A program made the position numbers and the translations under genes. Shown one piece after another: positions 1-64,000 of a stretch of 64,000 nt of DNA. A model generated the notes under the pieces. That model did no database searches and was not told the DNA's origin. It was given only the letters and a program-made list of their open reading frames with translations. How positions within the stretch are numbered: the stretch's first letter is position 1; every line of letters starts with the position of its first letter. Source of the DNA: Tetrahymena thermophila SB210 (lineage: Eukaryota; Ciliophora; Oligohymenophorea; Hymenostomatida; Tetrahymenidae); the NCBI RefSeq assembly GCF_000189635.1, contig NW_002475926.1, positions 310,001 through 374,000 of the forward strand, in the 5' to 3' direction.

Positions 1-3000
1 TTCTAATTTTATCTTTGTTTAATTTAAATATACTTTTCTCCAGTTCATTAAAACTCTTCCACTTTTTTTTTCATTTAGTTTCATTTTAGATGTAAATATT
101 CTGCAACATAACTTTTGCACAATATATTTAAGCAGTTTATTTGCACTACTAGTCTAATTGTCTAGCTTGAATTTAATGATAACCAAAATCATATAACCCA
201 TATAGCAGTAATGAATTATTCCCATTAAAATTTAAAATACTTAACTAGAATATTACCTGCTCATGTAAAATAAAAAAATGCTAGGTATCAATAGTAAATA
301 GGATATTAATTCTAACTTGAAAAGTGAGTTACTCTTAAAGGGTTAGAATTTCATGACTATTAGGACATAAGAGAAAATTATGATTATGCTCAAAATTAAT
401 ATAAAATCCTAGTAATCATTTAAAAGGGTTGTAATGATAATGATGATTATTTTTAAATACATTCTGCAAAACTCCCAAAAGTAGTAATTAGGTTTAAATT
501 CTACATAGAAAAACCCATATTTATATTTTAATATGCACTTATCAAAATTTTCATTATTTTTACCTTTGTCTTTTCTTAAATAGTATAATTGAACTAAAGG
601 TGCAAAAACCCAAAAGAGTAAATTTGGTAGGACAAAACTATTGCTGAATTTGATATATGATTCGTCATCACAATTTATTAAAATATTGATAATTTAAAAT
701 TTTTGATCTCCTATTTTACGACATGATAAAGCTTTAGTGAAAAAAGACAGACAGTCAGGCTAAAAAAAAAGAAATACTATGTTAAACATTGTGTATTTAT
801 GGTAGTTTCCAACGCCTTTTAATTTTAATTTATTCATAACAGCAAGAAGAATTAAGAATAGAAGAAAAGTTAAGAATGGCAGTAAAGATTAACCAACTAT
901 CATAATTCTTTCTTCTCCATAGTTTTTATACATATCTGAGCTAAATAAACATTATGTACTAATTACAAGCTTACTTGAAGGTGAACCTGCAGCTGAGGGT
1001 ATAGAAGATAAGAATGAAGGGATAAACTTCATATAAAATGTGAAAAGCAGGGAAGATAGCTGCAAATAATTAATTAAAACTTTAATATAGTATGATGATT
1101 CATCTAATGTGCAGCTCTTTGAAAAAGGAAGTAGCTTGAGAAATCTGAAATAATAACAAAGAGATTCATAGGTATATCTACCCATAAATAAAAATATACT
1201 CATGTATAGATATAAGAAAACCACTATCACTGAAACACTTATTATGGTTTTTTAGTAAAACTCATTACTGCATTCCTAACATTAGAACTGCTAAAATGAC
1301 TGAGAATATCTTTTCCCCCATACCTGACCTATAGTATCGCATTTTTCACAAATAGGCCCTAAATACCCTTCAATGCAACCATTAATTGAATCCACCTATT
1401 CACTACAAATGTCTGGGTTCATAAAATTGCATTATAATATTTCATCTGTCTAGTTATTAGATCTCCAATAACCATCCTCCAATGTCATTTAGTTGCCAAA
1501 ACAATTTGATACAAAGTTAGGACATTACTTACAAACTTGAGAATTTATTATCTTAATATCATTATTTTGCAAATATTGACTATAGTCAACTTATGGGTCA
1601 CTTAGTGAATACATACCTTAAGTACATTCTTGGCAGCTAATAAGGGTAATATATGATTAATTTATTGATTCAGAGTCTATTTGCGTTTAAGAAGAAGCAA
1701 GAATTTCTCCTTATTTGCAAGGTCTAAAAGATACAAGAGTTGGAACATTTACAGAATATCCTAATGAATTAAAATTAAATTATATACTAACAGAACTTAT
1801 TGATACTAATGGTAGCGAAGTTAGAGTTAAAGACTCAAAACTGAACATTTTTGTAATTTCATCATATTATTTAATTCCAATCAAGGATTATCCTTTTAAT
1901 TCAATAAAACTATTTTCCTTTGTTTAGGAAGTAGCATTCTAATTAATCTCTACTTGAATAAAGTAAGAGTTTAATTCTTACATAACTGTTTATTCATAAA
2001 TATTATTCTTATACTTCGTTTAATTCACTGATAAAGGTCTTCTATCATCATCTAACAGCTAGATTTTTAGCTAAAATAAACCTCCGCTTTACTGATTACT
2101 AAAATTTATGGATTTTTAAATGTTATTCAATATACCTTCATAAATTTTAATGTAATTTTGTGTTTCTGTTAAAGGGTCTAATTATTAAACTTAAAATACT
2201 TAAGGTAAAGTTCCTATATTATTTCCATATATTTCTGCAAAATTATACTACATTAAACAATTAAGCAAATATTTTTTCCATAAATTAACATCTAAATTGA
2301 TTATTCTTATAGCACCTCCGATGCTTGCTGAGCTATTTGTTATAGAACTATACGAGTCTATAGTAAACTGATTGATGTTATTCAAGTAAATGCTTCCTCC
2401 GCTTCCACTTACTTTATTTTGGTAAAAGACTGAGTTATATATTTAAAATCCTTAAACTATGTCTTATGCATATAAGCTGCCACCAAGGACGCCTTAATTA
2501 TTTTAAAATTTGCTTTTATTAATTTAAATTACTGTGTTAGTCAAGAACTGAATATTCCCTTCGTTACTTTAATAATTTAGATTACTTATATTTACACTGG
2601 TAGTCTTTATTGCAATCAGTATATTTTGGGTGTTAATTTTATCAATAGTAGATGGAAAAGTGTTATTAAAAATATTTCCTCCATCAAATGTTAGTGCATC
2701 TATAGAAAGAACAACAGTACCCTAATTTTGCAAATTATAAGATTTATCTGTTAATAAAAGTTATAAATCTCTATTATTTTATGCTGTAAAGTTAGAGATT
2801 TATTAAGAAATAATACCAATTAATTAAATGAAATATGTGTTTTACTACTTAAGAGAGTTTGAACAATTATATATCAATATATTTTAGAATATGATATTTG
2901 TGCTCTAAAATATATCGATTAAAGAGTTAAACATACTATTTTATACTGTTAAGTTTCTAATTGTTATTTATGCTGTTTTCATAGAATATATTAGAGATTA

Positions 3001-6000
3001 ATTAAGTGTGTTAATTTTCAAATTGTCAATAATCATATTGCTGATAACTAAATTTTAGCAATTTGTAAAATTGAATAAATAATATTTTGAATTTATTTAT
3101 TAATTTTAGACCTCTAGTAATCTATTACCTGAAATAAGTGATAAGTTACTAATATTAAAGCCGCTTAAAATAATATTATTCTTTTAATTAAACAGTAATT
3201 GTGTGTTTTGTGATAAAGTTTGATTAGAAAGAGAAATATTCTATAAGATAAAATTTTAAGAATTCTGGTTTAACTTAATTATTTGTTGGGAGTTAGTTAA
3301 ATCTAAACTAAAGCTATCCATTTATAAGTCGAAATTCATACTTTAAAAAGAGTTTTGTTAAATTTAAAGACTATTTTGATTCTGATTCTATGGCCTAAAT
3401 ACTATACTTAGAGAGTTTTGATTCAAAAAATTCATATTATCTATGTAACTACCAATATACACAGAAAGAAAGTATAAAAGGGAAAGACTTCTAGTAGCAT
3501 AGGCTTATTAAAAAGAAGTGAGTGAAGTAATAAAATTTTAGTACTAGATTTAGAAATAGCAGTTAGCATTCTGTGATAGAGAAGTTGCAGAATAACTATT
3601 CTCATAAAGCCCATAATTTATTTTTTTTTCAAAAATTGTATTTGAGGCTACTCCTATATAATTTACCAATCTTTCTGTAGATATCAAATTCGCATATAGA
3701 ATTTTAGAGTCATTAAGTGTTAAGGTATCGACTAAAAGGATAGAACCAGTTTAGGCTTGAATATACAGAGATTCTATTCTGTTGACAAATACAACAATAA
3801 TTTTGTTTTCATCTATTAATCTTATATCTGTAATTCTATCTTTTCTATTATATCTTCTTGCGTAACCAACAAAAGATAGACTATTCTAGAAATATACGTT
3901 AATTTAGAAGAAAGAACATATCAGCAAATATTAATTACCAAAAACTATTTACTTCCATTCATTGTCAGGAAAAGATAAATAAGTTATAAATGAATAATCT
4001 TAGAGACTTAATATTATAATATACCTTTCACTTTAAAAATTAATGAAAGCTCTTTAATTTGTTAAATCGAATTGTATAAGTTAAATAACTTTCAATACGC
4101 TACCATATATTTGAGAAGTAATTTAATTGACAGCTGACTGTAGAGGTTAACTATCAAATTCTAAAAAAGAAGAAGTATTAATTTAATGTATATTTCCAAT
4201 ATTGTCTAAGCAAATAAAATTATCTGATGAGTACATTTATATTTAGGAGATTGGATTAATATTATTTAGTTTGAATTATACATAGATAAGTTTTCCAATT
4301 ATTAAATCATAAACACCGACTCTTCCTTAATCTGTTCCATAAACATATTACCATTTATTTGACTGAGAAGATCCAACTAAAAGGCTTGTTGTTATATCTT
4401 CGAGAGCATTTAATTAAATTTTATTTATAAGACTTTGATTAAAAAAGTCGTAATCGACAATATAATTATCAGAAGTATTAATAATTAATCTGTCTGCGTT
4501 TTGTAATAATACTCTTTTAAATTAATAGTCAGTTAATTTTTGATTTGGAGAGTTTTATGAAAATTGATTTCCTAAATCAAAATAAATAAGAATTTAAGAT
4601 TAAAAAAAGAAAATGAATCTATTTAAAGCTCCTCTTTAAATTTATCTCATATCTAAAATGTTAAGAGTGAAATAGCTATAAAAAGTCATTTCTTAATTTT
4701 AGTACATATAAATATTATTATTGTAATCTGCTATTATGAAATAGATGCCTCCTTATTAGTTTATCTGAAAGTAGTGATTAGCAGGTCTACTATAAATCCT
4801 TTGGTAAGGCCTCGTGAACAGGCAATAGTTTTGTCTCCATACTCTTTGACCGTTATAAATTAAAGCAGTGTTTGATTTAAAGTCTAATTAATAATCGATC
4901 GGGGGAGGCAAAACACCAGCCTATATTTCCTCTATAGAATATGTAGAGTCTGTAGTTTTTTATGCATTATTTAAGACATTCTAAAAATTACCAAAGACAT
5001 CAATATAGTTAAACATAGTATTATCATCATCATAAACCATTTTAACAACTTATCCAACTTTATTTTATTAATAAGTATTAGTCATAAATCCTGCTTATGA
5101 GTATGTTGTCAAACTATATAAAAGGATCTAGCCATATTAAATTTAAGTTGTGTAATAGGCGATTAATGATTAACTTTTAATATATAAATATCCTGCAAAT
5201 GCTCCTCCTGATGGTTATATATATGACATGTATTAAAGTGTTCCTCTGAGGTAAATATAAATTGCTTTTAAATTATTAATAAAATTAATTTATTTTTATT
5301 AAAATATATTTTAAAATTAAATATTATTTTAATTAAAAACTTTTTTGAATAAATAAATAAAATGTGCTTAATAATTATTTTTAATAACATATAATGAAAT
5401 TACCTGCAGAAGTCATAACGACTATATGCTAATCATATATAGAAAATGTGATAATTGGATATGCAACATCAGAGAGACCTTTTAAGTAAGAACCTGTGAA
5501 AGTATATACTTCAATATATGTTTTATACACAAAAACTTACTAATTAGCTTAATCAACCAATATAGAAGCTCCTGCTAAAATATCTTGTAATAAAATCTAT
5601 TGAAATAAGGAATAATTGCTAGTTCTATCAAAGAAAACTAAATTCTATTTGTTAATTAAACAAACAGCAATTTAAGCTGGAAATAGACATTGTTGATAGT
5701 TGTCTATATTAAGCGTGCTCTATGAGGATAGGACAGTTTATTAATTTAACTTCAATGAAAATTTTATTAATCCATCACCATACAAAAATATTTCTTATGT
5801 ATTCTCATCCAAAAATAAACTATTTATTTTCTTAAGAAGGCATTACTATGAGGATAACTTCAAAGAATACTTTAAATTAGGTTGTGAAAAGTTTCTTAGT
5901 ATAATTTCATTGCTAATGTATGCTATTAAAACTTAAAGAGAGTCAGAAATTTAAAAGTTCTAGATAGGTTCAGTATTAGTAGAAAAAGTAATAGTTTCTA

Positions 6001-8796
6001 GCAGTTGGTCAGTGTGCAAAGAAAAACAATTAATGACAGAAGTAAATACGAAATACCTTCCTAGAATAAAACTCTGAAAAACTTTATTTATGTTGTCTGC
6101 TTAATTAGTAGAGAGAGAATTAAAAACTATCTAAAATAGTTTCCTGTCATTATACATAGGAGCTACTCTTAGTTAGCCAGCTAAAGAACCTGTTATTATT
6201 AATGACTAAGCTTTGTTTGAAAGAGCTGTGACAACATATTAAGTAGGTGTATAAGTAAATCTACCATAAGGGGTGAAAATAGAATCTTAACCAATAGTAT
6301 AATATACTTCATAAGTGAGAGATGTATAACTAAGAGGTTGCAATGGAACTAGTATAATTACATTTTAGCCATAATTGTTCACTGTTTTTTTAAACTAAAC
6401 AAAATCAGTTGCATAAAAATAAGTACCAATTTACGTTTAAGAGTTACTACTTACGTCAAAATAAAGAGTTGAATAATAATTGTAATCGAGAATTTAATTT
6501 AACTAGATTCCTAGCAGATATTTCCCCTCTTCAAAACTTTTTATTATAAATACCTTTCCAATTGTCACAGAAAATGTCTATAGCACTTACAAGTTTTAAT
6601 CAAAGACTGTCAAAGTTAAATTACTATCAAATATTACAATATGAGTACCTAAAAAATTATTTTTAAAGTTAATAAAGCTATATTTAATCAATTAAAAATA
6701 ATACCTCCTGTTATGCTGAAAAATTGACTACAAGTGATGGCGTACGGACTTTAGAACTGAAGCAAAGAGTTCTATATAGTTTATTGTGATAGTTTAATAG
6801 TGTAAATAGAAATAAGGTTGCTTGTATTGATGGTGATTATTTAGTTTTATTCTGTTAAAAAAGTGTTTACTAATGTGGTGAATTAAATTTAATTATTTTG
6901 TGCAACTGTTTGTCTTGAACTATCTATCACAATAGCATTATTATTAATTATTAAACATATATATTGGCTGTTTACTAAGATGTTATTATATTGTGTGGAA
7001 TCGATTGGATAAATTTACTAGTCTAGCTAGTTAAATAAGTTAAATATGATTATTTAGTTACTGAAAAGAGCAACTATATAAGTTTATTGATAATCAAGAA
7101 TATTCAAGCATTTCTATCCTTATTGTCTTATTTAGTATAAGTACTCCGGCTTTAATGGGTCAATAGCTTTCCATACCATTATAAGTCCATCTTAAGAACA
7201 GGAAGAAATAAAGTAATGCTTTTCATTATATAACATCTTTGAAATTTAACCATTATTGGCAAAAATTCTATCTTAAAAGTCTTTAATAATAGATTTTGAT
7301 TAGCTTATTTGTCCATCTATTATTTATGCTTCTTGATTTATAGAAATTATATAATTTTTCAATTTCTAATCATTTTAAAGTGCTTTTAGTAAGATCAAAT
7401 ATTTAGGATTCTTTATCAAGGATGCTAATTAGTTAAAACTTTTCGATGAAATTTATATATTTTATGGATTAGAACAATCAAAAATAACCTATCTTATGTC
7501 GATTATGCTGTTTGACAATAATGCGTAAATGTTTAAATTTTAATTGTCAAGAAGATAGTTAAAAGAAATTATATTGCTTGAGAATTGTAAATAGCCTAAT
7601 TAAATCTATTATAAATTACTGATATTATAAACTAAAATCTAGTTATTTGCGTTAGAAATTAATAAAACTTATTGGGCAGATTATTAGTTTGGACAGAGAT
7701 TTGCATTTAAGATTTACAAATTAAGTGGCTAGTAAGTTAATTAAATCTAATTGCATTATATGTTATTTGATTAATCAATTTAGTAAACAAACAAATATAG
7801 TGTGTTTTGAAAAATTAGATAATATTATTAAATTTGTTATTATTGAATTGATTTCCCATCAATAGACTATCCACTAATTGAATTGCAATAAAAATTTTAT
7901 GTATTACCAAAGAGAAAAAGTTATTAATTTGTTTGCTGTTGAGATAAATATAGAACTTAAATTTAGAAACTTTATCGATTCTATGTCAAAATAAAATAAT
8001 CGAAAAAACTGATTATTTTTGTTGGGGAAGTTAAATTAACTTGATCAAAACAAGAAGACAAACCTCCTTAACCTATAACGTTAAAGTATATTATAGAACC
8101 ATCATCGTTGTAGGAAGTATATACTACTTAATTAGAGCCAAATATATAGACATTACTAAAAACTTTTGCATAACCTTTAACTACGGTTGTTAATACATTC
8201 GCAGTTGAATTAGTAGGAATCCATTCCAAAATTTGTTTTGTATTTGTGTTAAGTAGAAATAATCTATTTTATGCCAAAGAGATTGCTTAAATACCACTAG
8301 GAAATGAAACTGATGTAATAAATGACCCTGTGTACTAATCAATCATATTCATGAATGTACTATACACTAGATATATTAACTGATCTTTAGTACCAAAGTA
8401 AATATATTTGATTTATTGCCCATTATTAGTTGAAGTAGGAAAACTGTAAGAACTAGTACATTGATAAGTACTTTGGCAAACTCTACTACTTAAATTAGGG
8501 ATTTCCTTACTTCCGCAAACTGAGACGCATCTTTACTAGATTTAGTTGCTAGAGTCTGTGTAATTCTATAGAAATTCCCATTTTTAGCACATCGTGTATT
8601 AACATATTCCTTGCTGAGTAAGTACAAATCCATCATAACATTAAGAACATGTTTGAGCTGCAGAGTTTGATGCTGAAGAGCACTATTTACAGCCTGAAAT
8701 AGAACAAGATTAAGCTCTAGCTACCAGTAAAATTGTTATTAGAAAAATAAGCTATCTTACTTAAAACTTATATTCTGTTTTTATTAAGGCTCTCAT
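1..8796 (-). CDS. giant multi-domain transmembrane surface protein, copy A (3' end beyond window)
   Basis: I do not recognise a named gene; the domain layout suggests a cell-surface receptor or adhesin. The start at 8796 gives a hydrophobic signal peptide (ending near VARAQ) and then a Cys-rich module (CSISGCKQC, CSQCYDGF, RCVSVC). Next comes a long beta-rich region with propeller-like strands, then a beta-helix-like stretch with SIGGAIRI near 2310-2340. Another Cys-rich segment (GPICEKCDTIG, near 1330) precedes about seven or eight membrane helices from about 1240 to 150, including KYGFFYVEFKP. Two introns are clear: 6649-6704 and 5265-5403. Roughly 2,850 residues lie inside the window and the frame is still open at base 1. 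It is the leftmost of three tandem same-strand paralogues, and both introns sit at the same protein positions as in copies B and C. The exact ligand or role cannot be read from the sequence. Confidence 0.82.
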
Positions 8797-11509
8797 ATTA
8801 TGCTTGTTTTTGTTAGTTTGTTTGAATATATATTATTTCAAATTCATAAATCAATATATAAAAGAATCACTTTAGGCTAATTAATTTAAAGAGCGAAATA
8901 CACAGAACTCTATTTGTTTTCACTTAAAGATTTTCTATTTAGCTTACAAGTATATCATTTGAATATAGGCTCTCAAATTCTTAAAATAAACGTATTGCTT
9001 CTTTAACTTTGAATGCAAAATAAAAGTTAAAACTTTATAATTACTATGAAGTGAATAGATTTGCTTTAAAAAACACTGTATCTATTTGTTCTTTTTTGTT
9101 AAAGAATACATAAAAATAAAAAAATTTCTTTAATTTTTTTATTAAATTCAAGAATTTATTTCATTATAACTTCTGCGTTAAACAAATAATATAAAATGCA
9201 TACTTAACTGTCTTTTAAAAAATAAAAAAATTTTGTTAAAAATTAACATTAACTTCGTGTTTAAATTTTTCTATTTTTACCTAAAAAATTAGAGTTAGAT
9301 CGCTCTTTTTTATTTAGAAAATAAGATTTATTTCATTTTAAAATATAAAATAAATTAAAAATAATAAAACTTTTCTCTTTTTTTTATTCGGTTATTTATT
9401 CTAAATTTATTTTTAAAAAATAAGTAATTATTTTTATGTAGATTATTTTTCTGTTATATTCAAAGTGAGTCTGTAAATTTAACTTACAATGATAAAAATA
9501 AAAGTTTTCATAAATAATTTGATTTAAAATTATTAATTTAGAAATAAATAAAAAGTGTAAATGATTCTCAGTAACCAATCATTTCTCCTATTTTGTCATT
9601 TGATTCTTTGAAATGTTTTTTAATCCTTAGATATTCTTATGAAGTTTTTGTTTTTTTTATTTTTACAGCTTTAAATCAACTCTATATTTTTATCTAGTAA
9701 TAATTACTTTCCACTTCTCTATTTATGTTTTCAAGACATTTTTCAATTTTGTTTCTTTTTTACATTGAAATATAAAATAGATTATTTAGTGAATAAAAAA
9801 AGAAAATCAAAAATTTCAAATAATGATATTTACTAAAAAAATATTAAATACAAAAAAAAATCAAAAGAATATTTATTTTTAAGATATTTAAATTTTCTTT
9901 TATATTCTATAATATTTATATACCCGTCTTTTTGTATTTTTTATTATGAATGGCTCCAAATTTATTTTTTTAATAAGAGGGAGGGTTTTTTTTCTTCATT
10001 TAAAAAAGCCAATATTTATTTATTAAATGAAAAATTTGAATGATTTTTTTCAATATAAAAATCATAGAAATTAATTGAAAATAAAAAATTTACCCCCGAT
10101 TTTGAAGTTTTCAATTCAAAAATTTAAAATAAAAAGCTAAATTTACAGATATATTAATAGGAAAATAATAATTAATAATTCAAATTAACTTAAATATATG
10201 TATTAATATTAAGTCGATTAAATTCTTTTTATTTTATAATATCTAAATTAAATTTCTAAATCCAAACATAAATACTTTAAATATAAAAATCAGTGCATTT
10301 AATTTTATTATTCAAATTTCATAGAAAAATAATATTATAAAAATAAGTGTATTTATTTCTATTTCAAGAATATTTTTTAGACAAAATAAAATTTTTATTG
10401 CTTCTATTTAAAATAAATTAGCCATATTTATTTATAAAAGCTAATAAATCTTAAGTAAATTTCTATATTTCATCAAATAAAATTGATAAAACTGATTAAC
10501 AGATACTATTTTAAATCTTTAATGGAGTATAATATATTTCATGTAAAATTTGTCAAACATCCATTTTATAATCAAATAATATACATTCTACAGGTAAAAT
10601 TTTAAGCTTACAATCTATTTTTTATTTCTAATAAATTCTATTAGCTTCAAAAGATATTAAAATACCATATAATTTATTTATTTATTGAAAATTTTCTTAA
10701 TTAACACTTTTCATTTGGAGTATTTTTAAAAGAAGTATATGAAATCTCCCATAGTTTGATAATTAAAAATAATTAATAATAAATGAGTTAAAAAGTCATA
10801 ATGTAAGGTTATATATTCTGTTATTTTATTTTATTCTATTTATAAATATTACATATTTTTAATTTATATAAATATAAATAAATAAAAAACTCATAGCATT
10901 AAATACATTTTTCAACCATATTTTATGTTCAACAAAATAGCGTAAGTACAATTAAGTTTATTAAGGAGCTTTAAATGATAAGTTGAATGAAAAGAAAAAA
11001 AAACTATTATTTAGATATTTTAGTTTTATTTACTGAGATCTAATGTTAAATTATTTTTAAACAGTATAAAAAGAGAAGCATTTCATCAAATTAAATTGTG
11101 AAATTACATTAATTATTACTAATATCTAAGACAAATAAAAAGATCAATTAACTTCTTTATAATGTTGTAAAAGTAAAAACAATACTTGCAGTTATCTTAA
11201 ATTTTTGATTACTCTACTTTCTTATACTTTCTGATGCACATTTAAAAATAATTACGTTATACACAAATTCTCTTAATAAAAAAAATTTCTACTTTTATAA
11301 ATAAATATAAGCTAAAAAAAACATCCAAATTATTATTTATTTTAAAGAAATTAGATGTAACAAAATACTTTGAATTTTTTTTAATTTGTTTGTATTTTTA
11401 ATTGGAGTCAAAGTTAATTCAAAAAGATTTGCTAATAAAATCTTACAATAAACAGTAATTACAGGTATTAAATTATTTTTGCCTTATAAAAATGTAAATA
11501 TATAGATTA
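8797..11509. other. spacer between surface-protein copies A and B
   Basis: About 2.7 kb of very AT-rich DNA with many homopolymer runs. The part nearest 8.8-9.1 kb is slightly less AT-rich and should hold the promoter and 5' leader of copy A. The part near 11.5 kb should hold the 3' end of copy B. I see no convincing gene, RNA gene or mobile element. Confidence 0.6.
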
Positions 11510-14500
11510 TCATTAAATGATACTTTAAATTATATTATTTGTTAAATTTTTAGGTTTTTTTATTAACTTTGTTTCATTCAATGGATTGATTTCTAAATTA
11601 GACTTAAACATAATCATATTTTGATGGTGTTAGCTAATACTACTAACTAAGTCTACACTTTCTTTATTATCATGTGGTTGTAAATTTCTTTCTGAAAAAT
11701 CTTAAGATAATTAAATTTCTTTTTTAAATTTACTATATTATTTAACTGGGTCTAATTATATATCAAATTATTACTCATTTCTTAAGGTTAGTTATGAAGA
11801 TTTATTTAAAAAAATTTATTTACTTTCTCTTCCACTATCTAATCTATTTGATTAAATATTTGAAAATGACTTTAGATCTAGGATTTAGTCAATCAATTTT
11901 TCATGCTCTTCTATCTTTAAATTTTCTGTAAAAAATAATTATATAAATAAATATAATTTAAAAAAAAAATTACTTAAATATGGTGTTGATTTTTTTATTA
12001 TCTTAGTAGAAATGGTTGCTAAATTTTTATTACAGCTTTCTAATCTTATTTTTATTAAGTTAGAATAAACTTTTCTCCATAAAATTAGAACTCTCTCGTT
12101 TTTTTTATTTTTATCAAAGCATAAAGTCTATATTTTTCCAAAGCTTAATTTGAAAATAATAAGCTTAATTATTTTAATAATTTTACTATTTTAATTTTAT
12201 AGCTTAAATCTAGCTATTAAAAAAATCATATAACCAATGTAAGAGTAATGGATTATCGCCAAAACTGCTTGATATATTGGTTAGGAGTGTTATCTATACA
12301 ATGAAAATAAGAAGATACAAGGTATAAGAGTTAAATATTAAATAAACTCTATCTTTTAAAGAGACTTACTTTTAAATGGCTATATTTTTATAATGGCTAT
12401 GATGTACCAAAAAAGAATTATTATGCATATTTAAGAAACTTACTCTTCATATTAATTTAAAATATTTGCAATCAATATTAAAACAACTTTTAAGTACATT
12501 CTCACAATCTCCCAATAATAGTATTAATTTTTATACTCTGAGTAGAATAATCCATATTTATACTTCATAATACATTAGTCGAGATTTTAATTATTAGTTC
12601 CTTTTTATTTCCTCAAATTATAAAATTAAACTGCAGGAATTAGTATCCAGAAAGCTAAGTTCGGAATAACATATCCAAAACTAAATTACCTGTAAGATTA
12701 ATCATCACATGATAAAAGTATATTTAGGACTTAGTATTTTTATGAACCAATTTATCTACAAGAGAGTGCTTTTGTGAAGAAAAATATACAGTCAGGCTAA
12801 AAAAATAGAAATAATACATTAAACATAGTATATTTATGGTGATCTCTTACATTTTAGAATTTGAAGTACTTTTAAATAGCAAGTAAAATATAAAAAAATA
12901 TGATTGTAACCAGAGGAAACAGTGATTATCCAATAATCATAATTTTCTCTTCCCCATATTTTTAAATTGTTTATGGTGTAAATAAGCATTAAGTATTAAT
13001 TATCAGCTTTGTAGATGGAGATCCTGCTAATGAAGGAGCAGCAGTAAAAAATGTAGGAATAAATTTCATGTAGAATGAAAATAATATTGATGATAATTAT
13101 AAATAATTAAGCAAAACTTTAATATAGTAAGATGATTCATCTTAGATACAGCTCTTAGAAAAAGGAAGTATCTTCATAAAACGTAAATAAGTACATCTTG
13201 ATTCATAGATGTATCTTCCCATGAACATAAACGTGCTGAAATATAAGTAGATATAAACAGCCGCTATCATAAATATCATTACGATATATTAGTATGCTTA
13301 ATTACTACACTTGTCACATTCATATTATTTAAACGACTAAACATACCTATCACCCCAAACTTCGCCAGTTGAGTCACATTTTTCACAAATTGGTCCAATA
13401 TAGCCAGTTATACAACCATTTATAGTATTGTTTTATACACTGCAAATATCTGGATTTACAAAGTTGCATCCTACAATTTAATCAGTTTAATTATTAGATC
13501 TCCAATACCCATCTTCTAAAATGAGTATATTACTATAGCAGTTAGAAACAAATGGCGGGCATTACTTGCAAATCTATTAATCTATAATTTACATATTTTT
13601 GTCTTGCAAATACGTTTAATAATCTTTGGCAGGATCACTTAAAGAATATTTCCCTTATGAGCATTCTACACAGCTTATCAAATAAACTTCTGAATCTTTT
13701 GAAATATTATTATTAACTTAAATGGTAGAAGAGACTAATATCTCTCCTTGATAGCACGACCTAAAGGATATATTTGTTTTTATTTACTATGAAAATCCGA
13801 AATTGTTAAAAGAAAATTGTATTATTACTGAGCTTATAGTTATTAGAGGTAGAGATTCAAGAGTTAAAGATTCGAAATTAAACATTTTAGAGTTAGCATC
13901 GTATTGTTGAATTCCAATCAACTACTCACCTTTTAATTCAATATTCATATTTTAATTATTGAGATTTTTTAAATTTTAATTAACAGCTACTTAAATAAAG
14001 TAAGAGTTTAATTCTAGCATTGTAGATTTTTCGTATAAATTACTTATATATTTAGTTTAATTAACACTTAAAGGTCTTGAATAGTGATCTAGCAATTAAA
14101 TTCTGAAACGAAGTAATCCAGCACTTTGTACGTTTTAGAAATTAATTGATGTATTATCATAGAGCATATCTAAATAGCCATTGTAAATTTTATTATAATT
14201 TTATCTTTTAACATCAAAAACTTCTACCAAAAATTGTAAAGGTAGAGTGCCTATATTATTTCCATGTAGTTCAGCATAATTATAAAGTAATTAACAACTT
14301 ATTTTATAAGTATACCATAAATTAACATCTTAGTTAATAATTCTGATAGCTCCTCCTATGCTAGCATTATTATATTTTAATTAGCTTTTTTCATCAATAT
14401 AAAACTAATTTACATTTTTTAAGTAAATGCTTCCACCACTCCCGCTAGCATAATTTGACATAAAAGTAGAGTTCTATATTTATATAATCTATGTAAGACT

Positions 14501-17500
14501 TTCAACATATATACATCCTCCATTTACTCCTTTATTATTTAAAAAGTTACTATTTTCTATGACTATTTAATCGTTTGTATAAAACTAAACATTGCCTTCA
14601 TTTTTTTCATATGTCATTTAATTAATTTTTACGATTGTATTTTTAATTAAAATTAAAATATTTTATGTGTTATTGTCATCTAAATTTAATGGAAATATGT
14701 TATTTTACAATTAAACTTGAGATAAATCTAAAGTGTCTATAGATAAAATGACATTTCCTAAATTTTATTATGAATATTGATTATCTGTTAATATGAATTA
14801 AATATTTTTATTATTTTTGGCTTAAAAAAATTAAATTTATTATTATATCACCCCAATTAATTTAAAAAGATAATTGTTTTGATCTAAAAATTTATTATTA
14901 CAGTTAGTTATTTAAACATTTTAAATTATAACACTTTTGCTTTGAAATATATCTATTAAAGAACCTAAAACTCCATTTGTAATTGATAAATTTCTTATTG
15001 TTATTTGATTTGTTCCTGATGAATAAATTAAACCATACTTTTCTATATTAATAGTTAAATTTTCAATTACCAGATTATTTATGATAACATTTTAGCAGTT
15101 TATGAAGTTTAAAAAATATTACTTAGAACTTATTTGCTAATATTAACTTTATAAATTTCTTTTTGAGATAAAGCTAATATTACTTATTGTTAAATTCTCA
15201 AGTATAATATTTTATTTTTGGTTAAATTATATCTAAACATCTTCTGATAAATTTTAGTTTATTAGAGATATATTTTGCAATAAAATATTCTATGATTAAT
15301 TATTAGTTGTAATAATTTATTAGCTGTTTAAAATCAAATTAAAGCCGTCCATTTATAAATCAAATTTTATTGTATTGAAAGATGAGGAGTCAATAATTAA
15401 ATTATTTTACTATTTAGATTAAGGTCTCAATATGATATTTTATGAATTTTAATTCAAAAAATTCATATTATTTATTTAATTTTTAATGTAGACAGAAACT
15501 TAATTTTTAATAGTAATAGTACTAGGATTTTAAAAAGTCAAAAAACTAGCAAGAGATGAAATATAATCATTGTATGATAATTAAATATAGCAACTATTAA
15601 CTTATTAATTTTGTTAAACTGAAAAGTTGCTTTCGTATATTCCATAATTTATATTCTTTTCAATGATAGTACTCTAAGCTACACCTACATAATTAACTAA
15701 TCTTTATTATGATACAATACTCAAATAAATTAATTTTGAATCAACTAGTTAAAAGGAATCTACTAAAACTATTGTGCTTGTTTAAACTTAAATAAAAAGA
15801 GATTCTATCCTATTTACAAAAACTGCAATTATTTTATTTTCATCTATTAATCTGATATCAGTAATTCTATCTTTTCTATTATATCTTCTAATGTATCCAA
15901 TGAAAGAAAAATTATTTAAGGTATAAACATTTATTTAATAAGAAGAACATAATAATAAATAAATTTCATTTTATACTATCTACTTCCATTCATTATCTGG
16001 GAATGACAGATATGTTACTAATGAGTAATCTATTAAATTAAGTACCAAAATATATCTTTCACTTTAAAAGTTTACAAAAACTCTCTAATTTATCATATCA
16101 AATTCAATTAATTAAATCTTTTTTTAGGTGTTACTACCTAATTGTTAAGTAATCATTATTATAGACTATTAAATAGGCTAATTATTCAATTAATTAAGTG
16201 ATGTACCATTAATCATGATAACATTTCCAACATTATCTAAGCAAATGAAATCATTTTAGTTATACATTTTTATTCTGAAAATTGGATTAGTATTTTTAGT
16301 TTATGTAAACTGAACTTCACTCAATTAGTGTGATATCATATCTTATACAAGAACTCTTCCTTAATCAGTTCCATAAATATATTACCATTTGTTTGATTAT
16401 AAAGAACTTATTTCTAAATTGCTTATGATATCTTCTTGTGGATTCAATTAAAATTTGAAGTTAAGTTGTTGAGCAAAAAAATCATAATCAATTATGAAGT
16501 TATCTGCTGTATTTATGATTATTCTATCTGCTTTTTAAAACAGAATTCTTTTGAATGAGTAATCAGATAATAATTAATCAGGGCTTTATTGAGAGAAATT
16601 ACTGCTTTAATCATTATAAATTAGAATCTATGAATTAAAAAAGAAAATAAATCTATTCAAATTTCCTTTTTATAGATATCTCATGTCTAGAATGTTAAGA
16701 GAGAAAAAGTTTTAGAATGTTACTTGATTATTCTAATACATATAAATGTTATTGCTTTAATCTGCAATAATGAAAGATAATTTTCCTAAGGTGTTAATTT
16801 AGAAGTAATGATTAGACGGTCTACTAATTACTCTTTGATATGGTCTTGTAAACATGTTGTAATTCTATCTCCATACTCTATTGTTATTATAAATAAAAGC
16901 GGAATTAGATTAAAAATCTAATATGTAATCTATTGGAGGAGGTAATATTCCTGATTATATTTCTTCTATTGAAAAAGTTTAGTCAGTTGTTTTTTATGCA
17001 TTATTAAGAACATTTTAAAAATTTCCAAAAGTATCGATATAATTAAACATTTAGCTGTCATCATCGTAGATAATTTTAACAACTGGACCTATTTTATTCG
17101 CCTGATAAGTATTTGACATAGAACCTGCTTGTTGATATGTTGTTAAACTATAAAGAAGAATCTACCCATATTAAATTGTGATTGTATAATAAGCTATCAA
17201 ATTTTAGCTTTTAATATACAAACAACCTGTAAAAGCTCCTCCTGATGGTTAAATTAAAGAAATATAAGTTAGGGATCCTCTTTAGTAGATGTAAATAGCT
17301 ATTAATTAAATATTAATTTAATAAAATTAAAAGTTTTTTCAAAATACTTAATTACCTGCTGATGACATTATAACAATATGATTATCATAAACAGAAAAAG
17401 TTATTATTGGATATTAAACATCTGAAAGAGCATTAAGATATGAACCTGAAAAGCTATATACCTCTATATAGGTTTTATAAACAAATATTTATTAATTCTA

Positions 17501-20500
17501 TAAATCAAAATTTAGCAAACCATATGAGAGCAAATCTTACAGCATTAAGGATTAAAATTATACATAATTTCTTAATCTATCAAAAAATATTAAATTTTAT
17601 TTATTTATTAAACAAACAATAATTTATGAAGGAAATATGCATTAGATATAATTATCAGAGTTAAGAGTACCTTTTGAAGATAATAATATTTACTGATCAA
17701 GATTTGTAGATATTTTTATTAACCCATCACCAAATAAGAATAGCTCTGAAGTTACTTCATCTAAAAATAAACCATTTACTTTTTTAAGTAAACTATTGGC
17801 TTGAGATAACTTCAATGAATATTTAAGATTGGCTTTTGTAAAATCTCTCACTATGAGCTCTGTACTTATATAAGCAATCATTATTTTGAGTTTTTCAGAT
17901 ACATAAAATGAATTAATTGATTCGACATTTGTAGAAAAATTGATTGTTTCTATTAAATTATCTGTATGTAGACTAAAGCAATTGATTACTGAAGTTAACA
18001 CAAAATACTAACCTATTCTAAAGCTTTATTAAACTTTCTTTATTTAATCTTTTGAATTAGAAGAAATTGAATTAAAAATAATTTGAAAATGAGCTCTATC
18101 ATTATAAGCAGGAGCTACTCTAAGTTGACCAATAAGACTTCCAGTGAAAATTAAATTTTGTGCTATGTTTGAAGTAGCTGTTACTACATATTAAGTAGGG
18201 GCATAAATAAAAGCTCCAAAAGGTATGTTAATAGAATCTTATGTAGGATTATAATAAACCTCTATTGTGAGTGATGTATAACTAAGAGATTCAAGTGCAA
18301 ATAATTTAAAAATATTTTGCCCTAAATTGTTTGTACTTTTTTTAAACTAAACGATGTCTAAAATAGTAAAATAAGAGCCAATTAAATTTTAAGATTGTGC
18401 ATTTAAATCAAACTGTAAGATTGAATAATAGTAAAAATTTAGCATCTAATTTAATTATATTATAAACAAATAAACTCCCTCCTAAAAGCTTTTAATGTAA
18501 ATAATTTTTCCTAAACTTACAGAGAAAGTTGCAATTATTTTAAGGTTTTAATCAAGGACTGTAACACTTGAATTGCTATCATAAAATACTAAGTGAGTAC
18601 CTAATTTTAAATAAATTTTTAAAATAAAATAAAATAAAATTTTTTAATTTTTAATTTATTACCGCCATTTTATAGATTAAAAAATTGATGACATGTTATC
18701 TAATAAGCGCTTTAAAAAGTATTTTTAGGAATAAAGTTAATCGCATTGTTACTTATATCAGCAATGTATTAACTAATTAGATTATTTTAATTAATAGTAA
18801 TTATATCATTTGATTGAGTCAGAAAAGAACCAATCAATTGTATAAATTGATTTGGATTATTATTTTAATTTGATTAAGCTATGATTTGCTTTGAATTATT
18901 TAACAAAATTGCTTTTTAATTAAAAATTAAGCAAACATAATTATTATTTGTTAGAATTTTTTGATATAAATTTAAGTTAAGCTGATAACTTATTTAATCT
19001 AGCTAATTAAATAAATTAAAAATAATAATTTGGTTAGTAAATGATGCAACTATGTAATAAGATTAAAATTCTAAGATATTTAAGCATTATTATCCTAACT
19101 AGCTAATTTAATAAAAAAATTCTGGTTAAAGTGGGTCTATAGCTTTCCATACTACTATCAACCCATCTTATGAACATGTTATGATAAAGTGATTTTATTC
19201 ATTATAAATTATCTTAGAAATCTAACCATTATTAGTAAAGCTTCTATCTTAAAAATCTTTAACAAGAGAAAATGGTTTATATGTTAAGCTATCTATTATT
19301 TATACTTCTTATGAAATTAAAACCATGAATCTTGATTAAAGTGTATTTTCTTTGGATTCATTCAATTATATTAGAAGTTGAGGATTTTTAATAAGTGATT
19401 TCAACTATTACATCTATTATATTGTGTTTATTGACTTAAAACCTCCTTGTAAATTAGAGCTTATCTTTAAATTTAATTATTTGATGTCAACATAGTAATT
19501 AGACATAAGTGTATACAATATTATTGATTGGTTATTAACAAAAAAGTTGAAATCTATGATTTAATAATCAAATTATATGTTAGCTTCTTAATTCAATTAT
19601 TAATTATTAATATTGTAGATTGATATTGAATTATTTGCATAAGACACTATCAAATATTGGAAATTTAATTAAGGATTGAAAGTTTGTGTATTAATAATTT
19701 TTATACTCAATGGCTAATATGATTATTGTACAGAATTACAGAGAGATGATTATTAATTCATTTAATAAGTGAAAATGAAAAAGCTATTTTTAAAAATTAA
19801 GTAGTAAATTAGATTTCCTTTTAACACTATGCTTTTTGCATCCAATATTTATCCGCTTATGTTGTTGCAATTAAATTATTGATTCTTACCAAACAAAGTT
19901 ATTTAACTGTTATCTAAATAATTAATTGTTAAGATTTATATTTAATAACTTAAAATATTTTAAGTTATTATAAAATCTTCAAAAAATGTTACGGATATTT
20001 AAATTGGCAATTATAAATTTATTTAATCAAATAATTAAGATTATCCATTGTTAATTGAGTTAAAAAAAACGATACTATTATTGTCATTAAAAGAAGTGTA
20101 AATTATTTGATTTGTGCTTTTTAAAATAAAGATTTGACTTGACACTTTTGCATAACCTTAAGTTACAGTAGTTAAAAGAGTAATAGTGGAATTCTATGCA
20201 AAAAACTCAAATATCTATTTCGTGTTAGAGTTTAAAAGAAATAGTCTGTTATTCTTAAAAGATATAGACTAAACATTGTTTGGGAATTAAATAGTTGTCT
20301 AAAATGAACCTGTCAATTAGTCTATTATATTTAAAAACGAGCTATATACTAAATATATTTAAGAAATATCTGATCCTAAGTATATGAATTATATTTACTA
20401 TCCTTTGTTAGTATTTTAAGGATAACTGTAATAACTGGTACATTAATATATGTTTTAGCACACCATATTAGATAAGTTAGGCGCTTCTGTCTCTCCGCAA

Positions 20501-20772
20501 ATAGAAACGCAGGTATTTTAATCTTTATTAGGACTATTCATATTATTTTGGAGATATTCCCATGGTTAGCATTATGAATAAACGCAAATATTTTGTGAAT
20601 TTAAAATGAAACCTTTATCACAAACAGTACATATTTCAGTATTAGATCTTATGTTTTTTGTGCATTCAAGGCAGCCATTCTATTAGCAAGAATAAATTTG
20701 ACCTATTAAAATAAATGTTAATAGGAATTTAAATGAATTTAATGAATTCAATTGGTTTTTTTATGCAATCAT
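11510..20772 (-). CDS. giant multi-domain transmembrane surface protein, copy B
   Basis: This is a complete paralogue of copies A and C, about 3,030 residues. The start at 20772 is followed by a hydrophobic segment (FLLTFILIGQIYS) and a Cys-rich module (GCLECT, ICTVCDKGF, CVSICGE). A long beta-propeller-like region follows, then a beta-helix-like stretch with ASIGGAI near 14,350. A second Cys-rich module and a multi-pass membrane region lie at about 13,450-12,100. A hydrophilic Ser/Asn/Gln-rich cytoplasmic tail ends at TGA (11510-11512). Introns seen: 18601-18662, 17299-17355 and 11926-11973, the first two matching copies A and C. It sits in tandem with A (spacer about 2.7 kb) and C (about 1.2 kb). 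No function is assigned beyond a likely surface receptor or adhesin. Confidence 0.82.
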
Positions 20773-21934
20773 TTTGAAAGACTCTTATTTATTTATTTAT
20801 GTTTATTTTATTTAATATTTAGAAATTATTTTCGAGAGTATTGCATACTAGTCCTTATTTAATAACCAATTAAATTAGATTATAATAATAAAGTTTGTTT
20901 TTAATTTGTATCTTTTCTTAGCTTTACTTTGGAAAGTAAGAATAAATATTAAATTTAAAAAGCACCTAAATTAAGTCTTTTATGATTTAAAATATTATCT
21001 TTTGAAAAAAATAACATAAAACTAAAGAAACAGATATTATCTTTAGATCTTACCAATAAAAGCGTAAGTATTTACACCAAAAAACAAAAAAGAAATAACT
21101 GTAAATTATATTTGAAGTTGTTTTTTAAAATAGTATGAAAATAATAAAATAACTATATTGCATAATAAAATCTAATTAAATGACATCTAATAAAAAAACA
21201 TTTATTTAGATTTATTCTTTAGTCTTTTTTTGTTATTTGTGATTTTTACATTATATTTTATACAATAAATAAAAAAAATTATGGTAAAAACTATAATCAT
21301 TTAAATGTTTATTTTGATCATAATTAATTTTATGGGTAAATTAATAATCTTTCTTCTATATCGATATAGAAAATTTTAGAATAAATGCAAAATGAAAGAA
21401 CATTTGTTTTCAATTTTCAAAGAATGAATTATTTCTTTTAAAAAAGATTTAAAGATTTGTATGAAGTTAAGTAAAATAATAAGGGTTTATGATTTTTAAA
21501 TTTCATAAACATAAATAGTTCTAAGAATTACATTATATTACTTTTTTGATTTTATCAAATAAATTAATATTCCCAACCACAAATTAATAATTTGGTAAAA
21601 AAAACCAATCTTCTTAATTATTTATTTATTTATAATAATAGTTTCGTGCGTGATAGTTATTAGTGTAATTTAATTTCAAAAGAAAAAATATCTTACACAA
21701 TTTCTTTCATTAAATAAATTTTGTCTATGCAAAACTAATCATAACAGGTTACAGTTTTTTGAAAGTAAATACGAAAGCTTAATAATCTTAGTATTATATG
21801 TAAAATATTTCAACTTAATTAAAATTAAATAAAACTTTTTATAATAAAAACAAAAAATCTGTATTTAAAAAAATAATTATTTATATTTTTTCATTTAATA
21901 CACATACATATATTTTAATTATAATTCTTCTTTA
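20773..21934. other. spacer between surface-protein copies B and C
   Basis: AT-rich DNA of about 1.2 kb separating two same-strand paralogues. It must contain the copy C 3' end and the copy B promoter. No gene, repeat or structural RNA was recognised. Confidence 0.6.
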
Positions 21935-24900
21935 TCAATTATCTTCTATGGAAGTTTATTTGTTTATCTAGCTTAACTTACAATTAATATCTTTAAATTG
22001 ACAAACTTTAATTTCTTTTGTGCTATTTATCTGATTTATTTCTTTATTAGAATTTAAGACTACAAAGCATTTCGAAGTTGAATCGGATATTTCTGAGTGA
22101 TCTGCACATTCTTTGATTAAATCTTTATTTTTTAAAGAATATTCTGAAGCTTACATTTAACTTTCATTTTAATCTTTATCTTTCTAACTCATAAATCTAA
22201 TAAATTCCATTTGAATATCGAATTGACTCAAACTTTTTTATCTGATAGGCATTTTGGAGTATTGGCTAGTAAAGTTAAGTCTATATTCTTTCATTGATTC
22301 GTTTCTTTTTCTATTATGTTATGGTGAATTTCTACTATATTATGTTATGTCTTAAATTTGATCATTTATTTTAGTCATATTTTCTATTTTTAAATTTCCT
22401 ATATAATAATAAAATAAAATTATTGTTATTTTTAAATAATTTAAAAATTTTACTCGATTATGGGCTAAAAGATTTACAAAGATTTGTTTTTAATTTATTA
22501 AAATTGTCATTTATATGGTCTATTCTAATTTATATCAAATTAACATAAGCTTTTCGCCACAAAAGTAAAACTCTAGAGTTTTTTTTTCGATACCAAAATT
22601 AAGATTAAATTTTTCTACAGCAAATTTTTGAGATTGTATACCTCATTAACTTATTTAGAATATTATTTTGGTCATCTATTTTGAATTTAAAAATCTTTAT
22701 AATCATAAAGCCTACGTAAATTAATTTGATAAAAGCCAGTAAAATTTAAAATATTTCTTATGAATAAGACCTAAATAACTATTATAAGAAAATGCAAGGT
22801 ATAAGCAGTAAATAAGAAATTAGCTCTTATTTGCAAAGAGATTAACTTTTAAAAGGTTGCTTATTTATAACAAGTAAGACATAAGCAAAGATTACCATAA
22901 TGCATATAATTGAAACTTAGTCTTCAAATTAGTTCAAAAGACTCGTTATCATAACTATTATTATTTTTAAGTACATTCTGACTATTTCCCAATAGTAAAA
23001 ATTTGTCTTATATTCGCTATAAAAATATCCATATTTGTACTTCAGTAAACAATTATCAAAATTTTAGTTTTTAGTACCTTTTTTTTATCTTAACCTTAAG
23101 ATTTATACTGTGGGAAATAATATCCAAAATATCAAATTTGGTATAACATAAATATAACTAAACTAAATATAGGATTAATCTTTACATTCAATAAGTATAT
23201 TTATCATTTGAAAGCTCTATTTCCCAATTTTTCTGCATGATAAAGCCTTAGTAAAAAATTAAACACAATCTGATTAAAAAAATAAAAATACCACATTAAA
23301 CATAGTATATTTATGATATGAACTCACACCTTTTAATTTAAGCTTCCTTAAAATTGTTAAAACTATATAAAAGAAGATTAAAATTGAAATAGGAAAAAGG
23401 GATTATAAGAAGATCATTATTTTTTCCTCTCCATACTTTTTAAAAGTTTCTGAATTAATTAAACACTGCGTACTAATTACTAATTTACTTGAAGGAGTAC
23501 CAGCTAATTATGGCATTACATTTAAGAAAGAAGGTAAGAATTTGATATAAAAAGTAAATAGCAATGAGGAAAGTTACAAGTAGTTGATTAATAACTTAAT
23601 GTAATAAGATGATTCATCTTAAACACAGCTTCTTGAAAAAGGTAAAAACTTCATAATGCGTAAATAGTTGCAACGTGATTCATAAATATATCTTTCCATG
23701 AAGAAAAATATGCTATAATATAAATAAATTATAATGAGAAATACCGATATTATAATTCCTATCTACTATACTATGTAGTCACTGCACTAATCGCATTCAT
23801 ATTGCTAAAAGGGTTAAGCATATCTTTATTTCCATACGGCACCAGTTGTATCACATTTTTCGCACAATGGTCCGATATATCCTTTAATACATCCATTAAT
23901 AGTAGTATTTTATACACTACAAATATTCGGGTTTACATAATTACATTTCAAAATCTCGTCTGTTTAGTTATTAAATCTCCAATATCCATCCTACAATATT
24001 AAAGTATTACCTTAACAAAAAGTGACTTCAGGAGGGCACTATTTACATACTTCAGTGCTCAATTCTTCGAAATTATTTTAAATTTAATACTATTTATAAT
24101 CTTTATCTGAATTAGTTAAAGAATAAGTCCCTGATGTGCATTCAGTACAACTAATTAGGCTTAATTGATTTTAGTTATTTTCTTAAGTAGAAGTTTAAAT
24201 AAATGACTAAACTAAAATCTCACCAACTTAACAAGATCTAAAAGAAATATTGGTTTAAATTTATTTAGAATATCCTATACTATCAAAAGAAAATTAAATA
24301 ACAACTGAACTTATATTAACATGAGGAAGAGATGTTAAAGTCAAAGATTCAAAATTAAACATTTTAGAATCTTCATCATATTGCTTAATTCCAATAAGAG
24401 CCTCACCTTTTAGTTCTATAAAACTGTTTTATTTATTTTAAGAAACAGCATTTTAATTTATTGCAACTTAGATAAAATATGAATTTAACTCTTATAAAAT
24501 AGATTATTCATAAATATTATTTTTAAACTTTGTTTAATTCACAGAAAAAGGCCTTTTATTCTAGTCTTATAGTTATACTCTGAATGGAAATAACCCTCCA
24601 CTTTATATATTTTAAAAATGTATTATCGTGCCCTGTGATATATTATCATCTAATTAGCCCTCAAATATTTGTTCATATTTATTTTATTTCAAATTGCTTA
24701 CTTAAACTAAAAACATCATAGGAAAAGTTCCGATATTATCTCCATATATTTCACCTGAGTTGTATAACATTAGGCAATTAATATCATATTATTTCCAAAG
24801 ATTAACATCTTTATTTATAATTCTAATTGCTCCTCCTATGCTAGCAGAACTGTACTTAATTAAGCTATTAGAATCTATGCTGAAGTAATTTACGTTATTC

Positions 24901-27900
24901 AAATAGATACTCCCTCCACTTCCACTAACTTAATTTCTTTGAAAATTAGTATCCTTTATTATAATGCTCTAATTTACTTATAAGATACTCAAGCACCCTC
25001 CAAGAACTCCAATATTATTTTGAAAGACACTCTTATTTATTAGAACAATTTAGCTTGAAATAAATTAGATGTTGCCTGTATTATTCTTAAACTAAATATT
25101 TGTAAAGTTTACTGTAGAACTTTGTATTAGTAATAATATATTTTAGATATTAAATTAGTCAGAATTTGAAGGAAATGTATTATTTACAGCATATGCACCA
25201 TCAAAAACTAATGTGTCTTTTGAATAAACTATCGTAGTGTTATCTTATTATAGATACTATTTATTTGTAAGGAGCAGTTAAATATTTCTATTATTGTAAG
25301 CTTAAAAATTAATAATTTATTATGAAAGAACCCCAATCAATTAGAATGCATATTATTTGGTATTTATTTCATCATTTTAACAATTTACAATTAAAATATT
25401 TTGAAAAATAATATTTTAACTTTAGAATATATCTATTAAGGAGCTAAAATTACTATTTTATATAGTCAAATTTTTTATGATGAAAGAAGAAGTTTAATAT
25501 GAGTAAATTAAGGCTGAGTTCTCATCTGCTAAAGATAAATTTTCTATGATAAAATTGCTTATTATCACTTTTTAGCATTTTGTAAAGTTAAATAGATAGG
25601 ATTTATTAGTTTAAAACATCTAAAGTTGTTTATTTAATGTTATATTTTTCATAAAAATTTCATTAAAATTAACTTATTTTTTTTGATAAAATTATATTTA
25701 TGAGGTTTCAGTTATATTTTAATTAAAATAAGTTATATTTTATAAGTTAATATTTTAAGAGTTTGAGTTCATCTAGATTGGTCCTTACTAATACTCAAAA
25801 ATTAAATTGAAGCTGTCCATTTATATATCAAAGTTAAGACTATCAAATGAGCTTTTCTGTATTTAAATGTTATTTTAAGTTTTACTTTAAGGTCTAAACA
25901 CTACACTAACGGAACTTTAATTCAAAAAATCCATATTATCAATGCTATTATTTATGTAAACTGATAATAAATACATCAAAGAAAGAGAGCTAGAACTGTA
26001 TACTTATTAAAATCTTGTTGAAGCCTTAATATAATTTTAATATTGTAATTAAAAGTAACAACTTTTAGTTTATTAAGTTTAAGCTATTGGATATTGATTC
26101 TCATATAAACCATAATCAATTCTTTTTTCATAAACCGCATTTTTTGCAACTCCAATATAATTAAGTACCATTTAAGCTGAATTAAATGAAATATAAATTA
26201 ATTACGGATCAATCATAGGTAAAGAATCGACTAATGTTACTGAATTAAATGAAATTAATAAAGATTCTATTCTGTTAACGAAAACAACTATGATTTTGTT
26301 ATTTTCTATCAATTTAATATCAGTAATTCTATCCTTTCTATTATATCTTCTAATGTTTCCTATAAAAGATAAGTTAGAAAATTAATGAATATTTAACTAA
26401 TAAGTAGAAGACAATATTAAATATTAATCATTAAACACCATCGTTTTCCATTCATTGTCAGGAAAAGATATGTAATTTATCAGGGAATAATCTACTAAGC
26501 TAAAAATTGAAACAAAACTCTGTCTTTTAAAGTTTACAAAATATCTTTAAAATTTCATATCAAACTGAATTATTTATATTGGTTTAGACATTTTACTACC
26601 GAATATTTATTAAATATTTTAATTAATTGATTATTAGATAGGCTAATTACTATATTCTGTTAAGGTTTAACTATTTATCATATAAATATTTCCAAAATTA
26701 TCTAAACAAATAAAGTCATTTTAAGAATATATTTATATTGATTATATTGCTTAATTGATTGGTTATTAAAAATTGACAAAAGTTTATGTAAAAGCAATTA
26801 AATCATAAACTCCTACTCTACCTTAGTCTGTTCCATAAACAAATAGCCACTAATTAGAAAGAGAAGATCCTATTTCAAGAAAAGTTATAATGTCTTCGAA
26901 AGTGTTCAATTAAAACTTATTATTTAGTTAATAGCTAAAGAAGTCATAATCTATAATAAAATTATCAGCTGTATTGATTATTATTCTACTTGTAGATTAT
27001 AATATAACTCTCTTAAATTTATAATCAGACAAAACAAAATCAGGTGTTTATTAAGTGAAATTACTATTTTAATTATTATAGAGAAGTATTTATTAATTAA
27101 AAAAGAAGATGAATCTTATTTAAGCTTCTCTTTATACTATCCTCATATCTAAAATATTATCAGTAAATTAATTTAAGAAGGTTAATAAATAGTTTTGATA
27201 CATGTAAATGTTATTATAATAATCGGAGATTACAAACTATTAAAATTCTTGATTTTTTATTTAAAAGTAGTGATTAGCTGGAATACTTATTATCCTTTAG
27301 TAAGGTCTTGTAAATAAATTATAATTATGTCTCCAAACTCTTTATCCATTATACACAAAAGCAACATTTGATTTGAAATCAAGCTAGTAATCTATGGGAG
27401 AATCTAGAATACCTTATTATATTTCTTCAATCACAAATGTCTAATCTGTTGTCTTTTATGCATTATTTAAAACATTTTAATAATTTCCATATTAATCTAT
27501 ATAATTAAACATTTGGCTATCATCATCGTACATTATTTTAACAACTTTTCCAATCTTATTTTAAAAGTAAGTGTTTGTTAAAAAACCTGCTTATTGATAA
27601 ATAGCTAAGCTATAAAGCAAAACTTAGCCATATTAATTCAAACTTAGATAATAAGCAATTAACTATTAGCTTTTTATGTATAGATAACCTATGAAGTTTC
27701 CACCTGAAGGAGAAATGAATGTCATATAAGTTAATGTACCTCTTAGATAGATGTATATTTCTATTTTTTAAAATTAGGTTGTTATTTACTTATTTAAAAA
27801 AATTAAAAAATAAAAATACGAGCTGAAGAATAAACAATTATGTGTTAATCATAAATTGAGAATGAAATGATTGGATATTACACATCAGAAATCCCTTTTA

Positions 27901-30900
27901 AATATGATCCAGTAAAACTATAAACTTCAAAATAAGTCTTATATACAAAAACTTATTTATTTATTGTATCAGCTACAATTGAAGCACCAGAAAGCTAATC
28001 TTAAAGTACAAAAGTCTAAAATAACAAAAAATTTTCTGATCTATCAAAAAATACCATGTTTTAATTGTTAATAATGCAAACTATAATTTCAGTTGGAAAA
28101 AGGCATTTTTTATAATTATCGAGATTGAGAGTTTTTGCAGGTGATATTAAAGTTTGTTAACTAAAATCTAAAGAAATTTTAATCAATCCATCACCATATA
28201 AAAATAATTCAGATGTATTTTCATCTAAAAAAAATCCATTAATTTTTTTAAGCAAACTCTATTAGGAAGATAATTTTAATGAAAATTTTGCTGTTTATAA
28301 TTTAAAATCTCTTAGGATAATTTCTGTACTTATATATGAAACTAAAATTTAAAGAGGATTTGAAATAAAAAAATTATAAATAGATTCTTGTTAAGTGGAG
28401 AAATTAATTGTTTCTTATAATTGATTTGTATGTAAGCTAAAGCAGTTGATTTTAGAGGTAAAAACAAAATATTTACCTAATTAAAAACTTTGATATACTT
28501 TAACTACTTAATCTAGAGAATTATTTGATGTAGAATTAAATACTATTTAAAATGCTGATATATTATTTGTTGGTAATACTCTAAGTTACCCGCTTTGAGA
28601 TCCAGCAAAGATCAAAGATTATTCTTAATTAGATATAGATTAAGTAATAATTTCAATTGGAATAAAACTAAAAAATCCAAATGATGCATTAATAGTATCT
28701 TTATTTATATCTATATACACTTCATAACTAAGAGAAGTGTAACTTGTTGGTAGCATGGGTATAACTTTTATTATATTTTAACCAAGGTGATTGACCACTC
28801 TCTTAAGCTAAACAAAATCTACTGCACTAGGATATGTACCCATTTCAATATTAGTTTGATTGCTTAAGTCCAAATATAAACATGAATATTAGTTGTATCC
28901 TATTATTTAATTCAGCTAAATACCTAAAAGGTATTTACCTTCTTCAAAGCTTTTTATTTAGTACACAATTCCAACCGTAATTGGAAGCACGATTACAGTT
29001 TATAAATTTTAATCAATAATTGTTAATTTGAAATTCTCATCAAAAAAAGCAATATGAAATCCTATTTTAAAATATAAATTAGAAATTGAAAAACTAATAA
29101 GATTTACCTCCATTTGATAAATTAAAATATGAATAACAGGTTATTTTGCTAAGGCTCTGAAATGTTTTTCTAGGGCTTGAGTTGATAACACCATTTACAA
29201 AATCTATACTATAGACTTAAATGAGATAGGATAAGTTAATAGTAATTAATTCATTAGATTCAGAGAGAAAAGTATCAACTAATGAAGTAAATTAAGAAGG
29301 ATTGCTATTTTGTTAAGATTAAGCTATCGTTTATTTAGATTAGTTTAGAATGATGGAAATTTTATTCGCTATTAAACACATATAATTACTATTAACTAGT
29401 ATTTATGAAAATTAAAAAGAATCCATTTAAAAAAATGTAACATCAGTCTAATTAAATAAGTTAAATATTGTAATCTGATTTGAAAATATAGCAATTATTT
29501 GGGTTGATTAATAGCTTAAAATATTCAAGCATTAGCTTCCTTATTGCTAGATATAATATTAAAAAGCTGGGGATAGAGGATCTATTGTCTTCCATACCAT
29601 AATAAGCCCATCTATAGAACATGAAATTAAGAAATAATATTTTTCTATATAGAGAATTTTAGATATTTTTCCACTGTTTTAGTAAATCTTGTTTTAAAAA
29701 TCTTTAATTATAGATACTGTTTTATTTAAATAACCCCCATCAATTATTTAAACTTCTTGTGATGCCAATACCATAGAGTTTATTAATTAATTACCTTACA
29801 ATGAGTAATTCAATTAAATTAAGAATTACGGATTATTAATCAGCGAGGGTAATTAATTTAATTACATTGTGGTAATAATTATATCCAAAGTATTTTTACA
29901 ATCAAAAGTTAATTTTTTGATATTAATAATGTTATTTGATAGTAATGAATAAATGTAAATTTCATTTATCTTTTACAAATAATTAAAGCTCACTATACTT
30001 TTATCATAACTTAATGTTAATAATTAAGTAATTTAATAATTATAGCTATTATACACAACAATATTTTAGTTATAAGAAACAAGTAGCAGTTTCTAATTAT
30101 TTTTGAGATCTATGCATACGTTTGTATCTATCAACTTTAATTAAAGTGGTTAATATTACTATTAAATTAAGTGACACTCTACGGATTATTTTTTGATTTC
30201 ATATGAATAAATATTCAAACTATCTTCAAATAATAATATAAATTATTAGCCATCTTCAAAAATGAAATAATTTGCATCTAAAACTTATCCTTTTATTTAA
30301 CTACAATAGTACTTTTAGGTATTTCCAAAGAGATAAAGTTACTGATTTGGATAAGTGTAATCAGCATATATGATTTAAATTTAAAAGGTTAACACATTTT
30401 ATGTTACAATAAAGTCTTCAAAAAACGATACTGTTTATTAAGGTGATGTTAAGTTTATTTGGTCAAGTAAACTAGATTAGCCTTAATTAACAGAATTAAA
30501 GTATATTAGTGAATTGTTATCATTGTAAGAAGTATAAATTATTTAGTTTGTATCTCTCAATATGTATATTTTACTTGTAACTTTTGCATATCCTTATGTT
30601 ATTGTAGTTAAAATATTTGCAGTCATACTCGAAGGTATCCATTCTAGAATCTATTTTGTATTAGTATTGAGAAGAAATAGTCTATTTTGAGTTAGAGATA
30701 TCGATTAAACACCATTAGGAAAAGAAAATGATGTTACAAAAGATCCACTATCTTGGTCAATCATGTTTAAAAACGTCCTGTAAACTAAATAAATTAATTT
30801 ATCTTAGACCCCATAATAAACATAAAGTATTTGCTAACCCTTATTTGTATTCGAAGGGTAGATAAATGAATTCGTGCACTGATATGTAGCTTCGCAAACT

Positions 30901-31187
30901 CTACTAACTTAATTAGCCATTTAGGTCTCTTCACAGAGTGATACACATCTATATTATGTCTAGTTGCTATTATCTTTTTACATCTGTACATATTCCCAAG
31001 ATTAGCATTATTAGTAAACACATATACCTTACTAATTCAAAATAAAATTTTCCATGCATTATGAGCAGACTTCCAATTTAGAAATAATATTTTATGTGCA
31101 TTTTAAACAACCAACAGTTTAACATGCAGAAGAATACTTGATCATTATGCAGAGAAAGATTAAAAATGCTATCAGTTTAAAGAACAT
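21935..31187 (-). CDS. giant multi-domain transmembrane surface protein, copy C
   Basis: A complete paralogue of about 3,030 residues. Residues 1-21 form a signal peptide (MFFKLIAFLIFLCIMIKYSS). A Cys-rich module follows (GCLKCT, VCSQCMENF, RCVSLCEE). Then come a region of repeated hydrophobic strands resembling a WD/PQQ-type beta-propeller and a second beta-rich region with the block RRYNRKDRITDIKLI near 26,330. A beta-helix-like part has FKNN, FQNN, GGSIYL and SIGGAIRI (about 25,700-24,800). A Cys-rich module (CTECTSGTY, CKQCPP, GPLCEKCDTTG) precedes several membrane helices (about 23,800-22,500), and a polar tail ends at TGA (21935-21937). Introns: 29062-29107, 27761-27819 and 22399-22453. 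GGAI and FxxN motifs are typical of parallel beta-helix proteins such as chlamydial Pmp proteins. Calling this a receptor or adhesin is inference. Confidence 0.83.
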
Positions 31188-32783
31188 TTTGATCAAATTC
31201 TTATTTTGTATTTTTTGAGATTGGGATATTTTTTTCTAGATTTTTGATTTAATGTGTTATAAAAATATTAATTTAAAACGTGAATATTAATTTGAAGATT
31301 ATTAATACAACTTAGGACAGTTTATTTAATCTATAAAAAATATGAATTTTAAATGCTAATCATAAATTGAAAGCCTAAAAAAGTAAGTATTCTAAGGTAA
31401 ATTTTGTCGAAGAAGGTTAAATTTAATTTTACCATAAAAATTGTTCAATATATTTATTTTCGATAATTCTTAGATGTTAATTTACATATTATTAACATAG
31501 AACTCAAGTTAATTTATTTAGTTTATTTTTTTTAATAATTCATAATTTTATTTTGTATTCTGTTTGTATTATTTTTTCAAAAAATATTTAGTTTGAAGGA
31601 TAAATTCATAAATAAAAGAAAATATGATTAATAATTAGAAAATTTTAAGAAAGGATACTATTATTTAATCAATATAAAAATAAATAATAAAATTATAAAT
31701 TGTAAGCTATTTTTAGTGTAATCTAAATAAAGATTCATACCTCAAAAATATCTATAAATTATAATAAAAATAAATCTTTATTTTAATCTTTTTTAACTCA
31801 TTTAATTTCATAGTATTTTACAACATTAAATAAAAATATCAATATCTGTAAAATATATTTATTTTTAATAGAATAAATCTTATTATTATATAAATGGTAA
31901 ATAAATTTATAATTTAAATGAGATATATATAACAAAAATTTTTTTAGTAATTATAATCCAGTATTTTTATTTAAAAATACCTATTTTATAATGTTGATTT
32001 TATTTATAATTTGGCAGAATAAATATTGTACTAAATATTTTTTTTTTAATTTTGTATTTTAGTGATTTTGAGTAAAAAAAAAATATATAAATAATATCTA
32101 TTATTGATGTTGTTAATAATTTAAATTTAAGATATTAGTTAAAACAAATTTATTTATTTGCAAAAGAATTTTTTCATGTATAAGCTAACTAAAATAAATT
32201 AAATAATATTTTTTAATTATTGCTTATAATTAAAACTGAAAAATTAAATATTTTTTACTATCATTTTATTATTTATTGGATAAATATTTACAAGAAAAGT
32301 TTATATTTATTTTTGGAAAAGCCTATTTGATATATTTGGTATTAAAGAGAAACATTTTTTGATTGTGCGAAATTAATTTTATTTTGATATTAAATTTAAA
32401 AAGAAGAACATTATAAGATTAGTTTTTATATTGAAATTTAGTATTTTGTTAAAAATAAATACATATTAAAATTATTATGTATTTATTATCCAATCAAATT
32501 TATTGTAAATAGAATTAATATGATTGGTAATAATATATTATTTAGTCAATTTATTAATAATCAAATTTATATTAATTATTTCTTAGAAAAAAAATCAAGT
32601 AAAGTTTAGTATTTAAGGCGTAAATTCGAGTTTATTTAGATTTAGCATTATCATTTTAAAATAAATATAAATGAGTTAACTATAATAGAAGCAGTAAAGT
32701 ATGTATAAATTCATATTTAATTACTTCTGAAAAATTAGTCAGAGACAAATTGAATTTTATTAAATATAGTGTAGAATGGAAAT
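31188..32783. other. spacer upstream of surface-protein copy C
   Basis: About 1.6 kb of extremely AT-rich DNA between copy C (minus) and a small plus-strand gene, so both promoters should lie here. No coding-like patch or repeat family was recognised. Confidence 0.55.
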
Positions 32784-33030
32784 ATGCATGAATTACAGAA
32801 TGTAAACGGAAATGATCATGAAGTAGAGAGAAATAGAGTTATTGAATCGTACAGTTTTATTTATACTAATAGGATAGGGATTATAATTTAATGTTTTTAT
32901 TTAAATAAGAATCAGATAGCAAATAAGCGAGCTAGAGGCTAAGGACGTGTGGTTGAAAAAATAAAATCAAAAAACAAAAGAATTAAGCAAATGGAAAGGA
33001 GAAGATAAATGTATGTGTCAAATATTTTGA
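32784..33030 (+). CDS. tiny two-exon coiled-coil protein with C-terminal CaaX box
   Basis: Exons 32784-32848 and 32910-33030 join around a 61-bp AT-rich GT...AG intron to give 61 residues. The N-terminus is polar (MHELQNVNGNDHEVERNRV). The middle is a predicted amphipathic helix (IRQQISELEAKDVWLKKQ) with hydrophobic residues at heptad-like spacing. The protein ends KCMCQIF followed by TGA, so its last four residues, CQIF, fit a CaaX prenylation signal. Exon 2 is clearly richer in GC than the surrounding DNA, which supports real coding. Length, helix and CaaX resemble G-protein gamma subunits, but no diagnostic gamma motif is visible, so that is only a possibility. Reading straight through without splicing also stays open but gives a much less protein-like sequence. 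Confidence 0.55.
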
Positions 33031-33406
33031 ATAGAATAATTAATTAAAACATGATGTTATTATTAATTTAATATTGAGAAATAAAGTTAATTAAAGCTAG
33101 CACTGCCTCATTTACTATAAATATACTTATAAATATAATTAAAACTCTGTAAATATTATATATATTACCATATTATACAATGCGATATTTTAACGTTTAT
33201 AAATTAATTAACTTTTTAATGCATCTAATCTTTTTTGATATTAAAATATATAAATAAAATTTAATAATTATTTTTAAGAGTGCTTTTTGCAACAACAATC
33301 ATAAATGATTTTATAAATACTAACAAATATTTAAAACTGATAATACTAATACGAAAAATAGGCTGCTTGCTGATAATCTTTTAAATGAATTATATTCAAT
33401 TTTTTA
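33031..33406. other. convergent 3' spacer
   Basis: AT-rich stretch between the 3' ends of the small CaaX gene (plus) and the stomatin-like gene (minus). No feature is seen other than expected 3' untranslated sequence. Confidence 0.5.
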
Positions 33407-34921
33407 TCAAACTTTAATCTTCAAGGGCTTTTCATTATAATCGTCTCTATAACTAGACTGATCATCAAACTATTTTGATTGCTATTATTGTTAATATTAG
33501 TTTTTCTTTGCTTCATCATCTGATGAATAAAGAATAGGATCTTCATAGAATTTCATCTTTTATATCAAATCAGGATATTCAGAAAGACTATTCTATTAAG
33601 CATAGTTGTTGTTTTAAAGCTACTTCATACTTTACTAGCTCTCGTAAGCTTAAACTCCATTTGAAATATCTTAAGTTATTTTTCTTCCTTATGAAGTGCT
33701 ATTAAGCATTAACATTGCGGCTACAGTAATAAGGTCATTATTGCCATTTGATTTTCCATCTGATGAAACTTTTCCTTCAGGAGCAATAATTAAATTACTT
33801 TTTCTTAAGGTTTTTTCATAATTCTTTAAGTAGTTTTATATTAAAATATATGAGACACTATTTTATTTCTTTACTCTGTCCAAAGCTTCCCCTACTAATT
33901 TCAATGCTTCTGCTTCTGATGTACTAACCAATTTTAAACTTTCAGCATCTCCCTCAGCTGATTTGATCTATGAAATTTTCTTACCTTCAGAAATATTAAT
34001 TTCAGATTATTACTTTCCTTCTGATATAACAACTTCTCTTCTTTTTAATCTTTCTGCCTCAGCTTCATACTACATACTCTATTTAATTTCATTGGGAGGA
34101 TCTATTTATAAAATCTCATATCTATTTAATAAAATTTAAAAAAATTATTATTGCTTTATCATTTAAATATTTTATTTTTGTAAGAAAGTTTAAGCATTTT
34201 TAATAAATAATCATTTCTTTGACAGACATAATTTTTTGAGCAAAAAATTTAAATATGAAAAAAATATTTTTGAAAAAAAAGAATAGTAAGATATATATTT
34301 TTAATACCTTAGGCAGTTTATTCCCCAAACATTAGCTGCTTTATTTACAGCCTAATTGACAGCTTTGTTTAATTCCTGACGCTCTTTAAATAGTTTATCC
34401 AACTTGATTTTACCTATTTCACTTCTTAATACTGTTAATGCAAGAAGCTTTACAGATTCTAAAGGTTTTTCTACATTATAGGATGCTTTATAAGGATCAT
34501 CAATTCTAATAAATAAAGTTCCTCCAATTAATACAGTGACATTATCTTTAGTAATAGCTTGCTAATTTTCTACAGTAATTGTTTCTTCTTTCAAAGACAT
34601 ATTGTATGATATTCTATCCATAATTGGAATGAGAAAATGTAATCCAGGATTAAGAGTTTTATGATATTTTCCAAAACGTTCAACTATGCAAGCAGATTAC
34701 TCTTTTACTATTGTAAAAAATTTAAGGCTCATCCTTCTTGTTTGATTACTAAAAATATTCAGCGGATTATACTTTTCTAACTTATTTATTTTAAACTAAA
34801 TGATAACTTTAATATTTAGAAAAATATCCTATACTATTGTTTTTCAAATCGAAACTTCTTGATTTATGATACAATCAATATAAATCTTGTCACTTAATTG
34901 AATTTTTTATTGATAAGACAT
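33407..34921 (-). CDS. STOML2: stomatin-like protein 2, SPFH/band-7 family (mitochondrial)
   Basis: SLP-2 is a band-7 scaffold of the mitochondrial inner membrane that organises cardiolipin-rich domains and proteases (family knowledge). Three exons (34873-34921, 34308-34806, 33407-34121) give 420 residues in exact frame. The SPFH domain shows CIVERFGKYHKTLNPGLHFL, the block DPYKASYNVE, RSEIGKIKLDKLFKERQELN, AANVWGINCLRYEI and SMQYEAEAERLKRREVV. These match metazoan SLP-2 motif for motif. A coiled-coil rich in Glu, Ala and Ser follows (EGKKISQIKSAEGDAESLKL), then a lineage-specific Gln-rich tail. The start is the least certain part: MSYQQK at 34921 needs a 66-bp intron, while an internal Met (34730-34732, MSLKFFTIV) would need none. 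The spliced form supplies a basic N-terminus that could serve as mitochondrial targeting sequence. Confidence 0.9.
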
Positions 34922-36819
34922 AAATGTATAAACAAAGCAAGATTATTCTTAAATATATTTTACTATATATTGTCTATTTTAATATTAGATTTATTTAGAA
35001 AATTCTAAAAGCAAATAAATTAGCGTTTCAATATGAGCATTTTCTAGAAATAATTTTTAAAAATTACATATTTTAAATTTATCATTATTAGATCTCAAAT
35101 CAATTATATTTTAAAAGTATTACCAATATTTATCATTTTATTTCAATTTACTCTAAATCAAATAACTGTATTAAAACCTAAATATAAATGTATAAAAAAA
35201 CAAATTCTACATTATATTTATTAATTTTAAAATATTTATTTTCAATATGAAACCAAATTTTGTATCTTATCTTTACATTATTTGATATCTTCACTCTAGA
35301 TTATTAAGTGTTTCTTTTCTATACTTTTCTATTCCACCCTAATTTATTAGAATATATTAGGTTTTATGATTTTATTTCTATATATTTTTTAAGCTATTGA
35401 ATTTTTATGCAAAAATTTTAAATTAATAAATAAAAGTTTTATAAACACGTGATAGATATCAGTAATAGCTATATTTTAGCTTGATTATTCAGCCTTAACT
35501 AAAAAATGAAAATTAATTGCTTAGATATTTTAAAAATAAAATTTTGTTAAAAATTATTAAAAAGCCGATTGTAAGATAAGCTAAAAATAACTAAATATTT
35601 TTCAAATAATAATTTTTGTTTTCTTAAATTTTTAAGAGTAAATCATAAAAAAATTCAAAAAATGTATCTAATTATAAATTAAATCTAAATTGTAAGGAAT
35701 AAAAGTAGGATAAAAGCTTTAAATAATAATTCATAATTATATTTTGATAATCTGATAAATTAATTTTAATTTTTTCTTATAAAAAACAATTTAATATATA
35801 AAAAATTGTTAATTTTAAATAAAAATCTAAAATTACAAATAAATTATTTTATTTTATACATAATATATCTTTAAAAAAGTCATTTTACTTTTATATTTAA
35901 AAGCTATTTAAGAAATCTAAAGGTAAGAATAGTATTTATTATCATTTTTCAATAGAATTAAGCAAAATCTTTTTTAAGAACTCTACTTATAAATAAAAAA
36001 TATTTTGAAAATAACATGATTTTTTTACAAACAAAATTTTAATTTCTTGTAAAAAAAGAAAATAATAAAAATTCATTTAAATTTCTTTAATTTTTTATTT
36101 TAAACTTGAATAATTAATTTTATGTCCAACTGTTTTAATAATTTTCAATGGTTTTTATTAATTAAATTTATTATTTATAAAAATAATAATTTATTTTTAA
36201 TTTTGAATGGCATCAAGAGTTTTAGTTTTAATATCTAGACATTTCTCTTAGGTTTAATAATTTAAATTGTATTTTATAAGGTAATTAAGTAATATAGCTA
36301 AAGTATTTCATAAATATATTTATTATAATTTGCTGAGATGGGATTTATTAGAATAAAATAAAATATCTGTTTAAACTTCTTTAATAAACCTTATATATCA
36401 AATTCTTAACAATTAATTTTCTTATCCAATAAAATTAATTAGTTGAGGATTTATTAAATTTATATTTTAATGGTATTTTTGGCAATCACTATAACTAATT
36501 GCATTACAGTAAATAACTTAGTTTTCCATAAATAATCCTTTTTGATTATCAAAAAATAATAATAAAATAAAACCAAACAATAAATTAAAGGATTTATTAA
36601 TTATAATTTCAATAATAAATTGATATAAACATAGTAATAATAATCAATATACTAATAGTTAGTGCTTTTTAAACTCTTACTAAATACAAATAGCATCTTT
36701 ATAGAGATATTATATAAAATAGAAATACATTTAAAGTATTTTTTAATTATAATTATCATTTAGAAATAAGAAATTCTACTACTATTTAATTTAATCTATA
36801 ATTTTAAAATCCTTCACTA
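34922..36819. other. divergent AT-rich spacer
   Basis: About 1.9 kb of very AT-rich DNA between the divergent stomatin-like gene (minus) and the Gln-rich gene at 36,820 (plus). It should contain both promoters. I looked for coding-like or GC-richer islands and found none that were convincing. Confidence 0.55.
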
Positions 36820-39548
36820 ATGGGTAGACTTGGTTAAAACTATCGCAATTCAAGATCAACATCAAAATAAGCAAAATAGCTGGAAAAGAGCAACAGCTCA
36901 CCTATCAAAGAAAGTAATAAAATCTGTTATATGAACAGCAAGATTGAAAAATAAGCAAAAAAAAATTTAAATGAAATAGACTCATATGAAAATCTAATGT
37001 CAGCTAATAATAATTTTTTGTAAGATTTATACAATGATTAGTCTACTAAAAATGCAAGAATGAGTAGCGAACTTTCAGGATGGTAAAATTCAGAACCATT
37101 CCATAAACAGTAAGCATACAATTAAATATTTTCTTTCAAATCAAAACTCCTTGTTTTATTGCCAAAATATTTTAGGATAAAAAATTTTCATTTTATAATT
37201 TTCAATTAATTCCTGCTTTCAACTTTATTAAGTAGTAAATTAAAATTTAATTCATGCAATTTTACTAAAATTATTAGGGCAGATTTTTAAGATAGATAAG
37301 CTAGATTCGATAACAATTTTACAACTAATAATGAATCAAATATTATTAGTGATAGATAATCTAAAAGAGCTATATCAGCAAACTTTAACATTGGTCAAAC
37401 TCCATTAGTTTCGAGAAGAAAAATTATCAAACACCAAAATGATTAGTCAACTTACGGAAGTTCATAGAAGTAATCAAAAAATGATATATCTTCTGAATTT
37501 TTACCTTAAGCTGCATAATAAACATAATCATGTAATCAAAAAATAAATTCGTTCTCCTCGCCTTAAGTACTTTTAAGCACCTTTATAGGATCAAGTTAAA
37601 AATTTAATTCCTCATAAAAATAAAATTAAGATTAATATGTTTCACCCTTTGAAATAAACTCAAAATAATTTGAATAAAATGATTAGTAAGCTTTTCCTTC
37701 AAATAATTAGTAAGGACTTTCCTAAAATAATTAAGATAATATATTAAAAAATACTGTGAGTGAATGGAAAAACTATCTTGATCGCTATGATTCATCATAA
37801 GACTTGTACAATGTACACCTTAAAAAAAGAAGAACTTCATTAATAAACTAACACGAAGCTTAATTAAGTGAAGAAAAATAAAAAGATTTTAATGCTGAAG
37901 AAATTGGAGAAAGTGATAGAAATAATGTCTTAAATTAATTATTGAGATAAAACAAACTAAAAAATATCCATAATAAAAGCAATAATCTTTCTATTGATAT
38001 TTCTTAAATTAGAATATCTGCTTCAAATAATCAATCTTTTGTTGAAGATAGCTAACAATGCTAACAGTAGCTTTAAACTAATAATGGCTACTAAGTAAAT
38101 TCTTAATATCCTACTAACTATAACTCAAACAACCAAAAAGAATTATCTTCACGCAATACATACAGGACCTCTAAAAGTAGCTAAGCCAATAGGATATTTG
38201 GTAAAAAAAAGAAAAGCCGCATAATGAATATGTCTGCTGTCCATTCCAATTAAAACACATTGATGGAATATCAGATAAATAATCAATTGGGGAAAACATA
38301 TGTATCAAAAAATACTCTTTTTAATAGCTTAATAGAAGAAAATTAAATATCTTCATCTTCACTGATTGAAAATTAAAACAAGGTTAATTTATACCAATTG
38401 TAACCTTAAAACATAAGCAATTCTTCTTCCTAAACAGTTCTTAAATAAAAAAATAATTAGAACACTTAACCTCATTTAACAGAAAATAATCATTAAGCTT
38501 CTCAGTTTGTTCCACTTAATCCTAACATTTCTTCTAATGCTTATCATCCATAAGAGTTCTTTTCATCAAAAAATACACTGGCCTGCATCATTTAAGGAAA
38601 CTAATGCACAACTCCTTAAAATAAATATCTAGAAAATTAAGATTTAAAAAGCGTGTTTTATTAAATTCTAAATAAAACAAAAGAAGAAAAGGAAGTATTA
38701 GTAAGTAATAAATCATAAATTTTAAAGTCTGTTTCTAATAATTACTAGCCAAAGCGTTCATAAAACTTCAGCTCAGTAAATTTTATTGATTTTTTGTATA
38801 TTTAAATAATAATCTTTTAAAATAGGCAAATGCTGCATATCATCTTGGTAAAGAAAAGATTAAGTAAGTTATTTAATAAAAAAATAACCAAATAGCATTA
38901 AAATAGTAACAAAATACACTAAATAATAATACTTAAGCTTTAAATAGTAACTAAAACTAAGTACTTGGTTATTAAAGCAACTTCTGTAATAATAATCTTA
39001 AATAAGTAGCTATTGAAAATAATTTATTTAAAATGATAAGAAACAACAAAGAGTTGATTGTAGAAGACTAGAGTACAAAAAATAATGATAAAGTTGAAAA
39101 GTTTATTCATCTTTCAAATACAAAATATCAGAATTAAATAATTGTAAAATAAAAATAGTAAGACGAAAATAACTCTTAACCAAATCATTAAAAAATCAGA
39201 GCAAAGTCTGTTATCAATAATGAGTAACCAGAAAATTTAAAACCTTAGGATCACCAAGCGATATTTAGTAATAAAAAATACCTATATGAGCAAGCAAATA
39301 GAATTTTAAAACCAACTGTGTAAAATATATTAGCTGTTTCAAATGAAAACAATACTAATAATCATTTTAAAACAAGTAATATAAATAATTATCAGTAAGT
39401 TAAATTCTTAGAAAAATAACCAAATAACAATAACAACAATAATAATAATAATTTAAGAGAATTAAACTTGATAGATAAAAAAGTTGTTAGTGAAACAAAA
39501 ACTTAAAGATATCCTATTCACTCTAACATTCTACCAATAAAACTTTGA
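36820..39548 (+). CDS. Gln/Asn/Ser-rich low-complexity protein, unknown function
   Basis: Start ATG at 36820 (MGRLGQNYRNSRSTSK), stop TGA at 39546-39548. Introns 37110-37277 and 38776-38825 both have GT...AG ends, and the three exons join in frame to 836 residues. The protein is strongly polar, with Gln, Asn, Ser and Lys dominating, many Gln pairs and an Asn run near 39,430. There are scattered basic patches such as KKKKSR near 38,205. I see no membrane segment, signal peptide or catalytic motif. The composition suggests an intrinsically disordered protein, perhaps with scaffold or condensate behaviour, but this is inference from composition only. It faces the stomatin-like gene divergently and converges on the gene at 39,775-41,620. 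Confidence 0.75.
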
Positions 39549-39774
39549 ATCTTTATAAATCTTTAAAATAAATTATTTAAAAAAAATCCTCAAAAAAATT
39601 AAGATTTTTGAAGTTAATCTTTCTTAAAATATCTTTTTTTAATCTTAAAAAATAATTCTTTTGGCATTCTTGTCTAAAATATATATAAGAATCTTACAAT
39701 AATAATTATAATTATAATAAATAGTACTACAAAAATCTTTTAATATTTCTAAAAATTACAATAAATCTTATATT

Positions 39775-41620
39775 TCATTTAAAATTAAAGTTTATAGTGT
39801 TTATATTTTCTATATTATTTCTCTCAAGGTCTATAAACTTTTTAGTAGCATTTGTTGTTGTAAACATAATTTTATTTTAACTATTTACTGATTTACTTGT
39901 ATCTAATTATAATCCCTTAAAATTTTTTGACATATTTTTAAGTACATTTGTGTATACAGAGTTAGTTTTTTTCTTTTAGGGATTTTATACTTAGCTGTTC
40001 TTAATAGTTTGAGTTTTTATTTTTTATGCTAAAGAGGCAGTTTTATTTAGATTTAATGATGAATTGTTAAGCTAAACTTAGCTGCTATTAGATAATTAAT
40101 CACTAGTGTTTAAAATGCTATTATTTTTGAAAGATCTATTTTATTAAGAGACATTTCTGCAACCATTATCATTACTTCTATTAGAGACGTTGATGTTTGC
40201 ACTGGGGTTTATTATATCAATCAAATTATTTTAAATTAAATTTTATATATTTTATAGAGAGGATTTAGGGACCTAGCTTGTATTTGAATTATTACTAAAA
40301 TATTAATTGCCACCTTAAATTAAGCTTGCTGACCTATTTGATCTTTTGGAATTAATACTTAGACTTGAATTTGATTATTAGAATCCACTACTTAAGTTAA
40401 ATTGGCTTTATATTTTATTAGTTTAGTTAATTTGGCACTAGCTCATTTAATGAGGTAATGTTTATTAAAAGCACTACTTGTCTCTTGACGAGTTTTTTGC
40501 TAATGGCTTTAGTAAGTTATCTTTCATTAAGTTTGCGTATTAAGTGTTAAATTAAATAGTCTTATTGATGTAATTATTTTTAAAAGATGTTTCCCATTTA
40601 TTAGGTAGATTGGTGGTCATAGAGGCCCCAACAAAATCAAGAGTCAATATTTCCATGTGAACAGATTAGCATGATTTTTTTGTATATAATTCGAATTCAT
40701 TCAGCTTTTAAGTATACATTTTTAAGATCTCATTAAAAGGTTCATTCCTCATTTCTTCAATGATATCTGTGAAATTTAAGGCTATATCTTCTTTTAATTT
40801 GTCGCACTCCTCTTAATATGTTTAAAGTTGCTTTACCATAGCATCGACTTAATTTATATTCATTTTTAAGCTTTCTTAAATAGAATATATCATATTACTT
40901 TTTTCTTAGCTTAGTACTTTCTCAAGAGTAAAGAAAAAATGTTAAACTTTCTCTTCTTACTTTATATAAAATACTCTAAGTTCTTCTCTCTTTTCATTTA
41001 AAATATTCAATAATGCTGAGCTATCTTCTCTCCATATGTCAGAAGATTTTACAAAGTGTTAAAGTTTTGATTTCTTCAAATCCTTGCACTCTTTTAGAAA
41101 TAAAAAAATTATTTTTTTTAAATATTAAAGATTAATTTTAAATTGATTAAATTAAAAAATTTTGAATTTAAGAAAATATTTTTTAAGATTTATGCAATTT
41201 ACCAGTATCATTTATAAAAGATTTATCTTAAAATCTTTAGGATATTTATTAGAAATTATCTTCTTTTTCTGGAAAAGTATTCGAACCGTTTCCCCAATCT
41301 GAAGGAGCATCATCCGAGAGGAAAGCTGTTTATGGCTAATAAATGATATAATTTCTTTGAAAGGTTTAGTTTTTCTATAAATTTGAGGTTTGTGAAACAT
41401 TTTATAAAGGCAAATTTTAATTTTGATTCAGAATGTTTAATGTTTAATTATATTCTCTTTGAGCAATTAAATTTGTGCGTAAATCATTAAGTTGAGGGTC
41501 AATAAAAATACTATCATCAATATCCTAATATCTGTTATTGATAGATAAAGCTGTTTACATATTATTTTTTGTTTTTCCTAGGTCGTACCTTCCTTACTAG
41601 CTATACTATTAATTTTACAT
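39775..41620 (-). CDS. coiled-coil protein with Asn/Ser/Gln-rich tail, unknown function
   Basis: Two exons (41203-41620 and 39775-41090) with a 112-bp intron give 577 residues. The start MQNQQYSQQGRYDLGK at 41620 is the first ATG of the open frame. The N-terminal 140 residues are polar. The middle, about residues 150-290, is helical and charged (NILNEKREELRVFYIKQEEK, SLKMNINQVDAMVKQLQTYQ) and is probably coiled-coil. The C-terminal half is a disordered Asn/Ser/Gln-rich tail ending NINTINFNFK. No zinc-binding or catalytic motif is seen. An internal frame starting MFHKPQ at 41400 is open for 62 codons but is only a shadow of this gene. The family is not recognised. Confidence 0.7.
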
Positions 41621-41970
41621 TTTATTTAAATCTATCTATCTATTAGCTCAATTAATTTTTAGTTATGTTTTTTTTTGATATTTATTTACTATTTTTTTGA
41701 ATTCAAATGATTCGTTTAAAAATCGTGATATATATCTATTTAAACGTATATTTTTAATAGGTAAAAAATTTTTAGTTAATATTTAACTTTCTAAATATAT
41801 CTACAAAAGAATCAAATAAAATAACAATTTAAAATATTTACAAATACAAATTTTAAATAAATAAATAATTTTTTTATTAAATAGCTATTTTTTATTTATA
41901 ATATCACTAAAAATCAACAAATATATTATAAAATTTTGATAAATTCATATATATTTATACTAATTATAAT
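41621..41970. other. short AT-rich intergenic spacer
   Basis: About 350 bp between two minus-strand genes. It should hold the 3' untranslated region of the large Gln/Glu-rich gene and the promoter of the coiled-coil gene. Nothing else was recognised. Confidence 0.5.
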
Positions 41971-44900
41971 TCAATTTTATTCTTCTACTTTATCTTCGTT
42001 GGATTCCTTATTCTCTTCATTTATTTATTCTAAATTTTTTTATTCGTTTTCTTCTTGCTAATCTGTAAATCCTTGATCTTATTCTTACTCATTAGTCTAT
42101 TATTCTAATTATTGCTCATTTTCTTATTCATTTTCCTATTAATTTAATTATTGCTCATTTTCTTATTCGTTTTCTTATTAATTTAATTATTCCTCTTGCT
42201 AAGTTTTTAGAGCTAATCCTAAAGTGGCTTCATCTACTTATTCTTCATTTGCCTAAAAATCCTCTGCTTCCTCTTATATTAATTCATCTTGATTAGTTTA
42301 GCTTATTGTTAGTTGCTGATCTTCCTCTTCTATTATATTTAAAGCATCTTAAATTTATTCTTAATTCTACAATAATCCCTCATTAGCATCTGCTTCTAAA
42401 TTCTCATCTTAAACAATTTTGTTATTTAAATCATTTTCTTCATTTTAATTTTCTATTTCGATTTCATTTAATTCTGCTTAATTTTATTAAATTTCCTCTT
42501 CATTTAATTTTTATATTTCTTAATCTGTTTAAGTATTTTAAACTATTTAATCTTCCTCCTATTTTTATTCTTATAAATTTTCATTTAGTTGTTCACTTTC
42601 AACTTATTAAGCTTCTTACTCAACTTCTAAGGTCTGTTTTTCTTCTAGCTAATCTGTGCTATTTTCGTTTTTAATATCAGGATTATTTTCTAATATTTTT
42701 TCTTAATCATTATCTACATTTAACGAATTATCCTCCTTACTCTTAACTTACTCTTATGTCTGTAAATTATTTTCTATTATATTTTCGGTTATATTTTACT
42801 CAGCTGCATTTGTATCATTTGAAGTTTCAATATTATTTTATATATCACTAATATTTTAATTTAAAGGATCTTAGCTTTGTTTTTCATCAATACTAACTTG
42901 TGATATCTATTAAGTTTTTTTATTTTCGGTTACTTGTAAATCTTTTACTTCACCTTCTTCAGGTTTATCTACTTATTTTAAATTTTCTTCTACTTTTTGT
43001 AGTGTTTGCTCTGTTTATTGCTTCTCTTAGCTTTTGATTTAAATTTTTGGTTTTAATGATAGTGCAGGTTTTTATTAGGTTTTTTCAGTATTTTAAGAGG
43101 TCTCAAGTGTTTGTTAAGGTTAGTTTTATTCTATTTCCATTTTTTCAGTATTAACATTTTAATTAATTGGGGTAGAAGGAGTCTGTTATTCTTATTTCTT
43201 TTTCATCATCAAAAGAGAAGGCTTTTTAGTTAAATCTATTGAAGGCTTATTTTCAGATGGCTGTTTCTCAGGAGATTCAGAATTTTTAGCTTTTTAATCT
43301 ATTTGCTTTTATTGCTATTATTATTTTAATTCTAAAGTAGGAAAACTTATAGCAGGCTTAGGAATGTTTTCTTAAGGTTTTTCTGTTTAAATTTCATTTT
43401 GTTATTATATCTACTCTGTAGAAGGAGTTTATGTATTATTTTACTTTGCACCATCTTATTTATTTTTCATCATCAATAACGCCTTTTCTTTAATGCTTAG
43501 TTTAGGTTTTACCTAATTTAAAGCTTATGACGATTTCTCATTATTTTAATCGATATTTATTTTATCCTTTGGTTCTTGTGTGGGTACTTAGGTGATATTT
43601 TGTGGTTATTTTTATGCAACTAGGTTAGTTTAAGTTGTTGATTATTAGTTAGCTTGAGAGAGATTTTATTAAATATTAGGTTTTTTGATAGATAAAACAG
43701 GTAATTATGCCTTTTAAGGGATTGTATTTTAAGAAGAACTTTAATCTTTTGTTTAAACTATTTAGCTTTCTTATTTACTCTATTCTTCTTGCTTATTTTC
43801 TTCAATATCCATTTTTTCTGATTTTTGAACAGTTTCCTGAATAATTGAACCTTATTAAGTCTATTATTTTTCTTCTTAAGCTTCAATTTAATGACTTTCT
43901 TTATTATTTGGTTCTAAAATTTAGGATGATTTAATTTTAATTTCATCTTTTTATTTGGCTGGTATTGATTGCTAATCCTATTACTTTAAGTCAATTTGTG
44001 ATTTCTATTGTTTTTAGATATCTATTTAGGATTAAGATTCGTTTTCTTTTACTAAATTTTTTTATTATTCAATTTCAGATTCGTTTTTATTGCTTTCTGT
44101 ATTCTCAATTTACATTTATTCTTAAACTTGTTAAGACTATTCTTCTTAAATTAGCAATTGTTGTTCTTAAATTTGCTTTGATTCTTCTTAAATTTGTTAT
44201 GACTCTTCTTAAACTTACTATGACTCTTCTTAAACTTGCTATGACTCTTCTTAAATTTGCTATGACTCTTCTTAAAGATTCTATGATTCTTCTTACATTT
44301 GCTACGGTTTTTCTTAAACTTGCTATGGTTCTTCTTAAACTTATAAGTTTTCTTTAGTTTATTCCTTCATCATTTACTATTATTCCTTATTTTGCTAATC
44401 TTTTTACCCTAATTAATCTTATGTTTATTTATTTGGATTATTAACTTTCTATACATTTTTATTATGGTGTGCCTTTGATTAAGCTTAAGAATTTGGATTT
44501 TGCACTTAATTAGTCTTTAATTAATTTTTTTAGTGAATATTCTCTTAATTTTAATGGTGTGATTTTTAACCGCTAACTTATTTATTTTTATTAATATTAC
44601 TTTCATGAGTTGGTTTATGTTTTTCTTAAATTTTATTTTATTTAGCTTATTCTTCTATTTCCATTGAATCTATTTTTGCAATTTCATTTAATGGTGCTTA
44701 TGAAGCAGTAGGAATATTTAGGTGAGAAAACATTTATCTTTTTTAATCAAATGTTACATAGGCATATTCTTTAACAGTAAGAATTTTGTTGTTGTTTTAT
44801 TATTATTATTATTATTACTAATTATTTTGTTTACTATTTTAAAGTGTAGAAGTTTATTAAAGGTATATTTAATAGCTTACATATGCTTAATGTTCTCCTT

Positions 44901-46852
44901 TATATGAGTTTATCAAATTCTTGATGTAATCTTATCCATAATACTTTTCTAATTCTTTTAGTTAAGAAATCCTTTCTAATTTGAAATAGTGAGGAAGATT
45001 AGCTTCTAATATGGCCTTAGATTAAGGAATTTCAGCGAATTAAGACAAAAAACCATGGATAATATTAAGATTCATTTTTTTAATACCGATATTGCTATTA
45101 TCAACTTGATAAAACTCTTACTCAATATCTTTAGACATGATTTTTTTATTTAAAATAAACAAATAGAAATATGCTGCAATAAATTATCTGAACTTTAACA
45201 GTTCAGTTCTTAGATCTATTTACTGCTTTTAATAATAATTATAAATACTATTTATATCTATATTGGCTACACTTTTCCATTCTAAACGAACTAATGCTTG
45301 TATTTATAGTGTTAATTTCATGCCAATAACATCTGTAAATTTAGTCAAAAGTTAGAAGTACTTTTCTTAGTTTTACATATTATTTAAACATCCATTCAAT
45401 ATCTGTTAAAAATAGTTAACCTTTTTATTATTCGGTGCACTTTAAAGGTTAGTAGAGTCTTTAATTACTTTATCAATAATTTCTAATAGCCCATCAGTCG
45501 CCATTGTAATTGTTTCTTCTTCTCCAGTTGTAAATTTACTGCAAAGAAAAGAAATAATTTCTTCTTAATGTTCTAAGATTTTCTCTTAACCTTCTTGATC
45601 ACTAAAAATAGTAGGCTTCCATAAATTTCTTATAGGCTTACTTATTTCTTACTTTTTGACTTAACGAAGGAAAAGAAGATTGCTGATTAACAGTTTAATG
45701 AATTCTCCCCTTCTATTTGAATTTTTTATTTTCAAATAAAAAGTTTCAGCTTTTTTGATATACTAAGATACAATTTAAACATCTTAATCATCAAATCCTT
45801 TTTATAATAATTAATAAAATGTCAATTTATAATTAAATAATAAAATTAAAATCAAATAAGCTACCCTTTTTAATTAGTTCAATGCAAATATAAAAATATT
45901 TTTCGTAAATTTCTTCATTGCTCAAAAAATTTTCTAGAATTATTTTGTGATATTATATGTTATTTTAAGGAACATATTTTTAGATAATGTTAATTAGCTG
46001 CTTTTCAAGTTCTTGACTATCAAACTTTTACAAAATATTAAGTACAAACTCTAAGAATTCTTCTTAACTCTTTCCTTTTGTAAATCCAGAAACATTCTTT
46101 TTTTCTTATTAATTTTCTTCTTAATCTGAAGCTATTAATCCTTAAAAACAATTAGTGATTGAATTGGCCATTTTTAAAATCTTATCCAAAACATCTGGTT
46201 TTTCAATACTTAATTCTTACAAGAAAGAGAAAATTTCTTTTTGAAAAGATAAATTGTCATCTATACTTGCCAGCATTGCATCAATATATTGTTCAGAATA
46301 TTAGAAATTTTTAATCCAAACCTATACATAAAAACCAAATTCTTAATAGTAAATAAAAATAAAGTTGAATATTTAAAATTGAGCAAATTTAACTAAAAAA
46401 CTCTAAAATAAAATGTGTTTGTTTTTCATAAATATATATTCTATTTTATTTTTTAAATAACTTACTTTCATTAAATAGAATGAAATATATTTATGATTTA
46501 AATCCTCTGAATATTAGTAAATATCAATCATATGCAAAATGTGTCCAAAAGCAAACTCACTTAACTCTTTTTACACTCTACTTCTTTCTTAATTCATAGC
46601 TTTAATCTTTTTTTCTATTTCTTAAAGATTCTAACTTAGCACTTCATTTTGAATATTTGGATTTTTAATGATTTCATTTAAGAGTTCTGTAGTCTCCTCA
46701 AATAATGATGCAAATTTTATATTTGGTGTTTTTATGTCAAAGTATGCCATTTTATCTTTAAGCAACTGTGAATTTACATTTCTCTTTATTAATTTTGTTT
46801 TATTTGGTAGAGTGTTTTCTTAAGTCTATCGTCCTCCTTGAATTGAGCTCAT
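41971..46852 (-). CDS. large protein: helical-repeat-like N-terminus plus long Gln/Glu-rich tail
   Basis: A single 1,583-residue protein after removing introns 46403-46465 and 45798-45864, both GT...AG and frame-preserving. It starts MSSIQGGRQTQENTLPNKTK, and an in-frame TGA lies upstream of this Met. Residues 1 to about 615 look like an all-helical domain, with repeated amphipathic segments such as LDKILKMANSITNCFQGL and TDGLLEIIDKVIKD. That is reminiscent of HEAT, MIF4G or importin-type folds, but no signature fixes the family. The remaining 970 or so residues are disordered and very rich in Gln, Glu, Asn and Lys. They include a Q-run encoded by TAA repeats (44798-44820), QEES heptads, and two LLMMK motifs. 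The tail could be mistaken for a separate gene starting at 44733, but the frame is continuous with the helical domain. Function unknown; a translation or transport adaptor is possible. Confidence 0.75.
42106..42183 (-). repeat. 39-bp tandem repeat in coding tail
   Basis: Two adjacent, nearly identical 39-bp units (starting at 42106 and 42145), with a third partial unit after 42184. On the minus strand each encodes 13 residues of the type QENEQENEQQLNQ. The unit length is a multiple of three, so copy-number change keeps the frame. Confidence 0.8.
44118..44341 (-). repeat. 21-bp heptad-encoding repeat
   Basis: About nine imperfect 21-bp units inside the tail of the large Gln/Glu-rich protein. 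They encode consecutive heptads of the form VQEESQQ or IQEESQQ, with one aliphatic residue per seven. This spacing favours a long single-stripe helix or weak coiled coil. The same DNA read on the plus strand looks like a Leu-rich hydrophobic protein, which is an artefact. Confidence 0.8.
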
Positions 46853-47263
46853 ACTAGTTAAAATTGTAGATTATTCAGCTATTTTATGTACTTTGTTTAT
46901 ATTTCCTTTTAATAAAACTAAAATTGTTAATCAATATGCAGTAATATAATTTTTAATAGATTTTATTTATTCAAATTAATTAATTATTTTTATTAGATAG
47001 CCACATATGTTATAAATAAATAAATATGCTATCTATCTACCTACCTACCTACCTAAGTAAAAATATCTTCAATAAAAATTATTTAAAAGAATCTTATTTC
47101 TTCTAAAATCAAATGTACATTTATAATTTGAAAATTTAAGAACATAAATTCTATAATCTATTGATAAATGAAATACATTTTTTTGATAAATAGAATGAAT
47201 ACAATAAAAACATAAAGCATTTATTTATAACTTATAGAATAATTTATTAGAACAAAAAATTCA
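46853..47263. other. AT-rich spacer with CTAC microsatellite
   Basis: About 410 bp between the start of the large Gln/Glu-rich gene and the stop of EBP2, both minus strand. Apart from the short tetranucleotide repeat at 47029-47054 no feature is seen. Confidence 0.5.
47029..47054. repeat. CTAT/CTAC tetranucleotide microsatellite
   Basis: Two CTAT units are followed by about four CTAC units and a partial one. It stands out from the surrounding AT-only sequence. It is noncoding and lies upstream of the gene starting at 46852. Confidence 0.85.
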
Positions 47264-49039
47264 TCATTTTCTGCCTCCTTTACCAGAGAATGATTTTCTA
47301 CCTCCTTATGGCTTTCCACCTTTTCCTCCAAAAGATTTTCCTCCTTTGCCACCAAAAGATTTACCACCTTTTCCACCAAAAGACTTACCACCTTTGCCAC
47401 CAAAGGATTTACCACCTCTATCACCAAAGGATTTACCTCCTCTATCACCAAAGGATTTGCCACCTCTATCACCAAAGGATTTGCCACCAAAGGATTTAAC
47501 ACCTCTATCGCCAAAGGATTTGCCACCTCTATCGCCAAAGGATTTGCCACCTCTATCACCGAAGGATTTGCCACCTCTATCGCCAAAGGATTTGCCACCT
47601 TTATCACCAAAGGATTTACCACCTCTGCCTCCAAAAGAGTCTCTTCCACCTTTATCACCAAAAGATTTACCTCCTTTTCCTCCAAAAGATTTACCTCCTT
47701 TTCCACCAAAGGATTTATTGCCAAAGGATTTACCTCCTTTACCACCATAAGATTTTTCTCCTCTTCCTCTCATGTCTGTTCCAAACTTGGAAGATCCTGA
47801 GCCTTAAGGTTTATATTTATCATCCTTTGTAATTTTTTTGACTATTGGAAGTGGCTTTTTACTAAAATTTTTATTTCCCTTTTAGCCAGGTTTAAGCATA
47901 AATTCAGAAAGATCTTTTGCCTTTTCACCTTTTACTTTAATTTCTTCTTTCCATTTTTCTATAGCTTAGAGGTTATCTCTTTTTTCTTTTGACTTTAATT
48001 GCTCCTTCTTAGCTTTTAATATACGCTATAATTTACGAGATTCTTAACGTTACTTCTTTTCTTCGAAGGACTTGATATGTTCTTATTCCATAACAAGTTT
48101 TGTTCTTATTTTGTTCATAACCTTGTCACTCTTAAACATTTCAGCGAAGTAATCATCAGGTCTTTTAGTTGCTACACCTTCTTATTAAAGATATTTTAAT
48201 GCTATTTAGGCATTTCCAAGAGTAACATTATAAAATTAAACTTCACGTTAGATATCTTCAGTAACATCTATATCTTTAACGATTTCTATTGATTTATCAC
48301 TAACTAGAGATAAGTGCTCATTCCAAGGAATTTTTTTTCCTGAGGGAACTCTAAGTCTCTTTCTAAAAGACTCTTAAATCTAATTAACTCTTTCTAAAAT
48401 CTTTTCTTTTTCATAAATAACCTTTTAATCTTATTCATCATCGTGTGTCTTGAAGGCATCCTTGTTACCTCCTTCTACACCCTCAGCACCAGCAAAGAAA
48501 TGATCTTCAACATCATCTCCCTCATTTTCTTCTTCTTCAATATCTTCAAATTACTCTTCTTCCTCTTCAAAATCTTCTTCTTCCTCTTACTTTTATTATT
48601 ATTTTTTAGCGTTTTCCTATTCTTTCTTCAATGCTTTAGCTGCTTCATTAGCAAGTTTTTAAATATTTAAATGAGATTTATTTTTATCGTCTTTTTAGAT
48701 TTTTTTAGTTTTATTTTAAGCAACTTATTTATCAGCCTATTTTTTTTAGTTCTTAGAACCATTTTGTTACTTATTTTAAGGTTGTTAAACTTGCTTTTAC
48801 TTTTTATCTTCTACTTGCTTTGTTTCCACTTTTTCTACGGAAGGGATTTATTTGCTCTACTCCTTCTTTCCATTCTTGTTCTACTAAGGATTCAAATTGG
48901 TTTTCTATTAATTTTATTCCTTAGGTTGTTGAGTTTCCTTTTACTTGTTAGCTGTGGCTTACTAAGGAGTAACTTAACCCTTTTTATTTTCATTAGCTTG
49001 AGGCTTCTTCTATTCTTTTTTGTTAATATTCTTTCCCAT
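47264..49039 (-). CDS. EBP2: rRNA-processing protein EBP2 with KSFG-repeat tail
   Basis: EBP2 is a nucleolar factor needed for 27S pre-rRNA processing and 60S subunit assembly (family knowledge). This intron-free gene encodes 591 residues, starting MGKNINKKEQKKPQ. The N-terminal third is Lys/Gln-rich, followed by an acidic stretch (EEEEDFEEEEEQFEDIEEEE). The conserved EBP2 core shows RKRLRVPSGKKIPWNEHLSL, REVQFYNVTLGNAQIALKYL, KRPDDYFAEMFKSD and LQAIEKWKEEIKVKGEKAKD. After the usual basic segment (SKKPLPIVKKITKDDKYK) comes a tail of about 150 residues built from GGKSFGD-type repeats, ending KSFSGKGGRK. The core is ordinary EBP2; the tail resembles Gly/Arg-rich nucleolar domains and is not a usual part of the family. 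A divergent small gene starts 138 bp away. Confidence 0.93.
47300..47760 (-). repeat. 24-bp minisatellite encoding GGKSFG repeats
   Basis: An imperfect 24-bp tandem array encodes about seventeen KSFG units with spacers GGKG, GDKG and GDRG. Short variants (NKSFG, VKSFGGKSFG) and one RDSFG unit break the register at the protein level but not the frame. All other reading frames are also open here (for example PPKDLPPL repeats), which is a by-product of the repeat. Confidence 0.92.
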
Positions 49040-49177
49040 TTTTGATAGTTTATAATTAATTCTATGAATTGTTAATTTTTTTGTTATTAATTATTATTTA
49101 AATATATTGACTTTATTTATCCTACTTTTAATTAGTTTTAGCTTTTTATTTAATATTAAATAGCATTTTAATCAAAA

Positions 49178-49426
49178 ATGGAATACTAGATGCAAATGAA
49201 TAACTCTAAACTATCAAAAATGAGTCTTAGCGCTTCTTCTACTGGCCCTGAACAAGATTTAATTAATAACCAATCAACAATAAAATATAATATTGCAATA
49301 TATTTTATTTTATATTTAATATTGTCCTATAGTATTTATATTGCTATAAGTTATATCTTTAAAAAATTGAAATTTATATCATATTATTTAATTTATATAA
49401 ATAAACAATTAAATGAATTAAAATGA
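49178..49426 (+). CDS. small predicted membrane protein, unknown
   Basis: An 82-codon frame from ATG 49178 (MEYQMQMNNSKLSKMSLSAS) to TGA 49424-49426. The first 36 residues are polar and coding-like. The rest is strongly hydrophobic (IAIYFILYLILSYSIYIAIS), then a basic, Tyr-rich end, which fits a single-pass tail-anchored-like protein. It lies 138 bp from the start of EBP2 on the opposite strand, so the two would share a promoter region. The hydrophobic half has the same composition as noncoding AT-rich DNA, so the gene may be shorter, spliced or spurious. No family is recognised. Confidence 0.42.
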
Positions 49427-49945
49427 ATTAATTATATTTTAGTTTTATTAATTTTTTAGTTTTAAAATTTTCCAATAATATTTTAAAATGAAAAATAGCA
49501 AATAAAGTAAATAAATGGTAGATGTATATTTTTATCAAAAATTTAATGATAATTAAAAACACTTTTTTTCTTAAATTAAATATATATAAATATATTTTTT
49601 TTATATCATTATATATATTTGTAAAATTTAAAATGGCAATATTTGTATTTTACATAATAATTTTAGTAAGTAAAATTTGAAAATGAAGTAATTATTGTTT
49701 GTTATTTACTATTTGACATTTAGATATTTTCATAAAATTCAACAACTCAAATTAATAAATACTCCAAGAAACATTATTCGATTTAAATGATGTAAAGCAA
49801 GCCCCTCTATTATTTTAGATTAGGATCAAAAAATAGAGGAAAAGCCAATATTATGATCTAATCTATTTATTATTTGTTTTTAAGCTAATTAATTTGTGAA
49901 TTTCAAGAAAAATTAAGCAAAAATATTAATAAATTAGAATTTAAA
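49427..49945. other. spacer upstream of SLC35F6-like gene
   Basis: About 520 bp, very AT-rich, presumed promoter and 5' leader of the transporter gene. A small GC-richer island near 49,790-49,850 contains an inverted repeat, listed separately. No other feature is seen. Confidence 0.5.
49804..49839. other. inverted repeat / potential hairpin
   Basis: The arm CCTCTATT (49804-49811) is matched by AATAGAGG (49832-49839). Four further A-T pairs continue inward past one bulged base, leaving a loop of about eleven bases. It lies about 105 bp upstream of the transporter start codon. It could be a structured leader, a protein-binding palindrome or chance. Confidence 0.4.
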
Positions 49946-51741
49946 ATGGCAGTCTCAAAGACATTTATAGTTGTATTGCTAGTTAGTATGATTTTTTCTG
50001 GTGCTAGTAATACTATCGGTAAGTTAACTTATTGAAAAAATGTTGATACTTTATATGGAATTCTTTTTAATTTTGGAGTCTATAATCTACTTTAGACATT
50101 TTTATGATTTTTCTGACATCATTTATCAATTTCAAATAAATTGCGAATGAGAATAAATATAATAATAATAAAAAAAGTTTATCTATCTAATATATTTTTT
50201 ATACATAAAAGTTTATAAAGCTTAGAATTCCTATCATACTGAATAAGGAGGTTAGTTTAACCATCCATTTATGTAGGCTGTAACAATGTTTTTTGGAGAG
50301 TTTATATGCATATTCTTATACTTTTACTACAAAAAATATAACAAAGAATAGTACTAATTAGAATTGTAAGAAGCTAAGGAAAAGGGTTTAGAAACTAAAA
50401 TGAATTATTTCTGGCTTCTTATTCCTGCATCAGCTGATTTCTTAACTTCTAATCTCTAATATATAGCTTTGAATTATGTAGCTCCTTCTCTTTATTAAAT
50501 GTTAAGAGGTGGTGTCATTTTGATTACTGCCCTTTTCACTGTTGTTTTCTTAAAAAAAAAATTATACTAGCACAACTATATAGGATGCGCTTTAGTTGTT
50601 GTTGGTATTGGCTTAGTAGGTGCTTCTAAGTATATATTCCCTAGCAGTAACTCGAACAGTAACAATAATGTAAAATTTTAAAAATAAATTTTATTGTATT
50701 TTTAATAAATAAAAATATTTTTTTAATCAATTTAAATTTTAAACAATCAATAATCACCTTACCATTTATAATATATGTAGAACAAAAGATTACAATTATA
50801 TTACTTCAGCAAATTAGAAATAAGTTTAAACTAAATATATATTTATGACAATAATTTTTTTTTATATAGAGTGCTATGAGTAACATATCTATTATTTTAA
50901 TCTTGGTTTCTCTTTTTACAAATGGTATTCTATTCGTATCAGAAGAAAAATTATTTTCTAAATACTATTTGCATCCTTTCTAAGTCGTAGGAACTGAAGG
51001 TTTCTGGGGTTTGAGTTTATATGCTATCGTTCTTCCTCTTTTAGCCTGTGTTCCTTGTGTAAAAAATAAAAATTTAAATAGAAGCAATTTTAAATACTTT
51101 GTTAAAATAAAATAAAAAGGCATCCGGTTTGGGTGATTTATGTTTAACTTATGATGGAACTTCACGTCTTGAATAACCTGGATAATATTTTTCACAATTT
51201 GCTCATAATGGTAATAGATAACATAAATTTAAATAATTTGTAAGATTAATCATTCAATTATATTAATAGGTGTGCTTGCATTCTATATAGTTTTAGGTGT
51301 ATTCACTATCGCTGTTTTCAATATTTGTGGTGTTAGTGTCACAAAGCATATTTCTTCTTTAGCTAGATCAATTGTTGATGTTACAAGAACAGTAGTCGTT
51401 TGGGTAGTTTCTATTGTAGTTACCGAAACTTATGGCTAAGATAATCCAAATTGGTAATGGGAAACAGTTGCTGTCGGTCCTATCTTAATTGAAGCTCTTG
51501 GTTTTATTATCCTTGTTTGTGGTAATTTAGTTTACAACAAGGTAATTATCCTACCATTTGCAAAGCCACCAAGTAAATTAGTTTATTTTAAAGTGGATGT
51601 TAAATATATTTTAAATAACGAAAAGCTGCTGAAGCTGAAGCATTACTTCAAAGTATAGAAAAAGAAAACTAAATTTCTATGCAAAATCAACCTCAAACAA
51701 ATAATTACTCCAGAAGATCAAGCGAATCTGGTGCTAATTGA
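49946..51741 (+). CDS. SLC35F6: SLC35F6-type (EamA/DMT) membrane transporter
   Basis: The SLC35F6 family is a multi-pass drug/metabolite transporter group placed at lysosome or mitochondrial membranes in animals; its substrate is unsettled. Six exons (49946-50018, 50221-50669, 50870-51058, 51120-51210, 51270-51572, 51626-51741) join exactly in frame to 406 residues. Family blocks match the human protein closely: HPFMQAVTMFFGEF, YVAPSLYQMLRGGVILITAL, HPFQVVGTEGFWG and FNICGVSVTKHISSLARSIV followed by RTVVVWVVS. About ten hydrophobic helices are present, beginning with TFIVVLLVSMIFSGAS. The C-terminus is short and polar, with Ser/Arg before the TGA. Length agrees with the family, and all introns are short and AT-rich. 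Confidence 0.94.
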
Positions 51742-52396
51742 AAGTTTTTTTATTCTACAAAAACTTAGACACAACCAATAACAAATTTTACCAAATTCAT
51801 AAAGTTAAAAAAAATATTATTCTGTTTTAAAACTTTTATAATAATATTAAATAAAATTGGTATTAAATTAATAAAATTTCTAATTTAATTTGAATGAATA
51901 AAGTGTATTAAAAACATCATTTGATGCTTTCAAACTTATTTTTACTTATATATAAATTAATGCTTGAAAAAAGTATTTCAAATTTTATTTACTTTATTTT
52001 AAAATGAAATGTACCTTGCTTTACAATTAAAATTTAGAAGAAAATTTTTTTTTTTTACTTCAAAAAATTAATTCATATTCTATTTTTACTTAGCTTAACT
52101 TTTAAATATCTTTATTTTTTTTTTTAAAATTAATAAATCATTAAAATTGCATTAACTTTAACTTTGAGGAATTATTTTTTTGGATTTCATAATTTAGATT
52201 ATTAACTATATTCATCTATTCTTTTTGAAATTATATCATCTTGATAAAAATAATTAATCAATTATTGTAAGTAGTATACAATTTATTTATTTCAAATTTT
52301 ATTATTTATCAAAAAATCTACCAACATAATTTTTTAATTACAAGTAAATTACAAAAATTTTTGTTTTATATAATCAAAGTAAATAAATAGATATAA
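51742..52396. other. intergenic spacer
   Basis: About 650 bp of AT-rich sequence between the transporter stop and the next plus-strand gene. No feature is seen beyond expected 3' and promoter sequence. Confidence 0.5.
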
Positions 52397-52819
52397 ATGG
52401 TAAAAAATATTTAAATAGTAGCCCTTTTTGGAATCACTATTTTTGCTTTAGGAGCTGCTTATTGCTTATATAATAGTGATAACTAGAAGAAAGTTAATAC
52501 ACTAGGTGAATGGTTTACTTGCAGATCTAATTCTGGATTTAAAATTTGTGATGATATAGAGGGAGATGAAAAAAAATTAAACTAATGCTACAAAGCTGCT
52601 ACAGATTTTGCAAATGTTTGTTATCCAGACCACGCTAATACAACTAAAGAATGTTAAAACTTCTGGAAATTTTATAGCACTTAAGCATAAGATGCTTTAC
52701 TTCCCTAAGATTATTTTACTTGTGTTAAGCAGGGATAAAAAGCTGCTAAAGAAAGTTAATTCTTTTATAAAAATAACTATTTGGTGCTTTGGGTTGACTG
52801 TGCAACTTCAAAATCTTGA
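52397..52819 (+). CDS. small Cys-containing secreted or membrane-anchored protein
   Basis: A 140-residue single-exon protein from ATG 52397 to TGA 52817-52819. Residues 4-24 are a hydrophobic signal peptide or anchor (IQIVALFGITIFALGAAYCL). The mature part has about seven cysteines (WFTCRS, FKICDD, NQCYKA, NVCYPD, KECQNF, FTCVKQ, WVDCAT), suggesting disulfide bonds in a secretory compartment. Codon use and GC content are clearly coding-like compared with the flanks. I do not recognise the family; it may be a ciliate-specific secreted protein. The plus-strand gene upstream ends about 650 bp away and the next starts about 500 bp downstream, both on the same strand. Confidence 0.78.
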
Positions 52820-53314
52820 TAAAGCCACTTATATCTAAAATATTAAAAACTTAAAAATATTATTTATATTTTACAGTTTACAATTTATTCATATAAATTC
52901 ATAATTATAAAGTTATTAAAATTTTTTAAAATAGAAATATATTTTTTTAGAAAGTTTTAATGAAAATCTATAAAACTTATTTATTTATTTTACTTTTTTT
53001 TCATTAATAAGGCATTTTTTTGAGTAAAATATTAAAGATATTAAAATTAATAATTCAATTAATTTAATTTGAATAGATAGGCAGACTAGCAAAAATAATA
53101 TTTTTTTTAATTCTATTTTATTTTAACTTTAATATAAGTATTTAGTATTGTTACATATCAAAAATATTATTGATAGATGAATTTTTTAATTTAAATCAAT
53201 TTAAATATCTAAAAAAGTTCATTTTAATTAATTAAGCGATTAATAAGCTTAGGATTTTTTTTTGATAATCAATATTTTACTGTTTCATAAAAGATAGAAG
53301 ATAGAAGCATAAAA
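52820..53314. other. intergenic spacer
   Basis: About 500 bp of AT-rich sequence with long T runs. Nothing was recognised other than the presumed 3' region of one gene and promoter of the next. Confidence 0.5.
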
Positions 53315-54688
53315 ATGACAGATTTTTATAATAAATATAAATAATTATTTGAGGGAGAGGTAATTTTGTTAATTTATCACTTTAAAGATATATTCTCTAT
53401 AAGAAATATGTTTGAAAATATTATTAAAATAGGCCTAAGTTCCTTCTGATTTTAATTTTAAAAGTCTACCTAGTGTTCAATATGGAGGATGTAAGTAAAT
53501 TAAATTTCATTTTGATTCTTTATAAATTATTTGTGAAAAGTAAATTAGAATTCTAAAGACTACAATATAAAAGAATTTAAGTAGCTCTTTGATGAAGAAT
53601 AATATTAGCCTAAAAAAATGCAATTTGATAGTGGGTTTAAATAAAATAATTATTACTAAGACTCTTTAGATAATGCTTAATTACTTTAGCCTAAAAAAAT
53701 CATATAGCAAGATGAACTTACCTCATTTGGCTCTAAAAAGCCTCCATTAAATTTAGGATAAAAAGAATATTTAAATTTCGAATAATTTAACAAAAATATA
53801 TAGTATGGATAAGATTAGTAACGTTCCAACAGTAGGTAATCTTAAAAAAGAGATACTCTTGCAGCGAACGCTGAAAGATTGTTATAGTAGGATTACTCTT
53901 CATTTAATAAAAATATAAATTCAAACAGGCTTAATGATTATAGTTTATAATATGATAATTAAACAAAGAATAATATCAAAGATAATTTTTAACAATTAAA
54001 TTAGAATTCTGCCTAAAGATTGAGTCCTAACAAACCACCCTATTATATGGAAAAGCAAGAAAGCACATATACAAGAAATAAAGATAATTTATATAGTCCC
54101 ATTACATCTTAATAATATAGCTAGGGAGTTGCTTATTAAGGAATGAAAAATAATAATTAGGCTTAATTTTTTAGTAGCAGCCAAGATAAATTTAATTCAA
54201 GTAATTAAAAATAAATGGATGTATCTCCTGTTACAAACATGAGTAAGTAGAGAAAATATTAGGATTTATATGGGAATAGTGTTCAATATTTGGATAATAA
54301 AAATTAATAAAGACAATAAGATAGATCAGATAACATAATATAGTAATAGTAATAATAAAGTCCGTAGATTCCCAGATAAAGAGGGATAGGAAATCAAGCT
54401 GATAACGGGCCTAAATAGTACTATGAAGAAAGAAATCAAGGTCTTTTAGATATAATTTATTTAAAGAAAAAGTTTGTTGATCACAAAATAATTACAGATG
54501 TAAGTGGATTTCCTGGTTAAGGATAATACAAATAAGCTCTAGTCAATCGTATTATTGCTAGCAAGAATATAGAAGTAAGTATATTTACATTTTGTTTTAT
54601 TTAATTGAGTATTAAAAATTAATATAATTTTATTTAGCAAAGAAAGGATAAGCTCAAACAGTAATATAAGACAGACCGTGTTTTTTGA
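53315..54688 (+). CDS. Gln/Asn-rich low-complexity protein, unknown function
   Basis: Four exons (53315-53359, 53433-53490, 53541-54574, 54638-54688) join in frame to 395 residues, starting MTDFYNKYKQLFEGE. The protein is dominated by Gln, Asn, Ser, Asp and Tyr, with a Q-run (IIQQQQQQSPQIP near 54,330-54,375). The C-terminal 70 residues are different: charged and likely helical (LLDIIYLKKKFVDHKIITDV, then KDKLKQQYKTDRVF). That end could be a small folded domain tethered to a disordered N-terminus. No catalytic motif or membrane segment is seen. It converges on THOC5, with about 260 bp between the stops. Family not recognised. Confidence 0.75.
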
Positions 54689-54946
54689 ATATAAATAATC
54701 AACAAAAATATGTGAAAAATATAATTAAAGAAAATAAATGTTTTTAGATATTTTATTAAAATATTTAATACAAAAAACCATGGTATTTAATTTTGGCAGA
54801 GTTTAGTTTCAATTTATATATTATTTATTTCATTAATGAATTAAGCTTATTAATCAAATACATAATTAAACAAACAAACACTTTAGCTTTCAAAAATAAA
54901 TGAATTCACTTCACTTCACTCATTTACTCAATAAAAATTTTTAGTT

Positions 54947-57194
54947 TCAAATGTCTAAAATATCATAAGGGGTATTCATGAAGCATTTGCTTACTAAATT
55001 GCTATATTATTGATAATGATTAATTGTCACTTCAAATAGTGTAATGAGTCTGTTTAGCTGATATACTAATGCAAATTATATTACTTTTTAACTATTCAAT
55101 TTTTATTCGGGCATTAATTCTTAAATTGATTTCATTTCGCTTTCAATTTAATTTATTATTAAACTACCTATGTTATAGAATTGAGTGTTTTATTGTTGTT
55201 AGTTGTCACCTTTATTCTCTTATTGTATGATTAAATCTTTATTAAATAAAGATGTTAAAGCAGTCTTTGCTAAACTATTTGATTTGATAGATGCTGATAT
55301 AATTCTGATCGTGGGTTCCCTAATTAAAATTATTATAAAAATAATTAATATTTCTCTTTAAATTAAAAAAGCCAATTACTAAACCAAGGTGCTAAGGGGC
55401 ATGATAATCATAACTTATGCATTAAATTAATCTCCTTTTGTTATGTTAAAAATATGAATCTCAGTTTCATTTGATTCGTTGTCTAAATTTAACTTTTGTA
55501 AAACTTCTTTTTATGAAACAACATATTAGTCAAAATTGTTTTTTTTATCATCTTAAGATTCAACGTTCTTAAGTTTTTAGCTAACTTAATCGACAAGTTT
55601 TTTGCTATTATTTTCTTCTTCTATGAGATCAAATTGCTATTCTGGCTTTCTCTTGAGCCAGCTGGGTTTTAATTGTTTAAATTAAGAACTGTTTGCTAGA
55701 TCATTTGTATTTTGCAACTTTTGCTTGTGTTCAAATTTATACTTTTGTAATTCGTTTTCATTTATTTTCTCCTTTTATGACTTAAACAAAGGATAAATTT
55801 AAAATGAACCTGATGTTAGAGCATCGATAATACTTTTTACAACTTTTTTACTGACAAATCTCTCATTAATCTTAGTTAACACATTTTAAGCATCAACTTA
55901 CACAGTGCTATTACCCCTATTACTAAATAAGCAAATAAGCTAATATAAACAAATAAAATAAATCTTACTTTATTCCTCCTAGTATTTAAAGCCAATTGTA
56001 AAATTCGTATTACTAATTTAAATTTTTATCATACTCATCCTAAGTATATAAAATTAAAGGAGAACCAAAATCATTTTAAAATAAACCTGAAAAGATTTCT
56101 TTGCCTTTCATGTGCTTTGAGTCTAGCTGAATAACTAAAGTATTCAAGTTTTCAATAAATCTTATATTTTAAAAAAATTATTTTCTTTACTAAGATAATT
56201 AATTAATTAATTAAATTTACCTAATGTAAAATTTTATTGGGTATGCTTCTGCAACTGTTTGTTTTTGTAGAGTTATTTTGTAATTTGATAAAAAGTTGTC
56301 TATAAAATTTACTGTGGTAGGTAAATATTCTTTGATAGTGACTGCCAATTCTAAATGATGCAACTCATTCTATCTTTTGTTGTTGCTTTAATTTTAGATT
56401 TGTTAAATAATTTCGACAGAAGACTAATATGAAGGACTGCAATCAAAAAGAAGAGAGAGTTTAGAGTAAACGCTATAAAGAGGAGGAGGAAGCTAGGAAG
56501 CAAGACTGTGCTAGATTGGATTAAAGGCAAGAGGTTAATTAGTTATAGGACTAAAAACTGTTTTCAATGATTTTAAATTTTCAGACAAATTTGTCAAAAT
56601 AGGAGATAACAGTTAAGTATATTGATTAATTACTGAATCATATTATTCTCTTTAACTTACTAATTATTTGCTAATATCAATATGTTCTTCATTTTTCTTA
56701 ATTCTTTTTTGTAACTCACTTTCAAGCTCGTTTTTGAGATCAATAAAATCATCAGCAACAAAATCTTAAACAGGCTTTCTTTTTAACTATCCCAATATTG
56801 ACTTGTTATTAACTTACTACAGGTTTTCCATTTAAATAGATTGACATCTTTAAATAGAGTTCACTATGGTACTCTATAGATATTCTAAGCCTGATAAAAA
56901 TACGCTTGTTTTTTCAATTTTTTCTTTTTCAGTTCTAATTTTATTTCTTTCCTCTTCTATGCTTATTTAAATGCGACGATGCTTTTATCTCATTGAACGT
57001 ATCTTCAGAAGTTAAGTAATACAATTTTTATCACCTATTTGCTAAGCTAAAATGTTTGAGTTACCTTCCTTTTTTGAAGTTACAATCTTACTAAGAGTTT
57101 CTCTTATGTCATTAATCTGCTATCTTAATTCCTATGTATATTTAAGCGCTTCATTAGTTGTTTCAGATATTTGCAAATTCTAGGGCTATTCCAT
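54947..57194 (-). CDS. THOC5: THO complex subunit 5 (THOC5/FMIP)
   Basis: THOC5 is part of the THO/TREX complex coupling transcription to mRNA export (family knowledge). Four exons (56221-57194, 55969-56160, 55380-55922, 54947-55319) join in frame to 693 residues, close to the 683 of human THOC5. The N-terminal half is coiled-coil: SGLEYLQSTIVNSIQRCQSI, then FIDLKNELESELQKRIKKNE. Next comes the hallmark QLPPPLYSVYSKLSLLFD. The C-terminal half shows family-like order: IQLDSKHMKGKEIFSGLF, DFGSPLILY, YEFYNWLQILGGI and PSWLKRKPEQQ. The start MEQPQNLQ is the first ATG of the open frame. The gene is divergent to the cyclase gene, across about 1.5 kb. Confidence 0.82.
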
Positions 57195-58663
57195 TTGAAT
57201 AAATCAGTTTTTTTTCTATTTTTTTATATTCGTTTGTCTGAAACTGTTGTAATTTTCTAAAATTATTTTATTTTATTTATTTTCCTATTACAAATTTTTA
57301 AACAAGAAAACAAAATATTCTGCAATTAATAATAAAAATATTTATTCCAAAAAAAATTTGTTATTTGAGTGCTTATAGGTTCTTAATAAAAATCATAAAA
57401 TATATGATTAATAAAGAAAAAGTTTTTAGTTCTGATTAAAAGATTTTTTTGATATTATATCTATCTTTTCTAGACATCATTCAATTTATTTAATTTAAAA
57501 TTTATTATAAAACATTTATCAAAAATATAATTTTTTTTAAAATTTATTTTACCCATTTTAATTTTGAATTATTATTAAAATGATAATTGTATTTTGCTTC
57601 TTATTCTTATTATCAAAAAAAAAAAACTAAAATAGATTTCATCATCAATTCCAATTAAATCATTTACCTATCCTTATTTTCTTATTTATTCTAACAATTT
57701 TAAAAAAATTAAATAATTTATTTATAAATGATAAGCGGACAAAAATATTATCAAATTTTATTAATTTAAAAATCAAATTTCATTTATTTCATGTAAAAGA
57801 AAACTTATATTTTTTCATTTTGTGGTTTGATAACTTTATTTTAAAGGCAAATATTGTTATTATAAGAATAAATTCTCTGTTTGATTTTTTGCCAAAATAG
57901 AAAAAATAAAATAATAAAAGTTAAAAAATATAGTAGAAAATTTATTAAAAATTTTTTTTTGTTTTATTTAAATATCTGAAGTGATCTATTATTAAAGTGT
58001 TTTTTATATAATAAAATATGTACAACCTAAACATAAATAATAATTAAAACCTTAAAAAGAAAGGTAAATAAATAAGTTTAAGTGACTGTTTTATATTTCA
58101 ATAAATTGCTTTTATAAATGTTAAAAACTAATTTAAATTTTATTTAATCATGATGATGATTTTTGAGCGTATTTTAAAAATTAATAAAATGTAAAAACTC
58201 ATAAATAACACTGGCTGATTTATATTTATTTTTAGGACAACTATAATTGATTTAATTGAATATGGTACTTTTATATTTCAAGCAAACGATTTAATTCAAT
58301 AAAACTTGATTATTCTCCTAATCAACTATCGCAGCAATAGAAAACTGCTTCTATTTATTTAATTATTTTTGTATATTCGAAAGACTAGCTTGGCTGTAAT
58401 GATTTGATTGATGTTAAATCATGTCATCCTTTTAAGTTTATTCATAATTACTAACAATTTGGGAAAATAAACTAAAGTAAATATCAATTAATGTAAAATT
58501 TAGTCTTATTTTTATAGTATTTTTTAGAGCAAAAATAAGAAGAAAAGAAACAAATAATCTATAATCAAATAATAAGTGCAAAGATTGTAATTATATAGTA
58601 GTAGTTTAAAAAAAATAGAATCAACCATATATTGACAAGGCAAAAGAGACCTGGTCTTCGATA
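57195..58663. other. divergent promoter region between THOC5 and cyclase
   Basis: About 1.5 kb of AT-rich DNA between divergent genes. A slightly GC-richer patch lies at about 58,230-58,450. Open frames there are no longer than expected by chance when TGA is the only stop, so no gene is called. An undetected 5' untranslated exon of the cyclase could lie here. Confidence 0.5.
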
Positions 58664-61600
58664 ATGAGTCAAGATATTGCTAATATATAATCCCCTAACG
58701 ATAATTTATCGAATCACTCTAAAGATGTAATTCAAACTACATTACTTTATTTCTACTTTACACATTACTCTGTTTTTATATCTTCCTTAGCATTAGATAA
58801 AAAAAAAATTAACTTATTGAGCTATCCACTCCTATAAATATTTTAATACTTTTTTGTAAAAAATAGCAAGAAAAAGAACCAAACAATTTACTTCCGCAAG
58901 GTAAAATATTTAACTTTGACACAAAATATATTTTTTAAAGATAATTTTACTGATAGAAGAGCGCTCAATTAAAGTAGAAGATAATATTAATCTCTAAGAG
59001 AATAAGAGATTTACAAAAAAAATAAACTAATTTTCATTTGATTATTAGAATAAGAAATATAAATGCTTTTACATACTAATTATTTTAAAGTGCCTTAAAA
59101 TAATATTGAATATATTAATTTTAATTTATAGCTCAAGATGAAGTTTCTGTTTCCTCCAAAGGAAAAAAAAATACATTACATAGAAAGCTTTCAAACAGAA
59201 ATGATGTAGGAGATAGAAAAGGATACAGAAAGGTTTAGGTAAATAATTAGCAAATTCATAAAAAAAAATAATTTCTTTTACATGCAAATATTTATTTGAA
59301 CTTTTGTTATATTTTTAACATTTTTATAACATTTTATAATCATAAAAAAATAATGTTTAGAAATAACTTTGTTAGCTATGACTTTACTTAAGTTATTTTT
59401 TATTGATTTTAATTATTTGATTAGTGATTGTTAAAAACTATACAAAATTTTTTAGATTTTAACTATTAATTGTTTTTTAAATCAGTTTTATTTAGAAAAA
59501 CTCGTTGATAGTTCTGCCACTCAAATCACAATGACTATTGTAACAATTTATGCACTATTTGGTGATGATATAAGAGTATTATCTACCGACAAACAAGGTG
59601 ATGAAGCTTTTTGGATTATGAATTGCATCTGCCTTGCTTTATTTACAGTAGAAATAATAATAAATTGCATAGCTAAGGTATGTTTAAACATTTATAAATT
59701 TTAAGTTTAAGCTTTTTATAAATCTAAATATTTTTCCACCTTGCAAAAATCATTCAGTAATAATTGAATTATATTGATAACTCTTTTTTCTATAAAGCTT
59801 AATACAAAATATTCACTTCTTACCTACTTTTTATTTTACCTTAAAATAAATTAATTATCTTTCTGTTTTTAACAAAATTATAATAAAAATTATTTTAATA
59901 GAAAGGATATTTTAACAGTTTCTTCTTTTATTTGGATATCATATCTACTGTTTCTCTAATTTTAGATATTGGATGGATTTCTGATGCTATGTTTAATTAA
60001 GGTGGTGGTTCATAAAATGCTGCCTAAGTTGCAAAGTAAATAATCAATTAAAAAAATATGTTTCATCGATTCATTCTAAATTAAAATTTAACAGGGCTGG
60101 TAGAGCTTCTCGTGTTGGAACAAGAGCAGGTAGAGTCGTCCGTATAGTAAGACTTATTCGTCTTGTTAAGTTATACAAACTTGCTTAACAAAGAATCTAA
60201 TTAGAAGCTGCAAAACTCAAAGCGCTTGAATATGAATAAAAGTAATTAGAAGAATAGTAAAACTAAGATAATAACCCTCCTTAGCAATAGGAATTAGGTA
60301 AAATATTAATATATTTTTTTTTTAAAAATTAAATGTTTATATAAATTGTTGATAATTTGTTTTGAAAACTCATGATAGGAAATAATACAGTTTTGTAAAA
60401 GAGAATAAATAATGTAATTATGAAAGAAAGAGTGGCAAAAACTTTATAGATGAAAAAGTAGACATCTAATGCATCAGTTAAATAATTTTAAGAAACAGAT
60501 GCTGTTAAAGAAATTATACCCCCTGCAGTTGATCAAAGTCCAAATCTATAACCTAAAGAAAATGAAGAATAAAGACTTTTAGAAGAATAAAAAGCTTTAA
60601 AAAGTAAACTCCCTCCTTTAAATAATTAAACAAGCAGTTTAGAAGCATCACCTAATAGTAATTTCAAATCTACAATATAAAAAAATTGTAATTTTAATCC
60701 TTATTTTATTATATTCATTTAGATGTTCCTAGTAAACCTGTTGTATTAGAAAAGTATAAAGATGACCCCCTTTTGCAAGTGACAAATGTCAACACTGATT
60801 AAAATGAATAAGGAGAAAAGAAAGATGTAAAGAAAATGGCTAAAGATATTATCTAAATTAATCAGAAAAAGCACACAAAAAAATATTCCAAAGCATCCAC
60901 AATTCAAAGATAAGCTGAAAAAGAAAAGAAATAAGAATCAAATGATGTTGGCAGTGAGAGTAAGGTTGGCTAAAAGCTCACAGATTTAACAACCCAAAGA
61001 GTTATAGTCATTGTACTTTGCATCATGATTAGTATTCCAATTTTTGATTATTCTACTTACTATGAATCTTAAACCTCCTATGATGCAGGTCTACTTTTTA
61101 TTTATTAGTAAATTATTTATTATTTTTCCAAAAAAAATTTTGTTTAACTTATCTACTTTGTAAATAAAAAGCAATTATAAGGCAAATCAAATTAATCTCT
61201 CATACGATTCGATGAAATTGTATTTAGATTTTTCAAATGTAATTATTTATTTAGTTTTTTTATTGCTCCCTTATTTTTCAGTTTCTATTTAGCATTTTTA
61301 TTACTATTTTGTCTTAAATTATTTCTTTAATATAAGCTGGTATTTATTTTTATCCAACCAAAAAAAATAATAATAAATCATTTTATTACTTTTAATAATT
61401 TCATTATTAGCCAGCCAGCATTACCACCAACATTTGATTATTAATTATCAATTTTTTTTGTAACAATTAAAAATTGAATGCCTTATTTAATAAAGAGCTA
61501 AAGAAATCCAATATTGTATATGTCAAACAAATATGGTGTCAGCTAATATCCATGGGGTGCTTAATATCCTAACTCTGTATTTAACGATGTAAGAGCTGAT

Positions 61601-63428
61601 TAATCTACATATAGAGAAGATGATAAATATTATTACACTATGACTGTTGATGTAAAATAATACTTCATAATTATTGAAAATCTTATTGATTTAATTTTTT
61701 TGTTGACAAAATTAATTTCAAATAATCATCAATTAATTTATTAAAAAAGGGTGAATTGATTTCTTATAGTATTGTCGATATTAAAGGAGATAATCAAATT
61801 AATGCTATATTATCTATTATTAGAACGATCTTTGTATCTATTGTACTTACTATTGCTTTTCTATCTTTTTCATCTGATGTCGAACATTTAGTTTTAGAAC
61901 CTATAGCTAGTATGATGAAAAAAGTTAGAAGAATTGCTGATAACCCTTTAGAAGCTGCTCAAATTGAAGAAAGAGAAGCTCTTGCTCTTGAATAGCTATA
62001 AAAAGAAGGTAATTTAAAGTAACTGCAAAAATTAAAAGATTAAGAAGGATATGAGACTGTCGTTCTTGAAAAACTAATCATGAAAATAGGAGCTCTTTTG
62101 GCTTTAGGTTTTGGAGAAGCAGGATCTGAAATTATTGCTTCAAATATGAGTAAGGGTGGTTCAGTAGATCCTATGATACCAGGTAAAAAAATTATGGCTA
62201 TTTTTGGCTTTTGTGATATCCGTAATTTTACAGATGCTACGGAAGTTCTATAAACAGGTGTCATGCTTTTTGTGAATGAAATTGCTGAAATTACTCACTC
62301 TACAGTAGATTCTTTTTGTGGTCAATCAAATAAAAATATTGGTGATGCATTCTTGCTAGTATGGAAGTATGGAGAAGATGATTATTTTTATAATAGTGAA
62401 AATCAGCTTGAATTAAAGGATACCTAAAAAGTTCATAATCTTGCTGATCTCCCAGTTTTAGCATTCCTTAAGATTATGGCAGCTATCACTATTTCTAAAA
62501 AACTTTTCAAGTATCGTTAGCATAAGGGTTTAAATGAAAGACTCAAAAATTACAGAGTAAAAATGGGTTTCGGACTGCATGTTGGTTGGGCTATTGAAGG
62601 AGCTATTGGATCTGGATTTAAAATTGATGCTTCATATTTGAGTCCAAATGTCAATATGGCATCACGTCTAGAAGCAGCTACCAAATAATTTGGTACTGGA
62701 CTTTTAATAAGGTATTTATTTATTTATTTATACTTTTTTTATCTTTTGTTTTATCATAATTTAATTAATTTAAAATAAATTAAATTTAAAGTGGGCCTTT
62801 ATATAAAATTCTAACTCCATAATGCTAAAACCACTTAAGACACATTGATAGAGTAACAGTCAAGGGTTCTCTTGTTCCTTTAGGTAAAATAATACTATTA
62901 ATGAATAAATTTATCAATTATAATTTAAAAAGATATGTACACCGTTGATGTTCATTTGGATAATATTGTCTATAAGAAAGTTGGTAAAGATAGATTTGAT
63001 AATGCCCATCTAAGTTTAGCCATTAAGAAAAAGAAAAGAGTCATTGATAGAATGAAAAGAAATAAGCTAAAAGAGTCTATTATTAATGGAACAGAAAATC
63101 CTTATGAGTTCTTTAACACAGATAAAGAACTTGTTGCCATGAGAGAATTCTTTACACCTGTATTTCTTTCAATTTTACATAAAATATTTAAAATATTTTA
63201 TTTTTATATTAAAAATAGGAATTTTACTCATAATGGTAAGTTGGTTTTAAGTATTACCTTGATGGTAAATGGCCTCAAGCTAAAGAAATATTCTAAAAAA
63301 CACTAGTTATGCTTAATAGCAATGGTATAATTGATGGTCCTTCAAATACTCTAATAGAAGTTATTGAGGAACATGGTAATAAAGCACCTTCTGACTGGAA
63401 TGGATTCCGTGTCTTAACAGAGAAGTGA
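58664..63428 (+). CDS. class III nucleotide cyclase with N-terminal S1-S4 voltage-sensor-like domain
   Basis: A multi-exon gene with at least ten short introns. S1-S3-like helices are at about 59,520-59,990 (TMTIVTIYALFGDD, CICLALFTVEIIINCIA, YLDIISTVSLILDIGWI). The S4 helix at 60,090-60,190 has Arg or Lys at nearly every third position (RAGRVVRIVRLIRLVKLYK). A Gln-rich cytoplasmic linker follows, then one helix (VIVIVLCIMISIPIF), an ectodomain of uncertain exon structure (61,080-61,650), and a second helix (AILSIIRTIFVSIVLTIAFL). The cyclase domain (about 62,190-62,720) has metal-binding Asp in GFCDIRNFTD and NIGDAFLLVW, a base-selecting Lys (SNKNIGD), and transition-state Asn and Arg in VNMASRLE. 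The C-terminal block YYLDGKWPQAKEIFQKTL ends at TGA 63426-63428. No S5-pore-S6 is visible. The start (58664) and first exons are uncertain. Lys favours ATP as substrate, but LSPNVN replaces the usual GDTVN, so adenylate versus guanylate is open. Confidence 0.85.
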
Positions 63429-64000
63429 AGAGACTCACTAACTAATACAAAAAAATTCTATTCTATCTTATACTAAAAAGCAAAACCATTAAGATAATTG
63501 TTTTATTCTTCCAAACAAATAACCTGTTAAATAAAGATTTAATTTACTAAAGAAAAAAATAAACAAAAATTTACTATTTATTATACTAAGTAAATGATAT
63601 ATAATATTTATTGTAATTACTCTGTATGACTTACCTTTAAAATAATTTTCAAATATTTCTTTCCACTATAAAAAAAATTTTAATTGTTTTGGCCAGTAGA
63701 CAGAATACAAGGATTCAAATTAATATGTATATATATGTATAAATATTTATTTATATAATCATTCATATATTTTCTTTAAAATGATTATTGAATAATTTTA
63801 AAGTTATTTTACTAATAATAAAAAAATAATTAAAATTAAAATATTTATTTAATTAAAATTAAAATATTTGATATACCAAAACAATCCTAACTATTTGCAT
63901 AAATTTTTGATAATTTAATGTAACATTTACAAATAGCTGTAGAGTGATTTTACTGAATCAACTTGTAAATTTTGATAATATATTATTACATAATTATTAT
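63429..64000. other. 3' flank of cyclase gene to window end
   Basis: AT-rich sequence after the cyclase stop. No gene start, repeat or RNA was recognised before the window ends. Confidence 0.5.

Follow-up and report, generated by a model that had tools for sequence, protein, structure and literature searches.

A putative voltage-sensor adenylyl cyclase with no recognisable pore in Tetrahymena thermophila

The window analysed here is a 64,000-nucleotide stretch of the T. thermophila SB210 genome, taken from an assembly of 101 Mb in 445 contigs. A gene on its plus strand is best explained as encoding an adenylyl cyclase with a voltage sensor, a member of the VSD-cyclase family of alveolates and stramenopiles, with no recognisable pore and with a cAMP output that would follow voltage; we put the probability of this reading at roughly 0.6, judging from sequence. 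The gene is very probably a member of a family already published and not a new kind. What is new is that a comparison of six paralogues with one outgroup suggests voltage-gated enzymes over channel-enzymes. The initial annotation had proposed a voltage-gated cyclase rather than a channel-cyclase. The idea of one sensor-cyclase protein, in which no pore was found, is supported, and a voltage-gated cyclase is the likeliest reading, but a distinction from the published ciliate and apicomplexan fusions is not supported, since the protein shares with them a layout of six transmembrane helices and a GXG after TM6.

Gene model and order of domains

The long frames of the window open once TAA and TAG are read as Gln, and the gene fits 58664-63428 under ciliate code 6, from the ATG at 58664 to the TGA at 63426-63428. 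Its predicted product of 1036 aa comes from 14 modelled exons and 13 introns, all GT-AG (GTA..AG, 49-257 nt, 7-21% GC). Codon usage and introns of this kind fit the macronuclear genome of a Tetrahymena-like ciliate. A first model came from a small gene finder that had been trained on the window, and it was then corrected by hand against the paralogues; the gene finder alone placed the start further upstream, and the ATG of the initial annotation was chosen by eye. The features are as follows.

58664-63428, plus strand: whole predicted gene, 14 exons, 1036 aa
58664-58726, 58867-58900, 59132-59238, 59486-59677, 59902-60035, plus strand: exons 1-5 of the gene model
60095-60297, 60379-60657, 60723-61107, 61172-61238, 61496-61651, plus strand: exons 6-10 of the gene model
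61750-62711, 62792-62883, 62933-63159, 63219-63428, plus strand: exons 11-14 of the gene model
59516-59581, plus strand: S1, ending in DDIR (DDIR in five of six paralogues, EDIR in one)
59600-59674, plus strand: S2 with F-T-V-E (F-x-x-E in five of six paralogues, F-x-x-Q in one)
59911-59979, plus strand: S3 with a conserved Asp (YLDIIS; Asp in all six paralogues)
60096-60179, plus strand: S4 with nine basic residues, mostly at three-residue spacing (from sequence)
60180-60272, plus strand: charged S4 extension, possibly helical, possible coiled coil (by eye)
61001-61057, plus strand: TM5, preceded by ESKVGQKLTDLTTQR (from sequence and hydropathy)
61058-61794, plus strand: ectodomain of about 100 aa with three introns inside, poorly conserved (mean pairwise identity 0.19)
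61807-61865, plus strand: TM6 (from hydropathy)
61894-61974, plus strand: HAMP-like coupling segment, beginning LEPIASMMKKVRRIADNPLEA (by eye; no Pfam match)
62056-62199, plus strand: pre-cyclase coupling segment with GFGEAG (GFG at 62107-62115)
62200-62949, plus strand: class III cyclase domain, with introns 62712-62791 and 62884-62932 inside
62215, 62332, 62344, 62632, plus strand: cyclase residues D696, K735, D739 and S835 (from sequence comparison)

After S4 the order is charged extension, Q/N/K-rich linker, pre-TM5 segment, TM5, ectodomain, TM6, HAMP-like segment, pre-cyclase segment and cyclase; the two further helices of the initial annotation are TM5 and TM6. The region 60,700-61,750 was modelled as exons 60723-61107, 61172-61238 and 61496-61651, and once these exons were modelled, no hidden S5-P-S6 was seen in it. 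The three introns of this region have same-phase counterparts at corresponding places in two paralogues on contig C167; this agreement is consistency and not independent proof, since those paralogues were taken into account when the model was chosen. The least certain part of the model is intron 60658-60722, which lies in the low-complexity linker and touches no domain. TM6, the coupling segment and the cyclase core are on one 962-nt exon.

Paralogues, an outside relative and the voltage sensor

Whether the own genome was searched with the cyclase part or with the VSD part, the same five further loci came up: C167 and C221 carry two each, and C234 carries one. With the window gene this makes at least six, as own-genome locus counts are lower bounds. 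The layout order and the charged S4 were common to all six, S1 of the C234 copy having been located by hand. Mean pairwise identity was 0.49 in the VSD, 0.52 in the conserved pre-TM5 segment with TM5, 0.45 in TM6 and the HAMP-like segment, 0.69 in the coupling segment and 0.58 in the cyclase; it was low in the ectodomain (0.19) and the linker (0.11). In the NCBIfam search, five of the six proteins had no match. A separate scan of the same genome for cyclase places did not list any of the six loci; of the places that it did list, the two on C36 and C171 were read by the gene finder as having two cyclase domains and no voltage sensor. No P4-ATPase N-domain place overlapped a cyclase place.

A pattern scan of genome contigs gave 263 matches, among them one relative, L069, on a contig assigned to a pond MAG of Verrucomicrobiaceae. 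Since introns are needed to read it, we judge L069 to be eukaryotic contamination that was misbinned in a bacterial MAG. Translated with the standard code, it shows S1-S4, TM5, ectodomain, TM6 and cyclase, with 54% identity in the best segment. With introns placed by hand, an intron splits its S4 at the codon and in the phase found in the two C221 paralogues, and the second half of S4 is on one exon with the pre-TM5 segment. No relatives were found in viral contigs with a few peptide patterns, in phages by tblastn of exon 61750-62709, or in plasmids by megablast. Separate genes for sensor and cyclase are disfavoured by the six same-order paralogues, the exon sharing and L069.

The four helices and the S4 with nine basic residues, as first described from the letters, were borne out. 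S4 reads AGRASRVGTRAGRVVRIVRLIRLVKLYK, with its basic residues in three-residue steps and one four-residue step. In a control for this periodicity, the 7-of-7 score of the real window was equalled by 1 of 40 Markov-resampled windows; S4 periodicity is by itself not decisive. The HMM check suggested at the outset gave Ion_trans at 40 bits on the N-terminal 469 aa (cut-off 25) and at 38.2 bits, again above cut-off, on the 1036-aa protein, where the match covered positions 6-110 of the 241 in the profile, i.e., S1-S4 only. All six excised VSDs matched Ion_trans at E <= 1, as did three of five full-length proteins at E up to 10 (the full-length Pfam runs took in five proteins, with the C234 copy left out). 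A profile built from the six VSDs matched solved structures weakly, the best being Shaker (E 0.028). A scan of the own genome with Ion_trans gave 146 matches, with 150 of 306 candidates scored; the six cyclase loci were outside that list, which is therefore uninformative on other channel-cyclases.

The Ion_trans scores above cut-off, the match of all six VSDs and the occurrence of the S4 pattern in each of the six paralogues take the sensor beyond chance, and S1-S4 looks like a canonical voltage sensor. The set of S2 Phe/Glu and S3 Asp is similar to the charge-transfer centre of Kv channels. Retention of the S4 charges and the S3 Asp in all six paralogues, and of the S2 Phe/Glu in five, suggests selection on voltage sensing. 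It is highly improbable that the sensor itself conducts protons or cations in the manner of Hv1, with the flux regulating the cyclase: the continuation of S4 into a charged extension, a feature of Hv1 as well, and the acidic pair at the S1 end of the six paralogues would fit such a protein, but S1 of L069 ends in Ser-Asp and not in two acids.

Cyclase domain and predicted product

The class III cyclase domain was confirmed on the excised window domain, where Guanylate_cyc scored 40.6 bits (cut-off 21.9) and the catalytic residues are present; the segment 61762-62710 scored 30 bits, and no match was reported on the full-length window protein. All six excised domains matched at E <= 1, and two of the five full-length proteins did so at E up to 10. 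Class III catalysis uses two metal Asp, the transition-state residues Asn and Arg, and a Lys, and adenylyl-type base recognition is by Lys plus an Asp, Thr or Ser as a pair. Both metal Asp are present in the window protein, together with the Lys/Ser pair, the Asn, the Arg and the Lys. The adenylyl-type pair was found in all seven proteins (six paralogues and L069), and its second-position Ser aligns with the Thr of a photoactivated adenylyl cyclase. A profile search returned 13 distinct chains as solved relatives, all named adenylyl cyclases or CyaB, with photoactivated ones first. The photoactivated enzymes are thus the nearest solved catalytic domains and share the Lys plus Ser/Thr pair; unlike the window protein, they are soluble and carry a light sensor.

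ATP is the predicted substrate, because of the Lys/Ser pair and because the solved relatives are adenylyl cyclases. Of the two products first named, cAMP is thus favoured, and cGMP, with a guanylyl cyclase identity, is disfavoured by the same pair. A homodimer is predicted as the active form, since the complete catalytic set is on one chain. Two paralogues deviate: one has Ser for the transition-state Asn, and in another, the C234 copy, Ser replaces the first metal Asp; this copy may lack activity or serve as a partner subunit.

The GFG motif, the published family and voltage coupling

The initial annotation saw no S5-P-S6 between S4 and the cyclase, and this held. Neither S5-P-S6 nor the TxGYG-type filter of voltage-gated K+ channels was found in the window protein, the filter motif T-x-[GA]-[YF]-[GE] did not occur in unspliced six-frame code-6 translations of L001-L066, and a separate pore family was absent from the Pfam matches of all five full-length proteins at E up to 10. 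A selectivity filter located in the poorly conserved TM5-TM6 loop would not be expected to diverge to the ectodomain's 0.19. By hydropathy (19-residue mean, threshold 1.1), nothing was seen between S4 and TM5 of the window protein; besides the TM helices, there were a stretch inside the cyclase (1.81) and the stretch with GFG (1.69), which may form a re-entrant loop. The TM5-TM6 loop has a hydrophobic stretch in two paralogues (L063, 1.11; L064, 1.75); this and the GFG stretch weigh against the pore-less reading.

The sole GXG candidate is GFGEAG. It starts 32 residues before the cyclase motif FGFC in all six paralogues, whereas the Pro motif after TM6 lies 70, 70, 70, 53, 51 and 68 residues away from it in them and 47 in L069. 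GFG does not vary among the six ciliate proteins and is not preceded by Thr; in L069 the motif reads AFGEAG. A 67-aa query with the GFGEAG segment hit only the six loci in the own genome. GFGEAG looks less like a filter than like a cytosolic coupling motif, because it keeps a constant spacing to the cyclase but not to TM6 and because L069 has AFG; the loss of GXG rests on this one relative. We place the motif roughly where the cyclase transducer element lies. A structure prediction of exon 61750-62709 with two L069 fragments (AlphaFold) gave pLDDT 38.3 and pTM 0.30, values too low to be informative.

Weber in 2004 reportedly described ciliate and apicomplexan adenylyl cyclases as AC/K+ channel fusions. 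In the available part of PMC3283738, these fusions (Paramecium, Tetrahymena, Plasmodium ACalpha) are said to have a GXG after TMD6 and an architecture radically different from that of canonical K+ channels, and at present to have no definitive placing as K+ channel homologues. By that description the window protein shows the same layout, with an N-terminal S4 channel-like domain, six transmembrane helices, a GXG after TM6 and a C-terminal adenylyl cyclase; the two are probably not different in kind, and we infer that the GXG of the published papers is the GFG here. If GXG is a cytosolic coupling motif, the label 'channel' is doubtful for this family. On balance we lean towards the whole published family being pore-less voltage-gated enzymes, with GXG as a cyclase-linked coupling motif.

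A true channel-enzyme would use the six helices and the GFG after TM6 as a non-canonical K+ pathway, with the cyclase following K+ conductance. Its published label and the invariance of GFG in the ciliate paralogues speak for it, as does the K+ conductance of purified Paramecium cyclase (Schultz 1992, as cited in the parts seen of PMC4588038 and PMC3283738), which argues against a pore-less reading; the extract of PMC3283738 calls this conductance 'relatively non-selective'. According to the excerpt of PMC4588038, all sixteen P. tetraurelia adenylyl cyclase genes seem to encode an enzyme in which a K+ channel domain is joined to the cyclase. However, with GFG tied in spacing to the cyclase and not to TM6, lacking a preceding Thr and replaced by AFG in L069, and with no pore family or filter motif found, a channel-enzyme is rather unlikely.

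Pore-less proteins already described are the VSD-cyclases PPTG_13136 and PPTG_13761 of Phytophthora parasitica, reported in 2025 to have no pore-helix homology, one of them predominantly on a single flagellum (PMC12223298, in the sections available). The text seen there offers both readings, a channel with an enzymatic domain or a current-regulated enzyme. The window protein likewise has the S1-S4 part of Ion_trans and Guanylate_cyc on one protein with no pore helix found; as compared by description, its cyclase begins at about residue 691, against 518 or 533 in the Phytophthora proteins. Ci-VSP also resembles it in that a VSD drives a cytosolic enzyme with no pore (PMC10651576), but the enzyme is another one, and TM5, the ectodomain and TM6 are absent. 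Among the extracts available, mostly from outside subscription journals, we found none that reassigned the GXG motif or showed a recombinant member to be voltage-gated in its activity.

In the proposed mechanism, S4 would move with the membrane potential, and its movement would pass through the S4 extension and the pre-TM5 segment to TM5 and TM6. These helices would act through the HAMP-like and GFGEAG segments to rearrange the cyclase homodimer, so that cAMP output would follow voltage; by analogy with Paramecium, hyperpolarisation would raise cAMP. A second input, from a ligand, may come through the ectodomain. The distance from the S4 motif to the pre-TM5 segment, 116-297 aa in the six ciliate proteins and 31 in L069, is in the former long for tight coupling, which counts against this explanation.

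The order TM5, ectodomain, TM6, coupling segment and cyclase resembles one-sensor receptor cyclases, and the divergence of the ectodomain among paralogues would suit a ligand-receptor cyclase whose voltage sensor has no more than a modulatory or structural part. In Paramecium, low-K+ hyperpolarisation raises cAMP, and such cyclases are in cilia (PMC4588038 and PMC8964087, as far as available), which counts for the voltage-sensor reading; the link between cAMP and hyperpolarisation has been attributed to a channel-enzyme. Glutamate raises cAMP within 30 ms, but stimuli that hyperpolarise about as much produce no rise (PMC8964087, same part), which would favour a ligand receptor and speaks against a simple voltage read-out. 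A ligand-receptor cyclase of this kind is nevertheless improbable in view of the retained charges of S4, S3 and S2, and the voltage-sensor adenylyl cyclase remains our preferred reading. As to the ciliary role raised in the initial annotation, which is only a conjecture here, a review states in the portion available that beat frequency at constant voltage is not set by cAMP, and deems the control of beat frequency by cAMP disproven (PMC8208649).

If these proteins are pore-less voltage-gated cyclases, a single molecule would turn membrane potential into cAMP. They would then be the cyclase counterpart of the voltage-sensing phosphatases, and could give a voltage-controlled cAMP tool.

Other genes in the window

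Besides the cyclase gene, the following features were located in the window.

11513-17338, (-), long ORF 1 of a similar pair
22365-27848, (-), long ORF 2 of the pair
47267-49171, (-), EBP2 rRNA-processing protein (PF05890, E = 8.8e-35)
47316-47717, tandem array of 24-base units
55896-57203, (-), THOC5-like protein (PF09766, E = 1.1e-13)

The tandem array overlaps the EBP2 gene. The two long ORFs, which lie in the same orientation, were 57% identical across 1788 aligned positions, and each combined a hydrophobic part with a Cys-rich stretch; no Pfam family was found in either at E <= 0.001.

Cyclases outside the window

The contig JAIYDP010000293.1, assigned to a Verrucomicrobiaceae MAG, is apparently eukaryotic, and its presence there is probably contamination of the MAG. 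In the same genome as the window, the C36 and C171 loci are each predicted to encode a protein with two cyclase domains, and neither gene-finder reading includes a voltage sensor; judged by eye, the two proteins resemble soluble-type (sAC-like) cyclases. In the C234 paralogue, Ser replaces the first metal Asp of the cyclase (FCSIKNF), and its product may be an inactive or partner subunit.
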